64,000 nt of DNA. Source: Streptomyces sp. TN58. Lineage in GTDB: Bacteria; Actinomycetota; Actinomycetes; Streptomycetales; Streptomycetaceae. Under the pieces are notes generated by a model. It did no database searches, was not told the origin of the DNA, and worked only from the letters and a program-made list of their open reading frames with translations. The stretch spans positions 5,214,001 to 5,278,000 of the forward strand of contig NZ_CP018870.1 of assembly GCF_001941845.1 (NCBI RefSeq). The letters run 5' to 3'. Each line of letters opens with the position of its first letter. Positions within the stretch are counted from its first letter, which is position 1. The position numbers and the translations under genes are program-made. Shown here in pieces: positions 1-64,000 of the stretch.

Positions 1-310
1 GATGCTGGTCGTCCCGGGCTCCGTCCGCGTCGCCCTCCAGGCCGTGGAGGAGGGCCTGGACAAGGTCTTCAAGGAGGCCGGCGCCGAATGGCGGCACGCG
101 GGCTGTTCGATGTGCCTGGGCATGAACCCCGACCAACTGGCGCCCGGTGAACGCTCCGCGTCCACCTCCAACCGCAACTTCGAGGGCCGGCAGGGCAAGG
201 GCGGGCGCACCCACCTGGTCTCCCCGCAGGTGGCCGCCGCCACCGCGGTGCTGGGCCATCTGGCCTCGCCCGCCGACCTGTCCGCCGCCGACGCGACCGC
301 CGGAGTCTGA
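1..310 (+). CDS. leuC: 3-isopropylmalate dehydratase large subunit, C-terminal fragment (LeuC)
   Basis: Only the last ~102 codons are inside the window; the gene enters from the left edge and ends with TGA at 308-310. The visible part carries the aconitase-family C-terminal features [12 protein letters not shown] (the third cluster-ligating cysteine region) and [10 protein letters not shown], typical of LeuC. The product isomerises 2-isopropylmalate to 3-isopropylmalate in leucine biosynthesis, as a heterodimer with LeuD, using a [4Fe-4S] cluster. leuD begins three bases after its stop, so the two are one operon. Identification is firm; the true start lies outside the window. Confidence 0.97.
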
Positions 311-313
311 ACC

Positions 314-907
314 ATGGAAGCCTTCACCGTCCACACCGGCCGCGCCGTCCCGCTGCGCCGCAGCAACGTCGACACCGACCAGATCATCCCGGCCCACTGG
401 CTCAAGAAGATCACCCGTGACGGGTTCGAGGACGGGCTCTTCGAGGCCTGGCGCAAGGACCCGGAGTTCGTCACCAACCGCCCCGAGCGCGCCGGCGCGA
501 CGGTGCTCGTCGCGGGACCCGACTTCGGCACCGGCTCCTCGCGCGAGCACGCCGTATGGGCCCTGCAGAACTTCGGCTTCAAGGCGGTCGTCTCCTCCCG
601 CTTCGCCGACATCTTCCGCGGGAACTCGCTGAAGAACGGCCTGCTGACCGTGGTGCTCCCGCAGGAGACCGTCGAGCGGCTGTGGAAGCTCACCGAGGCC
701 GACCCCACCGCCGAGATCACCGTCGACCTGGTCGACCGCCAGGTGCGCGCGGAAGGCGTCGTGGCCGAGTTCGAACTCGACGACAACGCCCGCTGGCGCC
801 TGCTGGAAGGCCTGGACGACATCTCGCTCACCCTTCAGAACGAAGCGGACATCGCCACGTACGAAAGCGCCCGCCCGGCCTTCAAGCCGCGCACGATTCA
901 GGCCTGA
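314..907 (+). CDS. leuD: 3-isopropylmalate dehydratase small subunit (LeuD)
   Basis: A 197-residue protein of standard LeuD length. It has the small-subunit swivel-domain signatures [15 protein letters not shown] near residue 16 and [17 protein letters not shown] near residue 65, which place the substrate-binding loop. It completes the LeuCD heterodimer that isomerises isopropylmalate in the cytoplasm. The ATG lies 3 bp behind the leuC stop, so translation is probably coupled. A 14-bp-stem hairpin at 958-989 ends the operon. Confidence 0.98.
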
Positions 908-957
908 TTCCTGCCTGATCAGCGCTTATTCACCCTCGGGTGATCACGTCGACAACA

Positions 958-989
958 CTGTGCCCCCCGCCGGAAGGCGGGGGGCACAG
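958..989. terminator. Perfect 14-bp stem-loop after leuCD
   Basis: Arms 958-971 and 976-989 are perfect inverted repeats (CTGTGCCCCCCGCC) closed by a GGAA tetraloop. It starts about 50 bp after the leuD stop and fits a factor-independent terminator of the GC-rich, U-poor type common in Streptomyces. Confidence 0.85.
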
Positions 990-1032
990 CCGTTTGTTGA
1001 GGCCCCGTGAGGCGACAACTCGCCCCAGATGG

Positions 1033-1044
1033 CACAATCTGTGC
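1033..1044 (+). promoter_or_regulatory. Putative -10 element for a leaderless mRNA
   Basis: CACAAT (1033-1038) lies seven bases before the ATG at 1045, and no Shine-Dalgarno sequence is visible. This spacing puts the expected transcription start at or next to the ATG, implying a leaderless transcript. The -35 region (around 1011-1016, GGCGAC) is weak, so confidence is moderate. Confidence 0.45.
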
Positions 1045-1272
1045 ATGGAACGCGACAGTCAACTCGACCTCTACGAACTCGTCGCGGACCGGCTGAAAGA
1101 AGCACACACACGGGTGCGCTCACTGCAAGTCCCGGAGGGCGTAAGGATGGCGCTGTCCCGGAAGCTGTTGGTCGTCACGGCCGCGTCGAAGCATGATCTC
1201 GCCGATGCGGCAAGGCGCCTGGACAGGTTGATGAAGGACCTCGACGAGGGTCGATTCCCTGAAGGCGACTGA
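1045..1272 (+). CDS. Small conserved actinobacterial protein, function unknown
   Basis: A 75-residue, charged, predicted all-helical protein beginning MERDSQLDLYELVADRLKEA. I do not recognise a named domain. It has no signal peptide or membrane segment. I chose the ATG at 1045, over an in-frame ATG at 940, because the upstream extension runs through the leuCD terminator hairpin and has non-coding composition. The ATG is preceded by a -10-like CACAAT rather than a ribosome-binding site. It lies between leuD and the HU gene, where small conserved ORFs of this kind are usual in Streptomyces. Confidence 0.75.
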   Translation: MERDSQLDLYELVADRLKEAHTRVRSLQVPEGVRMALSRKLLVVTAASKHDLADAARRLDRLMKDLDEGRFPEGD

Positions 1273-1416
1273 TGCGAAGGAACTCCGTAACCGCCTCCGG
1301 CGTTGCGGCACTAGGGTGATTAGCCCGTTTCGTGTTTGATTTGCGGTATATATCCGCCTAACGTGCGAAATAAGCTTGAACACATTCGTTCTGGCGATGT
1401 CTCCGAAGGGGAAGAC

Positions 1417-2094
1417 GTGAACAAGGCGCAGCTCGTAGAAGCGATTGCCGACAAGCTGGGCGGCCGCCAGCAGGCCGCGGACGCTGTCGACGCGGTACTG
1501 GACGCGATCGTCCGCGCTACCGTCGCGGGCGACCGGGTCTCGGTCACGGGCTTCGGCTCGTTCGAGAAGGTCGACCGCCCGGCCCGCTACGCCCGTAACC
1601 CGCAGACGGGTGAGCGCGTCCGGGTCAAGAAGACCTCCGTGCCCCGTTTCCGCGCCGGCCAGGGCTTCAAGGACCTGGTCAGCGGCACCAAGAAGCTCCC
1701 CAAGGGCGGCGAGGTGTCGGTGAAGAAGGCGCCGAAGGGCAGCCTCAGCGGCGGTGCCTCCGCGACGGTCAAGAAGGCCGCCGCGAAGAAGGCGACCACC
1801 GCCAAGAAGGCCGCGGCGAAGACCGCGGTCGCCAAGAAGACCACGGCGAAGAAGACCACCGCGACCGCCAAGAAGACGGCCGTGAAGAGCACGGCCACGG
1901 CGAAGAAGGCGACGTCCACCGCCAAGAAGGCCACCACCGCCAAGAAGGCCGCGCCCGCCGCGAAGAAGACCACCGCCGCCGCGAAGAAGACCGCCCCGGC
2001 GGCCAAGAAGGCCACCGCGGCGACGAAGGCCCCGGCCAAGAAGACGACGACCCGCAAGGCCACCGCGAAGAAGACCACCGCCCGCAAGAAGTAG
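1417..2094 (+). CDS. hupS: HU-family DNA-binding protein with long lysine/alanine-rich C-terminal tail (HupS-like)
   Basis: Residues 1-95 are a complete HU fold (NKAQLVEAIADKLGG, VTGFGSFEK, DNA-contacting arm RPARYARNPQTGERV). Residues ~96-225 are an almost uninterrupted series of AKK/TAKKTT repeats resembling eukaryotic histone H1. Two-domain HU proteins of this type are known in actinobacteria; in Streptomyces, HupS compacts spore nucleoids. The GTG at 1417 is chosen because GAAGGGGAAG precedes it at good spacing; the in-frame upstream extension (from 1336) covers the AT-rich promoter region. The upstream AT-rich block around 1341-1358 (GCGGTATATATCCGC) is unusual for this genome and is probably the promoter or a regulator site. 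Confidence 0.95.
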   Translation: MNKAQLVEAIADKLGGRQQAADAVDAVLDAIVRATVAGDRVSVTGFGSFEKVDRPARYARNPQTGERVRVKKTSVPRFRAGQGFKDLVSGTKKLPKGGEVSVKKAPKGSLSGGASATVKKAAAKKATTAKKAAAKTAVAKKTTAKKTTATAKKTAVKSTATAKKATSTAKKATTAKKAAPAAKKTTAAAKKTAPAAKKATAATKAPAKKTTTRKATAKKTTARKK

Positions 2095-2113
2095 GGGCAC
2101 GAGTCACACACGC

Positions 2114-2147
2114 CGGGCCGGCTTCCCCCTTGGGGGAGGCCGGCCCG
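2114..2147. terminator. Stem-loop between convergent hup and fbiD units
   Basis: The arm CGGGCCGGCTTCCCCC (2114-2129) pairs with 2132-2147 across a two-base centre, with one G-U pair. Its position between the 3' ends of convergent genes suggests a bidirectional terminator. Confidence 0.8.
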
Positions 2148-2198
2148 CGGTGCGTTCCGGGGCCGCCGGCCGCCTCGCGGGCGCCGCGGCCGCCCGGT

Positions 2199-2402
2199 TC
2201 AGAAGGTCTGCAGCGTGACCAGGGTGATCCGCAGGTCCGCGCCCTTGCCGGCGGTCTCGATCCGGACCCGCTGTCCGGGGCGCAGCAGCCGCAGGCCGCC
2301 CGCGTCGAACGCCGGGGCCTCGAAGGGCACCGGGGTGCCGTCGTCCAGCAGCACGCTGCCGCTGCGGGTCTGGGAGTCGTACGTGTACGCGGTCGCCTGC
2401 AT
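2199..2402 (-). CDS. Small cold-shock-like (OB-fold) protein; internal ATG of the fbiD reading frame
   Basis: This 67-residue module (VLLDDGTPVPFEAPAFDAGG, LRLLRPGQRVRIE) resembles the second half of a cold-shock domain and may bind nucleic acid. It sits in the same frame as fbiD with no intervening stop. It could be made as the C-terminal part of the fusion, or alone from the ATG at 2402. Reading the minus strand, TACAGT ends about six bases before that ATG, which would suit a leaderless transcript. The alternative is that only the fused protein exists. Confidence 0.5.
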   Translation of the reverse strand: MQATAYTYDSQTRSGSVLLDDGTPVPFEAPAFDAGGLRLLRPGQRVRIETAGKGADLRITLVTLQTF

Positions 2403-3050
2403 ACCCGCACTGTATCGGGCCGTGTGACGCCCCACACCGAGCGCGAGCGCCGTCCGCAGGTCGGCCGCGGTGTCCACGTCCCGGCGCACGCTGTCCACGT
2501 CCGCCAGTGCGATTTCCACCGCCCCCGACGCGGAATGCCTGGCCCGCGACGGCCCTCCGAAGGACGGGGCCAATTCCACGTGAGGCGCGGCGGAAAGCAA
2601 GGTCGTCCCGATTCCGGCCGCATCCGCCAGAAATGCCCGCGGAAATGCCGAGGCGTTTTCGAGCACGCGTAGCAATTCGTGGGGCCGCAGCGCCGGCAGG
2701 TCGGCGTTCATCGCCGCGACCGCCGCGGCGGGCCGCCCCTCGCGCGCCGCCCGCGCGCCGTGCGCCAGCGCCGCGTTGAGCCCGGCCGCCGGGGCGTCGG
2801 GCACGATCCGCGCACCCAGCCCGGCCAGTTCCGCACCGGCCCCCGCGTCGTCCGTGACGACCACCACATCCGCGACCGCGGCGCAGGCCAGCGCCCCCGC
2901 GACGGTGTCCTGGGCGAAGGCCAGGGCGAGCCCCGGACGGGAGGCCCCCACGGCCGGCGCGAGACGGCTCTTGGCCACCGACAGGGGCTTCAGCGGGACC
3001 ACCAGGCTCCAGACGGCGTTCGTGACGGACCCCTCTCCTCCGGTTCCCAC
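2199..3050 (-). CDS. fbiD: Phosphoenolpyruvate/2-phospholactate guanylyltransferase (FbiD/CofC), fused in frame to a small OB-like domain
   Basis: The N-terminal ~210 residues are a CofC/FbiD nucleotidyltransferase (VVPLKPLSVAKSRLAP, NADLPALRP, FGGPSRARHSASGA). This family makes the guanylylated phospho-acid precursor of coenzyme F420 from PEP or 2-phospholactate. There is no stop before a further ~67-residue module starting MQATAYTYDSQTRSG, normally expected as a separate small protein. The start is uncertain. The best Shine-Dalgarno (GGAGGAGAGGGG) precedes a GTC/ACG at 3026-3021, not a canonical start; the nearest in-frame GTGs are at 3050 and 3080. I report 3050. The F420 link fits the LLM-type oxidoreductase elsewhere in the window. 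Confidence 0.85.
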   Translation of the reverse strand: MGTGGEGSVTNAVWSLVVPLKPLSVAKSRLAPAVGASRPGLALAFAQDTVAGALACAAVADVVVVTDDAGAGAELAGLGARIVPDAPAAGLNAALAHGARAAREGRPAAAVAAMNADLPALRPHELLRVLENASAFPRAFLADAAGIGTTLLSAAPHVELAPSFGGPSRARHSASGAVEIALADVDSVRRDVDTAADLRTALALGVGRHTARYSAGMQATAYTYDSQTRSGSVLLDDGTPVPFEAPAFDAGGLRLLRPGQRVRIETAGKGADLRITLVTLQTF

Positions 3051-3249
3051 CGGCCCCTCCCCGGGCCAGGGCCGGGTCACGGCCCGGTCATGTGTGGCCC
3101 CATTGTCGCCCCCGCCCGGGCAGCCCGGGAGTCCGGCGGCCTGAGCGGGGCGTACGGTGTTCTCGACAGAGACCGGGCCCGGGGTGACACTTGTCCGGCC
3201 GACGACGAGGTGCCCCAGCCGCGCACCGGTCCTAGAGGAAGGTGTCCGA

Positions 3250-4002
3250 GTGTCCCGCCGCAGAATCGGCTTCTGGTACCGCCTGGCGGCGGTCATCGCA
3301 AAACCGCCGCTGGTAGTGCTGTTCAAGCGGGACTGGCGGGGAATGGAGCACATTCCGGCCGAGGGCGGATTCATCACCGCCGTCAATCACAACTCGTATC
3401 TGGACCCGCTCTCGTACGCGCACTTCCAGTACAACACCGGCCGCGTGCCCCGATTGCTCGCCAAGGCCGCCCTCTTCAAGGTCCCGTTCGTCGGCGCGAT
3501 CCTCCGCGGCAGCGGGCAGATCCCCGTCTACCGGGAGAGCACCAACGCCCTGGACGCATTCCGGGCCGCCGTCGACGCCATCGAGCGCGGCGAATGCGTC
3601 GCCTTTTACCCGGAGGGCACCCTGACCCGGGATCCCGACATGTGGCCGATGGCCGGCAAGACCGGCGTCGCCCGCGTCGCGCTGATCACCAGGGCGCCCG
3701 TCATCCCGGTGGCCCAGTGGGGCGCCAACCTCGCGATGCCGCCGTACGCCAGGGAGAACAAGGTCCGGCTCTTCCCGCGCAAGACCCTCCAGGTGCTCGC
3801 CGGACCGCCCGTGGACCTCTCGGCCTACTACGACCGGGAACCCACCCCGGACGTCCTCAAGGAGGCCACCGAGGCGATCATGGCGGCCGTCACCGGCCTC
3901 CTGGAGGAGGTGCGGGGGGAGACCGCGCCCGAGCAGCCGTACGACCATCGCAACGCCAGGGCGGAACAGCGGCGCAAGGCCGCAGGGGAGGGCAAGAAGT
4001 GA
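3250..4002 (+). CDS. plsC: 1-acyl-sn-glycerol-3-phosphate acyltransferase (PlsC family)
   Basis: A 250-residue lysophosphatidate acyltransferase. The catalytic HX4D motif is NHNSYLD (around residue 59) and the phosphate-binding motif is FYPEGTLTRD (around residue 119). It acylates the sn-2 position in phosphatidic acid synthesis at the inner face of the membrane. GTG 3250 is preceded by GAGGAAGG at seven bases, which decides the start. The stop overlaps the GTG of gpsA (GTGA), coupling it to the enzyme that makes glycerol-3-phosphate. The lysine/arginine-rich C-terminus is usual for the actinobacterial form. Confidence 0.95.
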   Translation: MSRRRIGFWYRLAAVIAKPPLVVLFKRDWRGMEHIPAEGGFITAVNHNSYLDPLSYAHFQYNTGRVPRLLAKAALFKVPFVGAILRGSGQIPVYRESTNALDAFRAAVDAIERGECVAFYPEGTLTRDPDMWPMAGKTGVARVALITRAPVIPVAQWGANLAMPPYARENKVRLFPRKTLQVLAGPPVDLSAYYDREPTPDVLKEATEAIMAAVTGLLEEVRGETAPEQPYDHRNARAEQRRKAAGEGKK

Positions 4003-5009
4003 CACGTCCCGTGAAGGCGACCGTCTTCGGAACAGGCTCCTGGGGCACGGCCTTCGCCATCGTGCTCGCCGACGCCGGCTGCGAGGTGACCCTCTGGGGC
4101 CGCCGCAGCGAGGTCGTCGACGCCATCAACACGGGCCGGACCAACCCGGACTACTTCCCCGACGTCGAACTCCCCGCCACCATCCGCGCCACCGCCGACC
4201 CGGCCGAGGCCGCGGCGGGCGCCGACTTCACCGTCCTGGCCGTCCCCTCCCAGACCCTGCGCGACAACCTCGCCGCCTGGACCCCGCTGCTGGCCCCCGA
4301 CACGGTGCTCGTCTCCCTCATGAAGGGCATCGAACTAGGCACCGCCAAGCGGATGAGCGAGGTCATCGAGGAGGTGGCCAAGGTCCCCGCCGAGCGCATC
4401 GCCGTCGTCACCGGCCCCAACCTGGCCGCCGAGATCGCCGCCCGCCAGCCCGCGGCCTCCGTCGTCGCCTGCGTGGACGAGGCCGTCGCCCAGCGCCTCC
4501 AGGCCGCCTGCCACACCGCGTACTTCCGCCCGTACACCAGCACCGACGTCATCGGGTGCGAGCTCGGCGGCGCCGTCAAGAACGTCATCGGCCTCGCCGT
4601 CGGCATCGCCGACGGCATGGGCCTCGGCGACAACACCAAGGGCTCGCTCATCACCCGCGGACTCGCCGAAGCGACCCGCCTGGGCGTGGCCATGGGCGCC
4701 GACCCCCTGACCTTCTCCGGCCTCGCGGGCCTCGGCGACCTCGTCGCCACCTGCTCCTCGCCGCTCTCCCGGAACCACACCTTCGGCACCAACCTCGGCC
4801 GCGGGATGACGCTGGAGGAGACCATCGCGGTCACCAGGCAGACCGCCGAGGGGGTCAAGTCCTGCCAGTCGGTGGCCGATCTCGCGGGCCGGCACGGGGT
4901 CGACATGCCGATCACCGAGACCGTCGTGGACATCGTCCACCACGGCAAGCCGACCCTCGTGGCCCTGAAGGAACTGATGGGCCGAAGCGCCAAACCGGAA
5001 CGTCGCTGA
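3999..5009 (+). CDS. gpsA: Glycerol-3-phosphate dehydrogenase [NAD(P)+]
   Basis: A 336-residue soluble enzyme. An N-terminal Rossmann motif GTGSWGTAFA (residues ~8-17) binds NAD(P)H. The C-terminal domain holds the catalytic lysine in GGAVKNVIGLAVGIADG and the substrate-binding NTKGSLITRGLAE. It reduces dihydroxyacetone phosphate to sn-glycerol-3-phosphate, the backbone for phospholipids. The GTG at 3999 overlaps the plsC stop by four bases. ddl follows about 40 bp downstream, so plsC-gpsA-ddl is likely one envelope-precursor operon. Confidence 0.97.
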   Translation: MTRPVKATVFGTGSWGTAFAIVLADAGCEVTLWGRRSEVVDAINTGRTNPDYFPDVELPATIRATADPAEAAAGADFTVLAVPSQTLRDNLAAWTPLLAPDTVLVSLMKGIELGTAKRMSEVIEEVAKVPAERIAVVTGPNLAAEIAARQPAASVVACVDEAVAQRLQAACHTAYFRPYTSTDVIGCELGGAVKNVIGLAVGIADGMGLGDNTKGSLITRGLAEATRLGVAMGADPLTFSGLAGLGDLVATCSSPLSRNHTFGTNLGRGMTLEETIAVTRQTAEGVKSCQSVADLAGRHGVDMPITETVVDIVHHGKPTLVALKELMGRSAKPERR

Positions 5010-5048
5010 CTCCTTTCCGGACGCATGAGCGGGTACTCTCATGCCGAT

Positions 5049-6206
5049 ATGAGCAGCGAGAACCTCCCCCAGACCCCTGAGCAGCAGGGCCGCAAGCCCC
5101 GCGTGGCCGTCGTGTTCGGCGGCCGCAGCTCGGAACACGCCATCTCGGTCGTCACGGCGGGCGCCGTACTGCGCTCCATCGACCGGTCCAAGTACGAGGT
5201 GCTGCCCATCGGCATCACCACGGACGGCCGGTGGGCGCTGACCGCCGACGAGCCCGCGCGGATGGCCATCGCGGACCGCAGGCTCCCGAGCGTCGAGGAG
5301 CTCGCCGAGTCCGAGGACGGCGCCGTGGTGCTCTCGGTCGACCCGGCCAGCCGCCAGGTCGTCTACACCGAGCCGGGCGCCGTCCCGAAGGCCCTGGGCG
5401 AGGTCGACGTCGTCTTCCCCGTGCTGCACGGCCCCTACGGCGAGGACGGCACCCTCCAGGGCCTCCTGGAGCTCTCCGGCATCCCGTACGTCGGCTCGGG
5501 CGTCCTCGCCTCGGCCGTCGGGCAGGACAAGGACTACATGAAGCGGGTGTTCACGTCCTTCGGGCTGAGTGTCGGCCCGTACGTGACCATCCGCCCCCGC
5601 GAGTGGGAGGCCGACCGGGACGCCGCCACCGCCAGGATCCTGGACTTCGCCGCCGAGCACGGCTGGCCGCTCTTCGTGAAGCCCGCCCGGGCCGGCTCCT
5701 CGATCGGCATCACCAAGGTCGACGACGCCTCCGGCCTGGAGGCCGCCGTCAAGGAGGCCCGGCGCCACGACCCGAAGATCATCGTGGAGGCGCTGCTGCG
5801 CGGCCGCGAGATCGAGTGCGGCGTCCTGGAGTTCGAGGACGGGCCGCGGGCCAGCGTCCCCGCCGAGATCCCGCCGGTGTCCAGCCACGACTTCTACGAC
5901 TTCGAGGCGAAGTACATCGACTCCGCCTCCGGGATCGTGCCGGCCCCCCTCACCCCGGAGCAGACCGCCGAGGTGCAGCGGCTCGCGGTCGAGGCCTTCG
6001 AGGCCGCGTCCTGCGAGGGCCTCGTGCGCGCCGACTTCTTCCTCACCGAGGACGGCGAGTTCGTCATCAACGAGATCAACACCATGCCCGGTTTCACGCC
6101 GATCTCGATGTACCCGCTCATGTGGGAGAAGACCGGCATCGCCTACCCGGAGCTGGTGGACCGGCTGATCCAGGCCGCCCTGCGCCGCTCCACCGGCCTG
6201 CGCTAG
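5049..6206 (+). CDS. ddl: D-alanine--D-alanine ligase
   Basis: A 385-residue ATP-grasp ligase. The N-terminal domain has VVFGGRSSEHAISVVTAG, the central region has the HGPYGEDGTLQGLLELS substrate loop, and the C-terminal metal/ATP site is FINEINTMPGFTPISMYP-like (FVINEINTMPGFTPISMYP here). It joins two D-alanines for peptidoglycan precursors. I chose ATG 5049; the in-frame ATG at 5025 would add eight residues and has no better ribosome-binding site. The TAG stop lies inside the left terminal repeat of a MITE-like element. Confidence 0.96.
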   Translation: MSSENLPQTPEQQGRKPRVAVVFGGRSSEHAISVVTAGAVLRSIDRSKYEVLPIGITTDGRWALTADEPARMAIADRRLPSVEELAESEDGAVVLSVDPASRQVVYTEPGAVPKALGEVDVVFPVLHGPYGEDGTLQGLLELSGIPYVGSGVLASAVGQDKDYMKRVFTSFGLSVGPYVTIRPREWEADRDAATARILDFAAEHGWPLFVKPARAGSSIGITKVDDASGLEAAVKEARRHDPKIIVEALLRGREIECGVLEFEDGPRASVPAEIPPVSSHDFYDFEAKYIDSASGIVPAPLTPEQTAEVQRLAVEAFEAASCEGLVRADFFLTEDGEFVINEINTMPGFTPISMYPLMWEKTGIAYPELVDRLIQAALRRSTGLR

Positions 6207-6383
6207 GCCGTGTCCGACACATCCCGCCTGGCGCGCGACGCCCGGCACGCACACTCGCTGCGTTGTCGGAGTCATCCGAGTACGTCCGGTACGAGGATGA
6301 TCCTCCGCCTTGCGATTGCACGCACCGGACGCCGCGCGCCCCGCCCTGCGGGCGGGCGGCGCCATGTGTCGGACACGGCCTAG
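6203..6383. repeat. MITE-like intergenic element A, perfect 20-bp terminal inverted repeats
   Basis: Ends 6203-6222 and 6364-6383 are perfect inverted repeats (CTAGGCCGTGTCCGACACAT). Inside, the arms stay partly complementary (GGCGCGCGACGCCCGG against GCGCGCGGCGTCCGG), so the whole 181 bp can fold into one long hairpin. The core GCGTTGTCGGAG...TCCTCCGCCTTGCG is shared with the element at 34999-35173. There is no ORF or transposase, so it would need to be mobilised in trans. Its left end contains the ddl stop codon. Confidence 0.8.
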
Positions 6384-6453
6384 CACCACGTACGGCCGCC
6401 GCCCGCCGGCCGCCCTCCACGGGGGCGGCCGGCGGGCGGCGGTGTGCCGGAGC

Positions 6454-6948
6454 TCAGTAGGAGGAGATGCCCTCGGGCACGGTCGCGGCGACCGCCGCGG
6501 ACAGGCCGACGAGCATCCCCGCGTCCGTGGCATGCTCCTTGTCGACCAGGACCTCCGTATAAGCCAGCCGCATACCGGTGGTGAAACGGAATCCGCCGTC
6601 GCCGGTCTTCTCCAGCAGCCAGGCCACGTCGTTCACGTGGACGCCCTCCTGCTTCTCGTCCAGCATCGCGGGGGGCTTGGGGATACCGCACCGCAGTACG
6701 ATCGCCGAGCCGCCCCACGAGGCGGTCAGGTCGGACTCCGGTTCGGTCCGGGTCCGTGCCAGGCCGCCCACCGTCTCCGGGAGTTCCTTGTGCAGTGCCG
6801 CACAGAACCCCGCGACGTCGGCCGGCGGCGCGGGCGGCGGTTCCACCCGGGCCTCGGAACCGCCCGGGGAGCACGCCGCCAGGACGGCGGACGAGGCCAG
6901 GACGACGGGTACGGCCAGGACACGCAGGGGCCGGCGGTGGAGGGACAT
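6454..6948 (-). CDS. DUF3515-family lipoprotein
   Basis: A 164-residue secreted lipoprotein. The N-terminal signal has hydrophobic VLAVPVVLASSAVLAACSPG with a lipobox (VLAAC, lipidated cysteine near residue 26). The remainder matches the DUF3515 type found next to thiL in Streptomyces (FCAALHKELPETVGG, ASWGGSAIVLRCGIP). Function is unknown; it is probably anchored outside the membrane. ATG 6948 is preferred over GTG 6951. It is transcribed convergently with ddl, behind the small AsnC-domain gene. Confidence 0.85.
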   Translation of the reverse strand: MSLHRRPLRVLAVPVVLASSAVLAACSPGGSEARVEPPPAPPADVAGFCAALHKELPETVGGLARTRTEPESDLTASWGGSAIVLRCGIPKPPAMLDEKQEGVHVNDVAWLLEKTGDGGFRFTTGMRLAYTEVLVDKEHATDAGMLVGLSAAVAATVPEGISSY

Positions 6949-6971
6949 CACCGGCCAAGAGTAGACGGGGG

Positions 6972-7205
6972 CTACAGATGGACCACCGGGCAGGTCAGGG
7001 TGCGGGTGATCCCCTCCACCTGCTGGACCTTGGCGACGACCATGCGGCCGAGCTCGTCCACGGTGTCGGCCTGGGCGCGCACGATCACGTCGTACGGACC
7101 CGTCACGTCCTCGGCCTGGATCACCCCCGGGATCTGGCCGATGGACTCGGCGACGAACGACGCCTTGCCCACTTCGGTCTGGATGAGGATGTACGCCTGT
7201 ACCAC
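6972..7205 (-). CDS. Stand-alone Lrp/AsnC ligand-binding (RAM/DABB) domain protein
   Basis: A 77-residue protein consisting only of the AsnC-type effector domain (VQAYILIQTEVGKA, GVIQAEDVTGPYDVIVRAQADTVDELG). It has no helix-turn-helix. Such SARD-type proteins form oligomers that bind small ligands, and may modulate full-length Lrp proteins. GTG 7205 follows GGAGGTTCC, a good ribosome-binding site. The lipoprotein gene begins 23 bp after its stop, so the pair may be co-transcribed. Physiological ligand is unknown. Confidence 0.88.
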   Translation of the reverse strand: MVQAYILIQTEVGKASFVAESIGQIPGVIQAEDVTGPYDVIVRAQADTVDELGRMVVAKVQQVEGITRTLTCPVVHL

Positions 7206-7450
7206 GGAACCTCCAGGGCGGCCACGAGGGTCATTTCCCCTAATCTTCGGGTGGACCCCACACGATGGATAGGGCCGGGGGAAGAAGGGACGCCACGGTA
7301 CCGCGTCGCCGTGCGCCACGGGGAGACCTGCGGGCCCGGCGCCACGCACAGCGGGGCGTACGGAGAGCAGAAGTTGACGTATCTGTTGACGGTACCCAGA
7401 GCTGTGACGGCTCGCGACCGCAAGCGGACTGGGCAAGAAGGGGCACAGCG

Positions 7451-8434
7451 ATGAAGGGCACTGTCGGCGAGCTGGGGGAGTTCGGGCTGATCAGGGAGCT
7501 CACCTCACGGCTCACCACCACCCCGGCGGTCCGGCTCGGACCCGGCGACGACGCCGCGGTGGTCTCGGCCCCCGACCGGCGGGTCGTGGCGAGCACCGAC
7601 ATCCTGCTGGAGGGGCGGCACTTCCGGCGCGACTGGTCCACGGCCTACGACGTAGGCCGCAAGGCCGCCGCGCAGAACCTCGCGGACATCGCCGCCATGG
7701 GAGCCGTGCCGACCGCGCTGCTCCTCGGCCTCGTCGTACCCGCCGAACTCCCGGTCACCTGGCCCACCGAGCTGATGGACGGCATCCGCGACGAGTGCCA
7801 GGTCGCCGGGGCCGCGGTGGTCGGCGGCGACGTGGTCCGCGGGGACACCATCACCGTGTCCATCACCGCCCTCGGCGACCTGCGCAACCACGAACCCGTC
7901 CTGCGCTCCGGAGCCCAGCCCGGCGACGTCGTCGCCGTCACCGGCTGGCTCGGCTGGTCCGCGGCCGGCTTCGCCGTGCTCTCACGCGGCTTCCGCTCCC
8001 CGCGGGCGTTCGTGGAGGCCCACCGGCGCCCCGAACCGCCGTACCACGCGGGTCCCGCGGCCGCCGGGCTGGGCGCCAGCGCCATGACCGACGTCAGCGA
8101 CGGCCTGATCGCCGACCTCGGGCACATCGCCGAGGCCAGCAAGGTGCGGATCGACCTGCGCTCGGCGGCCGTGGACATCCCGACGCAGATGCACGACATC
8201 GGGCAGGCCGTCGGCGTGGACCCGCTCCAGTGGGTGCTCACCGGGGGAGAGGACCACGCGATCGTGGCGACCTTCCCGCCCGACGTGAAGCTGCCCGCCC
8301 GCTGGAAGGTCATCGGCGAGGTGCTCAACCGCTCCGCGCTGCCCCAGGTGACCGTGGACGGCGCGCCCTGGACCAGCACCAGCGGCTGGGACCACTTCGG
8401 AGCCGACCCGGCCGCCCAGGACGGCGCGCAGTGA
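7451..8434 (+). CDS. thiL: Thiamine-monophosphate kinase
   Basis: A 327-residue ATP-dependent kinase of the PurM/ThiL fold. It shows the nucleotide/metal loop [10 protein letters not shown], the conserved [19 protein letters not shown], and [15 protein letters not shown]. It phosphorylates thiamine monophosphate to thiamine diphosphate, the last step of the pathway. The ATG at 7451 follows AAGAAGGGG. The stop overlaps the GTG of thiD, so the two kinases are translationally coupled. Together with the riboswitch-controlled thiB-thiP at 61.7 kb, the window holds two thiamine modules. Confidence 0.96.
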
Positions 8435-9255
8435 ACACCGCGCCGCCGCGCCCGGTGAACACCGCGCCGCCGCTGTGCCTGACCGTCGCCGGATCGGACT
8501 CCGGCGGCGGCGCGGGCATCCAGGCCGACCTCAAGACCATGCTGGCCCTCGGTGTGCACGGCATGAGCGTGGTGACCGCCGTGACCGCGCAGAACTCCCT
8601 CGGGGTACGGGGAGCCTGGGAACTGCCCCCCGAGGCCGTCACGGCCCAGTACCGGGCCGTCGTGGACGACATCGGCGTGCACGCGGTGAAGACCGGCATG
8701 CTGTCCTCCGCCGCACTGGTGGAGACCGTCGCCGCGCTGCTGGCCGACACCGCGGCCCCGGCCGTCGTCGACCCCGTCGGCGTCTCCAAGCACGGCGACG
8801 CGCTGCTCGCCGCCTCCGCACTGGACGCCGTACGCGGCGAACTCCTGCCGCGGGCCACCGTGGCCACGCCCAACCTGGACGAGGTCGCCCAGCTCACCGG
8901 CGTCGTCGTGGAGAACGAGGACGACATGCGCCGGGCCGCCGACGCGATCCTCGGCCACGGCCCCCGCTGGGCGCTGATCAAGGGCGGCCACCTGGCCGCG
9001 CACGGCGACGAGGCCGTGGACCTGCTCACCGACGGCACCGAGGAGCGGTGGCTGCGCGCCCCGCGCCACTCCAACCGGCACACCCACGGCACCGGCTGCA
9101 CCCTCGCCAGCGCGATCGCGGCCGGACTGGCCAGGGGACTGGCCGTCCCGGAGGCCGTCACGGCCGCCAAGGAGTACGTGACGGGCGGCATCGCCGCCGG
9201 CTTCGCGCTCGGCGGGGGCATCGGCCCCGTGGACCACGCCTGGCGTCAGCGCTGA
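8431..9255 (+). CDS. thiD: Hydroxymethylpyrimidine/phosphomethylpyrimidine kinase
   Basis: A 274-residue ribokinase-fold enzyme. [21 protein letters not shown] binds the pyrimidine, [15 protein letters not shown] is the ribokinase-type anion hole, and KTGMLSS and [12 protein letters not shown] are family motifs. It phosphorylates HMP twice for thiamine synthesis. The start is ambiguous: the first 24 bases (8431-8454) are almost repeated directly after (VNTAPPRP / VNTAPPL), giving two GTG candidates at 8431 and 8455. The first overlaps the thiL stop by four bases and is preferred. Confidence 0.95.
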
Positions 9256-9290
9256 CGCCGCCCCGGCCGCCGGGCGCCCCCGGACAAGGC

Positions 9291-9323
9291 AAAAGGCCGG
9301 CCCACCAGAGGTGGACCGGCCTT
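9291..9323 (-). terminator. Rho-independent terminator of rpmB (also after thiD)
   Basis: Arms 9293-9306 (AAGGCCGGCCCACC) and 9310-9323 pair with one G-U and a three-base loop. On the minus strand the stem is followed by TTTT (9294-9291), a classic intrinsic terminator for rpmB. It lies between convergent genes and may act on thiD as well. Confidence 0.88.
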
Positions 9324-9358
9324 CTTGGCAACCGGAAGGGGCTGCGCTACGACGGGCG

Positions 9359-9544
9359 TCAGCGCGAGACCTTGCCGGCCTTGATGCACGAGGTGCAGGC
9401 GTTGAGGCGCTTCGGCGTCCCATTGACCACGGCACGGACGCGCTGGATGTTCGGGTTCCAGCGACGCGAGGTGCGGCGGTGCGAGTGGGAGATGTTGTTG
9501 CCGAAGCTCGGCCCCTTGGCGCAAACGTCGCAGTTGGCAGCCAC
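9359..9544 (-). CDS. rpmB: 50S ribosomal protein L28
   Basis: A 61-residue basic protein with the L28 signature [20 protein letters not shown] and [12 protein letters not shown]. The pair CDVC near the start and CTSC near the end (four cysteines) marks the zinc-binding (C+) form rather than the cysteine-free paralogue found in zinc-regulated clusters. It is monocistronic, with its own promoter (9571-9599) and terminator (9291-9323). Confidence 0.97.
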
Positions 9545-9570
9545 AGGTCACTCCAAAGACTTCAGATGCA

Positions 9571-9599
9571 ATTACAGTGAAACCGGCGCACCGGTTCAG
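9571..9599 (-). promoter_or_regulatory. Housekeeping-type promoter of rpmB
   Basis: On the minus strand, CTGAAC (9599-9594), a 17-bp spacer and TGTAAT (9576-9571) form a near-consensus -35/-10 pair. It lies 27 bp upstream of the rpmB ATG. Confidence 0.65.
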
Positions 9600-9787
9600 A
9601 GGTCTGAAGTGGTTTGCCGGGGAAATGGCCCGACTTTCATCGGGCAACCGGAGCAGCATACAACGACTGCGCCCGTCCTAGAAAACTACCATGGCGGTCG
9701 GCGGCCCGGCCCCGCGGTCCCGGCCCCGGGGACGCGGTCCTTCGTTACCCTGCGGTGAACCCTGGCCCGCACAAGGAGGAACGCCCG

Positions 9788-11443
9788 GTGCCGCACGAGG
9801 CCCAGCCGCAGCCCGCCGACGAGCTCGACGCCGAAACCGTGCGCATCTGGAGCTCGCTCGCCCTCGCCGCGCTGGGCCGGGCCCGCGACGACATCGACGC
9901 GATCAACGTGTACCCCGTCGCCGACGCGGACACCGGCACCAACCTCTACCTCACCGCCGAGTCCGCCGACCGCGCACTCGCCGAAACCCTCGACGGCGCC
10001 GCCGCGGCACCGGCCTCCCTGCCCGAGGCGGTACGGGCCTGGGCGCACGGCGCGCTCCTCGGCGCCCGCGGGAACTCCGGGACGATCCTCGCGCAGCTGC
10101 TGCGCGGCGTGGCCGATGTGCTCGGCGCCGAGCCCGAAGGCCCGCAGGCCGGCCCCGGCGGGCTGCTGGCGCACGCCCTCACCCGGGCCGCGGAGGAGGC
10201 CTACGCGGCCGTCGCACACCCGGTGGAGGGCACCATGCTCACCGTCGCGGCCGCCGCCGCCCGTGCCGCGGCAGCGATCTCGGCGGACGCGGGCACCGCC
10301 GCCGACGTGGCCCGCGCCGCCCACGACGCCGCCCGCGCCGCACTCGCCGAGACCCCCGGGCAGCTGGCCGCGCTGGGCCGGGCCGGGGTGGTCGACGCCG
10401 GCGGCTGCGGGCTGGTCGCCGTACTCGGCGCCCTCCGGCAGACCCTGTCCGGCCAGGAGCCGCCCGCCGAACCGCCGGCAGGCGGGGCCGTGCCCCCCGC
10501 GCCACGGCCCGCCGACCCCTGTGAACAGCACGAGGAGGGCCCCGCGTACGAGGTGATCTACCTGCTGGAGGCCTCGGAGGCGGCGGTCGCGCAACTGCGC
10601 GGAACCCTCGACCCGATCGGCGACTCCCTGGTCGTGGTCGGCGGCGACGGGCTGTGGAACGTCCACGTCCACGTCGACGACCCCGGCGCCGCGGTGGAGG
10701 CGGGGGTCGTCGCCGGACGGCCCTACCGGATCCGGATCACGCACTTCGGCGACGAGCGCCGCCGGGGCCGCGGCGAACGCGCCCAGCGGGCCGTGGTCGC
10801 CGTGGTCCGCGGCGAGGGACTGGCCGGCCTGTGCGCCGAGGCCGGCGCGACCCCCGTGCTCGTACGCCCCGGCGAGGCCCCGGCCACCGCCGAACTCCTC
10901 GACGCCGTCCGCCGCGCCCACGCCCGCGAGGTGGTGCTCCTGCCGGGCGACACCGAGCTGCGCGCCGCCGCGGCCACCGCGGCCGAACAGGCCCGCGCCG
11001 AGGGCGTACGGGTGGCCGTGATCCCCACCCGGTCCGCGGTCCAGGGCCTGGCCGCCCTCGCAGTCCACGACCCGGACGGCAGCTTCGACGAGGACGTGGT
11101 GGCCATGACCGCCGCGGCCGGCGCCACCCGCTACGGGGAACTGGCCGTCGCCGAACGCCAGTCCTTCACCTCGGCCGGCATCTGCCAGGCCGGCGACGTG
11201 CTCGGCCTCATCGACGGCGACGTCGCCGTGATCGGCGCGGGCCTGCCCGAGACCGCCGAGGCCGTCCTGGACCGCATGCTGGGCTCCGGCGGCGAACTCG
11301 TCACCCTGGTCCTCGGACCGGACGTGCCGGACGCCGTCGCCGAACGGCTGGAGGCGTACGTCCAGTCCGGCCACCTGGCCGTGGACACCGTCACCTACCG
11401 GGGCGGCCGGTACTCGGCGCCGCTCCTCATCGGGGTGGAATAG
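9788..11443 (+). CDS. DAK2/FakA-like (YloV-type) kinase-domain protein
   Basis: A 551-residue protein. The N-terminal DhaL-like domain has DAINVYPVADADTGTNLYLT (ATP/metal-binding aspartates) and GARGNSGTILAQLLRG. A central linker is followed by a C-terminal DegV-like region with paired beta-alpha repeats. This YloV/FakA architecture phosphorylates fatty acids bound to FakB in Firmicutes; the actinobacterial role is not proven. GTG 9788 is chosen because AAGGAGGAA lies immediately upstream. recG follows 26 bp later, an arrangement conserved in many Gram-positive bacteria. Confidence 0.88.
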   Translation: MPHEAQPQPADELDAETVRIWSSLALAALGRARDDIDAINVYPVADADTGTNLYLTAESADRALAETLDGAAAAPASLPEAVRAWAHGALLGARGNSGTILAQLLRGVADVLGAEPEGPQAGPGGLLAHALTRAAEEAYAAVAHPVEGTMLTVAAAAARAAAAISADAGTAADVARAAHDAARAALAETPGQLAALGRAGVVDAGGCGLVAVLGALRQTLSGQEPPAEPPAGGAVPPAPRPADPCEQHEEGPAYEVIYLLEASEAAVAQLRGTLDPIGDSLVVVGGDGLWNVHVHVDDPGAAVEAGVVAGRPYRIRITHFGDERRRGRGERAQRAVVAVVRGEGLAGLCAEAGATPVLVRPGEAPATAELLDAVRRAHAREVVLLPGDTELRAAAATAAEQARAEGVRVAVIPTRSAVQGLAALAVHDPDGSFDEDVVAMTAAAGATRYGELAVAERQSFTSAGICQAGDVLGLIDGDVAVIGAGLPETAEAVLDRMLGSGGELVTLVLGPDVPDAVAERLEAYVQSGHLAVDTVTYRGGRYSAPLLIGVE

Positions 11444-11469
11444 CCGCCTTGTCAGCGCCATGGTGTGCA

Positions 11470-13662
11470 ATGGAACACGTGCCCGCGCTCGACGAAGACC
11501 TCAAGAAGACGCTCGGACCCGCCACCGCCAAGGTGCTGGCCGAGCAGCTCGGCCTGCACACGGCCCTGGACCTGCTCCACCACTACCCCAGGCGGTACGC
11601 CGAGCGCGGCGAGCTGACCTCGCTGGCCGAGCTCGCCGACCAGATCGACGAGCACGTCACCGTCGTCGCACAGGTGGCCGACGCCCGCGTCCTGACCTTC
11701 AACGGAGGCCGGGGCAAGCGGCTGGAGGTGACCATCACCGACGGCAGCGGCCGCCTCCAGCTGGTCTTCTTCGGCGCCGGCGTCCACAAACCGCACAAGG
11801 AACTGCTCCCCGGCAGCCGCGCGATGTTCGCCGGCAAGGTCTCCCGGTTCAACCACAAGCTCCAGCTCGCCCACCCGGCGTACGAGCCGCTCGGCGCGGA
11901 CGCCTCCGACCGGGACGCCGCCACCGCCTTCGCCAACCAGCTGATCCCGATCTACCCGGCCTGCGCGAAACTGGAGTCCTGGAAGATCGCCAAGTGCGTG
12001 GACGCCGTACTGCCCAGCGCCCAGGAGGCCGTGGACCCGCTGCCGCCCGCCCTGCGCGAGGGCCGCGGCCTGCTCCCGCTCACCGAGGCCCTGCTGAAGA
12101 TCCACCGGCCGGCGACCAAGGCCGACATCGAGGACGCCCGCCAACGCCTGAAGTGGGACGAGGCCTTCGTCCTCCAGGTCGCCCTGGCCCGCCGCCGCCA
12201 CGCCGACTCCCAGCTCCCGGCCGTCCCCCGCCGCCCCGCCCCCGGCGGCCTCCTCGACGCCTTCGACGCCAAGCTCCCCTTCACCCTCACCGACGGCCAG
12301 CAGAAGGTCTCGAAGGAGATCTTCGACGACCTCGCCACCAGCCACCCCATGCACCGCCTCCTCCAGGGCGAGGTCGGCAGCGGCAAGACGCTGGTGGCCC
12401 TGCGGGCCATGCTGGCCGTCGTCGACTCCGGCGGGCAGGCGGCGATGCTCGCCCCCACCGAAGTGCTCGCCCAGCAGCACCACCGCTCCGTCACCGAGAT
12501 GATGGGCGAACTGGCCGAGGGCGGCATGCTCGGCGGATCCGACCAGGGCACCAAGGTCGTGCTGCTCACCGGCTCGATGGGGATGCCCGCACGCCGGCAG
12601 GCCCTGCTGGACCTGGTCACCGGGGAGGCCGGGATCGTCATCGGCACGCACGCCCTGATCGAGGACAAGGTGCAGTTCCACGACCTCGGCCTGGTCGTCG
12701 TCGACGAACAGCACCGCTTCGGCGTGGAGCAGCGCGACGCCCTGCGCTCCAAGGGCAGGCAGCCCCCGCACCTGCTGGTGATGACCGCCACCCCGATCCC
12801 GCGCACCGTCGCCATGACCGTCTTCGGCGACCTGGAGACCTCCGTCCTGGACCAGCTGCCCGCGGGCCGCTCGCCGATCGCCACCCACGTGGTGCCGGCC
12901 AAGGACAAGCCGCACTTCCTCGCCCGCGCCTGGGAGCGGGTCCGCGAGGAGGTGGAGAAGGGCCACCAGGCGTACGTGGTCTGCCCGCGCATCGGCGACG
13001 GGGAGGACGACCCCAAGAAGAAGCAGGCCGAGGAAGAGGCCGACAGACGGCCGCCGCTCGCCGTCCTGGAGATCGCCGAGCAGCTGGGCCGCGGACCGCT
13101 GGCCGGGCTGGGCGTCGAGGTGCTGCACGGCCGGATGGACCCGGCCGACAAGGACGACGTCATGCGCCGGTTCGCGGCCGGCGAGGTGAAGGTGTTGGTC
13201 GCCACCACCGTCATCGAGGTCGGGGTGAACGTCCCCAACTCCACCGTCATTGTGATCATGGACGCGGACCGGTTCGGCGTCTCCCAGCTCCACCAGCTGC
13301 GCGGCCGCGTCGGCCGCGGCTCCGCCCCCGGCCTGTGCCTGCTGGTCAGCGAGATGCACGAGGCGAGCCCCGCCCGCGCCCGGCTCGCGGCGGTCGCCGC
13401 CACCCTCGACGGCTTCGAGCTGTCCCGGATCGACCTGGAGCAGCGCCGCGAGGGCGACGTCCTGGGCCAGGCCCAGTCCGGCGTGCGCTCCTCGCTGCGC
13501 ATGCTCGCCGTCATCGAGGACGAGGAGGTCATCGCCCAGGCGCGGGAGGAGGCCACCCGCGTCGTGGCCGAGGACCCGGCGCTGGAGCGGCTGCCGGGCC
13601 TGCGGACCGCGCTGGACGCCCTGCTCGACACCGAGCGAGAGCAGTACCTGGAGAAGGGCTGA
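11470..13662 (+). CDS. recG: ATP-dependent DNA helicase RecG
   Basis: A 730-residue superfamily 2 helicase. An N-terminal wedge/OB domain (residues ~50-150) is followed by Walker A GEVGSGKT (~residue 301), the DEQH box, the TATPIPRT motif and the C-terminal motif VGRGSAPGLCLLV. It remodels stalled replication forks and Holliday junctions. An acidic/lysine-rich insertion (GDGEDDPKKKQAEEEADRRP) is present between helicase lobes, common in Streptomyces RecG. ATG 11470 gives the usual N-terminus. rsmD and coaD follow in the same direction. Confidence 0.97.
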   Translation: MEHVPALDEDLKKTLGPATAKVLAEQLGLHTALDLLHHYPRRYAERGELTSLAELADQIDEHVTVVAQVADARVLTFNGGRGKRLEVTITDGSGRLQLVFFGAGVHKPHKELLPGSRAMFAGKVSRFNHKLQLAHPAYEPLGADASDRDAATAFANQLIPIYPACAKLESWKIAKCVDAVLPSAQEAVDPLPPALREGRGLLPLTEALLKIHRPATKADIEDARQRLKWDEAFVLQVALARRRHADSQLPAVPRRPAPGGLLDAFDAKLPFTLTDGQQKVSKEIFDDLATSHPMHRLLQGEVGSGKTLVALRAMLAVVDSGGQAAMLAPTEVLAQQHHRSVTEMMGELAEGGMLGGSDQGTKVVLLTGSMGMPARRQALLDLVTGEAGIVIGTHALIEDKVQFHDLGLVVVDEQHRFGVEQRDALRSKGRQPPHLLVMTATPIPRTVAMTVFGDLETSVLDQLPAGRSPIATHVVPAKDKPHFLARAWERVREEVEKGHQAYVVCPRIGDGEDDPKKKQAEEEADRRPPLAVLEIAEQLGRGPLAGLGVEVLHGRMDPADKDDVMRRFAAGEVKVLVATTVIEVGVNVPNSTVIVIMDADRFGVSQLHQLRGRVGRGSAPGLCLLVSEMHEASPARARLAAVAATLDGFELSRIDLEQRREGDVLGQAQSGVRSSLRMLAVIEDEEVIAQAREEATRVVAEDPALERLPGLRTALDALLDTEREQYLEKG

Positions 13663-13735
13663 AGGGCACGACCTATCGTTGGAGTGCCGCGGCGGACCGC
13701 CGCGCACGCCCCTACCGCCGTACCGAAGGACCCAG

Positions 13736-14314
13736 ATGACCCGCGTGATCGCCGGCAGCGCCGGCGGGCGACGGCTGGCCGTGCCCCCGGGCACCGGCAC
13801 CCGTCCGACCTCGGACCGGATGCGCGAAGGCCTCTTCTCCACCTGGGAGTCCCTGCACGGGATCGAAGGGGCCCGGGTGCTCGACCTGTACGGCGGCTCC
13901 GGCGCCGTCGGCCTGGAGGCCCTCTCCCGGGGCGCGGACCACGCCCTGCTGGTCGAGTCGGACCCGAAGGCCGCCAAGGCGATCCGGGACAACATCAGGA
14001 CGCTGGGCCTTGCTGGCGCCGAGTTCCGCGCCGGCAAGGCCGAGCACATCGTGGCCGCCCGCGCGGCCGGGGAGCCGTACGACGTCGTCTTCCTGGACCC
14101 GCCGTACGCCGTGGAAGGCGCGGACCTGCGGGAGATCCTCCTCACACTCCGGTCCAACGGCTGGATCGCGGACGGCGCGCTCGTCACCGTGGAGCGCAGC
14201 ACCAGGAGCGGCGCCTTTCCGTGGCCCGAGGGCTTCGAGCCGCTCCGGTCGCGCAAGTACGGCGAGGGCACGCTTTGGTACGGCCGCGCCGCCAGCACCG
14301 GCGAAGAGTCATGA
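13736..14314 (+). CDS. rsmD: 16S rRNA (guanine966-N2)-methyltransferase
   Basis: A 192-residue Rossmann methyltransferase. It has the RsmD N-terminus RVIAGSAGGRRLAVPPG, the SAM-binding LDLYGGSGAVGLEALSRGA, and the catalytic FLDPPYAVEG (DPPY motif for N6/N2 amino methylation). It modifies G966 of 16S rRNA during 30S assembly. The ATG follows GAAGGACCCAG. Its stop overlaps the coaD start (ATGA). Confidence 0.95.
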   Translation: MTRVIAGSAGGRRLAVPPGTGTRPTSDRMREGLFSTWESLHGIEGARVLDLYGGSGAVGLEALSRGADHALLVESDPKAAKAIRDNIRTLGLAGAEFRAGKAEHIVAARAAGEPYDVVFLDPPYAVEGADLREILLTLRSNGWIADGALVTVERSTRSGAFPWPEGFEPLRSRKYGEGTLWYGRAASTGEES

Positions 14315-14808
14315 ACGAGGGAGTCCAGTTGCGCCGCGCGGTCTGTCCGGGGTCCTTCGACCCCATCCACAACGGACACCTCGACATCATCGGACGCGCC
14401 TCCAGGCTGTACGACGTGGTGCACGTCGCCGTGGGGATCAACGAGTCGAAGAAGGGCCTCTTCACCGTCGAGGAGCGGATCGAGCTGATCCGCGAGGCCA
14501 CGGCCGACTACGGCAACGTCCACGTCGAGTCCTTCCGCGGACTGCTCGTCGACTTCTGCAAGCAGCGGGACATCCCGGCCATCGTCAAGGGCCTGCGCGC
14601 GGTCAGCGACTTCGACTACGAACTCCAGATGGCCCAGATGAACCTGGGCCTGTCGGGCGTCGAGACGCTGTTCGTGCCGACCATCCCGACCTACAGCTTC
14701 CTGTCCTCCTCGCTGGTCAAGGAGGTCGCCGCCTGGGGCGGCGACGTCGCCCACCTGCTGCCCGCGCACGTGCACGCGGCGCTGCTGGAGCGGCTGCGCG
14801 AGCGCTGA
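14311..14808 (+). CDS. coaD: Phosphopantetheine adenylyltransferase
   Basis: A 165-residue nucleotidyltransferase. It contains CPGSFDPIHNGHLDIIGRAS (the T/HxGH motif), KGLRAVSDFDYELQMAQMN and the C-terminal YSFLSSSLVKEVA (ISSTxVR-like). It transfers AMP to 4'-phosphopantetheine in coenzyme A synthesis. ATG 14311 overlaps the rsmD stop by four bases, the standard rsmD-coaD pairing. Confidence 0.97.
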   Translation: MNEGVQLRRAVCPGSFDPIHNGHLDIIGRASRLYDVVHVAVGINESKKGLFTVEERIELIREATADYGNVHVESFRGLLVDFCKQRDIPAIVKGLRAVSDFDYELQMAQMNLGLSGVETLFVPTIPTYSFLSSSLVKEVAAWGGDVAHLLPAHVHAALLERLRER

Positions 14809-14911
14809 CCCCCTGACGGACCGTCAGCCGGTGTCGGCGGCCCGCCCGCTGGCCTTACAGTCGTCCCGTCCGTCTCAGGACCCGCCTGAGGCCGAGAGAG
14901 TGCGAGCCCCC

Positions 14912-15979
14912 ATGGACGTGCAGAAGAAGCTCGACGAGATCGTCGCGGCCGTCGGCGGCGCCCGGTCCATGCCCATGTCGGCCTCCTGCGTGATCAACCG
15001 CGCCGAGCTGCTCGCCCAGCTCGAAGAGGTCCGCCAGGCGCTCCCCGGCTCGCTCGCGCAGGCCCAGGAGCTCCTCGGCGACCGGGAGCAGATGGTCGAG
15101 GACGCCCGCCGGGAGGCCGAGCGGATCATCGGGGCCGCCCACGACCAGCGCGGTTCGCTGATCGCCGACACCGAGATCGCGCGGCGCTCCCAGGCCGAGG
15201 CGGACCGCATCCTGGAGGACGCCCGCCGGGAGGCCGAGGAGATCCGGGCCGAGGCCGACGACTACGTCGACAGCAAGCTCGCGAACTTCGAGGTCGTGCT
15301 GACCAAGACGATCGGCTCGGTGGACCGCGGCCGGGAGAAGCTGCTGGGCCGCGGCCCGGGCCTGGACGAGGACGGCTACCCGGACGCGGACGCCCCCGAG
15401 CGCAGCCACGACCCCGAGGTGCAGCGGCAGCAGGCGGACGCGTACGTGGACACCAAGCTCGCGACCTTCGAGGCGGTGCTCTCCAAGACCCTGGAGGCCG
15501 TGGGCCGCGGCCGCCAGAAGCTGCTCGGCCGGGTCCCGACGGACGACCTGGGCGTGCACATGGCGGCCCAGGACGCGGCCGCGGGCCAGGGCTCCCGCTC
15601 GGCGAGCGACTCGGACTTCCTGGCGGGCCTGGCGGAGCCGGAGCCCCCGCACGGGCCGGCGCCGGTCCCGGCCCAGCCGCAGCCGGAGCCGCAGTACGAC
15701 GCGTACGCCTACCAGCAGCCCGCCGCCCGGCAGCCGGACGCGTACGCCTACCAGGACCCGTACGCCGGCTACCAGCAGCAGCCGGACCCCTACGGGGCCT
15801 ACCAGCAGCCCGATCCGTACGCGGTCTACCAGCAGCCGCAGCAGACCCAGCACACGCAGCACGCACAGCAGGCCCAGCATCCGCAGCACGCGCAGCAGCC
15901 CTCGCTCGACGAGACCAGCTTCTTCGACACGAGCATGATCAACCTGGACCAGCTGCGCCAGTACGAACAAGGGCGCTGA
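14912..15979 (+). CDS. DivIVA/SepIVA-like coiled-coil protein with internal duplication and QP-rich tail
   Basis: A 355-residue cytoplasmic protein. Residues ~1-115 are charged coiled coil (ELLGDREQMVEDARREAERI) resembling DivIVA and ATP-synthase b-like proteins. Residues 116-147 and 176-207 are a near-duplicate 32-residue segment (DDYVDSKLANFEVVL and DAYVDTKLATFEAVL, both ending KLLGR). The last ~130 residues are low-complexity Q/P/Y (YQQPDPYA repeats) and probably disordered. It is likely a cell-wall-growth or division scaffold; the exact role is not known. A short palindrome and TACAGT (14856-14861) lie upstream and may form its promoter. Confidence 0.85.
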   Translation: MDVQKKLDEIVAAVGGARSMPMSASCVINRAELLAQLEEVRQALPGSLAQAQELLGDREQMVEDARREAERIIGAAHDQRGSLIADTEIARRSQAEADRILEDARREAEEIRAEADDYVDSKLANFEVVLTKTIGSVDRGREKLLGRGPGLDEDGYPDADAPERSHDPEVQRQQADAYVDTKLATFEAVLSKTLEAVGRGRQKLLGRVPTDDLGVHMAAQDAAAGQGSRSASDSDFLAGLAEPEPPHGPAPVPAQPQPEPQYDAYAYQQPAARQPDAYAYQDPYAGYQQQPDPYGAYQQPDPYAVYQQPQQTQHTQHAQQAQHPQHAQQPSLDETSFFDTSMINLDQLRQYEQGR

Positions 15980-15997
15980 CGGATGCCCGGGCCCGGA

Positions 15998-16027
15998 TTG
16001 GGCTCAGAGCGAAGCGCCGGGTATCCT
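15998..16027 (+). promoter_or_regulatory. Candidate sigma-70-type promoter of the yceD-rpmF-rnc-mutM unit
   Basis: TTGGGC (15998-16003), an 18-bp spacer and TATCCT (16022-16027) match the vegetative consensus. It lies about 85 bp upstream of the first gene of the unit. Confidence 0.6.
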
Positions 16028-16112
16028 GGCTGTTCGGTCGCGCGTATGCACCGCGATCCGTGCTGCCCGTAAGGGCGGCGTCGATGCACCATTCTTCGAT
16101 CTTCAGCGATCT

Positions 16113-16778
16113 GTGAAAGCAGGAACGGCCCTGAACACCCGCCTCGACCACCGCAACCCCCTCGTGTTCGACACGCACGAGCTGGGTCGGCGTCCTGGTG
16201 CCATGCAGCGGCTGTCCCGCGAGATCGACGCACCGGCGGACCTCGGTCTCGCCGGCGTGATCGGGGTTCCGGAAGGCGCCCCGGTGAAGCTCAACCTCCG
16301 CCTGGAGTCGGTCATGGAAGGGGTGCTTGTCACAGGCACCGTCCGTGCATCGGCGACGGGGGAGTGCGTAAGGTGTCTGGAGGCCGTCGAGCGTGAGCTC
16401 AAGGCGGACTTCCAGGAGCTGTTCTCGTACCCTGACGCCGACGACCGGGGCCGCGCCAAGGCGGAGCCGGCCGACGACGCCGAGGACGACGAGGACACGC
16501 TTTTCCTTGAGGACGGCTTGTTCGACCTCGAACCCGTGCTGCGGGATGCGGTGGTGCTCGCACTGCCGATGCAGCCGGTGTGCCGGGAGGACTGTCTCGG
16601 ACTGTGCCCCGATTGCGGAGTCAGTCTGAACGACGACCCGGACCACCACCACGACGCCGTCGACATCCGTTGGGCGGCATTGCAGGGACTCGTCACCGAT
16701 CAGGGCGATGAGAAGGACAACATGAGCGGCACTGCGTCTGACGGAGTTCAGAGCGCCGCCGAGAAGCAGGAGAAGTAG
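16113..16778 (+). CDS. YceD family (DUF177) protein linked to ribosomal protein L32
   Basis: A 221-residue acidic protein. It has the DUF177 N-terminus ([18 protein letters not shown]), [24 protein letters not shown] and [18 protein letters not shown], a four-cysteine zinc-like knuckle. The family is always next to rpmF and is implicated in 23S rRNA/50S biogenesis. GTG 16113 is given as start; a CTG at 16131 with AGGAAC upstream is an alternative that would remove six residues. rpmF starts two bases after its stop. Confidence 0.9.
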
Positions 16779-16780
16779 CC

Positions 16781-16954
16781 GTGGCTGTTCCGAAGCGGAA
16801 GATGTCGCGCAGCAACACGCGCCACCGCCGGTCGCAGTGGAAGGCTGCGGTCCCCACCCTGGTTTCGTGTGAGCGTTGCCAGGAGCCGAAGCTCCAGCAC
16901 ATCGCGTGCCCGAGCTGCGGCACCTACAACAAGCGCCAGGTCCTCGAGGTCTGA
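16781..16954 (+). CDS. rpmF: 50S ribosomal protein L32
   Basis: A 57-residue basic protein starting [25 protein letters not shown] is the L32 signature and CERCQEPK...CPSCGTY is the zinc ribbon (C+ form). It lies between DUF177 and rnc, the classic yceD-rpmF neighbourhood, with only two bases after the previous stop. Confidence 0.98.
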
Positions 16955-16973
16955 GCGGCTGGTGAGAGGCGCA

Positions 16974-17819
16974 ATGTCTGAGCTGTCCAACGCTGAGAAG
17001 CAGGCAGACAGTAAGAACGCGGCCTCGTCCCACACGCTTCTGGAAGGGCGGCTCGGGTATCGACTTGAGTCCGCCCTTCTGGTGCGTGCACTGACCCACC
17101 GCTCGTACGCGTACGAGAACGGCGGTCTGCCCACCAACGAACGCCTGGAGTTCCTCGGGGACTCCGTGCTGGGCCTGGTGGTCACGGACACGCTGTACAC
17201 GACCCACCCGGACCTCCCCGAAGGCCAGCTGGCCAAGCTTCGGGCCGCGGTGGTCAACTCGCGCGCACTGGCGGAGGTCGGGCGCGGACTCGACCTGGGC
17301 TCCTTCATCCGGCTCGGCCGGGGTGAAGAGGGCACGGGCGGCCGGGACAAGGCCTCCATCCTCGCCGACACCCTTGAAGCGGTCATCGGCGCGGTCTACC
17401 TCGACCAGGGCCTCGACGCGGCCTCGGAGCTGGTCCACCGGCTCTTCGACCCGCTCATCGAGAAGTCCTCGAACCTCGGGGCCGGCCTGGACTGGAAGAC
17501 CAGCCTCCAGGAGCTCACGGCCGCCGAAGGTCTTGGCGTACCGGAATACCTGGTCACCGAGACCGGTCCGGACCACGAGAAGACCTTCACCGCTGCCGCC
17601 CGCGTCGGTGGTGTCTCGTACGGCACCGGCACCGGCCGCAGCAAGAAGGAAGCGGAACAGCAGGCCGCGGAGTCCGCATGGCGCGGGATCCGCGCCGCGG
17701 CGGACGAGCGGATCGCGGCGGCGGCAGCAGCGGCCGCCGCTCCGGCAGAGGTCGCGGCTTCGGCCGAGGCCGTGGACGGCGGGGTGCCGACGCCCGCCGA
17801 TCCGGCGCCGGACGCCTGA
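16974..17819 (+). CDS. rnc: Ribonuclease III (AbsB)
   Basis: A 281-residue double-strand RNase. The catalytic signature [16 protein letters not shown] is at ~residue 54, with the [22 protein letters not shown] acidic site. A C-terminal dsRNA-binding domain ([17 protein letters not shown]...[12 protein letters not shown]) is followed by a ~45-residue Ala/Pro-rich tail. In Streptomyces coelicolor this gene is absB, a global regulator of antibiotic production through mRNA processing. ATG 16974 is preferred over GTG 16962, which would add four residues. It lies 19 bp after rpmF. Confidence 0.96.
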
Positions 17820-17838
17820 CTTCCTTCGGTTGACTCCT

Positions 17839-17867
17839 CGCCCGCCCCTGCACCGCAGGGGCGGGCG
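17839..17867. terminator. Perfect 13-bp stem-loop between rnc and mutM
   Basis: Arms CGCCCGCCCCTGC (17839-17851) and 17855-17867 are perfectly complementary around ACC. It starts 19 bp after rnc and may end or attenuate the upstream transcript before mutM. Confidence 0.75.
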
Positions 17868-17933
17868 ATGTCGTTTCCGGGCGGCCGGTACGCTCGCGGC
17901 AGCGCCCAGTTCCGCACCCGACGGAGGTTTCCT

Positions 17934-18803
17934 GTGCCCGAGCTGCCCGAAGTCGAAGTCGTACGGCGGGGGCTGGAGCGCTGGGTCGCCGGACGGACCG
18001 TCGAGGCCGTGGAGGTCCTGCACCCGCGTGCGGTGCGCCGCCACCCGGGCGGCGGGGCCGATTTCGCCGCACGGCTGCGGGGGGAGACCCTCGGGGTGCC
18101 GCAACGGCGCGGGAAGTACCTGTGGCTGCCCCTGGCAGGGAGGGACCTCTCCGTGCTGGGGCACCTGGGCATGAGCGGACAGCTGCTCGTGCAGCCCGAA
18201 GGCGCCCCCGACGAGAAGCACCTGCGCATCCGGGTGCGCTTCGGCGACGACACCGGGACGGAGCTGCGCTTCGTGGACCAGCGGACCTTCGGCGGCCTCT
18301 CGCTGCACGAGACGGTCCCCGACAGCGCCGAAGCGCTGCCCGACGTCATCGCGCACATCGCGCGCGACCCCCTGGACCCGCTGTTCGACGAGGCGGCCTA
18401 CCACCTCGCGCTGCGCGCCAAGCGCACCACCGTCAAGCGGGCACTGCTCGACCAGTCCCTGATCAGCGGGGTCGGGAACATCTACGCCGACGAGGCCCTG
18501 TGGCGGGCCAAGCTGCACTACGAGCGCCCCACCGGCAATCTCACGCGCCCCCGGAGCGCGGAACTCCTCGGCCATGTCCGGGACGTGATGAACGCGGCCC
18601 TCGCCGTGGGCGGCACGAGCTTCGACAGCCTGTACGTCAACGTGAACGGGGAGTCGGGCTACTTCGACCGCTCGCTCGACGCCTACGGGCGCGAGGACGA
18701 GCCCTGCCGGCGCTGCGGCACGCCGATGCGGCGCCGGCCGTGGATGAACAGGTCGAGCTACTTCTGCCCGCGCTGTCAGCGGCCGCCGCGCGTCCCGTCG
18801 TAG
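17934..18803 (+). CDS. mutM: Formamidopyrimidine-DNA glycosylase (MutM/Fpg)
   Basis: A 289-residue base-excision repair enzyme. The N-terminal [14 protein letters not shown] (Pro2 nucleophile, Glu3) is intact. [10 protein letters not shown] (helix-two-turns-helix) and the zinc finger CRRCGTPM...CPRCQ are at the C-terminus. It removes 8-oxoguanine and formamidopyrimidines. GTG 17934 follows ACGGAGG. The last 28 bp overlap the 3' end of the convergent HxlR gene. Confidence 0.97.
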
Positions 18804-19180
18804 GCCTCCCGGGCGGTCAGGACCGCCGGCATGTTCCCCTCCAGGTACTGGATCAGCGCGAGGAGCCGGTCCGCGACCTCGACGCCGAGCGGGGTCAGCT
18901 CGTAGTCGACGCGCGGCGGGTTGGTCGGCTGCGCCTCACGGTGGACGATGCCGTCGCGCTCCAGCGCGTGCAGGGTCTGGGAGAGCATCTTCTCGCTGAC
19001 GCCCTCCACCCGGCGGCGCAGCTCGTTGAACCGGCACGGGCCCTCGCGCAGGGCGCCCACGGTGAGGCTGCCCCAGCGGCCGGTGACGTGTTCCAGAGTC
19101 TCGCGGGACGGGCAGGCACGCGCGAAGACGTCGAAGGGCTGCTCGGACTCGCAGGCGTCGGTACAGGCGGGAGTCTCCAT
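18776..19180 (-). CDS. HxlR/MarR-type redox-responsive transcriptional regulator
   Basis: A 134-residue winged-helix protein of the HxlR family ([44 protein letters not shown]). It has three cysteines near the N-terminus (C6, C10, C23), as in YodB/QorR-type quinone sensors. It is divergent from a flavodoxin-fold oxidoreductase gene, with a 24-bp imperfect palindrome at 19193-19216 just upstream of its ATG. That arrangement suggests autoregulation and control of the neighbour. The sensor chemistry is inferred from family and context. Confidence 0.88.
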
Positions 19181-19192
19181 AGAACAAGCGTA

Positions 19193-19216
19193 CTCCCAGG
19201 TAGCGCTAACTTGGAG
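19193..19216. promoter_or_regulatory. Candidate HxlR operator (24-bp imperfect palindrome)
   Basis: A dyad centred on TAGCGCTA, with outer arms CTCC and GGAG, has 20 of 24 positions symmetric. It lies 12 bp upstream of the regulator's ATG and about 90 bp before the divergent oxidoreductase start. Both fit an operator shared by divergent promoters. Confidence 0.6.
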
Positions 19217-19306
19217 CTTGCGCTTTCGAAAAGTTAGTGATTCTCTTTTCCTCGTCGCACCACGGCCCCGTGCTGCGACGGGAGCCTTCCGAGGGAGAGA
19301 TCAGCC

Positions 19307-19918
19307 TTGTCCGGTATCACGCACACCCCCGTCGTCTCGATCGCCTACCACTCCGGCTACGGCCACACCGCCGTCGTCGCCGAGGCGGTCCGCAGCGGCG
19401 CCGTGGACGCCGGGGCGACCGTCCACCTGATCAAGGTCGACGAGATCGACGACGCCCAGTGGGAACTGCTCGACGCCTCCGACGCGATCGTCTTCGGCTC
19501 CCCGACGTACATGGGCACCGCCTCGGGCGCCTTCCACGTCTTCGCCGAGGCCTCCTCGAAGCGCTGGTTCGGCGACGCCTGGCAGGACAAGGTCGCGGCC
19601 GGCTTCACCAATTCCGCCTCCAAGAGCGGCGACAAGCTGCACACGCTGCAGTTCTTCCAGGTGCTGGCCGCGCAGCACGGCATGAACTGGGTCAACCTGG
19701 GCCTGAAGCCCGGCTGGAACTCCAGCACGGCCTCCGAGAACGACCTCAACCGCCTGGGCTTCTTCTCCGGCGCCGCCGCCCAGACCAACTCGGACGAGGG
19801 CGCGGACGCGGTCCACAAGGCCGACATCGCGACGGCCGAGCACCTGGGCCGCCGTGTCGCCGAGCACGCCCGCGTCGTCGTGGCGGGCCGCGCCGCCCTG
19901 GCGGCCGCGGCGGTCTGA
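19307..19918 (+). CDS. Flavodoxin-fold NAD(P)H:quinone/FMN oxidoreductase (WrbA/QOR-type)
   Basis: A 203-residue flavoprotein. The FMN-phosphate loop is YHSGYGHTAVVAEAV (~residues 14-28) and the isoalloxazine loop is FGSPTYMGTASGAF. It is probably a two-electron quinone reductase, protecting against quinone stress. The start is TTG at 19307, with GAGGGAGAGA immediately upstream. It is divergent from the HxlR regulator, which probably represses it. Confidence 0.88.
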   Translation: MSGITHTPVVSIAYHSGYGHTAVVAEAVRSGAVDAGATVHLIKVDEIDDAQWELLDASDAIVFGSPTYMGTASGAFHVFAEASSKRWFGDAWQDKVAAGFTNSASKSGDKLHTLQFFQVLAAQHGMNWVNLGLKPGWNSSTASENDLNRLGFFSGAAAQTNSDEGADAVHKADIATAEHLGRRVAEHARVVVAGRAALAAAAV

Positions 19919-19921
19919 CCC

Positions 19922-19947
19922 GCGGGCCGCCGCGCGCGGCGGCGGCC
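19922..19947. terminator. 26-bp perfect palindrome after the oxidoreductase gene
   Basis: GCGGGCCGCCGCG is followed directly by its exact complement. It begins three bases after the stop and separates it from the convergent CAP-protein gene. Confidence 0.7.
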
Positions 19948-19980
19948 CGCTCGAAGCGGCGGCGGCTCAGGACGGCGGCG

Positions 19981-20991
19981 TCAGAAGCCGAAGTCCTGCG
20001 TCCACCAGGGGCCGCCGGCCGCGAAGTGGGCGCCGACGCCCAGGGTGCGGAACTCGCAGTTGAGTATGTTCGCCTTGTGGCCGGGGCTGTTCATCCAGGC
20101 CTTCATCACGGAGGCGGCGTCGCCCTGGCCGCGGGCGATGTTCTCGCCGCCCAGGCCCGAGAGGCCGGCCTTGGCGGCGCGGTCCCAGGGGGTGTTGCCC
20201 TCGGGGTCGGCATGGCCGAAGAAGCCGCGGGTGGCCATGTCCTTGCTGAAGGCGCCGGCCAGCGCGGCCAGCGGCGGGTTGGCGCGGACCGGGCCGCAGC
20301 CCGCCTGGGCGCGCTCCTGGTTCACCAGGGTGACCACGGCCGCCTCCTGCGCGGAGTGGCCGTCCAGGCTCGGCCGGGTCGCGGACGCGGACGGGGCCGC
20401 AGTGGTGGGGGCCGGAGGGGTCGGAGCCGGAGTGGTGGGGGCCGGCTTGACCGGGGCCGGCTGGGCGGGAGTGGGCACGGTGGGAGCCGGAGTGCGGGTC
20501 TTCCGCGGGGCCTCGGGGGAGGGGGTGGGAGCGGCCGGCGTCCGCAGAGCGGCGTCCGGCGACGCCTTCGGCGCGGCGGGCGGCGTGGAGGGGGCCGGTG
20601 AAGCCGACGGGGACGGCGGGCTCGACGGGGTGGGCGAGGCGGACGGGGTGCGGGAGGCCGGTGCGGTGGGCGAGGCCGGCGCGGTCGCGGGGGCACTGGG
20701 CGGCCCGCTCGTCGCGGAGCCGCGGCCTGACAGGCTCGCCAGGCCGCCCTGCCTCTGGAGTACGGAGTCACCGGCGTCGGGCGCGGCCTTGGCCCCGTCG
20801 GCCTTGGCGGCGGTGTTCTCCGTGGCGCTGACCCCCACATAGGGGAACGAGCCGCCGACCGGCACCGTGCCGGTGGTGACGGCCGCGGCGCCGAGGGCCA
20901 CGGCCGCCGAGACCCCGAGCAGGCCGGTGCGCAGGGCGGTGCCGTGCGGGCCGCCGCGGCGCGGCGGGGAGGGGAGCCGGTGACGTCCCAT
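19981..20991 (-). CDS. Secreted CAP/SCP-domain protein with Pro/Thr/Ser-rich linker
   Basis: A 336-residue protein. An N-terminal basic region and hydrophobic segment (GLLGVSAAVALGAAAVTTGTV) form a signal peptide or anchor. Residues ~70-210 are a Pro/Ala/Ser/Thr linker. The C-terminal ~125 residues are a bacterial CAP (cysteine-rich secretory protein-like) domain with VVTLVNQERAQAGCGPV, HADPEGNTPWDRAAKAG and GENIARGQGD...MNSPGHKANILN. This is the usual bacterial extracellular CAP form; substrate is unknown. The ATG is at 20991. A small CACCCA/TGGGTG repeat around 21033-21046 lies upstream. Confidence 0.88.
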   Translation of the reverse strand: MGRHRLPSPPRRGGPHGTALRTGLLGVSAAVALGAAAVTTGTVPVGGSFPYVGVSATENTAAKADGAKAAPDAGDSVLQRQGGLASLSGRGSATSGPPSAPATAPASPTAPASRTPSASPTPSSPPSPSASPAPSTPPAAPKASPDAALRTPAAPTPSPEAPRKTRTPAPTVPTPAQPAPVKPAPTTPAPTPPAPTTAAPSASATRPSLDGHSAQEAAVVTLVNQERAQAGCGPVRANPPLAALAGAFSKDMATRGFFGHADPEGNTPWDRAAKAGLSGLGGENIARGQGDAASVMKAWMNSPGHKANILNCEFRTLGVGAHFAAGGPWWTQDFGF

Positions 20992-21127
20992 CGGTGTCGT
21001 GCCTTCCTGAATGGATCAAGAAATCCCTAACCCACCCAAATGGGTGAGTTCATTGGTGCGCGACTGTACGCCATGGGGCCCTGGGGGCGATGTGACCGGA
21101 AAGTGGCGACCCGGTTAGCGTTCACGC

Positions 21128-21409
21128 ATGAACGAAGACGTCCGTCTGACCGCCTGGGTGCGCGGTCGTGTGCAGGGAGTGGGCTTCCGCTGGTTCACCA
21201 GGGAGAACGCCTTGGAGATCGGCGGGGTGGTCGGCTTCGCGCTCAACCTCGACGACGGGCGAGTGCAGGTGGTCGCCGAAGGTCAACGTGAGAATTGCCA
21301 CCGGCTGCTCGACTGGCTGAGGTCCGCCGACACGCCCGGCCGGGTGGACGGAGTGACAGAGATCTGGGGGACACCGCGCGGTGGCTACGAGGGCTTCGGG
21401 ATGCGATGA
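21128..21409 (+). CDS. acyP: Acylphosphatase
   Basis: A 93-residue enzyme. It contains the signature [16 protein letters not shown] (phosphate loop with catalytic Arg) and [17 protein letters not shown] (catalytic Asn). It hydrolyses acyl phosphates. It is transcribed away from the CAP gene; no operon partner is evident. Confidence 0.95.
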
Positions 21410-21757
21410 GCGATCGACTGATCATGGACTCATCACATCTCTGAGCGTCCGGACCCGGTCGGAACTGGGCATTCGTCGACGAGGCGTTGCCGCGGCGGGC
21501 GATCCGTGGAAGGCTCGGAGACGAGGATGATCTCCACGCCCCTCGTGGGGGCCGGGACGCCCGCCGATACGGGGCGTGATCGTGTTGACCGTCAAACTTT
21601 TTGGTGAGACGCTGGAAGCCCCGCGCACCTGAGCTGTTTGGCAGTGCTGGCAGTAGTAAGCGCAGTGACTGACAGTCGCTGCCGGACATCCGCGGGTGCG
21701 ATTCCCTCACGACCCACACCGCTTCGGTCGGTCACTCAGTGTGGAGGACCATCCATC
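21410..21757. other. Intergenic region acyP-smc unit (348 bp) with hairpins; no gene found
   Basis: No reading frame here has coding character. The block holds TTGACC (around 21587) followed by an AT-richer stretch (CAAACTTTTTGGTGAG), a possible promoter. It also holds a hairpin CAGTGACTG-A-CAGTCGCTG at 21663-21681. GGGTGCGATTCCC at 21694-21706 resembles a tRNA T-arm, but no full cloverleaf can be built. It is probably the 5' untranslated leader of the small coiled-coil gene. Confidence 0.4.
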
Positions 21758-21976
21758 ATGGCAAAGGCGCTTCTCGGTTACGTCGGCGGTTCCGACCCGC
21801 GACTCCTCGCCGAGATGCGACGGCTTCAGCAGCGCGTCCAGGACCTTGAGTCCGAGCTCGTACGGATTCAGTCCGAAAATGACGCGCTGAACGCGGCCGC
21901 CGCTCAGCACGACGGAGACTCGCTGCTGGACAGCATCGACATCGACGTACCCCAGGCGGAGCCTGCGCTCACCTGA
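21758..21976 (+). CDS. Small conserved coiled-coil protein upstream of smc
   Basis: A 72-residue protein, MAKALLGYVGGSDPRLLAEM, followed by a leucine-zipper-like helix (LQQRVQDLESELVRIQSENDAL) and an acidic C-terminus. I recognise it only as a conserved Streptomyces small protein; no function is known to me. The in-frame extension back to 21638 is rejected because a purine-rich GTGTGGAGGACC (around 21740-21751) directly precedes the ATG. An intrinsic terminator (22020-22050) follows, so it is a separate transcript from smc. Confidence 0.8.
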   Translation: MAKALLGYVGGSDPRLLAEMRRLQQRVQDLESELVRIQSENDALNAAAAQHDGDSLLDSIDIDVPQAEPALT

Positions 21977-22019
21977 TCCGCGCTCACTCGTCGCTCGATT
22001 CCAGCCCCGCATGATCTGC

Positions 22020-22050
22020 AAGGGACGCTCCGGCGTCCCTTCTTTCTTTG
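22020..22050 (+). terminator. Intrinsic terminator after the small coiled-coil gene
   Basis: A 9-bp stem AAGGGACGC / GCGTCCCTT with TCCG loop, followed by CTTTCTTTG. This T-rich tail is rare in this genome and makes the call strong. Confidence 0.92.
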
Positions 22051-22161
22051 CACTCCGCACCAGGCACCACAGGGCCGGGTGGGGGCCCTGATGCCTACGA
22101 CGTCGATCGTGCCCTGCACCTTCATGGGTGAAACCGACCGTGAAAGGTAGAGTCCGGCGGC

Positions 22162-25100
22162 GTGCACCTCAAGTCCCTGACCCTGCGTGGCTTCAAGTCC
22201 TTCGCCTCCGCGACCACCCTGCGCTTCGAGCCCGGCATCACCTGCGTCGTGGGTCCGAACGGCTCGGGCAAGTCCAACGTCGTCGACGCGCTGTCCTGGG
22301 TCATGGGCGAACAGGGGGCCAAGTCCCTGCGCGGCGGCAAGATGGAGGACGTCATCTTCGCCGGGACCACCGGACGTCCGCCGCTCGGGCGGGCAGAGGT
22401 CTCCCTCACGATCGACAACACCGACGGCGCGCTGCCCATCGACTACGCCGAAGTCACCATCACCCGGATCATGTTCCGCGGCGGCAGCAGCGAGTACCAG
22501 ATCAACGGCGACACCTGCCGGCTGCTCGACATCCAGGAACTGCTCTCCGACTCCGGCATCGGCCGCGAGATGCACGTCATCGTCGGGCAGGGCCAGCTGG
22601 ACTCCGTCCTGCACGCCGACCCCATGGGCCGCCGCGCCTTCATCGAGGAGGCGGCCGGCGTCCTGAAGCACCGCAAGCGCAAGGAGAAGGCGCTGCGGAA
22701 GCTCGACGCGATGCAGGCCAACCTCGCCCGCGTGCAGGACCTCGGCGACGAACTGCGCCGGCAGCTCAAGCCCCTCGGCCGGCAGGCCGCGGTCGCCCGG
22801 CGGGCGGCCGTGATCCAGGCCGACCTGCGCGACGCGCGGCTGCGCCTGCTCGCCGACGACCTGGTCGCCCTGCGCCGCGCCCTGGACGCGGAGATCGCCG
22901 ACGAGGCCGCGCTGAAGGAACGCAAGGAGGCCGCCGAGGCCCAGCTCGCCGGCGCGCTGCGGCGCGAGGCCGAGCTGGAGGAGGCCGTACGGGAACTCAC
23001 GCCGCGGCTCCAGCGGGCGCAGCAGACCTGGTACGAGCTGTCGCAGCTCGCCGAGCGGGTACGGGGCACCGCGTCCCTGGCGGAGGCGAGGGTCAAGAGC
23101 GCGACCGCCCCCGTCGAGGAGGAGCGCAGGGGCCGCGACCCCGAGGACATGGAGCGCGAGGCCGAGCGGATCCGCGAGCAGGAGGCGGAGCTGACGGCGG
23201 CCCTGGAGGCGGCGACCCGGGCCTTGGAGGACACCACCGGACACCGCGCGGAGCTGGAGCGGGAACTGGCCGAGGAGGAACGGCGGCTCCGGGACGCCGC
23301 GCGGGCCATCGCCGACCGGCGTGAGGGTCTGGCCCGGCTGACGGGACGGCTCGGCGCGGCCCGCTCCCGTGCCGGTGCGGCCCAGGCGGAGATCGACCGG
23401 CTCGCCCTGGCGCGGGACGAGGCGCGGACCCGGGCCGAGGCGGCGCAGGCCGAGTACGAGGCCCTGGCCGAGGAGGTCGGCGGGCTCGACGACGACTCGG
23501 CGGAGGCGGACCACGAAGCCGCGCGGGCGGAGCTGAGGGAGGCCGAGGCGGGCCTCGGCGCCGCGCGGGAGGCACTGGCGGCGGCCGAGCGCGCGCGGGC
23601 CGCGGTGTCCGCCCGCCGTGACGCGCTGGCGCTGGGGCTGCGCCGCAAGGACGGTACGGGGGCGCTGCTCGCGGCCCGCGAACGGCTGGCCGGCGTGCTC
23701 GGACCGGCGGCGGAGCGCCTGTCGGTGACCCCCGGCTACGAAGCCGCCGTGGCCGCCGCACTGGGCTCGGCGGCGGACGCGCTGGCGGTGGCCTCTCCGT
23801 CGGCGGCGGCCGGGGCCATCCGCCACCTGCGCGCAGCGGACGCCGGCCGGGCCACCCTCCTGATCACCCCGCCGACCGCCCTCCCGGACGGGGCTGCCGA
23901 TTCCCTCCCGGGTGGGGGTGCCGGGTCCCTTCCGGGTGGGGGCGCCGGGTCTCTTTCAGGTGGGGGTGCCGGCCTCTCCGGCGGGGGTGCCGGGTCCCTT
24001 CCGGGTGGGGCTGCGGGCTTCTCTGGTGGGGGTGCCGGGTCTCTTTCAGGTGGGGGTGCTGGCCTCTCCGGCGGGGGTGCGGGTATGTCGGCGCCCTTGC
24101 CGGGCCAGGGTTCCGGACCTGCTCCGGCCGTGCCGAGCCGCAGTGCGGCGCCCGCAACGGGCGCCGCTGCCGAGGGGCGCGCCGCGGACGCGGGTGGTCC
24201 GGCGGGGCTGCCGGGGCAGGGGATCGGGGTCGGGGCCACTGCGGCGGACGACGCCCAGCCGGGCTCGGGCGCGAGCTCCACGGCCGCGGCGGCGCCGGAG
24301 GCGGTCCCGCCCGCCCGCACCGCGCAGACGGCCGAGGCCCTCGCGGGCCGGCTCCTGCCAGGGCCGGCCGGGAGCGCGGACGCGGCGGCCGCCGCCCCGG
24401 CAGGACAGGGTGAGGCCCGACCGGACTCCGGACCCGACGGGCCCGTACCCGTCACGGCGCTGGTGGCCGGGGACGGCGAGGTGCTGCGGGCCCTGGCGTG
24501 GGTGCTGCGCGACCACGTCGTCGTCGGGACGCTCGACGAGGCCGAGGCGCTCGTCGCACGGTGCCCGGAGGCGGTGGCCGTGACCGTCGAGGGCGACGTC
24601 CTCGGAGCGCACCTCGCGCACGGCGGATCCGCCTCGGCGCCCAGCCTGATCGAGGTGCAGGCCGCCGTGGACGAGGCGGCGGCGGAGCTGGCCCGGCTGG
24701 GCGTGCGGTGCGGGGAACTCGCCGAGGCGCAGGCGGCCGCGCAGGCCCGGCGGCAGGACGCGGCGGCGCTGGTGGACGAGCTCGCCGAGCGGCGGCGCGT
24801 CGAGGAGCAGGCCCGCGCCGGGGTCGCCCAGCAGCTCGGCCGGCTGGCCGGCCAGGCGAAGGGGGCCGCCGGTGAGGCCGAGCGCGCCGCCGCCGCCGCG
24901 GCCAAGGCCCAGGACGCCCTGGAGCAGGCCCTGGCCGAGGTCGAGGAGTGCGCGGAGCGGCTGGCCGTCGCCGAGGAGATGCCGGTGGAGGAGGAGCCCG
25001 ACAGCTCCCGCCGTGACCGGCTCGCGGCCGACGGGGCCAACGCCCGCCAGACCGAGATGGAGGCCCGGCTCCAGCTGCGTACCCACGAGGAGCGGGTCAA

Positions 25101-26241
25101 GGGGCTGGCCGGGCGGGCGGATTCCCTCGACCGGGCCGCTCGGGCGGAGCGCGAGGCCCGGGCACGCGCCGAGCGCCGCCGGACGCGCCGGCGCCACGAG
25201 GCGGACGTGGCCCGTGCGGTGGCCGACGGCTCTCGCCAGCTCCTCGCGCACGTGGAGGTCTCCCTCCTGCGGGCCGACGAGGAGCGCGTCCTGGCCGAGC
25301 GGGCCAAGGGCCTGCGTGAGCGGGAGCTCGCCGACGCGCGCAACAGCGCCCGCGACCTGAAGGGGGAGCTCGACAAGCTCACCGACTCCGTCCACCGCGG
25401 CGAGGTGCTCGGCGCCGAACAGCGGCTGCGCATCGAGGCCCTGGAAGCCAAGGCGCTGGAGGAGTTCGGCATGGAGCCCCGCGCGCTCGTCGCCGAGTAC
25501 GGCCCGGACCAGCCGGTGCCGCCGTCACCGCCGGCCGACGGCGAGGAGCTGCCGCAGGACCCCGAGCACCCGCGCAACCGGCCCGGCCCCTTCGTCCGTG
25601 CGCAGCAGGAGAAGCGCTTCAAGGCGGCCGAACGGGCCTACCAGCAGCTCGGCAAGGTCAACCCGCTCGCCCTGGAGGAGTTCGCGGCCCTCGAAGAGCG
25701 CCACAAGTTCCTCAGCGAGCAGCTGGAGGACCTTCGCAAGACCCGAGCCGACCTCCTTCAAGTGGTGAAGGAGGTCGACGAGCGCGTCGAGCAGGTGTTC
25801 ACCGAGGCGTACCGGGACACGGCCCGGGAGTTCGAGGGCGTCTTCTCACGGCTGTTCCCCGGTGGAGAGGGCCGCCTGGTCCTGACCGACCCGGACAACA
25901 TGCTCACCACCGGCGTCGACGTCGAGGCGCGCCCGCCGGGCAAGAAGGTCAAGCGGCTGTCGCTGCTGTCCGGCGGCGAGCGCTCGCTGACCGCCGTGGC
26001 CATGCTCGTGTCCATCTTCAAGGCCCGCCCCAGTCCGTTCTACGTGATGGACGAGGTCGAGGCCGCGCTCGACGACACCAACCTGCAGCGGCTGATCCGG
26101 ATCATGGAGGAGCTCCAGGAGAGCTCGCAGCTGATCGTGATCACGCACCAGAAGCGCACCATGGAGGTCGCGGACGCCCTCTATGGCGTTTCCATGCAGG
26201 GCGACGGGGTATCGAAGGTCATCAGCCAACGTCTCCGCTGA
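22162..26241 (+). CDS. smc: Chromosome partition protein SMC with a large repetitive insertion in the hinge
   Basis: A 1359-residue condensin ATPase, about 170 residues longer than the usual ~1190. Walker A GPNGSGKSN is at residues 31-39; the signature LSGGERSLTAVAML (~1269) and Walker B FYVMDEVEAALDD (~1293) are intact. Long coiled coils flank a hinge from ~residue 505. The hinge is interrupted from ~573 to ~758 by Gly/Ala/Pro-rich sequence starting with seven or eight copies of a PGGGAGSL-type repeat, then resumes at VPVTALVAGDGEVLRAL and ends with the GGSASAP motif. SMC organises and segregates the chromosome with ScpA/ScpB. GTG 22162 gives the standard N-terminus HLKSLTLRGFKSFA. Confidence 0.97.
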   Translation: MHLKSLTLRGFKSFASATTLRFEPGITCVVGPNGSGKSNVVDALSWVMGEQGAKSLRGGKMEDVIFAGTTGRPPLGRAEVSLTIDNTDGALPIDYAEVTITRIMFRGGSSEYQINGDTCRLLDIQELLSDSGIGREMHVIVGQGQLDSVLHADPMGRRAFIEEAAGVLKHRKRKEKALRKLDAMQANLARVQDLGDELRRQLKPLGRQAAVARRAAVIQADLRDARLRLLADDLVALRRALDAEIADEAALKERKEAAEAQLAGALRREAELEEAVRELTPRLQRAQQTWYELSQLAERVRGTASLAEARVKSATAPVEEERRGRDPEDMEREAERIREQEAELTAALEAATRALEDTTGHRAELERELAEEERRLRDAARAIADRREGLARLTGRLGAARSRAGAAQAEIDRLALARDEARTRAEAAQAEYEALAEEVGGLDDDSAEADHEAARAELREAEAGLGAAREALAAAERARAAVSARRDALALGLRRKDGTGALLAARERLAGVLGPAAERLSVTPGYEAAVAAALGSAADALAVASPSAAAGAIRHLRAADAGRATLLITPPTALPDGAADSLPGGGAGSLPGGGAGSLSGGGAGLSGGGAGSLPGGAAGFSGGGAGSLSGGGAGLSGGGAGMSAPLPGQGSGPAPAVPSRSAAPATGAAAEGRAADAGGPAGLPGQGIGVGATAADDAQPGSGASSTAAAAPEAVPPARTAQTAEALAGRLLPGPAGSADAAAAAPAGQGEARPDSGPDGPVPVTALVAGDGEVLRALAWVLRDHVVVGTLDEAEALVARCPEAVAVTVEGDVLGAHLAHGGSASAPSLIEVQAAVDEAAAELARLGVRCGELAEAQAAAQARRQDAAALVDELAERRRVEEQARAGVAQQLGRLAGQAKGAAGEAERAAAAAAKAQDALEQALAEVEECAERLAVAEEMPVEEEPDSSRRDRLAADGANARQTEMEARLQLRTHEERVKGLAGRADSLDRAARAEREARARAERRRTRRRHEADVARAVADGSRQLLAHVEVSLLRADEERVLAERAKGLRERELADARNSARDLKGELDKLTDSVHRGEVLGAEQRLRIEALEAKALEEFGMEPRALVAEYGPDQPVPPSPPADGEELPQDPEHPRNRPGPFVRAQQEKRFKAAERAYQQLGKVNPLALEEFAALEERHKFLSEQLEDLRKTRADLLQVVKEVDERVEQVFTEAYRDTAREFEGVFSRLFPGGEGRLVLTDPDNMLTTGVDVEARPPGKKVKRLSLLSGGERSLTAVAMLVSIFKARPSPFYVMDEVEAALDDTNLQRLIRIMEELQESSQLIVITHQKRTMEVADALYGVSMQGDGVSKVISQRLR
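23901..24085 (+). repeat. In-frame minisatellite in the smc hinge (21/24-nt units)
   Basis: About eight imperfect tandem copies of a 24- or 21-nt unit related to GGTGGGGGTGCCGGG and TCTCTTTCAGGT. They encode SLPGGGAG, SLSGGGAG, LSGGGAG and FSGGGAG variants. All unit lengths are multiples of three, so the reading frame is preserved. The block is GC-biased with G-rich strand asymmetry, prone to slippage or G-quadruplex formation. Confidence 0.9.
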
Positions 26242-26309
26242 GCCGTATAAATTCAAGAAGTGAATTCAAGGGTGCCAGTCTCTGCGGTATGCGAACTTAG
26301 CCCCAGGCC

Positions 26310-26337
26310 TTGACTTCAGAAACTGAACGCATAGGCG
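26310..26337 (+). promoter_or_regulatory. Weak promoter candidate upstream of glcP
   Basis: TTGACT (26310-26315) with a 16-bp spacer before TAGGCG (26332-26337). Upstream lies an AT-rich block with a direct repeat ATTCAAG at 26251-26257 and 26264-26270, a possible regulator site. The -10 match is poor. Confidence 0.35.
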
Positions 26338-26423
26338 CGCTCCGCTGTCCCCCGGCTTCGAGTGGTGCCCGATCTTGAACTGTGCGCCACTGTGAAGACG
26401 GACGAAACCCCACGGAGCACACC

Positions 26424-27857
26424 TTGACCAGCAGCACATCGCGGGCCTCGGCGCCCGGCGGCGGAGCCTCGCCCCAGCCCGACCACCTCGGCCACGTCAT
26501 CTTCATCACGGCGGCCGCTGCCATGGGCGGCTTCCTCTTCGGGTACGACAGCTCCGTCATCAACGGCGCCGTCGTCGCGATCCGCGAGCGGTTCGACGTC
26601 GGCTCGGAGGCGCTCGCCCAGGTGATCGCCGCGGCGCTGATCGGCTGCGCCATCGGCGCCGCGACCGCGGGCCGGCTCGCCGACCGGATCGGCCGAATCC
26701 GCTGCATGCAGATCGCGGCCGTCCTCTTCACCGCCAGCGCCATCGGTTCGGCCCTGCCCTTCGCCCTCTGGGACCTCGCCATGTGGCGCGTGATCGGCGG
26801 CTTCGGCATCGGCATGGCCTCCGTCATCGGCCCCGCCTACATCGCGGAGGTCTCCCCGCCCGCCTACCGCGGCCGGCTCGCCTCCTTCCAGCAGGCCGCC
26901 ATCGTCATCGGCATCGCCGTGTCCCAGCTCGTCAACTGGGGCATCCTCAACCTCGCCGACGGCGACCAGCGCGGCGAGATCGGCGGCCTGGAGGCCTGGC
27001 AGTGGATGCTGGGCGTCATGGTGGTGCCGGCCGTGCTCTACGGGCTGCTGTCCTTCGTCATCCCGGAGTCCCCGCGCTTCCTGGTCTCCGTCGGCCGAAC
27101 CGACCAGGCCAAGAAGGTGCTGGCCGAGGTCGAGGGCTCCAAGGTCGACCTGGACGGGCGGATCCGCGAGATCCAGCACGCGATGCACTCCGAGACCAAG
27201 TCCACCTTCAGGGACCTGCTCGGCGGCCGCTTCGGCTTCCTGCCCATCGTCTGGATCGGCATCGGCCTCTCGCTCTTCCAGCAGCTCGTCGGCATCAACG
27301 TGATCTTCTACTACAGCTCCTCGCTGTGGCAGTCCGTCGGCATCGACCCGACCAGCTCCTTCCTGTACTCCTTCACCACGTCGATCATCAACATCGTCGG
27401 CACGGTGATCGCGATGATCTTCGTCGACCGGATCGGCCGCAAGCCCCTCGCCCTCATCGGCTCCACGGGGATGGCCATCTCCCTCGGCCTGTGTGCCTGG
27501 GCGTTCTCCTTCACGACCGGTACCGGCGAGGACATCACCCTGCCCGACGCCCAGGCCACGGTCGCCCTGGTCGCCGCGCACTCCTTCGTGCTCTTCTTCG
27601 CCCTGTCCTGGGGCGTGGTGGTCTGGGTGCTGCTCGGCGAGATGTTCCCCAACCGCATCCGGGCCGCGGCGCTCGGCGTCGCCGCCTCGGCCCAGTGGAT
27701 CGCCAACTGGGTCATCACCGTCTCGTTCCCGTCCCTGTCGGACTGGAGCCTGTCCGGTGCCTATGTGATCTACACCGTCTTCGCACTGCTCTCGATCCCG
27801 TTCGTCCTCAAGTGGGTACCGGAGACCAAGGGCAAGGCGCTGGAGGAGATGGGGTAA
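26424..27857 (+). CDS. glcP: MFS glucose permease (GlcP-type sugar transporter)
   Basis: A 477-residue 12-helix major-facilitator of the sugar-porter family. It has the GYDSSVINGA first helix, GRLADRIGRIR and VDRIGRKPL loop motifs, PESPRFLV after helix 6, and PETKGKALEEM at the C-terminus. FQQLVGINVIFYYSSSLW is the sugar-binding helix 7 typical of glucose/xylose/galactose symporters. In S. coelicolor the gene beside smc is glcP1, the main glucose permease. The TTG at 26424 is chosen since GGAG lies seven bases upstream and the N-terminus then matches the family. Substrate is inferred from synteny and motifs. Confidence 0.9.
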   Translation: MTSSTSRASAPGGGASPQPDHLGHVIFITAAAAMGGFLFGYDSSVINGAVVAIRERFDVGSEALAQVIAAALIGCAIGAATAGRLADRIGRIRCMQIAAVLFTASAIGSALPFALWDLAMWRVIGGFGIGMASVIGPAYIAEVSPPAYRGRLASFQQAAIVIGIAVSQLVNWGILNLADGDQRGEIGGLEAWQWMLGVMVVPAVLYGLLSFVIPESPRFLVSVGRTDQAKKVLAEVEGSKVDLDGRIREIQHAMHSETKSTFRDLLGGRFGFLPIVWIGIGLSLFQQLVGINVIFYYSSSLWQSVGIDPTSSFLYSFTTSIINIVGTVIAMIFVDRIGRKPLALIGSTGMAISLGLCAWAFSFTTGTGEDITLPDAQATVALVAAHSFVLFFALSWGVVVWVLLGEMFPNRIRAAALGVAASAQWIANWVITVSFPSLSDWSLSGAYVIYTVFALLSIPFVLKWVPETKGKALEEMG

Positions 27858-27885
27858 CCATCCCCCGCCACCACCCCCTCTCCTC

Positions 27886-27924
27886 GGTACTGCCCCGGCT
27901 CAGCCCTTGAGCCGGGGCAGTACC
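27886..27924. terminator. 17-bp perfect stem-loop between convergent glcP and LLM genes
   Basis: Arms GGTACTGCCCCGGCTCA (27886-27902) and 27908-27924 are perfectly complementary around GCCCT. The stop codon of the minus-strand oxidoreductase (27900-27902) and its last codons are inside the stem, so the bidirectional terminator is part of the coding sequence. Confidence 0.88.
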
Positions 27925-28886
27925 CGTTCGCACAGCAGGTGCAGGCTGCGCCAGCCCTCGTCCAGCGGCATCCCGCCGCACAGCGGGTGCAGCACCAGGT
28001 TCCCGGCCGCGCCCGCGCCCCGGCCGTAGGCCACCGCCTCGTCCGGGGTCAGGACCCGGTAGACGCCCTCCGCGCGCAGCTCCGCCACCGAGCGCGCGGC
28101 CGACCGGACCGCGCTGCGGATGTCCTTGGACTGCCAGGACGCGTACATCGCCGCCTCGTGGAGGAAGCACTCCCCGTACTGCGCCCAGACCCGGTCGGGG
28201 TCCTCCGCGACGTGCAGCAGCGGGGTCTCGGCCGCGGGCATCATGCAGAAGCCCTCCGTGCCGTACTCCGCCAGCCGCGCCGTGTAGTACGCCTCCAGCT
28301 CCGGCAGGTGCGCGCTGGGGAAGAAGGGCAGCCCGAGCCGGGCGGCGCGGCGCGCGGCCGCCCGGGAGCTGCCGCCGACCAGCAGCAGCGGGTGCGGGCG
28401 GGTGAAGGGCGCGGGCGTGACCCGGACCGTGCGGCCGCGGTACTCGAAGGGCTCGCCGGTCCAGGCCTTCAGCAGGGTCTCCAGCAGCTCGTCCTGGAGC
28501 CGGCCGCGCCGGCCCCACTCCACGCCGTGCTGCTCGTACTCCTCGGGCCGGTAGCCGATCCCGGCGACGGTGACCAGGCGCCCGCCGCTCAGCAGGTCGA
28601 GGACGGCGATGTCCTCGGCGGCCCGCAGCGGGTCGTACAGCGGACCGATGACCGCCGAGACGGTGACGGCGATCCGGCGGGTCGCGCCGAGGACCGCGCC
28701 CGCGAAGGTGAAGGGGGAGGGCAGCCAGTTGTTGTCCGTGCCGTGGTGCTCCTCGGTCTGGACGGTGTCGATCCCCCGGTCGTCCGCGTAGCGGGCCATC
28801 TCCAGCGCCGCCTTGTAGCGGGCGGACAGGGACTCGGGGGTTCCGCCGGGTTCGACGAGATTGAACCGGGCCACGGTGACGGGCAT
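27900..28886 (-). CDS. LLM-class (luciferase-like) flavin/F420-dependent oxidoreductase
   Basis: A 328-residue TIM-barrel protein. VARFNLVEPGG, the QTEEHHGTDNNWLPSPFTFAGAVLGAT segment and GRLVTVAGIGYRPEEYEQHG place it in the bacterial luciferase-like family. Actinobacterial members often use F420H2; the F420-biosynthesis gene fbiD is also in this window. The substrate is unknown. ATG 28886 follows GGGGACC. Upstream, CTGACG-TGG-CGTCAG (28937-28951) is a likely repressor operator. Confidence 0.85.
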   Translation of the reverse strand: MPVTVARFNLVEPGGTPESLSARYKAALEMARYADDRGIDTVQTEEHHGTDNNWLPSPFTFAGAVLGATRRIAVTVSAVIGPLYDPLRAAEDIAVLDLLSGGRLVTVAGIGYRPEEYEQHGVEWGRRGRLQDELLETLLKAWTGEPFEYRGRTVRVTPAPFTRPHPLLLVGGSSRAAARRAARLGLPFFPSAHLPELEAYYTARLAEYGTEGFCMMPAAETPLLHVAEDPDRVWAQYGECFLHEAAMYASWQSKDIRSAVRSAARSVAELRAEGVYRVLTPDEAVAYGRGAGAAGNLVLHPLCGGMPLDEGWRSLHLLCERVLPRLKG

Positions 28887-28936
28887 GGAGAGGTCCCCCT
28901 TCGCCGGATGGGGTGGCTGGCGAAGGGCGACGTTAG

Positions 28937-28951
28937 CTGACGTGGCGTCAG
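28937..28951. promoter_or_regulatory. Palindrome CTGACG-N3-CGTCAG upstream of the LLM gene
   Basis: A perfect 6-bp inverted repeat with a three-base centre. It lies 51 bp before the oxidoreductase start and on the ftsY-proximal side, where TetR-family operators are often found. No cognate regulator gene is adjacent. Confidence 0.45.
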
Positions 28952-29055
28952 TTGGACAGGGGTCCGCCGCCGAGACGACAGGTCGCGGCTCACGCCCCGG
29001 TCCGAACGCCCGGGTTCCCGGCTCCGAGGTGCCCGTAACCGATACTGGTGGGGTT

Positions 29056-30270
29056 ATGGACATCCTCATCCTTGCTGTAGTCATCGCCCTGGTCGCGGTC
29101 GGTGCGATCAGCGGGCTCGTGGTCAGCAGCCGCAAGAAGAAGCAGCTGCCGCCCCCGGCACCGCCGAGCACGCCGACCATCACTGCCCCGCCTGCCGAAC
29201 CGCAGGTGGGGGAGGACGCCGTAGAGACGGCGGAAGAGCCGCGCCGCACGATCGAGGAGGTCGGACTCCCGGAGGCCGAGGCTCCCGCCGCGGCGCCCGT
29301 GGTCGTCGAGCCCGAGGTCCCGGCCGCGCCCGAGATCGAGGTGCCCGAGCCCACCGCCGGCCGCCTGGTCCGGCTGCGCGCCCGCCTCGCCCGGTCGCAG
29401 AACTCCCTCGGCAAGGGGCTGCTCACGCTGCTCTCGCGCGAGCACCTCGACGAGGACACCTGGGAGGAGATCGAGGAGACCCTCCTCGTCGCCGACGTCG
29501 GCGTCGTACCCACCCAGGAGCTCGTCGAGCGCCTCCGTGAGCGGGTCAAGGTCCTCGGCACCCGCACCCCGGCGGACCTGCGCGCCCTGCTCAAGGAGGA
29601 GCTGCTGACCCTCGTCGGCACCGACTTCGACCGCGCCGTGAAGACGGAGAGCGGCGAGGACACCCCCGGCGTGATCATGGTCGTCGGCGTCAACGGCACC
29701 GGCAAGACCACCACCACCGGCAAGCTGGCCCGGGTGCTTGTCGCCGACGGCCGCAGTGTGGTGCTCGGCGCGGCCGACACCTTCCGCGCCGCCGCGGCCG
29801 ACCAGCTGCAGACCTGGGGTGAGCGCGTCGGCGCCCGTACCGTGCGCGGCCCCGAGGGCGGCGACCCGGCCTCGATCGCCTACGACGCGGTCAAGGAGGG
29901 CATCGCCGAGGGCGCCGACGTCGTACTCATCGACACCGCCGGCCGCCTGCACACCAAGACCGGCCTCATGGACGAGCTCGGCAAGGTCAAGCGCGTCGTC
30001 GAGAAGCACGGACCGCTGGACGAGATCCTGCTCGTCCTGGACGCCACCACCGGCCAGAACGGCCTGACCCAGGCGCGCGTCTTCGCCGAGGTCGTGGACA
30101 TCACCGGCATCGTGCTGACCAAGCTCGACGGAACGGCCAAGGGCGGCATCGTCGTCGCCGTCCAGCGCGAGCTGGGCGTCCCGGTCAAGCTCGTCGGCCT
30201 CGGCGAGGGCGCCGACGACCTGGCCCCCTTCGAGCCCGAGGCGTTCGTGGACGCCCTGATCGGCGACTGA
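29056..30270 (+). CDS. ftsY: Signal recognition particle receptor FtsY
   Basis: A 404-residue GTPase. A short N-terminal hydrophobic segment ([20 protein letters not shown]) anchors it to the membrane. An acidic Pro/Ala/Glu-rich A-domain spans ~25-105, followed by the N domain and the G domain with G1 [13 protein letters not shown] (~residue 214), DTAGR and [10 protein letters not shown]. It docks Ffh-ribosome complexes on the Sec translocon. The membrane-spanning form is usual in Streptomyces. ffh lies 7.6 kb downstream. Confidence 0.97.
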
Positions 30271-30282
30271 GCAGGGCCCCTG

Positions 30283-30340
30283 CGCACGAAGACCGGTGCC
30301 CCGCCTTCCGTACGGAAGGCGGGGCACCGGTCTTCGTGCG
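30283..30340. terminator. 58-nt perfect palindrome between ftsY and the Prim-Pol gene
   Basis: Every base from 30283 to 30311 pairs exactly with 30312 to 30340 (left arm begins CGCACGAAGACCGGTGCCCC). It begins 12 bp after the ftsY stop and ends 6 bp before the stop codon of the minus-strand gene, so it can terminate both. Confidence 0.9.
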
Positions 30341-30346
30341 TGCCGC

Positions 30347-31027
30347 TCAGCGGCGGAAGCGGTGGCAGATGTACGCCAGGGTGCCCAGCAGCAGCCGGGC
30401 CTGCGGCGGGCACGCCGCGGAGTCGAGCGCGGGCGGCCGCAGCCAGCCGGCCTGTCCGATACCGGCCCGGTCCGAGGGCGGGGCGGTCACGAAGGCACCC
30501 GGGCCCAGGGCGCGCAGGTCCAGGTCGGCGTCGTCCCAGCCCATCCGGTACAGCAGCTGCGGCAGCTCCGCCGCCGCGCCGGGAGCCACGAAGAACTGCG
30601 CCCGGCCGTCGGCGGTGACGACGACCGGGCCGAGCGGCAGGCCCATCCGCTCCAGTCGCACCAGCGCGCGCCGGCCCGCCTCCTCGGAGACCTCGATGAC
30701 GTCGAAGGCGCGGCCCACCGGGAGCAGGACCGCGGCCCCGGGGTAGCCGCCCCAGGCCTCGGCGACCTCGTCCAGGGTGGCGCCGGCCGGCACCGTCGGT
30801 GCGAAGGCCAGGGGGTGCGCGCCGGGCGCGACGCACCGGGCGTCCCCGCAGGAGCAGTCGCGGGAAGGGGCCGCGGCGCGGGCCCCGGGGACCACGTCCC
30901 AGCCCCACAGCCCGGTGTACTCCGCCACCGCCGTGCACTCCGAGGTCCGGCCGCGGCGCCGGATGCCGGAACGGAACTCCCTGGTACCGCGGCTGCCGCC
31001 GATCGTGAAGCCCATGCCCATGCCCAT
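30347..31027 (-). CDS. Prim-Pol-like (bifunctional DNA primase/polymerase N-terminal) domain protein
   Basis: A 226-residue protein with the actinobacterial Prim-Pol-like features CTAVAEYTGLWGWDVVPGA, CSCGDARCVAPGAHPLAF (the zinc/cysteine motif) and GRAFDVIEVSEEAGRRAL. Lengths of this kind are usual for stand-alone Prim-Pol homologues in Streptomyces. The acidic catalytic residues expected in active primases (usually DxD) appear only as DVIEV, so activity is unproven. The first of three ATGs (31027, 31021, 31015, encoding MGMGMG) follows GGAGGGGG and is chosen. Confidence 0.75.
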   Translation of the reverse strand: MGMGMGFTIGGSRGTREFRSGIRRRGRTSECTAVAEYTGLWGWDVVPGARAAAPSRDCSCGDARCVAPGAHPLAFAPTVPAGATLDEVAEAWGGYPGAAVLLPVGRAFDVIEVSEEAGRRALVRLERMGLPLGPVVVTADGRAQFFVAPGAAAELPQLLYRMGWDDADLDLRALGPGAFVTAPPSDRAGIGQAGWLRPPALDSAACPPQARLLLGTLAYICHRFRR

Positions 31028-31462
31028 GCCCCCTCCAACGGGTCGGACGCGCCGGTGGTTACGACGCCGTGGTGAGGACGCCGGAGGACCCGCCGCCGGG
31101 GCCGCACGGCGGTCCGCCGCGGAGCCGCCGGGGGGAGTGCCCGCCGCTGCCGCCCGGCGCACTCCTCGCCGCGCGCGCCCCGAGCGCACTCCAGTACAAC
31201 CGGTCCGTTTCACCTCGGTGTCAAGTGAATCGCGCCTGGCCGGTGGCGCGTTCATTCGAAGGGGTGGCGAATGGTGGCGTTTCTGGAAACGACCTCGCCG
31301 CACGGGTGATCGTAGGATTACTTTCGGTACACGAACCCTGAGGCGGGCCCGTGCGTGGGTATGCCGGAGGCAATGCGTGAAGGACCTGTGAAGGTCCGTG
31401 TGACGCTCGGCGTACCGGCCAGGGTTTCGTACGGGAAAGGCTGAGCGGATGGGGGCGTTCCA
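31028..31462. other. Divergent intergenic region Prim-Pol gene / nsdA (435 bp)
   Basis: No convincing coding frame. The middle is locally less GC-rich and holds inverted repeats: TTCAC/GTGAA around 31208-31230, and GGACCT-GTGA-AGGTCC at 31383-31398 in the nsdA leader. TAGGAT at 31313-31318 is a possible -10 for nsdA without a clear -35. A long leader of over 100 nt before nsdA is likely. Confidence 0.4.
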
Positions 31463-32953
31463 GTGAGCGGCAACGGGCCAGGCGGAACGATCGAGGGTGC
31501 GGCTGCGCGCAACGAGCAGCTGACCTCGTGGTTCGTCCGCAGCGGATGGTCGAAGGGCGAACTCGCCCGACAGGTCAACCGCAGAGCCCGGCAGGTGGGC
31601 GCCCACCACATCAGCACCGACACCTCCCGGGTGCGCCGCTGGCTGGACGGCGAACAGCCCCGCGAGCCCGTTCCGCGCATCCTGTCCGAGCTGTTCTCCG
31701 AGCGTTTCGGCTCCGTCGTCGCCATCGAACAGCTCGGCCTGCGCACCGCCCACCAGACCCCCTCCGTGTCCGGGGTCGACCTGCCCTGGGCCGGCCCGCA
31801 GACCGTCGAACTCCTCGGCGAGTTCTCCCGCAGCGACCTGATGCTGGCCCGCCGCGGCTTCCTCGGGACCTCGCTCGCCCTCTCCGCCGGCCCCGCCCTC
31901 ATCGAGCCCATGCAGCGCTGGCTCGTCCCGTCCCCCGCCGCCGACACGGGACCGCGCGGGACGGGGCCGACGGGCGCCCTCGGCGGCCACCGCCCGCCCC
32001 GGCTCTCCGAACCGGAGCTCGACCTCCTCGACGCCACCACCGTGATGTTCCGCCAGTGGGACGCCCAGTGCGGGGGCGGCCTGCGCCGCAAGGCCGTCGT
32101 GGGCCAGCTCCACGAGGTCACCGACCTGCTCCAGGAGAACCACCCCGCCCCCGTCATGAAGCGGCTCTTCAAGGTCGCCGCGGAGCTGGCCGAACTGGCC
32201 GGCTGGATGAGCTACGACATCGGCCTGCACCCAACGGCGCAGAAGTACTTCGTGCTCGCGCTGCACGCCGCCAAGGAGGCCGGCGACAAGCCGCTCGGCT
32301 CGTACATCCTCTCCGGCATGAGCCGCCAGATGATCCACCTCGGCCGGCCCGAGGACGCCCTCGAACTCGTCCACCTCGCGCAGTACGGCAGCCGTGACTG
32401 CGCCGGCCCCCGCACCCAGGCCATGCTGTATGCGATGGAGGCCCGCGCCTACGCCAACATGGGCCAGCCCAGCCGCTGCAAGCGGGCCGTGCGGATGGCC
32501 GAGGACACCTTCTCCGACGTCGGCTTCGCCGACGAGCCGGAGCCGGACTGGATCCGCTTCTTCTCCGAGGCCGAGCTGAACGGCGAGAACTCCCACTCCT
32601 ACCGGGACCTGGCCTACGTCGCCGGGCGCAGCCCCATGTACGCCTCCCTCGCCGAACCGGTCATGGAGCGGGCCGTCGAGCTCTTCGAGAAGGACCAGGA
32701 GCACCAGCGCTCCTACGCCCTCAACCTCATCGGCATGGCCACCGTGCACCTGCTCCAGCGCGAGCCCGAGCAGGCCGCAGCCCTCGTCGACCGGGCACTC
32801 GACGTGGCGGGAAAGGTGCGCTCCGAGCGGGTCAACACCCGCCTGCGCAAGACCGTCGACAGCGCCGCCCGCGAGTACGGCGACGTCGCCGAGGTGGTCC
32901 GTCTCACCGACCACCTCGCCTCCCGGCTCCCCGAAGCCGCGGAGGCCGTCTGA
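31463..32953 (+). CDS. nsdA: Negative regulator of differentiation and antibiotic production (NsdA)
   Basis: A 496-residue cytoplasmic protein with no signal peptide. An N-terminal region resembles a helix-turn-helix-like domain (WFVRSGWSKGELARQVNRRARQVGAHHISTDTSRVRRWLDGEQPR); the remainder is TPR-like helical repeat. It sits between a Prim-Pol gene and amtB, as nsdA does in S. coelicolor. Deletion of nsdA there raises sporulation and actinorhodin production. GTG 31463 is preceded by GGGGGCG at modest quality. Assignment rests on synteny plus recognisable sequence. Confidence 0.9.
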   Translation: MSGNGPGGTIEGAAARNEQLTSWFVRSGWSKGELARQVNRRARQVGAHHISTDTSRVRRWLDGEQPREPVPRILSELFSERFGSVVAIEQLGLRTAHQTPSVSGVDLPWAGPQTVELLGEFSRSDLMLARRGFLGTSLALSAGPALIEPMQRWLVPSPAADTGPRGTGPTGALGGHRPPRLSEPELDLLDATTVMFRQWDAQCGGGLRRKAVVGQLHEVTDLLQENHPAPVMKRLFKVAAELAELAGWMSYDIGLHPTAQKYFVLALHAAKEAGDKPLGSYILSGMSRQMIHLGRPEDALELVHLAQYGSRDCAGPRTQAMLYAMEARAYANMGQPSRCKRAVRMAEDTFSDVGFADEPEPDWIRFFSEAELNGENSHSYRDLAYVAGRSPMYASLAEPVMERAVELFEKDQEHQRSYALNLIGMATVHLLQREPEQAAALVDRALDVAGKVRSERVNTRLRKTVDSAAREYGDVAEVVRLTDHLASRLPEAAEAV

Positions 32954-33062
32954 CGGCCCCGGAGGCCGTCCCCCAGGCCCCGGCCGCGGCAGTCACCCCG
33001 AGAAGCCCGATCAGGCTCCCCCAGCCAGGACGTCCGGGTGCTGCCGCGGTCGGCTGCACCCT

Positions 33063-33094
33063 GCGACCCCCGCCGCCCCCGCGGCGGGGGTCGC
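33063..33094. terminator. 14-bp perfect stem-loop after nsdA
   Basis: GCGACCCCCGCCGC pairs exactly with 33081-33094 across a CCCC loop, 110 bp after the nsdA stop and upstream of the amtB promoter. Confidence 0.8.
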
Positions 33095-33140
33095 CCGCCG
33101 TCGGGGCCGCCCGATCGGCGGACGCCCTGTTCATCGCCGC

Positions 33141-33176
33141 GTAACAGCACGGACCTCTTCGTCACGGCCGCGAAAC
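33141..33176 (+). promoter_or_regulatory. GlnR boxes upstream of amtB
   Basis: GTCAC-GGCCGC-GAAAC (33161-33176) matches the actinobacterial GlnR half-box pair gTnAc-n6-GaAAc exactly. A second, weaker pair GTAAC-AGCACG-GACCT is at 33141-33156. The two sites are 20 bp apart and lie ~130 bp before the amtB start. GlnR activation of amtB-glnK-glnD under nitrogen limitation is well established in Streptomyces. Confidence 0.85.
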
Positions 33177-33303
33177 ATCGGGCGGCGCCGCCGGAAACCG
33201 GCCTGCGCGAATCTCATGGCCAATAACCGGCCAGTTCCTCAGGCCGCCGCTCAGGTTCCCACGATCGCCCGCACGCGAACGTACCGACGACGAGGAGACG
33301 CCG

Positions 33304-34982
<1,679 letters not shown>

Positions 34983-34998
34983 AACCGGACAGGTCCCA

Positions 34999-35173
34999 GG
35001 GCATGTTGCGAAAGCCCCGTCTGGCTCGCGGCGCCTGGCACGGCACCTCGCCGCGCTGTCGGGATCGCCCGCGTACGACCGGTACGCGGCCGACCCTCCG
35101 CCTTGCGGGGCACCGCACCAGACACCGCGAGCACCGCCCCGCGGGCGGACGACGCCACTTTCGCAACACGCCC
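34999..35173. repeat. MITE-like intergenic element B between glnK and glnD
   Basis: Ends GGGCATGTTGCGAAAG (34999-35014) and 35158-35173 are inverted repeats with one mismatch. The 175-bp core shares order and sequence with element A (6203-6383): GCGCTGTCGGGATCG, GTACGACCGGTACG, CCCTCCGCCTTGCG. It is non-coding, and splits glnK from glnD, so it may affect operon read-through. Confidence 0.8.
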
Positions 35174-35193
35174 CAGCTGACGGGAGCCCCTGG

Positions 35194-37623
35194 GTGACGA
35201 GCACCGAAGACACCACCGACCACACGGCCGACTCGGGACCCAGCGGATACGCCGCGGCCCGGCTGCGACTCCTCCAGGAGGAGTCGCGGTCCGGGCCCGC
35301 CCGGCGTTCCGCCCTGGCCGCACTCACCGACGCCTGGCTGAGCGCCCTCTTCGCCACCGCCGTACGCGAGACCGGAGTCCGCGGCGCCACCCTCGTGGCC
35401 GTGGGCGGCTACGGCAGGGCCGAACTCTCCCCGCGCAGCGACCTCGACCTCCTGCTGCTCCACGACGGCAAGGCCGACCCCCAGGCGCTCGGCGCGCTCG
35501 CCGACCGCCTCTGGTACCCGGTGTGGGACCTCGGCGTCGCCCTCGACCACTCGGTACGCACCCCCGCCGAGGCCCGAAAGACCGCCGCCGAGGACCTCAA
35601 GGCCCACCTCGGCCTGCTGGACGCCCGCACGGTCGCGGGCGACGCCGGCCTCCTCACCGGCCTGCGCACCGCCGTCCTGGCCGACTGGCGCAACCAGGCC
35701 CCCGCCCGCCTCCCCGAGCTGCACTCCCTGTGCCGCGAGCGCGCCGAGCGGGCAGGAGAGCTCCGCTTCCTGCTCGAACCCGACCTCAAGGAGGCCCGCG
35801 GCGGCCTCCGCGACGCCACCGCGCTGCGCGCCGTCGCCGCCTCCTGGCTCGCCGACGCCCCGCGCGAAGGACTCGCCGAGGCCCGCCGGCGGCTGCTGGA
35901 CGCCCGCGACGCCCTCCACCTGGTCACCGGCCGGGCCACCGACCGGCTCTCCCTCCAGGAACAGGACCAGGTCGCGGAGCGGCTCGGCCTGCTCGACGCC
36001 GACGCGCTGCTGCGCGAGGTGTACGAGGCCGCGCGCGTCGTCGCGTACGCCGGCGACGTGACCTGGCGCGAGGTCGGACGAGTACTGCGGGCCCGCGCCG
36101 CCCGGCCCCGGCTCCGCGGGCTGCTGGGCGGCCGCGGCGCCGCCGCCGCAGCCCGGGCACCTCTGGCCGAAGGCGTGGTGGAGTCCGACGGCGAGGCCGT
36201 CCTGGCCCTGGCCGCCCGCCCCGACCGCGACGCGGTACTGCCCCTGCGGCTGGCCGCGGCCGCCGCGCAGGCGGGACTCCCCGTCTCACCGCACGCCGTA
36301 CGCCGGCTCGCGCAGCAGGGCCGCCCGCTGCCGGTGCCCTGGCCGGCCGAGGCACGCGAGCAGCTGCTCACCCTCCTGGGCGCCGGCGAGCCGACGGTGG
36401 CCGTCTGGGAGGCCATGGAGGCCGAAGGGCTGATCACCCGGCTCCTGCCCGACTGGGAGCGGGTGCGCTGCCGCCCCCAGCGCAACCCCGTCCACACCTG
36501 GACCGTCGACCGGCACCTGATCGAGACGGCCGTGCGCGCCGCGGCCCTCACCCGCCGGGTGGGCCGCCCCGACCTGCTGCTGATGGCCGCGCTCCTTCAC
36601 GACATCGGCAAGGGCTGGCCCGGAGACCACTCGGTCGCCGGCGAGACCATCGCCCGAGACGTCGCCGCCCGGGTGGGCTTCGACGCCGGCGACACCGCCG
36701 TGCTGGGAGCCCTCGTACGGCACCACCTGCTGCTGATCGACACGGCGACCCGGCGCGACCTGGACGACCCGGCCACCGTCCGATCCGTCGCCGAGGCCGT
36801 CGGATCGGTGGGCACCCTGGAGATCCTGCACGCCCTCACCGAGGCGGACGCCCTGGCCACCGGGCCCGCCGCGTGGAGCGCCTGGCGCGGCTCGCTCGTC
36901 GCGGACCTCGTCGCCCGGGTCGCCGCCGTGCTGCGGGGCGCGGCCCCGGCCGTACGGGAGCCGGAGATCCCGGGCGCCGAGCAGGAGCGCCTGGCGGTGG
37001 AGGCGCTGCGCACGCGCGAACCGGTCGTGGCGCTCCAGTCCCGCCAGGAGGAGGCGGACGCGGTCGGGGTGGAGCTCGTGGTGGCGGTGCCCGACCAGCC
37101 GGGGGTCCTCCCCGCGGCGGCCGGGGTACTGGCCCTGCACCGGCTCACCGTACGGGCCGCCGACCTGCGCTCCGTGGAACTCCCCGACCGCCTGGGGGAG
37201 GTCCTGGTCCTGCGGTGGCGGGTGGCGGCCGAGTACGGGGCGCTGCCCGAGGCCGCCCGCCTGCGCGCCGACCTGGTGCGCGCCCTGGACGGCACCCTCG
37301 ACGTCCCGGCGAAGCTCGCGGACCGCGAGGCGGCCTACCCGCGCCGCCGCGGGGTCGTCCCGCCGCCGCCCAGGGTCGCGGTGGTCCCCGACGTCTCCTC
37401 GCTCGCCACGGTGCTGGAGGTTCGCGCGCCCGACGCCGTCGGCCTGCTGCACCGCATCGGGCGGGCGCTGGAGGCCGGCGGGGTGCGGGTGCGCAGCGCG
37501 CACGTCTCCACGCTGGGCGCCAACGCCGTGGACACCCTGTACGTGACGACCCCGGAGGGCAAACCCCTGGACCCCGCGGACGCGGCAGCGCTCGCCGCCT
37601 CGGTCGCGGCCGCCCTGTCGTAA
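35194..37623 (+). CDS. glnD: [Protein-PII] uridylyl/adenylyl-transferase GlnD
   Basis: An 809-residue signal transducer. The N-terminal nucleotidyltransferase domain has VGGYGRAELSPRSDLDLLLLHD. A central region LLEPDLKEARGGLRDATALRA follows, then the HD hydrolase domain (LLHDIGKGWPGDHSVAGE) and two ACT domains that sense glutamine at the C-terminus (VVAVPDQPGVLPAAAGV; LEVRAPDAVGLLHRIGRAL). In Streptomyces it adenylylates GlnK. GTG 35194 follows ACGGGAGCCCCTGG. The TAA lies at the edge of repeat element C. Confidence 0.96.
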   Translation: MTSTEDTTDHTADSGPSGYAAARLRLLQEESRSGPARRSALAALTDAWLSALFATAVRETGVRGATLVAVGGYGRAELSPRSDLDLLLLHDGKADPQALGALADRLWYPVWDLGVALDHSVRTPAEARKTAAEDLKAHLGLLDARTVAGDAGLLTGLRTAVLADWRNQAPARLPELHSLCRERAERAGELRFLLEPDLKEARGGLRDATALRAVAASWLADAPREGLAEARRRLLDARDALHLVTGRATDRLSLQEQDQVAERLGLLDADALLREVYEAARVVAYAGDVTWREVGRVLRARAARPRLRGLLGGRGAAAAARAPLAEGVVESDGEAVLALAARPDRDAVLPLRLAAAAAQAGLPVSPHAVRRLAQQGRPLPVPWPAEAREQLLTLLGAGEPTVAVWEAMEAEGLITRLLPDWERVRCRPQRNPVHTWTVDRHLIETAVRAAALTRRVGRPDLLLMAALLHDIGKGWPGDHSVAGETIARDVAARVGFDAGDTAVLGALVRHHLLLIDTATRRDLDDPATVRSVAEAVGSVGTLEILHALTEADALATGPAAWSAWRGSLVADLVARVAAVLRGAAPAVREPEIPGAEQERLAVEALRTREPVVALQSRQEEADAVGVELVVAVPDQPGVLPAAAGVLALHRLTVRAADLRSVELPDRLGEVLVLRWRVAAEYGALPEAARLRADLVRALDGTLDVPAKLADREAAYPRRRGVVPPPPRVAVVPDVSSLATVLEVRAPDAVGLLHRIGRALEAGGVRVRSAHVSTLGANAVDTLYVTTPEGKPLDPADAAALAASVAAALS

Positions 37624-37708
37624 GGGCTGTCCCGTGATCCCCGGCGGGCGCTCGGCGCCGGCTACGGCGCCTCGCCGCGTTGTCGCAAAGCGCCCACGGG
37701 ACTGCCCT
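37623..37708. repeat. Short derivative of the MITE-like family (element C) after glnD
   Basis: AGGGCTGTCCCGTG (37623-37636) and 37695-37708 are inverted repeats with one mismatch. The 86-bp element has the CGCCGCGTTGTCGC core seen in elements A and B but lacks their right half, suggesting an internal deletion. It starts at the glnD stop codon. Confidence 0.6.
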
Positions 37709-37848
37709 CAGCCCGGTGCGACGCCGCTGCCCGGGCCTGCGGGGCAGCGGCGGACCGCTACCGGGTGCAGGCAGGTCCCCGGACGGGGGAAGGGCCCGAT
37801 ACCCTGGGGGACGACCACACGCCCCCGACCCGAGGAATCGCGACCACC

Positions 37849-39420
37849 GTGTTCGATACGCTCTCCGACCGCTTGGCGAATACCTTCAAGGGCCTGCGCG
37901 GCAAAGGCCGGCTGTCCGAGGCTGACATCGACGCGGCGGCCCGGGAAATCCGTATCGCGCTCCTTGAGGCCGACGTCGCCCTCCCGGTCGTCCGCTCCTT
38001 CATCGCGAACGTCAAGGAACGCGCGCGCGGTGAAGAGGTCAGCAAGGCCCTGAACCCGGGCCAGCAGGTCCTGAAGATCGTCAACGACGAGCTCATCACC
38101 ATCCTCGGCGGCGAGACCCGGCGGCTGCGCTTCGCCAAGACCGCCCCCACCGTGATCATGCTGGCCGGCCTCCAGGGTGCGGGCAAGACCACCCTCGCCG
38201 GAAAGCTGGGCCTCTGGCTGAAGGGGCAGGGCCACGCCCCGCTGCTCGTCGCCTGCGACCTCCAGCGCCCCAACGCCGTCAACCAGCTGAGCGTCGTCGC
38301 CGACCGCGCCGGCGTGGCCGTGTACGCGCCCCAGCCCGGCAACGGCGTCGGCGACCCGGTCCAGGTCGCCAAGGACTCGGTCGAGTACGCGCGCACCAAG
38401 CAGTTCGACATCGTCATCGTCGACACCGCCGGCCGCCTCGGCATCGACGCCGAGCTGATGCAGCAGGCCGCGGACATCCGCGACGCCGTCAGCCCGGACG
38501 AGATCCTCTTCGTCGTCGACGCCATGATCGGCCAGGACGCGGTCAACACCGCCGAGGCCTTCCGCGACGGCGTCGGCTTCGACGGCGTGGTGCTCTCCAA
38601 GCTCGACGGCGACGCCCGGGGCGGTGCCGCGCTCTCCATCGCGCACGTCACCGGCAAGCAGATCATGTTCGCCTCGAACGGCGAGAAGCTCGACGACTTC
38701 GACGCCTTCCACCCCGACCGCATGGCGGGCCGGATCCTCGACATGGGTGACATGCTCACCCTCATCGAGCAGGCCGAGAAGACCTTCTCGCAGGCCGAGG
38801 CCGAGAAGATGGCGGCCAAGCTCGCCAAGGGCCCCAAGGAGTTCACGCTCGACGACTTCCTGGCCCAGATGGAGCAGGTCCGCAAGATGGGCTCCATCTC
38901 CAAGCTGCTCGGCATGCTGCCCGGCATGGGGCAGATCAAGGACCAGATCAACAACATCGACGAGCGCGACGTCGACCGCACCGCCGCGATCATCAAGTCG
39001 ATGACCCCGGCCGAGCGCCAGGACCCGACGATCATCAACGGCTCGCGCCGCGCCCGTATCGCCAAGGGCTCCGGCACCGAGGTCAGCGCCGTCAAGGCGC
39101 TGGTCGAGCGGTTCTTCGACGCCCGCAAGATGATGTCCCGCATGGCCCAGGGCGGCGGCATGCCCGGCATGCCGGGCATCCCCGGGATGGGCGGCGGCCC
39201 CGGCCGGCAGAAGAAGCAGGTCAAGCAGGCCAAGGGCAAGCGCAAGAGCGGCAACCCGATGAAGCGCAAGCAGGAGGAGGCCGCAGCCGCGGCCCGCCGC
39301 GAGCAGGGCCCGCAGACGGTCGACCCGGCAGCCGCCTCCAACCCGTTCGGCCTTCCCGCCGGCGGTCAGGGCGGCCAGGACTTCGACCTCCCGGACGAGT
39401 TCAAGAAGTTCATGAAGTAG
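37849..39420 (+). CDS. ffh: Signal recognition particle protein Ffh
   Basis: A 523-residue GTPase. The N domain is followed by the G domain with GLQGAGKTTLAGK (~residue 108), DTAGRLGIDAEL and SKLDGDARGGAALS. The M domain contains the methionine-rich SRP-RNA/signal-sequence region (GSISKLLGMLPGMGQ, MSRMAQGGGMPGMPGIPGMG) and a basic/Pro-rich tail. It binds signal sequences with 4.5S RNA and docks with FtsY. GTG 37849 gives the normal N-terminus FDTLSDRLANTFKGLRGKG. Confidence 0.97.
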   Translation: MFDTLSDRLANTFKGLRGKGRLSEADIDAAAREIRIALLEADVALPVVRSFIANVKERARGEEVSKALNPGQQVLKIVNDELITILGGETRRLRFAKTAPTVIMLAGLQGAGKTTLAGKLGLWLKGQGHAPLLVACDLQRPNAVNQLSVVADRAGVAVYAPQPGNGVGDPVQVAKDSVEYARTKQFDIVIVDTAGRLGIDAELMQQAADIRDAVSPDEILFVVDAMIGQDAVNTAEAFRDGVGFDGVVLSKLDGDARGGAALSIAHVTGKQIMFASNGEKLDDFDAFHPDRMAGRILDMGDMLTLIEQAEKTFSQAEAEKMAAKLAKGPKEFTLDDFLAQMEQVRKMGSISKLLGMLPGMGQIKDQINNIDERDVDRTAAIIKSMTPAERQDPTIINGSRRARIAKGSGTEVSAVKALVERFFDARKMMSRMAQGGGMPGMPGIPGMGGGPGRQKKQVKQAKGKRKSGNPMKRKQEEAAAAARREQGPQTVDPAAASNPFGLPAGGQGGQDFDLPDEFKKFMK

Positions 39421-39432
39421 ACGCGGACCGCC

Positions 39433-39482
39433 GAAGGGGCCCCGGCCGTGCGAGCAGCAGCCCGCACGGCCGGGGCCCCTTC
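39433..39482. terminator. 20-bp perfect stem-loop between ffh and the methyltransferase-like gene
   Basis: GAAGGGGCCCCGGCCGTGCG (39433-39452) pairs exactly with 39463-39482 around a 10-nt loop. It begins 13 bp after ffh and ends 18 bp before the stop of the convergent gene. Confidence 0.92.
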
Positions 39483-39499
39483 CGTTCGCATGTCCGCCG

Positions 39500-40186
39500 C
39501 TACTCTACCCGGGCGATGACGTACCGGAAGATGTTCGGCAGCCACACGGTCCCGTCGGGTCGCTCGAAGGGGTGGAGCGCCTCGGCGAGCTCCTTCTCGG
39601 CGAGCGCCGCATCGGACGCGCCGTCGTAGAGGCCGGTCGACAGGAGCCCCCGTACCGCGCTGTCCACGTCCGCGTAGCCGAAGGGGCAGAACACCCGCCC
39701 CGAACCGTCCGGACGCAGCCCGGCGCGCTCCACCACCGCGTCCAGGTCGCCCGGCGCCGGACCGCCGCCCAGCACCGAGGGCACCGTGCAGCGCTCGGCG
39801 GGCCCCCAGTCGGCCAGCACCACGGCGCCGCCGCGTCTGACCGCGGGCAGGGCCGAGGCCAGGGCCTCCGGGGTGGGCGAGAAGGCCAGCAGGGCGTCGT
39901 ACGGGCGGGGCGGCGAGGGCACCGCCGGCGGGGCCGCCAGCACCTCCAGCAGCCGTTCGCGGGCCAGCGCCCGCCGGGCCGGATCCGCCTCCACACCGGT
40001 GGCCGCGGCTCCCCGCGCGGCCGCCAGCAGCAGGGCCAGGCCGGCCCCGCAGTCGAGGCCCAGCAGCCGGTCACCCGGACCGACCTCCAGCCGGTCGTAG
40101 ACCGCCTCGTACAGCGGTACCAGCATCCGTTCCTGGATCTCCGCCCAGTCCCGGGCGACGAGCGTCGCGGTCGGCGTCGGTGTCAT
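39500..40186 (-). CDS. SAM-dependent methyltransferase-like protein
   Basis: A 228-residue protein with a class I methyltransferase Rossmann core: motif I LLGLDCGAGLALLLAAARG (~residue 42), the acidic GVEADPARR, and LLAFSPTPEALASALPAVRRGGAVVLADWGP. It keeps glycine-rich SAM motif I, so it may be active; the substrate is unknown. It is transcribed toward ffh from a promoter shared with the divergent proS. The ATG at 40186 is supported by the MTPTPTATLVARDWAEIQERM start, common to related Streptomyces proteins. Confidence 0.78.
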   Translation of the reverse strand: MTPTPTATLVARDWAEIQERMLVPLYEAVYDRLEVGPGDRLLGLDCGAGLALLLAAARGAAATGVEADPARRALARERLLEVLAAPPAVPSPPRPYDALLAFSPTPEALASALPAVRRGGAVVLADWGPAERCTVPSVLGGGPAPGDLDAVVERAGLRPDGSGRVFCPFGYADVDSAVRGLLSTGLYDGASDAALAEKELAEALHPFERPDGTVWLPNIFRYVIARVE

Positions 40187-40303
40187 CGAAGAAGCGCTCC
40201 TGATTCCGTCTGCCCCCCAGCCCCCGTTGCCAGAGAACTCCCCATTCGCCCCCGCGTCCAGAGGAGCGCGCCACCCGATTCACGCATCCTGCGCCGGGCG
40301 CCG

Positions 40304-40309
40304 TACGAT
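40304..40309 (+). promoter_or_regulatory. -10 element for a leaderless proS transcript
   Basis: TACGAT ends seven bases before the proS ATG (40317), which has no Shine-Dalgarno. TTCACG or CACGCA at 40279-40286 could serve as -35. A leaderless mRNA is the simplest reading. Confidence 0.55.
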
Positions 40310-40316
40310 TCGCGGC

Positions 40317-41729
40317 ATGGCAAAGGCACCCGTTCTCACCCCTCAGGCGGAGGATTTCCCCCGCTGGTACCAGGATCTGATCAACAAGGCCGAGCTGGCC
40401 GACAACGGTCCGGTCCGCGGCACCATGGTCATCCGACCGTACGGCTACGGCCTGTGGGAGCGGATGCAGCAGGAGATGGACGCCCGCATCAAGGACCAGG
40501 GCGCCCAGAACGCGTACTTCCCCCTCTTCATCCCGCAGTCGTACCTCACCCGCGAGGCCGAGCACGTCGAGGGCTTCGCCCCCGAGCTCGCGGTCGTCAC
40601 CCACGGCGGCGGCAAGGAGCTGGAGGAGCCGGTCGTCGTCCGGCCCACGTCCGAGACGATCATCAACGACTACTTCTCCAAGTGGGTCCAGAGCTACCGC
40701 GACCTGCCCCTGCTGATCAACCAGTGGGCCAACGTGGTCCGCTGGGAGATGCGCCCCCGCGTCTTCCTGCGCACCAGTGAGTTCCTCTGGCAGGAGGGCC
40801 ACACGGCCCACGCCACCTACGAGGACGCCCGCGACTACGCCGCCCGCATCCACCGCGACGTCTACGGCGACTTCATGACCAACGTGCTCGGCATCGACGT
40901 CGTGCTCGGCCGCAAGACCGCCAAGGAGCGCTTCGCCGGCGCCATCAACACCCTCACCCTCGAAGGCATGATGGGTGACGGCAAGGCCCTGCAGATGGGC
41001 ACCAGCCACGAGCTCGGCACCAACTTCGCGAAGGCCTTCAACACGCAGTACCTGTCGAAGGAGGGCAAGCAGGAGCTCGTCTGGCAGACCTCGTGGGGCG
41101 TCTCGACCCGCATGGTCGGCGGCCTGATCATGTCCCACGGCGACGACAACGGCCTGCGCGTGCCGCCGCGCCTCGCGCACGTCCAGGTCGTCGTCATGGC
41201 GATCAAGGGTGACGAGGCCGTCGCCAAGGTCCGCGAGCTGGGCGACCGGCTGAAGGCCGCCGGCATCCGTGTGCACGTCGACGACCGCGTCGACACCCCC
41301 TTCGGCCGCCGCGCCGTGGACTGGGAGCTCAAGGGCGTACCGGTCCGTGTCGAGATCGGCCCCCGCGACCTGGAGGCCGGCACCGCGATGCTCGCCCGCC
41401 GGATCCCGGGCGGGAAGGCCCCGGTGCAGATCGACGCGCTCGCCGACCTGCTGCCGAAGGTGCTCGACGAGGACCAGGCGCAGCTGCTGCGCGAGTCCCG
41501 CGAGCGCCGCGAGTCCCGCACCTCCGACGTCGCGACCATCGAGGAGGCCGCCGAGGCCGCCGTCGCCGGCGGCTGGGCGCGGATCCCGTGGGCCGACCTC
41601 GGCCCCGAGGGCGAGGCCAAGCTGGCCGAGCAGGCCGTCTCCGTGCGCTGCCTCGTGGCCGAGGACGGGTCCGTGCCGGACGCCGACGACGCTCCCGGTA
41701 CCCTCGCGATCGTGGCGCGCTCGTACTGA
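40317..41729 (+). CDS. proS: Prolyl-tRNA synthetase, archaeal/eukaryotic-like form
   Basis: A 470-residue class II synthetase. Motif 2 is FLRTSEFLWQEGHTAHATYEDA, with RPTSETIINDYFSKWVQ and LINQWANVVRWEMRPR typical of the archaeal/eukaryotic (ProS type 3) enzymes. Motif 3 is the SHGDDNGLRVPPRLA segment, and the C-terminus ends ARSY as in that family. It lacks the ~180-residue editing insertion of the bacterial form (~570 residues). It charges tRNA-Pro. It is leaderless from ATG 40317 and ends at a terminator (41750-41785). Streptomyces usually encode a separate bacterial-type ProRS, so this may be a second copy. Confidence 0.92.
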   Translation: MAKAPVLTPQAEDFPRWYQDLINKAELADNGPVRGTMVIRPYGYGLWERMQQEMDARIKDQGAQNAYFPLFIPQSYLTREAEHVEGFAPELAVVTHGGGKELEEPVVVRPTSETIINDYFSKWVQSYRDLPLLINQWANVVRWEMRPRVFLRTSEFLWQEGHTAHATYEDARDYAARIHRDVYGDFMTNVLGIDVVLGRKTAKERFAGAINTLTLEGMMGDGKALQMGTSHELGTNFAKAFNTQYLSKEGKQELVWQTSWGVSTRMVGGLIMSHGDDNGLRVPPRLAHVQVVVMAIKGDEAVAKVRELGDRLKAAGIRVHVDDRVDTPFGRRAVDWELKGVPVRVEIGPRDLEAGTAMLARRIPGGKAPVQIDALADLLPKVLDEDQAQLLRESRERRESRTSDVATIEEAAEAAVAGGWARIPWADLGPEGEAKLAEQAVSVRCLVAEDGSVPDADDAPGTLAIVARSY

Positions 41730-41749
41730 TCACGCCGTCGAGGCTTCCG

Positions 41750-41785
41750 GGCCCCGGCGTGCGGCGGGTGCCGCGCGCCGGGGCC
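41750..41785. terminator. Stem-loop after proS
   Basis: GGCCCCGGCGTGCGGC (41750-41765) pairs with 41770-41785 around GGGT, with one G-U. It starts 20 bp after the proS stop. Confidence 0.8.
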
Positions 41786-41876
41786 GAGGACTTCCGGTCG
41801 ACGTTACGTACCGACTCCTCCTGAGTTCGTCGCACCCGTCCTCGTCGGGACGCATGAGGCTGAACTGACTGGTACG

Positions 41877-41891
41877 TGCAAAAAATTTGCA
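41877..41891. promoter_or_regulatory. AT-rich palindrome TGCAAA-AAA-TTTGCA upstream of the SprT-like gene
   Basis: A 6-bp inverted repeat around AAA, 48 bp before the GTG at 41939. Such AT-rich symmetry in ~72% GC DNA is unlikely by chance and suggests a repressor or activator site. Confidence 0.5.
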
Positions 41892-41938
41892 ATGGCCCGG
41901 AATCGGAACACCCGGGCACCCCGGCTCGTTGTCACGAC

Positions 41939-42535
41939 GTGAGCACGACACCACCTGTTCTCGCCGCAGAGCTGGCGCAGGCGTGGGCCGACATTCAGCG
42001 GTACCACCCCGAGCTGCCCGACCTTGCCGCGCCCGAGTCCCTGATCGGAGAGTCCTCGTCCGCCTGCGGCGCCGAACTCTCCTTCGAGCGACTGCTGCAC
42101 GAGGCAGTCCACGGCATCGCGGCCGCCCGCGGTGTGCGTGACACCTCGCGCGCAGGCCGCTACCACAACCGCAGATTCCTCGCGATCGCCGAGGAGATGG
42201 GGCTGGACCACTCCGACGAGCCGCACGCCAGCAGCGGCTTCTCGCTGGTCACGCTCAATCCCGAGGCCAAGCGGCGCTACCGCCCCACCATGGAGCGGCT
42301 GCAGCGCGCCCTCAAGGCCCACACCGCCGCCACCGCCGCCGACACCAAGCGCACCTTCCGCGGACCCGCCGCCCGGCACGGCTCCTCGGGCGGCGGCGTG
42401 CGCGTCAAGGCGGTCTGCGACTGCGGGCGCAACGTACGCGTCGTCCCCTCCGTGCTCGCCCAGGCGCCGATCGTGTGCGGCGGCTGCATGAAGCCCTTCC
42501 GCATCCCCGAGGTGGCGATCGCGGCGGCCTCCTGA
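41939..42535 (+). CDS. SprT-like zinc metalloprotease-related protein
   Basis: A 198-residue protein. LLHEAVHGIAAARGVRDTSRAGRYHNRRF carries an HExxH zincin motif (HEAVH, around residue 60) with a downstream histidine as in the SprT family. The C-terminal CDCGRN...VCGGCMKPF is a four-cysteine zinc ribbon. SprT-like/Spartan proteases cleave DNA-protein crosslinks in eukaryotes; the bacterial role is unproven. GTG 41939 is used instead of GTG 41876, whose extra 21 codons cross the AT-rich palindrome. It is monocistronic, before the rpsP operon. Confidence 0.75.
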   Translation: MSTTPPVLAAELAQAWADIQRYHPELPDLAAPESLIGESSSACGAELSFERLLHEAVHGIAAARGVRDTSRAGRYHNRRFLAIAEEMGLDHSDEPHASSGFSLVTLNPEAKRRYRPTMERLQRALKAHTAATAADTKRTFRGPAARHGSSGGGVRVKAVCDCGRNVRVVPSVLAQAPIVCGGCMKPFRIPEVAIAAAS

Positions 42536-42831
42536 CCGCCCCCGCCCGCCGGCGGGGCCACCGCCCCACGGCATCGCGGCCGCCGGGCCCCCGCCCCCAC
42601 CGGGGCGGCCGGGTCCGCGCCCGCGCGGCAGCGCCGTACCGTCGGCGCCGGTCCGCCCTGCCCGCCCGGCCGAGTGCGCCGCAGGCGTATGGCACAATGG
42701 CTAGCTGTACTCGACAGTCGCACAGGACCCCTCTCTCCTCCGGCTGACGCGTCCATCGGGCACCCGAGTACCGCAACCCCACGTGGCATCTCATGTGCCC
42801 AACCACGTCAAGTTCAGGAGACACCACTCCA
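42536..42831. other. Intergenic region before rpsP (296 bp), probable promoter and leader
   Basis: The first ~130 bp is very GC-rich with no clear signal. TATGGCACAATGGCTAGC at 42689-42706 contains CACAAT as a plausible -10 for the ribosomal operon; the -35 is unclear. The remaining ~120 bp would be the 5' leader of rpsP, with AGGAG (42816-42820) as ribosome-binding site. Confidence 0.5.
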
Positions 42832-43269
42832 GTGGCAGTCAAGATCAAGCTCAAGCGCCTCGGTAAGATCCGCTCTCCCCACTACCGCATCGTCGTCGCC
42901 GACGCCCGCACCCGCCGGGACGGCCGCGCGATCGAGGAGATCGGCATCTACCAGCCGACCTACAACCCGTCGCGCATCGAGGTCAACGGTGAGCGCGCCC
43001 AGTACTGGCTCTCTGTCGGCGCCCAGCCGACCGAGGCCGTTCTCGCCATCCTGAAGCTCACCGGTGACTGGCAGGCGCACAAGGGCCTCCCGGCCCCCGC
43101 GCCGCTGCTGCAGCCGGCCACGAAGGAAGACAAGCGTCGCTCCTTCGACGAGTTCGCCAAGGCCCTTGAGGGCATCGGCGAGGGCAAGGGCGAGGCCATC
43201 ACGCAGAAGAAGAAGGCCGACAAGAAGGCGGACGAGGCTGAGGCCGCCGCCGAGTCGACCGAGGCCTGA
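42832..43269 (+). CDS. rpsP: 30S ribosomal protein S16
   Basis: A 145-residue protein. The first ~85 residues are S16 ([43 protein letters not shown]). A C-terminal Lys/Ala/Glu extension ([20 protein letters not shown]) is usual in Streptomyces S16. It is the first gene of rpsP-khpA-rimM-trmD-rplS. GTG 42832 follows AGGAG by 11 bases, slightly long. Confidence 0.98.
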
Positions 43270-43271
43270 GC

Positions 43272-43511
43272 ATGCTCGAGGAGGCTCTTGAGCACCTCGT
43301 AAAGGGCATTGTGGACAACCCCGACGAAGTGCAGGTCGCCTCGCGCAACCTGCGCCGCGGGCAGGTGCTGGAGGTCCGGGTCCACCCCGACGACCTCGGC
43401 AAGGTGATCGGCCGCAACGGCCGCACCGCACGTGCCCTGCGTACCGTCGTGGGCGCCATCGGCGGCCGCGGGATCCGCGTCGACCTCGTCGACGTGGACC
43501 AGGTCCGCTGA
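43272..43511 (+). CDS. khpA: KH-domain RNA-binding protein KhpA
   Basis: A 79-residue single KH domain with the GxxG loop GRNGRTARALRTVVGAIGG. It starts two bases after rpsP. KhpA-type proteins bind RNA globally, and in Firmicutes partner with KhpB. Its position between rpsP and rimM is conserved in Gram-positive bacteria. Confidence 0.97.
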   Translation: MLEEALEHLVKGIVDNPDEVQVASRNLRRGQVLEVRVHPDDLGKVIGRNGRTARALRTVVGAIGGRGIRVDLVDVDQVR

Positions 43512-43594
43512 GCAGTTGAATCACCGGCACGGGCCGGGGAGGGCATACGTGCCCGCCCCGGCCCGTCGTCGTCTGAACAGGAGAGGCACAGACA

Positions 43595-44161
43595 GTGGAG
43601 CTGGTAGTCGCGCGGATCGGCCGCGCCCACGGCATCAAGGGTGAGGTCACCGTCGAGGTGCGCACGGACGAGCCGGAACTGCGGCTCAGCCCCGGCGCCG
43701 TGCTGCGCACCGAACCGGCTTCGGTCGGCCCGCTGACCATCGAGACGGGCCGGGTGCACAGCGGCCGGCTGATGCTGCGCTTCGCCGGCGTCAAGGACCG
43801 CACCGCCGCGGAGTCGCTGCGCAACACCCTCCTCATCGCCGACGTGGACCCGGCGGAGCTGCCCGAGGAGGAGGACGAGTACTACGACCACCAGCTGATG
43901 GACCTGGACGTGGTGCTGGAGGACGGCACCGAGATCGGCCGCATCACCGAGATCTCCCACCTGCCCTCGCAGGACCTCTTCATCGTCGAGCGCCCCGACG
44001 GCACCGAGGTGATGATCCCCTTCGTCGAGGAGATCGTCGCCGAGATCGACCTGGAGGAGCAGCGCTGCGTCATCACGCCGCCGCCCGGTCTGATCGACGA
44101 CCGGGCCGAGATCGTCTCCACCCGGGACGCCGAGGCCGCGAGCTCCGAGGGCGACGCCTGA
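43595..44161 (+). CDS. rimM: Ribosome maturation factor RimM
   Basis: A 188-residue protein. The N-terminal RimM beta-barrel ([21 protein letters not shown]) and PRC-barrel C-terminal domain ([16 protein letters not shown]...[10 protein letters not shown]) bind S19 and 16S rRNA during 30S head assembly. GTG 43595 follows GGAGAGG. Its TGA overlaps the ATG of trmD by one base. Confidence 0.97.
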
Positions 44162-44982
44162 TGCGTCTCGACGTCGTCACGATCTTCCCCGAGTACCTGG
44201 AACCGCTCAACGTCTCCCTCGTCGGCAAGGCCCGCGCGCGCGGCCAGCTCGACGTCCACGTCCACGACCTGCGGGACTGGACCCACGACCGGCACAACAC
44301 GGTCGACGACACCCCCTACGGCGGCGGCCCCGGCATGGTCATGAAGACCGGCCCGTGGGGCGAGGCGCTGGACGAGGCGCTGGCCGACGGCTACGAGGCG
44401 GGCGCGCACGGCCCCGTCATGGTGGTCCCCACGCCCAGCGGCCGCCCGTTCACCCAGGAACTGGCCGTCGAGCTCTCCGAGCGGCCCTGGCTGATCTTCA
44501 CGCCCGCCCGCTACGAGGGCATCGACCGCCGTGTGATGGACGAGTACGCCACGCGCATGCCGGTGTACGAGGTCTCCATCGGTGACTACGTCCTGGCCGG
44601 CGGCGAGGCGGCCGTCCTGGTCGTCACCGAGGCCGTGGCGCGGCTGCTGCCCGGCGTCCTGGGCAACGCCGAGTCGCACCGGGACGACTCCTTCGCGCCC
44701 GGCGAGATGGCGAACCTGCTGGAGGGGCCCGTCTACACCAAGCCGCCGGTGTGGCGCGGCCGGGACATCCCCGAGGTGCTGCTCAGCGGCCACCACGGGA
44801 AGATCGCCCGGTGGCGCCGGGACGAGGCCTTCCGCCGGACGGCGAGCAACCGGCCCGACCTGATCGAGCGCTGCGAGGCCTCCGCCTTCGACAAGAAGGA
44901 CCGCGAGATCCTCTCCATCCTGGGCTGGCAACCGACGCCTGACGGCCGATTTTGGCGCAGGCCGCAGGCCGTGGAAGAATAG
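44161..44982 (+). CDS. trmD: tRNA (guanine37-N1)-methyltransferase
   Basis: A 273-residue SPOUT methyltransferase. [50 protein letters not shown] and [17 protein letters not shown] are the trefoil-knot SAM motifs. It makes m1G37 in tRNAs reading CNN codons, including tRNA-Pro. It overlaps rimM by one base and is followed by a 134-bp leader before rplS. Confidence 0.98.
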
Positions 44983-45116
44983 GCGGCTGCTGTGTGCTCG
45001 CCGGACGCCCCTGCCACAGGGGGACCGTCGGCCGCCGAGTGTCACAGCTCCCGAATTCTCTACGGAAACCCGCATCGGCGACCTGTGGCGTCATGCGAAG
45101 AAAGCAGACGAAGAAC

Positions 45117-45467
45117 ATGTCTCACCTGCTCGATGGCGTCAACGCCGCCGCGCTCCGCTCGGACGTCCCGGCCTTCCGCCCGGGTGACACGATCAACGTG
45201 CACGTCCGCGTGATCGAGGGCAACCGCTCCCGTATCCAGCAGTTCAAGGGTGTCGTCATCCGCCGCCAGGGCTCGGGCGTCTCCGAGACCTTCACCGTTC
45301 GCAAGGTCTCCTTCAGCGTCGGCGTGGAGCGTACCTTCCCGGTCCACTCCCCGATCTTCGAGAAGATCGAGCTCGTCACCCGCGGTGACGTACGCCGTGC
45401 GAAGCTGTACTACCTCCGTGAGCTCCGCGGCAAGGCCGCGAAGATCAAGGAGAAGCGCGACAAGTAA
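45117..45467 (+). CDS. rplS: 50S ribosomal protein L19
   Basis: A 116-residue protein with the L19 features [51 protein letters not shown] and [23 protein letters not shown] 45117 follows GAAGAAC. It ends the rpsP operon in the standard order. A longer in-frame start at 44952 would run through the leader and is rejected. Confidence 0.97.
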
Positions 45468-45511
45468 GGTCGCCACCGGTGTCCGGGGGCGGCCGGATAG
45501 GCTCGCCCCCG

Positions 45512-46264
45512 ATGGACACCGAAGCACCTCACACGCAGCGCGGCCACTCTTCCCCCGGCGAGGGGCAAGGGCGGCCGCGTTCTGCGTTCTCCGGGACCGG
45601 CGAGGCCGGACCCGGACGGCCGGTCCCGCAGCGGCAGCTGACGTGGCGCCGGGCGGGGATGATCGGCGTCGCCTGCACGCTCTTCCTGCTGCTGCTCAGC
45701 AACTTCGTCGTCCAGCCGTTCCTGATCCCCAGCCGCTCCATGGAGCCGACGCTGAAGGTCGGGGACCGGCTGCTGGTGAACAAGCTGGCGTACCGTTTCG
45801 GTGATCAGCCGCGCCGCGGGGACCTGGTGGTCTTCGACGGCACGGGATCCTTCGTGCGGGAGCGCGCGGACGGCAACCCGGTCGGCGGCCTCGTGCACGG
45901 CGCGGCCTCGGCGCTCGGGCTCGCTGAGCCCTCCGACACCGACTTCGTGAAGCGGGTGGTGGGCGTGGGCGGTGACGACGTGGTCTGCTGCGACGCGGAC
46001 GGCCGGGTCGCGGTGAACGGCGTTCCGCTGGACGAGCCGTACCTGTACCCGGGGGACGCGCCCTCGGCGGTGCCCTTCCGGATCGTCGTGCCCCTGGGGA
46101 CCCTGTGGGTGATGGGTGATCATCGTTCCCAGTCCCGGGACTCGCGGGACCACCTGGGGGAACCGGGCGGGGGGATGGTGCCGGTGGAGAAAGTGATCGG
46201 GCGAGCCGACTGGATCGGCTGGCCGGTCTCGCGGTGGGGCGCCCTCGGCGGCGGCCATGGGTAG
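45512..46264 (+). CDS. sipW: Type I signal peptidase (first of four, SipW-like)
   Basis: A 250-residue membrane protease. A ~45-residue basic/Pro-rich cytoplasmic N-terminus precedes one membrane helix (GMIGVACTLFLLLLSNFVVQ). The catalytic Ser76 is in PSRSMEPTL and Lys147 in DFVKRVVGVGGDD; box E GDHRSQSRDSRDH is present. It cleaves Sec and Tat signal peptides. No C-terminal anchor is visible. The ATG is preceded by TAGGCT (45498-45503), a possible -10, suggesting a leaderless mRNA. The end overlaps sipX by eight bases. Confidence 0.93.
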   Translation: MDTEAPHTQRGHSSPGEGQGRPRSAFSGTGEAGPGRPVPQRQLTWRRAGMIGVACTLFLLLLSNFVVQPFLIPSRSMEPTLKVGDRLLVNKLAYRFGDQPRRGDLVVFDGTGSFVRERADGNPVGGLVHGAASALGLAEPSDTDFVKRVVGVGGDDVVCCDADGRVAVNGVPLDEPYLYPGDAPSAVPFRIVVPLGTLWVMGDHRSQSRDSRDHLGEPGGGMVPVEKVIGRADWIGWPVSRWGALGGGHG

Positions 46265-47261
46265 CCGCGGGCGGCCGAAGGGCCGACGGGAGCGGGAACC
46301 CGAGCCGGAGCCGCGCGGCAGGTCGCGGAGCCGGGGGGACCGGATCGCGCCGGCGCCGCAGTCGCGCGCGCGGCCGCGCGGCCGGCGGGACTGGCTGGAT
46401 GACGAGCCCGAGCCCGAGCCGGGGCCGCGCGCGGGGCCGAGAGGCCGGCGCGAGGCGCGACCGGAGCCGGAGCCGGTTCCGGCGGAGGGGGGCAGGGCCC
46501 ATCGGCGCCGCCTGGCCCGAAAGGTCCGGCGGCGCCGCCGGACCCGCCGGGCGGGCGAGCTGCCCCTGCTCGTGGTGGTGGCGCTGTGCATAGCCCTGCT
46601 GCTCAAGACCTTCCTGGTACAGGCCTTCTTCATCCCGTCGGGCTCGATGGAGCAGACCATCCGGATCGGCGACCGGGTCCTGGTGGACAAGCTGACCCCG
46701 TGGTTCGGCTCCAAGGTCGAACGCGGGGACGTCGTCGTGTTCAAGGACCCGGGCGGCTGGCTCAGGGGCGAGTCGGCCCGGCCGGCCCCGGACCCGATCG
46801 TGGTCAAGCAGGTCAAACAGGCCCTGACCTTCATCGGCCTGCTGCCCTCGGCCGACGAGCAGGACCTGATCAAGCGCGTCATCGGCGTGGGCGGCGACAC
46901 CGTCAAGTGCTGTGACGCCAAGGGCCGGGTCACCGTCAACGGCTCGCCGCTCGACGAGCCGTACGTGAAGCCGGGCAACACCCCCTCCGACATCCCCTTC
47001 GAGGTGGAGGTGCCGGCCGGACGGCTGTTCGTGATGGGCGACCACCGGGCGAATTCGGCCGATTCCCGCTTCCACCTCGACGAGGCCTTCGAGGGCACCA
47101 TCGACGAGAACGGGGTCGTGGGGGAGGCCGTGGTGATCGCGTGGCCGTTCGGGCACTGGGCCCGTCTGGAACAGCCGGCGACCTTCCGCATGGTGCCCGA
47201 TCAGGCACGACGTGCCGGACGCGGCCCCAGGCGGCGCCGCCCGGGCGCGCCGTTCGCATAG
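46257..47261 (+). CDS. sipX: Type I signal peptidase (second, SipX-like) with a long charged N-terminus
   Basis: A 334-residue protease. The first ~105 residues are Arg/Glu/Pro-rich (REPEPEP, PGPRAGPRGRR), followed by a membrane helix (LPLLVVVALCIALLLKTFLVQAFF). Catalytic Ser130 (PSGSMEQTI) and Lys206 (DLIKRVIGVGGD) are present, with GDHRANSADSR as box E. No C-terminal transmembrane anchor is seen, unlike the third and fourth copies. ATG 46257 overlaps the preceding gene. Confidence 0.93.
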   Translation: MGSRGRPKGRREREPEPEPRGRSRSRGDRIAPAPQSRARPRGRRDWLDDEPEPEPGPRAGPRGRREARPEPEPVPAEGGRAHRRRLARKVRRRRRTRRAGELPLLVVVALCIALLLKTFLVQAFFIPSGSMEQTIRIGDRVLVDKLTPWFGSKVERGDVVVFKDPGGWLRGESARPAPDPIVVKQVKQALTFIGLLPSADEQDLIKRVIGVGGDTVKCCDAKGRVTVNGSPLDEPYVKPGNTPSDIPFEVEVPAGRLFVMGDHRANSADSRFHLDEAFEGTIDENGVVGEAVVIAWPFGHWARLEQPATFRMVPDQARRAGRGPRRRRPGAPFA

Positions 47262-47364
47262 TGTGTCCTGCGTCTCCCGAGCCCTAGGGAACTCCCGCTC
47301 GTTAAGGGAGGGGAGGACCCGTGTCCGGCTCGGTGCGGGCGGCGATCGTGAGTGAGGAGTGGAT

Positions 47365-48270
47365 GTGGGGGACGTGGCGGTAGGCGCGCGGTCCGGACGC
47401 GACGAGGGCGAGGAGCGGCCGGACGACGCCGTCGCGCGCGAGGCCGAGGAGGACGGCGCCCTGGAGAAGCCGCACCGCTCGTTCTGGAAGGAGCTCCCGC
47501 TCCTCATCGGCATCGCCCTGCTGCTGGCCCTGCTGATCAAGACCTTCCTGGTCCAGGCGTTCTCGATCCCCTCGGACTCGATGCAGGACACCCTGCAGCG
47601 CGGGGACCGGGTGCTGGTCGACAAGCTCACCCCGTGGTTCGGCTCCGAGCCGGAGCGCGGCGAGGTCGTGGTCTTCCACGACCCGGCCGACTGGCTGTCG
47701 GGTGAGCCCACACCGGAGCCGAACATCGCGCAGAAGGTCCTCAGCTGGATCGGCCTGATGCCGTCCGCCGAGGACAAGGACCTGATCAAGCGGACCATCG
47801 CCATCGGCGGTGACACGGTCGAGTGCAAGAAGGGGCGACCGGTCGTCGTCAACGGCAAGGCGCTCGACGAGCCGTACATCTTCCCCGGTGACACCGCGTG
47901 CGACGACCACCCCTTCGGCCCGCTCAAGGTGCCCGAGGGCAAGATCTGGGTGATGGGCGACCACCGGCAGAACTCCCAGGACTCCCGCTACCACATGGAG
48001 GACTCCACGCAGGGCTTCGTGCCGGTCGACAAGGTCGTCGGACGGGCCGTCGTGATCGCGTGGCCGGTGACCCGCTGGTCCACGCTTCCGATCCCGGACA
48101 CCTTCGACCAGCCCGGCATCGGGAACCAGGCCGCGGCCACCGCGCTCGGCCTCGGCGCCGCCGGACTGGCGCCGGTCGGGCTCGGCCCGGGCGCGCTGGG
48201 GCTCGCCGGAGCGGTTCCGCTCGTCATGTGGCGCCGCAGGAAGCTGACCAGCGGCCGTACCGACGGGTAG
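47365..48270 (+). CDS. sipY: Type I signal peptidase (third, SipY-like) with C-terminal anchor
   Basis: A 301-residue protease. Catalytic Ser72 (PSDSMQDTL) and Lys142 (DLIKRTIAIGGD) are present. It has a first membrane helix (LPLLIGIALLLALLIKTFLVQ) and a C-terminal hydrophobic segment (ALGLGAAGLAPVGLGPGALGLAGAVPLVMW) ending in basic residues. This makes it a two-anchor form. GTG 47365 is preferred over GTG 47359 because GAGGAG is five bases upstream of 47365 but directly abuts 47359. Confidence 0.92.
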   Translation: MGDVAVGARSGRDEGEERPDDAVAREAEEDGALEKPHRSFWKELPLLIGIALLLALLIKTFLVQAFSIPSDSMQDTLQRGDRVLVDKLTPWFGSEPERGEVVVFHDPADWLSGEPTPEPNIAQKVLSWIGLMPSAEDKDLIKRTIAIGGDTVECKKGRPVVVNGKALDEPYIFPGDTACDDHPFGPLKVPEGKIWVMGDHRQNSQDSRYHMEDSTQGFVPVDKVVGRAVVIAWPVTRWSTLPIPDTFDQPGIGNQAAATALGLGAAGLAPVGLGPGALGLAGAVPLVMWRRRKLTSGRTDG

Positions 48271-48311
48271 GGTGCCGCCCAGGACGACGATCCCGATGCG
48301 GGGGCGCTGGA

Positions 48312-49091
48312 ATGGGCGGAACTGAAGCGATACGCAGTGGCAAGGACGGCCGCGGCGGTCTCGGCAACGTGTTGTCGGGCATCGTCGTGGCCATCGGCTT
48401 TGCGCTCTTCCTGGGCGGCTTCGTGTGGGGGGCGCTCGTCTACCGGCCCTACACGGTCCCGACGGACTCGATGATGCCGACGGTGCGGCCCGGCGATCGG
48501 CTGCTGGCCCAGCGCATCGACGGCGGCGAGGTGCGCCGCGGGGACGTGGTCGTCTTCACTGATGCCATGTGGAGCGACTCACCCATGGTCAAGCGTGTCG
48601 TCGGCGTCGGCGGCGACACCGTGAAGTGCTGCGGTGCGGGCGGCGAGCTGACCGTGAACGGTGTCCCGCTGGACGAGCCCTACGCCGACACCAGCCGGCC
48701 GGACACGGGTCTGGCCATGCCGCCCGGGCAGGCCCCGCCGTCCGGAACCCCCTTCGAGGTGACCGTCCCCGAGGGCAACCTCTTCCTGCTCGGCGACCGG
48801 CGCGCCGCCTCGCTGGACTCACGGTCCCACCTGCAGGAGGCCGGCCAGGGCACCGTGCCGCGCTCCGCCGTCAGCGCCCGCGTCGACGCCCTCGCCTGGC
48901 CGGACATGGCGATGCTGGAGCGGCCGCGGACGTACGCCGCCCTGCCCGGCGGGACCTCGGGGCACGGGCCGCTGCGGCTCCAGGTGGCGGCCGTGGTCGC
49001 CGGAGCCGCCCTGGTGGTGCTGGGAGCCGCCTACGGGCCCGTCGCGCGGGTCCTCGGCCGCGGACGGCGGGAGCGGGCCGGTGTCGCCTGA
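48312..49091 (+). CDS. sipZ: Type I signal peptidase (fourth, SipZ-like) with C-terminal anchor
   Basis: A 259-residue protease with short N-terminus and a membrane helix (SGIVVAIGFALFLGGFVWGALV). Catalytic Ser53 (PTDSMMPTV) and Lys94 (MVKRVVGVGGDT) are present. The C-terminal segment (LRLQVAAVVAGAALVVLGAAYGPVARVL) is a second anchor, followed by Arg-rich sequence. ATG 48312 follows GGGGCGCTGGA. It overlaps the NUDIX gene by 11 bases. Confidence 0.92.
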   Translation: MGGTEAIRSGKDGRGGLGNVLSGIVVAIGFALFLGGFVWGALVYRPYTVPTDSMMPTVRPGDRLLAQRIDGGEVRRGDVVVFTDAMWSDSPMVKRVVGVGGDTVKCCGAGGELTVNGVPLDEPYADTSRPDTGLAMPPGQAPPSGTPFEVTVPEGNLFLLGDRRAASLDSRSHLQEAGQGTVPRSAVSARVDALAWPDMAMLERPRTYAALPGGTSGHGPLRLQVAAVVAGAALVVLGAAYGPVARVLGRGRRERAGVA

Positions 49092-49587
49092 CCCGGCGGC
49101 CGGGCGCCGCCCCCGCCAGGTGTCCCGGGTGATCCTGCTCGATCCGGCGGACCGGATCCTGCTGCTGCACGGCTTCGAACCGGCCGACCCCTCGGACGAC
49201 TGGTGGTTCACCCCCGGCGGCGGACTGGAGGGGACGGAGACCCGGGAGCAGGCCGCGCTGCGCGAGCTGGCCGAAGAGACCGGGATCACCGAGGTGGAGC
49301 TGGGGCCGGTGCTGTGGCACCGCTACTGCTCCTTCCCCTTCGACGGCCGGCGCTGGGAGCAGGACGAGTGGTACTTCCTGGCCCGGACCAGCCGGACCAC
49401 GACCTGGATGGGCGGCCTGACCGAGCTGGAGCGGCGCAGCGTCACCGGAGCCAGGTGGTGGACCTCCGAGGAACTTCTCACGGCACGTGAGACGGTGTAC
49501 CCGACCAAGCTCGCCGAGCTGCTCCGCACGCTGCTCGACGAGGGTCCTCCGGGTGCCCCGGTGGTCCTGGCCCCGGAAATCGTCTAG
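49081..49587 (+). CDS. NUDIX hydrolase
   Basis: A 168-residue hydrolase. The complete NUDIX box GGLEGTETREQAALRELAEETGI is at ~residues 42-64. DDWWFTPGGG precedes it and YPTKLAELLRTLLDEG follows at the C-terminus. It hydrolyses a nucleoside diphosphate linked to X; the substrate is unknown. GTG 49081 overlaps sipZ, an arrangement kept in Streptomyces, which may indicate co-expression rather than shared function. Confidence 0.9.
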   Translation: MSPDPAAGRRPRQVSRVILLDPADRILLLHGFEPADPSDDWWFTPGGGLEGTETREQAALRELAEETGITEVELGPVLWHRYCSFPFDGRRWEQDEWYFLARTSRTTTWMGGLTELERRSVTGARWWTSEELLTARETVYPTKLAELLRTLLDEGPPGAPVVLAPEIV

Positions 49588-49642
49588 GGGCGCACGGCGC
49601 TGGCGCACAATAGGGGGACGCACGGCTGAAGGGGAACATGCC

Positions 49643-49951
49643 ATGAGTGCCGAGGACCTCGAAAAGTACGAGACCGAGATGGAGCTGAAGCTCTATCGGG
49701 AGTACCGCGACGTCGTCGGGCTGTTCAAGTACGTGATCGAGACCGAACGCCGTTTCTACCTCACCAACGACTACGAGATGCAGGTGCACTCCGTCCAGGG
49801 CGAGGTCTTCTTCGAGGTCTCCATGGCCGACGCCTGGGTCTGGGACATGTACCGGCCGGCCCGCTTCGTCAAGCAGGTCCGGGTGCTGACCTTCAAGGAC
49901 GTGAACATCGAGGAGCTCAACAAGAGCGATCTCGAACTGCCGGGCAGCTGA
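49643..49951 (+). CDS. DUF2469-family conserved protein
   Basis: A 102-residue acidic protein conserved across actinobacteria (MSAEDLEKYETEMELKLYREYRDVVGLFKYVIETERRFYLTN). No enzyme motif or signal is seen. The family is found between signal peptidase/RNase HII genes and yraN. ATG 49643 follows AAGGGGAAC. Function is unknown to me. Confidence 0.92.
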   Translation: MSAEDLEKYETEMELKLYREYRDVVGLFKYVIETERRFYLTNDYEMQVHSVQGEVFFEVSMADAWVWDMYRPARFVKQVRVLTFKDVNIEELNKSDLELPGS

Positions 49952-50059
49952 TCACCTCACCCGGGAGGGTGACGGCTCTGTCCACAGCGGCCGGGTTGTC
50001 CACCAAGATCCACAAGGTGGGCGGGGACGCGGGACCGTCGGTGCCGGAGGTGGTGCCCG

Positions 50060-50431
50060 ATGGACGCGAAGAGCGTGGCACGGCAGGCGATGGGGCGGTA
50101 CGGCGAGGATCTCGCGGCACGGCGGCTGACCGAGGCCGGCATGACCGTGATCGCGCGGAACTGGCGGTGCCGCGGTGGGGAGATCGACATCGTCGCGCGC
50201 GACGGGGACGCCCTCGTCGTGTGCGAGGTCAAGACCCGTCGCACAGGGGGCTTCGAGCACCCGATGGCGGCCGTACGGACCGCCAAGGCGGACCGGTTGA
50301 GGAACCTCGCCGGGCGCTGGCTCGCCGATCACGGCGGACCACCCCCGGGCGGGGTCCGTATCGACCTCGTGGGAGTCCTGCTCCCACGGCGCGGCGCGCC
50401 CCTGGTGGAACACGTCAGGGGGGTGGCCTGA
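50060..50431 (+). CDS. yraN: YraN-family endonuclease-like protein
   Basis: A 123-residue protein of the UPF0102 family. It has the restriction-endonuclease-like core [38 protein letters not shown] (D...ExK triad). It is a predicted Holliday-junction or DNA-binding nuclease; activity is not established. The TGA overlaps the comM ATG, so yraN-comM-dprA form one DNA-uptake/recombination operon. Confidence 0.93.
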
Positions 50432-52062
50432 TGGGGTTCGCGCGAGCCTGCTCCGTGGCCCTCGTCGGCGTCGACGGCGTGGTGGTGGAGGTCCAGGCCG
50501 ACCTGGAGCCCGGAGTCGCGGCCTTCACCCTGGTGGGACTGCCGGACAAGACCCTCGTCGAGAGCCGGGACCGGGTGCGTGCGGCCGTGGTCAACTCCGG
50601 GGCGGCCTGGCCGCAGAAGAAGCTCACCGTCGGGCTGAGCCCGGCCTCGGTGCCCAAGTCCGGCGCCGGATTCGACATGGCGGTGGCGGCGGCCGTGCTC
50701 GGCGCGGCCGAGGTGGTCGACCCGGCGGCCATCGCCGACCTCGTGCTGATCGGCGAGCTGGGGCTGGACGGGCGGGTGCGTCCGGTCCGGGGGATCCTGC
50801 CCGCCGTCCTCGCCGCGGCCGAAGCCGGCTACCGGCAGGTGGTCGTGCCCCGGCAGTGCGCCGCCGAGGCCGCGCTCGTCCCGGACGTCTCGGTGCTCGG
50901 CGTGCGCAGCCTGCGCCAGCTGATCGCCGTCCTGACCGACGGGGAGGTGCCCGACGAGGAGCCCGGGGAAGCGCCGGACCGCCCGGACCCGATGCTCGCC
51001 GGACTGCTCGTCCCCGGGGCGGGCCTGGGCACCGGGCTCGCCCCCGGCCGCCCGGGCGGGGACTGCGCCGACTTCCCCGACCTGGCGGACGTGGCCGGGC
51101 AGCACACGGCGCGCCGCGCCCTCGAAGTGGCCGCCGCCGGAGGCCACCACCTGTTCCTCAGCGGACCGCCCGGCGCCGGGAAGACGATGCTGGCCGAGCG
51201 GCTGCCCTGGATCCTGCCGCCGCTCACCCGCCAGGACTCCGTGGAGGTCACCGCGGTCCACTCGGTCGCGGGAATCCTGCCGCCCGGCGAACCCCTCGTC
51301 TCCCGGCCGCCCTACTGCGCCCCGCACCACTCGGCGACCATGCAGTCCCTGGTGGGTGGCGGGACCGGGGTACCCAGGCCCGGAGCGGTCTCCCTCGCCC
51401 ACCGGGGGGTGCTCTTCCTGGACGAGGCCGCGGAGTTCCACAGCCGGGCGCTGGACGCGCTGCGCCAGCCGCTGGAATCGGGGCACGTGGTCATCGCCCG
51501 CGCCGCCGGGGTGGTACGGCTGCCCGCCAGGTTCCTCATGGTCCTCGCCGCGAACCCCTGCCCGTGCGGACGGCACACCCTGCACGGCGCCGGCTGCGAA
51601 TGCCCGCCCTCGGTGATCCGGCGCTACCAGGCCAGGCTGTCCGGGCCGCTGCTGGACCGGGTCGACCTGAGGGTGGAGGCGGAGCCCGTGACCCGCGGCG
51701 ACCTGCTCGGCCGCGGCGGCCGGGGGGAGCCCACCGCAGTGGTCGCCGACCGGGTGCGGGAGGCCCGGGAGCGCGCCGGGGCGCGGCTCGCCGGGACGGC
51801 CTGGAGGCTCAACTCCGAAGTGCCCGGGCAGGAACTGAGAACCCGTTGGCAGGCGGCGCCGGGGGCTCTGGCACAGGCCGAGCGGGAACTGGAACGGGGG
51901 CTGCTCACCGCGCGCGGGCTGGACCGCGTCCTGCGGGTCGCCTGGACCGTCGCCGACCTGCGGGGGCGGGACCGGCCCGAGGCGCTGGACGTGGCCGTGG
52001 CGCTGGAGCTGCGGACCGGAGTCGCCCGTGGGGCCATGTCGGTGCCGGGGGCCGCGACATGA
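50431..52062 (+). CDS. comM: Mg-chelatase-like AAA+ ATPase ComM
   Basis: A 543-residue AAA+ helicase. The N-terminal ACARS module ([21 protein letters not shown]) includes the ChlI-like domain. Walker A GPPGAGKTMLAERLPWILPPL is at ~residues 246-266, and the sensor region VLFLDEAAEFHSRALDALRQPLESG is typical. ComM promotes branch migration in natural transformation; its role in Streptomyces is unproven. The ATG overlaps the yraN stop by one base. Confidence 0.94.
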   Translation: MGFARACSVALVGVDGVVVEVQADLEPGVAAFTLVGLPDKTLVESRDRVRAAVVNSGAAWPQKKLTVGLSPASVPKSGAGFDMAVAAAVLGAAEVVDPAAIADLVLIGELGLDGRVRPVRGILPAVLAAAEAGYRQVVVPRQCAAEAALVPDVSVLGVRSLRQLIAVLTDGEVPDEEPGEAPDRPDPMLAGLLVPGAGLGTGLAPGRPGGDCADFPDLADVAGQHTARRALEVAAAGGHHLFLSGPPGAGKTMLAERLPWILPPLTRQDSVEVTAVHSVAGILPPGEPLVSRPPYCAPHHSATMQSLVGGGTGVPRPGAVSLAHRGVLFLDEAAEFHSRALDALRQPLESGHVVIARAAGVVRLPARFLMVLAANPCPCGRHTLHGAGCECPPSVIRRYQARLSGPLLDRVDLRVEAEPVTRGDLLGRGGRGEPTAVVADRVREARERAGARLAGTAWRLNSEVPGQELRTRWQAAPGALAQAERELERGLLTARGLDRVLRVAWTVADLRGRDRPEALDVAVALELRTGVARGAMSVPGAAT

Positions 52063-53183
52063 CCGGCGCGCAGGACGAGGAGCTGCTGGCGCGGGCGGCG
52101 TTGACACGGGTGTTGGAGCCCGGGGACGCGCACGGCGGACGCTGGATCAGGGAGCACGGCGCCGTACGGCTGTTGAGGCTGCTGTCCGACCCGCGGGAGC
52201 CGTGGGGGGCCCCGCCCGGGGTCGCGCCGGAACGGCTCGACGCCTACCGCAGACGGGCGGCGCTGGCCGACCCCCGGCGCGACCTCGAACTGGCCGCCGG
52301 GTCGGGAGGCCGGTTCGTCTTCCCCGGGTCGGCGGAGTGGCCGACGCAGCTGGACGACCTCGGTGACGAACGGCCCGTCGGCCTCTGGCTGCGGGGCCGG
52401 CCCAACCTGCGTACGTGGGCGCTGCGTTCGGTCGCCGTGGTCGGGGCCCGGGCCTGTACCCCGTACGGCGCCCACATGGCGCAGACACTGGCCGCCGGGC
52501 TCGCCGAGCGGGGGTGGGTCGTCGTCTCCGGGGCGGCCTTCGGCATCGACGGTGCCGCGCACCGCGGAGCCCTCGCCTCCGCCGGGGCGACCGCGGCGGT
52601 GCTCGCCTGCGGAGTGGACGTCGCCTATCCCCGCGGACACGCCGGGCTGCTCGGCCGGATCGCCGGCCAGGGACTCGTCCTCGGGGAGCTGCCGCCGGGC
52701 AGCCACCCCACACCCAGCCGCTTCGTCCTGCGCAACCGGGTCATCGCCGCCCTCACCCGCGGCACCGTCGTCGTCGAGGCCGCCCACCGCAGCGGCTCCC
52801 TGGTCACCGCCCGGCGCGCCCAGCGGCTCGGGCGGGTCACCATGGGCGTCCCGGGACCCGCCACCAGCGGCCTCTCCGGCGGCGTGCACGAACTGCTCAG
52901 GGGCGAGGCCCTGCTGGTGACCGACGCGGCGGAAGTGGTCGAACTCGTCGGCTCCATGGGGGAGCTGGCCCCCGAGCGGCGCGGCCCCGTGCTCGCCCGT
53001 GACCTGCTGGACCGCGACACGGCCCGTGTACTCGAAGCCCTGCCGGCCGGACGCCCGGCGACCGCGGCCGAGCTGGCACTTGCCTCCGGCACCGGCACCG
53101 ATGAAGTCATCGGCAGACTGTACGAACTTCACTCTCTGGGGTTCGTCGAACGGCAGGGCGACGGCTGGCAGTTGAGCGGATGA
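52059..53183 (+). CDS. dprA: DNA-protecting protein DprA
   Basis: A 374-residue Rossmann-fold protein. VAVVGARACTPYGAHMAQTLAAGLAE and VSGAAFGIDGAAHRGALASAG with RFVLRNRVIAALT are DprA motifs. A C-terminal winged-helix-like segment (ELALASGTGTDEVIGRLYEL) follows. It loads RecA on incoming single-stranded DNA. ATG 52059 overlaps the comM stop. whiG lies ~260 bp downstream. Confidence 0.95.
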   Translation: MTGAQDEELLARAALTRVLEPGDAHGGRWIREHGAVRLLRLLSDPREPWGAPPGVAPERLDAYRRRAALADPRRDLELAAGSGGRFVFPGSAEWPTQLDDLGDERPVGLWLRGRPNLRTWALRSVAVVGARACTPYGAHMAQTLAAGLAERGWVVVSGAAFGIDGAAHRGALASAGATAAVLACGVDVAYPRGHAGLLGRIAGQGLVLGELPPGSHPTPSRFVLRNRVIAALTRGTVVVEAAHRSGSLVTARRAQRLGRVTMGVPGPATSGLSGGVHELLRGEALLVTDAAEVVELVGSMGELAPERRGPVLARDLLDRDTARVLEALPAGRPATAAELALASGTGTDEVIGRLYELHSLGFVERQGDGWQLSG

Positions 53184-53443
53184 AAGGACGGAGGGGGCAC
53201 ACAAACCCGCGCCACCCGGCGAGGCGGTCGTTGACCTGGGCACTTCCGGTGGAAGAGTGAAAGAGATGAGAGACGCGGTCCTCCCGGTGGCAGTCGCCGG
53301 GACCGTGCGCCAGGCGCCGGTCCCGGGCCGCCCGCGCGAGCCGGGGCGCCCCTCGGCCCCCGCGCCATCCCGTACTCTTCGCGCACCGCGACACTTTCGT
53401 CACGCTACGCTCCCAAGGAATCCGGCTCCGGCAAAGGCGAAGC

Positions 53444-54280
53444 ATGCCCCAACACACCTCAGGGTCCGACCGCGCTGCGGTGCCTCCCGCTGCCCGCGGC
53501 AGCGTGCGGTCCACCGCGCCCTCGTCCCTGGAGGGGCTGTGGCGCTCGTACAAGGACTCGGGTGACGAACGGCTGCGGGAGCAGCTGATCCTGCACTACT
53601 CGCCCCTGGTGAAGTACGTGGCCGGCCGGGTCAGCGTGGGCCTGCCGCCCAACGTCGAGCAGGCCGACTTCGTCTCCTCCGGCGTCTTCGGGCTGATCGA
53701 CGCCATCGAGAAGTTCGACATCGACCGCTCGATCAAGTTCGAGACCTACGCGATCACCCGGATCCGCGGGGCGATGATCGACGAACTGCGGGCGCTGGAC
53801 TGGATCCCCCGATCCGTCCGGCAGAAGGCGCGCGCCGTGGAGCGGGCCTACGCCACGCTGGAGGCCCAGCTGAGGCGCACCCCGACGGAGGCCGAGGTCG
53901 CCGGCGAGATGGGGATCGGCGTGGAGGACCTGCACGCCGTCTTCAGCCAGTTGTCGCTGGCGAACGTGGTCGCCCTGGAGGAGTTGCTGCACGTCGGCGG
54001 CGACGGCGGCGACCGCCTCTCGCTGATGGACACGCTGGAGGACACCGCCGCGGACAACCCGGTGGAGGTGGCGGAGGACCGCGAACTGCGGCGCCTGCTG
54101 GCACGGGCCATCAACACGCTGCCGGAGCGCGAGAAGACCGTCGTCACCCTCTACTACTACGAGGGCCTCACCCTGGCCGAGATCGGCAACGTGCTGGGGG
54201 TCACCGAGAGCCGGGTCAGCCAGATCCACACCAAGTCCGTGCTGCAACTGCGCGCGAAGTTGGCAGATGTGGGGCGATGA
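53444..54280 (+). CDS. whiG: Sporulation sigma factor WhiG (FliA/SigD family)
   Basis: A 278-residue sigma factor of the sigma-28 type. Region 2 contains [33 protein letters not shown] and [26 protein letters not shown]. Region 4 contains [37 protein letters not shown]. In Streptomyces WhiG commits aerial hyphae to sporulation and is held by anti-sigma RsiG with c-di-GMP. The N-terminal ~20-residue extension ([18 protein letters not shown]) is usual. The ~260 bp upstream contain TTGACC at 53231-53236 as a weak promoter element. Confidence 0.97.
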
Positions 54281-54308
54281 GCCTGCGGTACCTCCGTAGA
54301 GTGGACGT

Positions 54309-54890
54309 GTGCCCAGGATTCGAGCGGCCTCCGTGGCCGAGCACCGGTCGATGCAGCGCGGCGCCCTCTTGGACGCGGCGCGTTCCCTGCTGTCCGAAGG
54401 CGGTACGGAGGCGCTGACCTTCCCCGCCCTGGCGGAGCGGACCGGTCTCGCCCGGTCCTCCGTGTACGAGTACTTCCGCTCCCGCGCGGCCGTGGTCGAA
54501 GAGCTGTGCGCCGTGGACTTCCCCGTGTGGGCCGCCGAGATCGAGGCGGCGATGGAGCGGGCCGAATCGCCCGAAGCCAAGGTCGAGGCCTACGTGCGCA
54601 GCCAGCTGGCGCTGGTGGGGGACCGCAGGCACCGGGCGGTCGTGGCGATCTCGGCCGGCGAGCTGGACGCCGGAGCCCGGGAGAAGATCCGGGCCGCGCA
54701 CGGCGGGCTGATCGCGATGATCGTCGAGGCGCTGGCCGCACTCGGGCAGGAGCAGCCCAGACTGGCCGCGATGCTCCTGCAGGGCGTCGTGGACGCCGCC
54801 GTGCGCCGTATCGAGCTCGGCGCCGCGGAGGATCCCGAGGTCATCACGGAGACCGCGCTGGCCATCGCCCTGCGGGGCGTCCGGGGCTGA
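54309..54890 (+). CDS. TetR-family transcriptional regulator
   Basis: A 193-residue regulator. The N-terminal helix-turn-helix ([49 protein letters not shown]) is characteristic. The C-terminal ligand-binding helices differ from any family I can name. It starts at GTG 54309, 28 bp after whiG, without a clear separate promoter, so it may be transcribed with whiG. Ligand and targets are unknown. Confidence 0.92.
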
Positions 54891-54923
54891 CCGCCCCCTC
54901 CGGCCGGTGGCCTCCGCCCCGCT

Positions 54924-55487
54924 TCACGCGCCCTCCGGACGCTGCTGCGGCAGCAGGCGCGGCGAGGGCCGCGCCAGGAGCGCCAGCGGGTTGAGGTACG
55001 CCTCGCCCGACAGCAGCCCCCAGTGCAGGCACGGCGCCGGGCAGTGGGACCCCTCCGTGAGCACCGCCACCACCTGCCCCGCGGCCACCTCCTCCCCCTC
55101 CGCCACCAGCGGCCGGACCGGCTCGTACGTCGTACGCAGGCCGTTCGGCAGCGCGAGCGAGAGGACCCCGCGGCCCGCGACCTGCCCGGCGTGGTGGACC
55201 CGGCCGGCGGCGACGGCGCGCAGCCTGGCCCCCACCGGGGCCGCCAGGTCCACCCCTCGGTGGCCGGCGGCGTACGGGGTCGGGGGCGGGTCCCACCACC
55301 GGGCCACCGACAGCGGCGCGGGCAGCGGCCGGACCCCGGGCGGCACCGCGGCCGGTGCCGCCGGCGACGATGCGGGCGGTGGCGCAGGCGACGGCGCCGC
55401 CGGCGGAGGGGGCGGTGGCGCGGGCGGTGCCGTGGGCAGGGCGGTCCGGGCCAGCACCAGGAGAAGGCTGAGCAGCAGTGTCGTCAT
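54924..55487 (-). CDS. Secreted M23/LytM-like peptidase-related protein
   Basis: A 187-residue exported protein. A short hydrophobic N-terminus ([18 protein letters not shown]) is a signal peptide, followed by a Pro/Ala-rich linker to ~residue 75. The LytM fold follows with [11 protein letters not shown] (first zinc ligands H and D). The second site, normally HxH, reads CLHWG, so one histidine is replaced by cysteine. The fold may be a regulator or weak hydrolase acting on peptidoglycan. Start ATG 55487 or an upstream ATG at 55571 would both give a signal peptide. Confidence 0.8.
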
Positions 55488-55737
55488 GCGGGCCAGCGTC
55501 CCGCGGCACCCGGCCGGGGCGGGCCGGCCTGTGGACGACCCGGGCGCTGTGGACAACGGCGTCACCCGCATACCGCCGGGTCCCGTACACTTCTTGTGGC
55601 GATCCGGGTCACCGGGTCGACTTCGCACGCCCCGGCACCAGCCCGAAACGGCCAGGTGGCAGCGTCTCTCGGTCCCCTCATGGGGGCAGGGCGCGGCGGG
55701 GCGTCAGGAATCAAACCGAGAAACCAAGGAGATGGCC

Positions 55738-56610
55738 ATGGCCGTCGTCACGATGCGGGAGCTGCTGGAAAGCGGCGTCCACTTCGGTCACCAGACCCGC
55801 CGTTGGAACCCGAAGATGAAGCGCTTCATCTTCACGGAGCGCAACGGCATCTACATCATCGACCTGCTGCAGTCGCTGTCGTACATCGACCGCGCCTACG
55901 AGTTCGTGAAGGAGACCGTCGCGCACGGTGGCTCCATCATGTTCGTCGGTACCAAGAAGCAGGCGCAGGAGGCCATCGCCGAGCAGGCGACGCGCGTCGG
56001 CATGCCGTACGTCAACCAGCGCTGGCTCGGTGGCATGCTCACCAACTTCTCCACCGTCTACAAGCGCCTCCAGCGTCTGAAGGAGCTTGAGGCGATCGAC
56101 TTTGAGGACGTCGCCGCCTCGGGTCTCACCAAGAAGGAGCTCCTGGTCCTCTCCCGCGAGAAGGCCAAGCTGGAGAAGACCCTCGGTGGTATCCGCGAGA
56201 TGTCGAAGGTTCCCAGCGCCGTCTGGATCGTCGACACCAAGAAGGAGCACATCGCCGTCGGTGAGGCGCGCAAGCTCCACATCCCGGTCGTCGCGATCCT
56301 CGACACCAACTGCGACCCCGACGAGGTCGACTACAAGATCCCGGGCAACGACGACGCGATCCGTTCCGTCACCCTGCTCACCCGCGTGATCGCCGACGCC
56401 GTCGCCGAGGGCCTCATCGCCCGCTCCGGCGCTGCGACCGGTGACTCGAAGCCGGGCGAGAAGGCCGCCGCCGAGCCGCTCGCCGAGTGGGAGCGCGACC
56501 TGCTTGAGGGCGACAAGAAGGCCGACGACGCCGAGGCCGCCGCTCCGGCCGCCGAGGCCCCGGCCGCCGAGGCTGTCGAGGCCCCGGCCGCCGACGCCGA
56601 GCAGGCCTGA
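55738..56610 (+). CDS. rpsB: 30S ribosomal protein S2
   Basis: A 290-residue protein. Its S2 signature is [24 protein letters not shown], with [14 protein letters not shown] and [17 protein letters not shown]-terminal Ala/Glu-rich tail of ~30 residues is common in Streptomyces. ATG 55738 is chosen over ATG 55732, since AAGGAG sits seven bases upstream of 55738 but abuts the other. It is the first gene of rpsB-tsf. Confidence 0.97.
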
Positions 56611-56622
56611 CCCACTGAGAGC

Positions 56623-56644
56623 GCCCGGCGTTCACGCGCCGGGC
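56623..56644 (+). terminator. Stem-loop in the rpsB-tsf spacer, possible attenuator
   Basis: GCCCGGCG pairs with CGCCGGGC around TTCACG. It begins 13 bp after rpsB. A second, longer imperfect hairpin follows at 56661-56705 (ACGGCGG ... CCGCCGT). Together they may tune tsf expression rather than end transcription. Confidence 0.55.
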
Positions 56645-56745
56645 ACTCACAGCACGGACGATGACGGCGGGGGAGCCGCGCCACGAGCGCGGGGCCTCCG
56701 CCGTTCACCCGTAGATCTACGACTTCGAGAGAGAATCACAGACTC

Positions 56746-57582
56746 ATGGCGAACTACACCGCCGCTGACGTCAAGAAGCTCCGCGAGCTCACCGGCGCCG
56801 GCATGCTGGACTGCAAGAACGCGCTCGTGGACGCCGACGGTGACGTCGAGAAGGCCCAGGAAGCGCTCCGCATCAAGGGCCAGAAGGGCGTCGCCAAGCG
56901 CGAGGGCCGTTCTGCCGAGAACGGTGCCGTCGTCTCCCTCATCGCCGACGACAACACCTCCGGTGTCCTCGTCGAGCTGAAGTGCGAGACCGACTTCGTC
57001 GCCAAGGGCGAGAAGTTCCTGGCCGTCGCCAACGAGCTGGCCGCGCACGTCGCCGCCACCTCCCCGGCCGACATCGAGGCGCTGCTCGCGTCCGAGATCA
57101 AGCCCGGTCAGACCGTCACCGCTTTCGTCGACGAGGCCAACGCCAACCTCGGCGAGAAGATCGTCCTGGACCGCTTCGCGCAGTTCACCGGCGGCTACGT
57201 GACCGCGTACATGCACCGCACGATGCCCGACCTGCCGTACCAGATCGGCGTCCTGGTCGAGCTCGACAAGGAGAACGCCGAGGTCGCCCGCGGCGTCGCG
57301 CAGCACATCGCCGCGTTCGCGCCGCAGTGGCTGTCCGCCGAGGACGTCCCGGCCGAGAAGGTCGAGTCCGAGCGCCGCATCGCCGAAGAGGTCACCCGCG
57401 CGGAGGGCAAGCCCGAGGCTGCCATCGCCAAGATCGTCGAGGGTCGCGTCAACGGCTTCTTCAAGGACGCCACGCTGCTCGGCCAGGCCTACGCCCTGGA
57501 CAACAAGAAGTCCGTCCAGAAGGTTCTGGACGAGGCCGGTGTCACCCTGAAGCGCTTCACCCGCATCAAGGTCGGCATCTGA
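56746..57582 (+). CDS. tsf: Elongation factor Ts
   Basis: A 278-residue EF-Tu guanine nucleotide exchange factor. The N-terminal UBA-like region (AADVKKLRELTGAGMLDCKNALVDADGDVEKAQEALR) and conserved CETDFVAK motif are present. It ends VTLKRFTRIKVGI. It follows rpsB by ~135 bp. Confidence 0.98.
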   Translation: MANYTAADVKKLRELTGAGMLDCKNALVDADGDVEKAQEALRIKGQKGVAKREGRSAENGAVVSLIADDNTSGVLVELKCETDFVAKGEKFLAVANELAAHVAATSPADIEALLASEIKPGQTVTAFVDEANANLGEKIVLDRFAQFTGGYVTAYMHRTMPDLPYQIGVLVELDKENAEVARGVAQHIAAFAPQWLSAEDVPAEKVESERRIAEEVTRAEGKPEAAIAKIVEGRVNGFFKDATLLGQAYALDNKKSVQKVLDEAGVTLKRFTRIKVGI

Positions 57583-57670
57583 GTCCGTCCGTACGCGACG
57601 GACACCGGACCCCGGTAGGGTCTGAAGCAGTCGTCCGCGCTTGCGCGAGGCGACCGCAGATCTGACGAGG

Positions 57671-57720
57671 AGGCCATTGCCGTAGAGGGAACCGCAAGGA
57701 CCCACCGGCAATGGCCTTCT
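57671..57720 (+). terminator. Terminator/attenuator hairpin between tsf and pyrH
   Basis: AGGCCATTGCCG (57671-57682) pairs exactly with 57706-57717 over a 23-nt loop, and is followed by TTCTTCGT (57718-57725). It ends 19 bp before the pyrH ATG. It may end the rpsB-tsf transcript or attenuate pyrH. Confidence 0.75.
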
Positions 57721-57744
57721 TCGTATGTGCACGAGGAGATCTCC

Positions 57745-58524
57745 ATGAATCAGGGCGTGGACCCCCACACCGCTTCCGACGACAAGAGCGACCAGTTCAA
57801 GAAGGGCCGCCGCTTCATGCTGAAGCTGTCGGGCGAGGCCTTCTCCGGTGGCGGAGGACTGGGCGTCGATCCCGACGTCGTCCACGCCATCGCGCGTGAG
57901 ATCGCCGCGGTGGTCCGCGACGGCGCGGAGATCGCCGTCGTGATCGGCGGCGGCAACTTCTTCCGAGGCGCCGAGCTCCAGCAGCGCGGCATGGACCGGG
58001 CCCGGTCCGACTACATGGGCATGCTCGGAACGGTCATGAACTGCCTCGCGCTCCAGGACTTCCTGGAGAAGGAGGGCATCGACTCCCGCGTGCAGACCGC
58101 CATCACCATGGGCCAGGTCGCGGAGCCGTACATCCCGCTGCGTGCCGTGCGCCACCTGGAGAAGGGCCGCGTCGTCATCTTCGGCGCGGGCATGGGCATG
58201 CCCTACTTCTCCACCGACACCACGGCCGCCCAGCGCGCCCTGGAGATCGACGCCGAAGCCCTCCTCATGGGCAAGAACGGTGTCGACGGGGTCTACGACT
58301 CCGACCCGAAGAAGAACCCGGACGCGGTGAAGTTCGACGCCCTGGAGTACGGAGAGGTCCTCTCGCGCGACCTCAAGGTCGCCGACGCCACCGCGATCAC
58401 CCTCTGCCGTGACAACAAGCTGCCGATCCTCGTCTTCGAACTGCTCGCCGAGGGCAATATCGCCCGCGCCGTCAAGGGTGAGAAGATCGGCACGCTCGTC
58501 AGCGACCAGGAAACCCGGGCCTGA
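57745..58524 (+). CDS. pyrH: Uridylate kinase
   Basis: A 259-residue amino-acid-kinase-fold enzyme. [20 protein letters not shown] binds ATP phosphates, [33 protein letters not shown] is the UMP site, and GTTxD-like [33 protein letters not shown] follows. It phosphorylates UMP to UDP. ATG 57745 follows GAGGAGATCTCC; an ATG-like start at 57727 (GTG) would add six residues. The leader carries a strong hairpin. Confidence 0.96.
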
Positions 58525-58602
58525 GCAGTCCGCTGCCGGTCCGGGCGGCCCGGCCCGGCCCGCCCGCCTGAACCATCCATTCAAGACATGCAGGAGCACG
58601 TG

Positions 58603-59160
58603 GTGATCGAAGAAATCCTCCTCGAAGCCGAGGAGAAGATGGAGAAGGCCGTCGTCGTCGCGAAGGAGGACTTCGCCGCGATCCGTACCGGCCGTGCGCA
58701 CCCGGCGATGTTCAACAAGATCGTCGCCGACTACTACGGCGCCATCACGCCCATCAACCAGCTCGCCTCGTTCGCGGTTCCCGAGCCGCGCATGGCCATC
58801 GTGACGCCCTTCGACGCGTCCGCGCTGCGCAACATCGAGCAGGCCATCCGCGACTCCGACCTCGGTGTCAACCCGAGCAACGACGGCCGGATCATCCGGG
58901 TGACCTTCCCCGAGCTGACCGGTGAGCGCCGCAAGGAGTACATCAAGGTCGCCAAGAACAAGGCCGAGGACTCCAAGGTCTCCATCCGCTCCGTGCGCCG
59001 CAAGGCCAAGGACGCCCTCGACAAGCTCGTCAAGGACAAGGAGGCCGGCGAGGACGAGGTCCGCCGCGCCGAGAAGGAGCTCGACGACACCACCGCGAAG
59101 TACGTCGCGCAGGTGGACGAGCTCCTGAAGCACAAGGAAGCCGAGCTCCTCGAAGTCTGA
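58603..59160 (+). CDS. frr: Ribosome recycling factor
   Basis: A 185-residue protein, the standard RRF length. [26 protein letters not shown] and the C-terminal [22 protein letters not shown] are family features. It splits post-termination ribosomes with EF-G. GTG 58603 is chosen over GTG 58600 and ATG 58588 because it gives the usual N-terminus ([15 protein letters not shown]) and AGGAG lies six bases upstream. Its TGA overlaps cdsA (TGATG). Confidence 0.96.
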
Positions 59161-60236
59161 TGAACGACTCTTCCTGGCAGCCGGAGCCGGTTCCGGCGGG
59201 TCCCGCATACGATGCGCAGGTGGGCCCGCACACTCGGCCCATGCCCATCGTGCCCGATGCCGCCGGCCGTGACTTCGACGACCGGGAAGCACGCGATCGG
59301 GGGGCCGCCTCGGACGGCGGTCCCCTCTTCCGCGCCGATACGCCGCCGCAGGAGCCCATGCCCAGCCCCCCGCCCCCGCATGCCGAGCACCCGCAGGACT
59401 CCTCACCTCCGCCGCAGAAGAAGCGCGCGGGGCGGGACCTGCGCGCCGCCATAGGGGTGGGCGTCGGCCTCGGCGCGGTGATCTTCGCCTCGCTGCTGAT
59501 CGTCAAGGCGGTCTTCGTCGGCGTCATCGTCGTCGCGGTCGTCGTCGGCCTGTGGGAGCTCACCTCGCGGCTCCAGGAGAAGAAGGGCATCAAGGCCCCT
59601 CTGGTCCCGCTCGCGGTCGGTGGCGCTGCCATGGTCATCGCCGGATACGTCCGGGGGGCCGAGGGCGCCTGGGTCGCCATGGCGCTGACGGTGCTGGCGC
59701 TCCTGGTGTGGCGGATGACCGAACCGCCCGAGGACTACCTGAAGGACGTCACGGCGGGCGCCTTCGCGGCGTTCTACGTGCCCTTCCTGGCCACCTTCGT
59801 CGCGATGCTGCTCACAGCCGACGACGGGCCGCAGCGCGTGATCACCTTCCTGCTGCTGACCGTGGTCAGCGACACCGGGGCGTACGCCGTGGGCTGGCGC
59901 TTCGGCAAGACCAAGCTCGCGCCGCGCATCAGCCCCGGCAAGACCCGCGAGGGGCTGTTCGGCGCCGTGGCGTTCGCCATGGGAGCCGGCGCGCTCTGCA
60001 TGGAGTTCCTGATCGACGGCGGAGCCTGGTGGCAGGGCCTGCTGCTCGGCCTCGCGGTCGCGGTCAGCGCCACCCTGGGCGACCTGGGCGAGTCGATGAT
60101 CAAGAGGGACCTGGGCATCAAGGACATGGGCACCCTGCTGCCGGGACACGGCGGCATCATGGACCGGCTGGACTCGCTGCTGCCCACCGCCCCGGTGGTG
60201 TGGCTGCTGCTCGCGGCCTTCGTCGGCACCGGCTGA
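59160..60236 (+). CDS. cdsA: Phosphatidate cytidylyltransferase
   Basis: A 358-residue integral membrane enzyme. A ~95-residue soluble Pro/Asp-rich N-terminus precedes about eight membrane helices. The CDP-alcohol signature [37 protein letters not shown] is at the C-terminus. It makes CDP-diacylglycerol from CTP and phosphatidate. The ATG overlaps frr by one base. Confidence 0.96.
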
Positions 60237-60261
60237 CCGGCCGGGCCGGGTTATCCTGGAG

Positions 60262-60291
60262 GGCGCGCCGCGGGTACGCGGCGCGCCTTTT
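60262..60291 (+). terminator. Intrinsic terminator after cdsA
   Basis: GGCGCGCCGCG-GGTA-CGCGGCGCGCC, an 11-bp perfect stem, is followed by TTTT. It ends the rpsB-to-cdsA gene block 25 bp after the cdsA stop. Confidence 0.92.
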
Positions 60292-60367
60292 CCGTCCAGC
60301 GGCCGAGCCGCGGACCCGGCCCTGCACGCGCGGGGTGACCCCACCTCGTCGTACTGAGGAGTACCGC

Positions 60368-61483
60368 ATGGCCCCCCGTCCCGCTCCGGGTGAGCTCACC
60401 TTCGTCGCTCCCCGCGGGGCCAAGAAGCCGCCCCGGCACCTCGCCGACATGACTCCGGCCGAGCGCCGCGAGGCGGTCGCCGCGATCGGTGAGAAGCCCT
60501 TCCGGGCCAAGCAGCTCTCCCAGCACTACTTCGCCCGCTACGCGCACGACCCGGCGGAGTGGACGGACATCCCCGCCGGCTCCCGCGAGAAGCTCCAGCA
60601 GGAGCTCCTGCCGGACCTGATGAACGTCGTCCGGCACATCAGCTGCGACAACGACACCACCCGCAAGACGCTGTGGAAGCTGCACGACGGCACGCTCGTG
60701 GAGTCCGTGCTGATGCGTTACCCCGACCGGGTGACCATGTGCATCTCCTCGCAGGCGGGCTGCGGCATGAACTGCCCGTTCTGCGCCACCGGCCAGGCGG
60801 GTCTGGACCGCAACCTCTCCACCGCCGAGATCGTGCACCAGATCGTCGACGGCATGCGCGCGCTGCGCGACGGGGAGGTCCCCGGCGGCCCCGCCCGGCT
60901 GTCGAACATCGTCTTCATGGGCATGGGCGAGCCGCTGGCCAACTACAACCGCGTCGTCGGCGCCATCCGCCGGCTCACCGACCCCGAGCCAGACGGCCTG
61001 GGCCTGTCCCAGCGCGGCATCACCGTCTCCACCGTCGGCCTGGTCCCGGCCATGCTGCGGTTCGCCGACGAGGGCTTCAAGTGCCGTCTGGCCGTCTCGC
61101 TGCACGCCCCGGACGACGAGCTGCGCGACACCCTGGTGCCGGTGAACACCCGCTGGAAGGTCCGCGAGGTCCTGGACGCCGCGTGGGAGTACGCCGAGAA
61201 GTCCGGCCGCCGGATCTCGATCGAGTACGCCCTGATCCGCGACATCAACGACCAGGCCTGGCGCGGCGACCTCCTGGGCCGACTGCTCAAGGGCAAGCGG
61301 GTACACGTCAACCTGATCCCGCTGAACCCGACGCCCGGCTCGAAGTGGACCGCCTCGCGGCCCGAGGACGAGAAGGCCTTCGTCGAGGCCATCGCGCGCC
61401 ACGGTGTGCCGGTGACCGTGCGTGACACCCGCGGCCAGGAGATCGACGGCGCGTGCGGCCAGCTGGCCGCCTCGGAGCGCTGA
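60368..61483 (+). CDS. rlmN: 23S rRNA (adenine2503-C2)/tRNA (adenine37) methyltransferase RlmN
   Basis: A 371-residue radical-SAM enzyme. The iron-sulfur motif [11 protein letters not shown] (CxxxCxxC) is at ~residues 132-142. [19 protein letters not shown], the methylated-cysteine intermediate region and the C-terminal [15 protein letters not shown] are typical. It makes m2A2503 in 23S rRNA. ATG 60368 follows GAGGAGTACCGC. It lies after a terminator, so it is a separate transcript. Confidence 0.97.
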
Positions 61484-61505
61484 CCTCCACTTCCGGCCGG
61501 CCCCA

Positions 61506-61533
61506 TTCGGCCACGGGGTACCCTGTGGCCGAA
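61506..61533. terminator. 28-nt hairpin after rlmN, before the TPP riboswitch
   Basis: TTCGGCCACGGGG pairs with 61521-61533 around TA with one G-U. It begins 23 bp after rlmN and insulates the thiamine unit. Confidence 0.75.
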
Positions 61534-61547
61534 CCAATTGCATATTC

Positions 61548-61641
61548 CGACAGGGGAGCGCCACAGCGCTGAGAGTGCGGTATCCGTCATCCGCAGACCC
61601 TCTGAACCTCGCCCCGGTCATTCGGGGTAGGAAGTTCGGTC
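61548..61641 (+). promoter_or_regulatory. TPP (THI-element) riboswitch
   Basis: The conserved THI-box segments occur in order: GGGGAGC (61553-61559), CTGAGAGTGCGG (61569-61580), CCGCAGACCCTCTGAACCT (61591-61609), then GGTCATTCGGGGTAGGAAG. These form the P1-P5 junction that binds thiamine diphosphate. It precedes thiB by ~95 bp. TPP binding should lower expression of the transporter through the hairpin at 61708-61726. Confidence 0.97.
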
Positions 61642-61707
61642 ACCACTCTTGCTGTTGCGCCCTGCCCGGCGTCCGCTCCGACAGAGCGCCGGGCGGGGCC
61701 GCGTCTT

Positions 61708-61727
61708 CTCCTGGACATCCCAGGAGG
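61708..61727 (+). promoter_or_regulatory. Shine-Dalgarno-sequestering hairpin of the TPP riboswitch
   Basis: CTCCTGG (61708-61714) and CCAGGAG (61720-61726) pair perfectly around ACATC. The right arm contains the thiB ribosome-binding site GGAGG (61723-61727), ten bases before the ATG. It is the expected translational expression platform. Confidence 0.85.
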
Positions 61728-61736
61728 AATTCACCG

Positions 61737-62834
61737 ATGAGCACCACCAGGAAGATCGCGGGCGCCGCGCTCGCGGCCGCGCTGGGCGTCACCACGCTCA
61801 GCGCCTGCGGCGGCGACGCCGAGGACAAGCCCGCCGGCGGGGGCGACGTCCCGAAGTCCAGGACCGTCACGCTGGTCTCCCACGACTCCTTCAACGTGAC
61901 CGATTCGGTCCTGAAGGAGTTCGAGCAGCAGAGCGGCTACACCGTCAAGGTCCTGAAGTCCGGGGACGCGGGCGCCGCCCTCAACCAGGAGATCCTCACC
62001 AAGGGCACCCCGCGCGGCGACGTCTTCTTCGGCGTGGACAACACGCTGCTCTCGCGCGCCCTCGACAACGGCATCTTCACCCCCTACGAGGCCAAGGGCC
62101 TGGGCGAGGTGAAGCCCGAGTACGTGCTCGACAAGGAGCACCGGGTCACCCCGGTCGACTCCGGCGACATCTGCGTCAACTATGACAAGGCGTACTTCGC
62201 GGACAGGAAGATCGCCCCGCCGCAGACCCTGGACGACCTGGTCAAGCCGGAGTACAAGGACCTGCTGGTGGTCGAGAACGCCGCGACCTCCTCTCCCGGC
62301 CTCGGCTTCATGCTCGCCACCGTCGGCAAGTACGGCGAGGAGGGCTGGAAGGACTACTGGAGCAAGCTGAAGGCCAACGGCGTCGAGGTCGTCGACGGCT
62401 GGGAGCAGGCCTACAACGAGCGCTTCTCGGCCTCGGCGGGCGGCAAGAAGGCCAAGGGCGACCGCCCGCTCGTCGTCTCCTACGCCTCCAGCCCGCCGGT
62501 CGAGGTGCTGTACGGCGAGCCGCAGCCGGCCGAGGCCCCGACGGGCGTCGCCACCGGCACCTGCTTCCGTCAGATCGAGTTCGCGGGCCTGCTCAAGGGC
62601 GCGAAGAACGAGGAGGGCGGCAAGGCCCTGGTGGACTTCCTGATCAGCAAGAAGTTCCAGGAGGACATGCCGCTCCAGATGTTCGTCAACCCCGTCACCA
62701 AGGACGCCGCGCTGCCGGAGCTGTTCACCAAGCACGGTGTGGTGGTCGAGAAGCCGGAGAACGTCACTCCGGAGACCATCGCCAAGAACCGTGAGCAGTG
62801 GGTCAAGGCATGGACCGCGCTCGTCGTGAAGTAG
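61737..62834 (+). CDS. thiB: Thiamine ABC transporter substrate-binding lipoprotein
   Basis: A 365-residue lipoprotein. The signal peptide with lipobox (GVTTLSACGGDAED; lipidated Cys at ~24) is followed by the ThiB fold: VTLVSHDSFNVTDSVLKEFEQQSGY, GTPRGDVFFGVDNTLLSRAL, and SGDICVNYDKAYF. It captures thiamine outside the cell. Control by the upstream TPP riboswitch fits. Its last 25 bases overlap the start of thiP. Confidence 0.95.
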   Translation: MSTTRKIAGAALAAALGVTTLSACGGDAEDKPAGGGDVPKSRTVTLVSHDSFNVTDSVLKEFEQQSGYTVKVLKSGDAGAALNQEILTKGTPRGDVFFGVDNTLLSRALDNGIFTPYEAKGLGEVKPEYVLDKEHRVTPVDSGDICVNYDKAYFADRKIAPPQTLDDLVKPEYKDLLVVENAATSSPGLGFMLATVGKYGEEGWKDYWSKLKANGVEVVDGWEQAYNERFSASAGGKKAKGDRPLVVSYASSPPVEVLYGEPQPAEAPTGVATGTCFRQIEFAGLLKGAKNEEGGKALVDFLISKKFQEDMPLQMFVNPVTKDAALPELFTKHGVVVEKPENVTPETIAKNREQWVKAWTALVVK

Positions 62835-64000
62835 GCGGTACGAAGGAGCCGGGCGCGGCGCCGGCCGGCCGCGCCCAGGCCCCCGCCCCGGTCCCCGGCC
62901 CGCCCGCCCCGGTTCACGGACCGGGGCGGGGGCGCGGGCAGGGCGAGAGCGAGAGCGGGCGGGCCACCGCCGTCCGCCTCGCCCTGATGGCCGTCCCCCT
63001 CGCCTTCTTCGGGCTGTTCTTCGCCTACCCCGTCGCCGCGATCGTCGGCCGCGGCCTCAAGACCGACACCGGCTGGCAGTTCGGCCGCCTCGGCGAGGTG
63101 CTCGCGCGGCCCGACATCGCCGACGTGCTGTGGTTCACCACCTGGCAGGCGCTCGCCTCCACCGCGCTCACCCTGCTGATCGCCCTCCCCGGCGCCTACG
63201 TCTTCGCGCGCCTGGAGTTCCCCGGAAAGCAGCTGCTGCGGGCCGTGGTGACCGTTCCCTTCGTGCTGCCGACCGTGGTCGTCGGCACCGCCTTCCTGGC
63301 GCTGCTCGGACGCGGCGGACTGCTGGACGAACTGGCCGGCGTCCGCCTCGACACCACCGTCTGGGCGATCCTCCTCGCGCACGTCTTCTTCAACTACGCC
63401 GTCGTCGTCCGCACGGTCGGCGGGCTGTGGTCCCAGCTCGACCCACGCCAGGAGGAGGCCGCGCGGGTGCTGGGCGCCGGCCGGTTCGCCGCCTGGCGCA
63501 GGGTGATCCTGCCCGCGCTGGCCCCGGCCGTGGCGGCGGCCTCCCTGATGGTGTTCCTCTTCACCTTCAGCTCCTTCGGCGTCGTCCTGATCCTGGGCGG
63601 ACCCGCCTACTCCACCCTGGAGGTGGAGGTCTACCGGCAGACCGCGCAGCTCCTGGACCTGTCGACGGCCGCCGTGCTGACGATGGTGCAGTTCGCCGCG
63701 ATCGGCGCGATCCTCGCCCTGCACGCCTGGACCGTGCGCCGGCGCGAGACCGCGCTGCGCCTGGTCGACCCGGGCCGCACCGCGCACCGACCGCGCGGCT
63801 GGGCCCAGCGCACCCTGCTGGGCGGGGTCCTGCTGACCGTCGGGCTGCTGATCGTGGCGCCGCTGGCCGTGCTCGTCGAGCGCTCCTTCGACACCCCCGG
63901 CGGCTACGGCCTCGGCTTCTACCGGGCCCTGCAGGACACCGGCGCCGGTGGCGGCACCTTCCTGGTGCCGCCGCTGGAAGCGGTCGGGAACTCCCTGCGG
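62810..64000 (+). CDS. thiP: Thiamine ABC transporter permease ThiP, 5' part (runs off the window)
   Basis: Read in frame from ATG 62810 without a stop to the window edge (397 codons). After a ~50-residue Pro/Gly/Ala-rich N-terminus there are about six membrane helices (RLALMAVPLAFFGLFFAYPVAAIV; TWQALASTALTLLIALPGAYVFARL). The inner-membrane permease signature EEAARVLGAGRFAAWRRVILPALAP follows, and a second half begins at TLLGGVLLTVGLLIVAPLAVLV. The fused double-domain form matches ThiP. It overlaps thiB by 25 bases. The ATP-binding subunit should lie to the right. Confidence 0.92.
   Translation, partial: MDRARREVGGTKEPGAAPAGRAQAPAPVPGPPAPVHGPGRGRGQGESESGRATAVRLALMAVPLAFFGLFFAYPVAAIVGRGLKTDTGWQFGRLGEVLARPDIADVLWFTTWQALASTALTLLIALPGAYVFARLEFPGKQLLRAVVTVPFVLPTVVVGTAFLALLGRGGLLDELAGVRLDTTVWAILLAHVFFNYAVVVRTVGGLWSQLDPRQEEAARVLGAGRFAAWRRVILPALAPAVAAASLMVFLFTFSSFGVVLILGGPAYSTLEVEVYRQTAQLLDLSTAAVLTMVQFAAIGAILALHAWTVRRRETALRLVDPGRTAHRPRGWAQRTLLGGVLLTVGLLIVAPLAVLVERSFDTPGGYGLGFYRALQDTGAGGGTFLVPPLEAVGNSLR

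Follow-up and report, generated by a model that had tools for sequence, protein, structure and literature searches.

A hypervariable linker inside the SMC hinge of Streptomyces changes length by in-frame gain and loss of repeated units and, in some lineages, carries dispersed repeats

Coding minisatellites occur in disordered linkers, where their unit lengths are multiples of three and copy number varies between relatives. Few chromosome organisers are as conserved as SMC proteins, whose hinge is suspected of acting as a DNA gate. Dispersed repeats that lie in frame within protein genes and are translated are exemplified by the Rickettsia palindromic elements (RPE) (Ogata 2000, 2002; as outlined in PMC10969869). 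In cohesin, FKBP12 and FRB have been inserted in small loops of the Smc1/Smc3 hinge in living cells (Gruber 2006; as outlined in PMC9467508).

Here we analysed a window of 64,000 nucleotides from Streptomyces sp. TN58, whose genome is assembled as one contig of 7,585,034 bp. The window contains an smc gene whose hinge is split by a long linker, defined as the residues between the conserved sequences ...GRATLLI and VPVTALVAGD (anchors A and B). The relevant features, in window coordinates, are as follows.

22162..26241, + strand: smc, chromosome segregation SMC ATPase; open reading frame with GTG start, 1359 aa
22252..22278, + strand: Walker A motif GPNGSGKSN of the SMC head; residues 31-39, read in the translation
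23638..23865, + strand: first half of the hinge, residues 493-568, ending in GRATLLI (conserved anchor A); Pfam SMC_hinge and an alignment of 39 hinges
23866..24444, + strand: hypervariable inter-subdomain hinge linker, residues 569-761, 193 aa, Gly/Ala/Pro/Ser-rich and predicted disordered; anchors and AF2 pLDDT
23876..24084, + strand: in-frame minisatellite, units SLPGGGAG / LSGGGAG, about 8 copies; TRF score 291
24085..24444, + strand: linker outside the array, degenerate LPGQG-type units, ending in PDSGPDGP; sequence and comparison with database proteins P0003 and P0004
24445..24774, + strand: residues 762-871, comprising the second hinge half and the beginning of the returning coiled coil (conserved anchor B); alignments, with invariant GGS and GD positions

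Both halves of the ATPase head are present (Pfam SMC_N, residues 2-1351, E 2.8e-71), and the PDB matches of the protein are bacterial Smc heads (best E 9.6e-126). The translation contains the Walker A (GPNGSGKSN), signature (LLSGGERSL), and Walker B/D-loop (YVMDEVEAALD) motifs. Pfam SMC_hinge (E 9.5e-18) covers residues 510-569 only, i.e., profile positions 2-61 of 116, and ends where the insertion begins; the linker is about 177 aa longer than the 16-aa linker of some Streptomyces. TRF detects the array with periods of 24, 45, and 90, opening the linker and covering its first third; its top score compares with a maximum of 74 in 200 codon-shuffled versions of the linker. A pattern count finds 8 GG[GA]AG-type units, and GC3 is 0.636 in the array (first 66 linker codons). 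These data bear out the first-pass annotation, which had described a hinge split by an in-frame insertion opening with a tandem array. It had placed the insertion at 23875-24440; the site was right, but the linker is slightly wider. A G-quadruplex was rejected as the driver of slippage, the single motif being located outside the array.

Two other genes of the window also encode repeat-rich tails. The product of 1336-2094 is a putative HU-like nucleoid protein with a long Lys/Ala repeat tail (KKATAKKT-type) and many degenerate in-frame tandem repeats, and 14831-15979 encodes a coiled-coil-like protein with a Q/P/Y/H-rich repeat tail containing 9- to 39-bp arrays.

The hinge of S. tendae (L045), which has a 16-aa linker, gave a confident model (pLDDT 86.6) whose best PDB match was the Geobacillus SMC hinge 5h69_B (E 4e-12, TM 0.70). 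In this fold, the linker position lies between both halves of the hinge domain, and from this homology the linker would project from the hinge surface. The AF2 model of the window hinge was weak (mean pLDDT 62), with SMC hinges as its best PDB matches (4u4p_A, E 6e-4). The linker comprises model residues 91-283, and residues 101-240 scored 33-43, consistent as a prediction with the flexibility that had been proposed for the insert. Secondary structure in the linker was confined to one short helix (240-253, pLDDT about 60) and to residues 264-266, also helical. A folded inserted domain was rejected on the scores of residues 101-240, helix 240-253 being the main hint of order.

The long linker of the window is one case of a genus-wide pattern. 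From 121 evenly drawn Streptomyces genomes, 114 had a hinge match and 109 loci were fetched, five genomes (G002, G114, G039, G119, and G046) being left out for fragmentary or split matches; 107 loci had both anchors, the second being missing in G012 and G008. The 78 named smc loci are the best of 569, and seven of them lack an anchor. Across the 107 loci the linker ranged from 14 to 348 aa (median 43), that of the window being the sixth longest, and in every one of them it was in frame and free of stops. The protein outside the linker hardly varied, with 1160-1177 aa (near 1168 aa) in 86 of 87 complete genes; the exception was L162, with an 873-aa core. Other Actinomycetes were represented by 79 of the 127 non-Streptomyces genomes with a match, namely, 60 that were fetched after choice by hand, with most long open frames included, and 19 already in the set. 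Two of these (G209 and G230) lacked an anchor, and the remaining 77 had linkers of 16-71 aa (median 18); among the 48 unused genomes are nine from family f25, whose open frames span 1181-1182 aa. Linkers of at least 40 aa were found in 54/107 Streptomyces versus 5/77 other Actinomycetes. On a core tree computed with FastTree only, which 101 of the 107 rows entered, long (at least 40 aa) and short linkers switched at least 17 times, and neighbours differed two- to three-fold (L170/L184, 275 versus 96 aa; L129/L130, 193 versus 97 aa). No description of a hypervariable SMC hinge loop in Streptomyces was found in the titles and abstract starts of open-licence PMC papers.

Some loci call for separate comment. 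The short linker contains W-P-x-L-P in 16/77 non-Streptomyces Actinomycetes versus 0/107 Streptomyces, possibly an ancestral contact that Streptomyces lost. In G012, the sole smc hinge match found (L133; C1, at about 8.645 Mb of a 9.03-Mb contig) breaks off inside the linker: the N-terminal half continues into sequence containing a stop, and neither a second hinge half nor a C-terminal part was found in the following 3 kb. Either the linker was the site of a rearrangement close to the contig end or the assembly may be at fault. The linker of S. violaceusniger NBRC 13459 (L050) is 856 nt long, which is not a multiple of three; long linkers resembling it in sequence, in G055 (333 aa) and G096 (348 aa), are in frame, and L050 probably reflects a sequencing frameshift.

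Length changes were also evident between close relatives, i.e., the best 120 of 7999 protein matches plus the query (the window's own protein is counted twice, as query and as database copy; species names of database proteins are NCBI's labels). The core was exactly 1166 aa in 111 of these 121. Among the matches listed, 110 close relatives gave 65 pairs with at least 99% core identity, and 44 of these pairs differed in linker length. In P0005 and P0010 the cores are identical (1165 residues compared; 1166-aa cores) and the linkers measure 188 and 127 aa. The difference is a clean 61 aa bounded by two EDPAAGGPAVLPG direct-repeat copies and, judging by this arrangement, is best read as a deletion between the EDPAAGGPAVLPG repeats. 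Array units by pattern count, among the matches listed, numbered 0 (P0036, P0037), 1 (P0015, P0018, P0019), 2 (P0006, P0008), 4 (P0004), 8 (window), and 13 (P0003), an order by number and not by phylogeny. Among the 43 linkers that are 60 aa or longer, the TRF score exceeded all 20 of the linker's own codon shuffles in 22 and failed to do so in the other 21. The length polymorphism anticipated by the first-pass annotation thus exists even where cores are identical, and alignment of the hinges of close relatives shows an insert that is neither identical nor of fixed length. A fixed clade-wide insertion was rejected, since members of one clade, and even near-identical proteins, have linkers of different length. 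Length, in sum, varies by in-frame gain and loss of repeated units while the remainder of the protein hardly varies. Slippage at replication, or recombination between direct repeats, would generate these changes, and in the window's own lineage the minisatellite route alone appears.

GC-rich tandem repeats are prone to mis-assembly, and with one locus broken in the linker (L133) and another out of frame (L050), mis-assembled or collapsed repeats or a pseudogene might be suspected. Against such an artefact, all 107 linkers are in frame with no stop, the window genome is one 7.585-Mb contig, and P0028 and P0046, each encoded on a 7.43-Mb contig, differ in linker length (153 versus 118 aa); this reading is close to refuted.

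The polymorphism of near-identical proteins would also be expected if linker length were adaptively tuned, altering hinge opening or DNA entry, with repeat changes giving heritable in-frame variants and no on/off switching. In line with this, DNA passes the cohesin hinge in vitro, and rapamycin-linked FKBP12/FRB in the hinge loops block cohesion (both according to an excerpt of PMC9467508). The lengths are nonetheless scattered with no obvious optimum, tree neighbours being two- to three-fold apart, and we regard adaptive tuning as unlikely.

Several linkers of other species contain peptides translated from dispersed Streptomyces DNA repeats, for which we coined the names E1 and E2. For E2, a 77-nt stretch of the L169 linker (G074) matched 27 plasmids, all from Streptomyces and mostly in part (2/27 covered at least 80%); the best places were under helix-turn-helix genes in 21/27, outside annotated genes in 5, and under a hypothetical gene in 1. 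The E2 24-nt core was found in 56/121 Streptomyces genomes (up to 167 copies) and the E1 28-nt core in 66/121 (up to 519 copies), with 0 hits for the reversed-pattern controls. A longer form from the L190 linker (E1long) had matches of 80-90% identity in 5 Streptomyces plasmids; 4 of these matches overlap no annotated gene, and the fifth is in a record that carries no annotation. In the 107 linkers, repeats were present in frame in 17: E1 in 12 (at most 5 mismatches of 27, the weakest, L165 and L202, having 5), E1long in 2, and E2 in 3. Ten codon shuffles per linker gave 0 matches and the rest of the 5-kb regions gave 1, and the genomes of the 17 repeat-bearing linkers hold 10-188 copies of the matching core. 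Additional linkers with perfect cores (0 mismatches) were L374 and L376, each with both E2 cores, and L389, with E1.

In L376 (226 aa), the 3' half of E2 is present in 7.1 tandem copies of 51 bp that are 93% alike, the first copy being E2's own 3' half and the whole being in frame throughout. Capture and minisatellite growth are thereby linked in one gene, and the arrangement points to capture of E2 followed by amplification. Some lineages have a linker with in-frame dispersed repeats, part of one of which has been tandemly amplified. As for E1, all 13 linker matches with at most 6 mismatches share one strand and frame, in keeping with a single ancient insertion that was later lost several times; on the core tree, parsimony by itself requires 10 changes for E1 (with 15 rows labelled) and 2 for E2. 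E1 does not account for the longest linkers, since the 14 that carry it or E1long measure 24-95 aa and 11 of these stay under 50 aa.

An E2 peptide gave no tblastn match to plasmids and a reverse-E2 peptide gave three records (E 0.2-2), the DNA-level search doing better. The predicted fold of E2 has an inner stem (z -1.93) that 12/200 shuffles equalled, and a known RNA family was rejected, with none at the gathering threshold for L376, L190, L169, or the window. Nine Streptomyces plasmids (H6-H14) have a 49-nt part of E2, at 96% identity, where helix-turn-helix genes are annotated, and E2 may accordingly be translated in other proteins too. Titles and abstract starts of open-licence PMC papers yielded no earlier description of E1 or E2, and the excerpt of PMC4681348, on REP of E. 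coli, contains neither.

The multicopy nature of E1 and E2, their in-frame presence in 17/107 linkers, and the amplified part of E2 in L376 could mean that the linker serves chiefly as a place where dispersed repeats, selfish or repair driven, can land safely, as RPE do in Rickettsia genes, with arrays as later decay or amplification. Set against this are the 90/107 linkers with no recognisable E1 or E2 at the thresholds used, including that of the window, whose single match to a core has 6 mismatches and is no better than chance, like those of six other linkers. The window genome holds 0 E1 and 2 E2 cores, and the candidate that its linker is itself a dispersed repeat of that genome was rejected, as the linker DNA has, besides itself, only short weak matches there (best E 2e-6 over about 45 bases). 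Linker length was likewise not predicted by the E2 load of the genome (rho 0.16, p 0.10), and E1 linkers are mostly short. We consider a role mainly as a landing site improbable.

Alternatively, the linker could be a functional disordered region that binds a partner or promotes SMC clustering via short motifs, e.g., PHPAPSRD. An E2-like peptide occurs in the linker of 55/121 and the core of none of the close relatives (best 120 of 7999 matches plus the query), and in the diverged E2 copies of L364, L365, and L366, 3-4 of 5-6 changed codons are synonymous, versus 27% of possible single changes. These three copies are, however, related to each other; the doubtful copies in L132 and L370 have 2 of 6 changed codons synonymous; the peptide pattern has 0 matches in P0001-P0051, the window and its nearest relatives among the matches listed; and no motif common to different clades was seen. 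A functional region of this kind is very improbable. We give slightly more credence, while still thinking it quite unlikely, to the linker as a domestication site, at which extragenic repeats would be captured in frame and amplified as minisatellites, and some translated peptides such as PHPAPSRD selected as disordered modules tuning hinge opening or partner binding; condensin gate properties would then evolve through repeat capture.

The composition of the linkers, assessed in the 66 of at least 30 aa, departs from that of the other frames. Basic residues made up 5.2% in the true frame versus 18-30% in frames +2, +3, -1, and -3 and in shuffled DNA, and 14.4% in the whole SMC, and of the three + frames, the true one had the least Arg in 63/66 linkers. 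Acidic residues amounted to 10.4%, versus 2-5% in other frames and shuffled DNA, and hydrophobics were weakly reduced (true frame lowest in 37/66). GC3 was 0.82 in linkers versus 0.92 in the flanks, and lower in 62/66. Together, the low GC3 and few basic residues suggest that codon bias is relaxed and that charge is seemingly controlled; the composition argument is not unique, as antisense frame -2 is also poor in basic residues (6.3%). The low basic content would make sense if stray binding of DNA close to the hinge is avoided.

Overall, the linker is probably an inter-subdomain loop that is disordered, hypermutable, and structurally tolerated, with constraint on its frame and, it seems likely, its composition, but not its length. 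Its length and sequence turn over fast in a protein whose other parts keep a nearly constant length, which argues for tolerance and not for a length-specific role; the suggestion of the first-pass annotation that the loop could alter dimerisation or DNA entry received no support. The hinge dimer would still work since the loop would project from the surface, and selection would maintain the frame and a non-basic character (no stray DNA binding) and set no length, which would then be close to neutral. According to the excerpt of PMC8410768, smc is deletable in S. venezuelae and the phenotype is called "rather mild" even when hupS and smc are both mutated, which fits relaxed constraint; loss of SMC affects replication and the position of oriC during germination (PMC13121528, in excerpt). 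Several points count against a tolerated loop: the retention of the E2-like peptide in so many close relatives may mean function, the E2 load is not predictive, and nearly half of the longer linkers (21/43) stay within the TRF scores of their shuffles. Hinges that differ mainly in one loop form a natural series and a ready-made test of that loop's role, and the in-frame capture and amplification of dispersed repeats offer a base-level view of one route from non-coding repeats to protein in bacteria.

Compared with known systems, the Streptomyces hinge has the same fold as that of bacterial Smc-ScpAB (5h69, Geobacillus; 1gxl, T. maritima), with the insert placed between the domain halves, and it differs from that of the 77 other Actinomycetes in the reach of its linker (16-71 aa in the latter, 14-348 aa in the 107 Streptomyces). 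The FKBP12/FRB inserts are engineered, eukaryotic, and folded, whereas the Streptomyces linker is natural, bacterial, and predicted disordered. Like RPE, E1 and E2 are dispersed, multicopy, and in frame within an ORF; unlike RPE, they are of other sequence and host, were studied here in a single hypervariable loop, that of SMC, and include one copy that has been part-amplified. Finally, in contrast to typical coding minisatellites, the Streptomyces array belongs to a core ATPase of chromosome organisation and sits inside its globular dimerisation domain.
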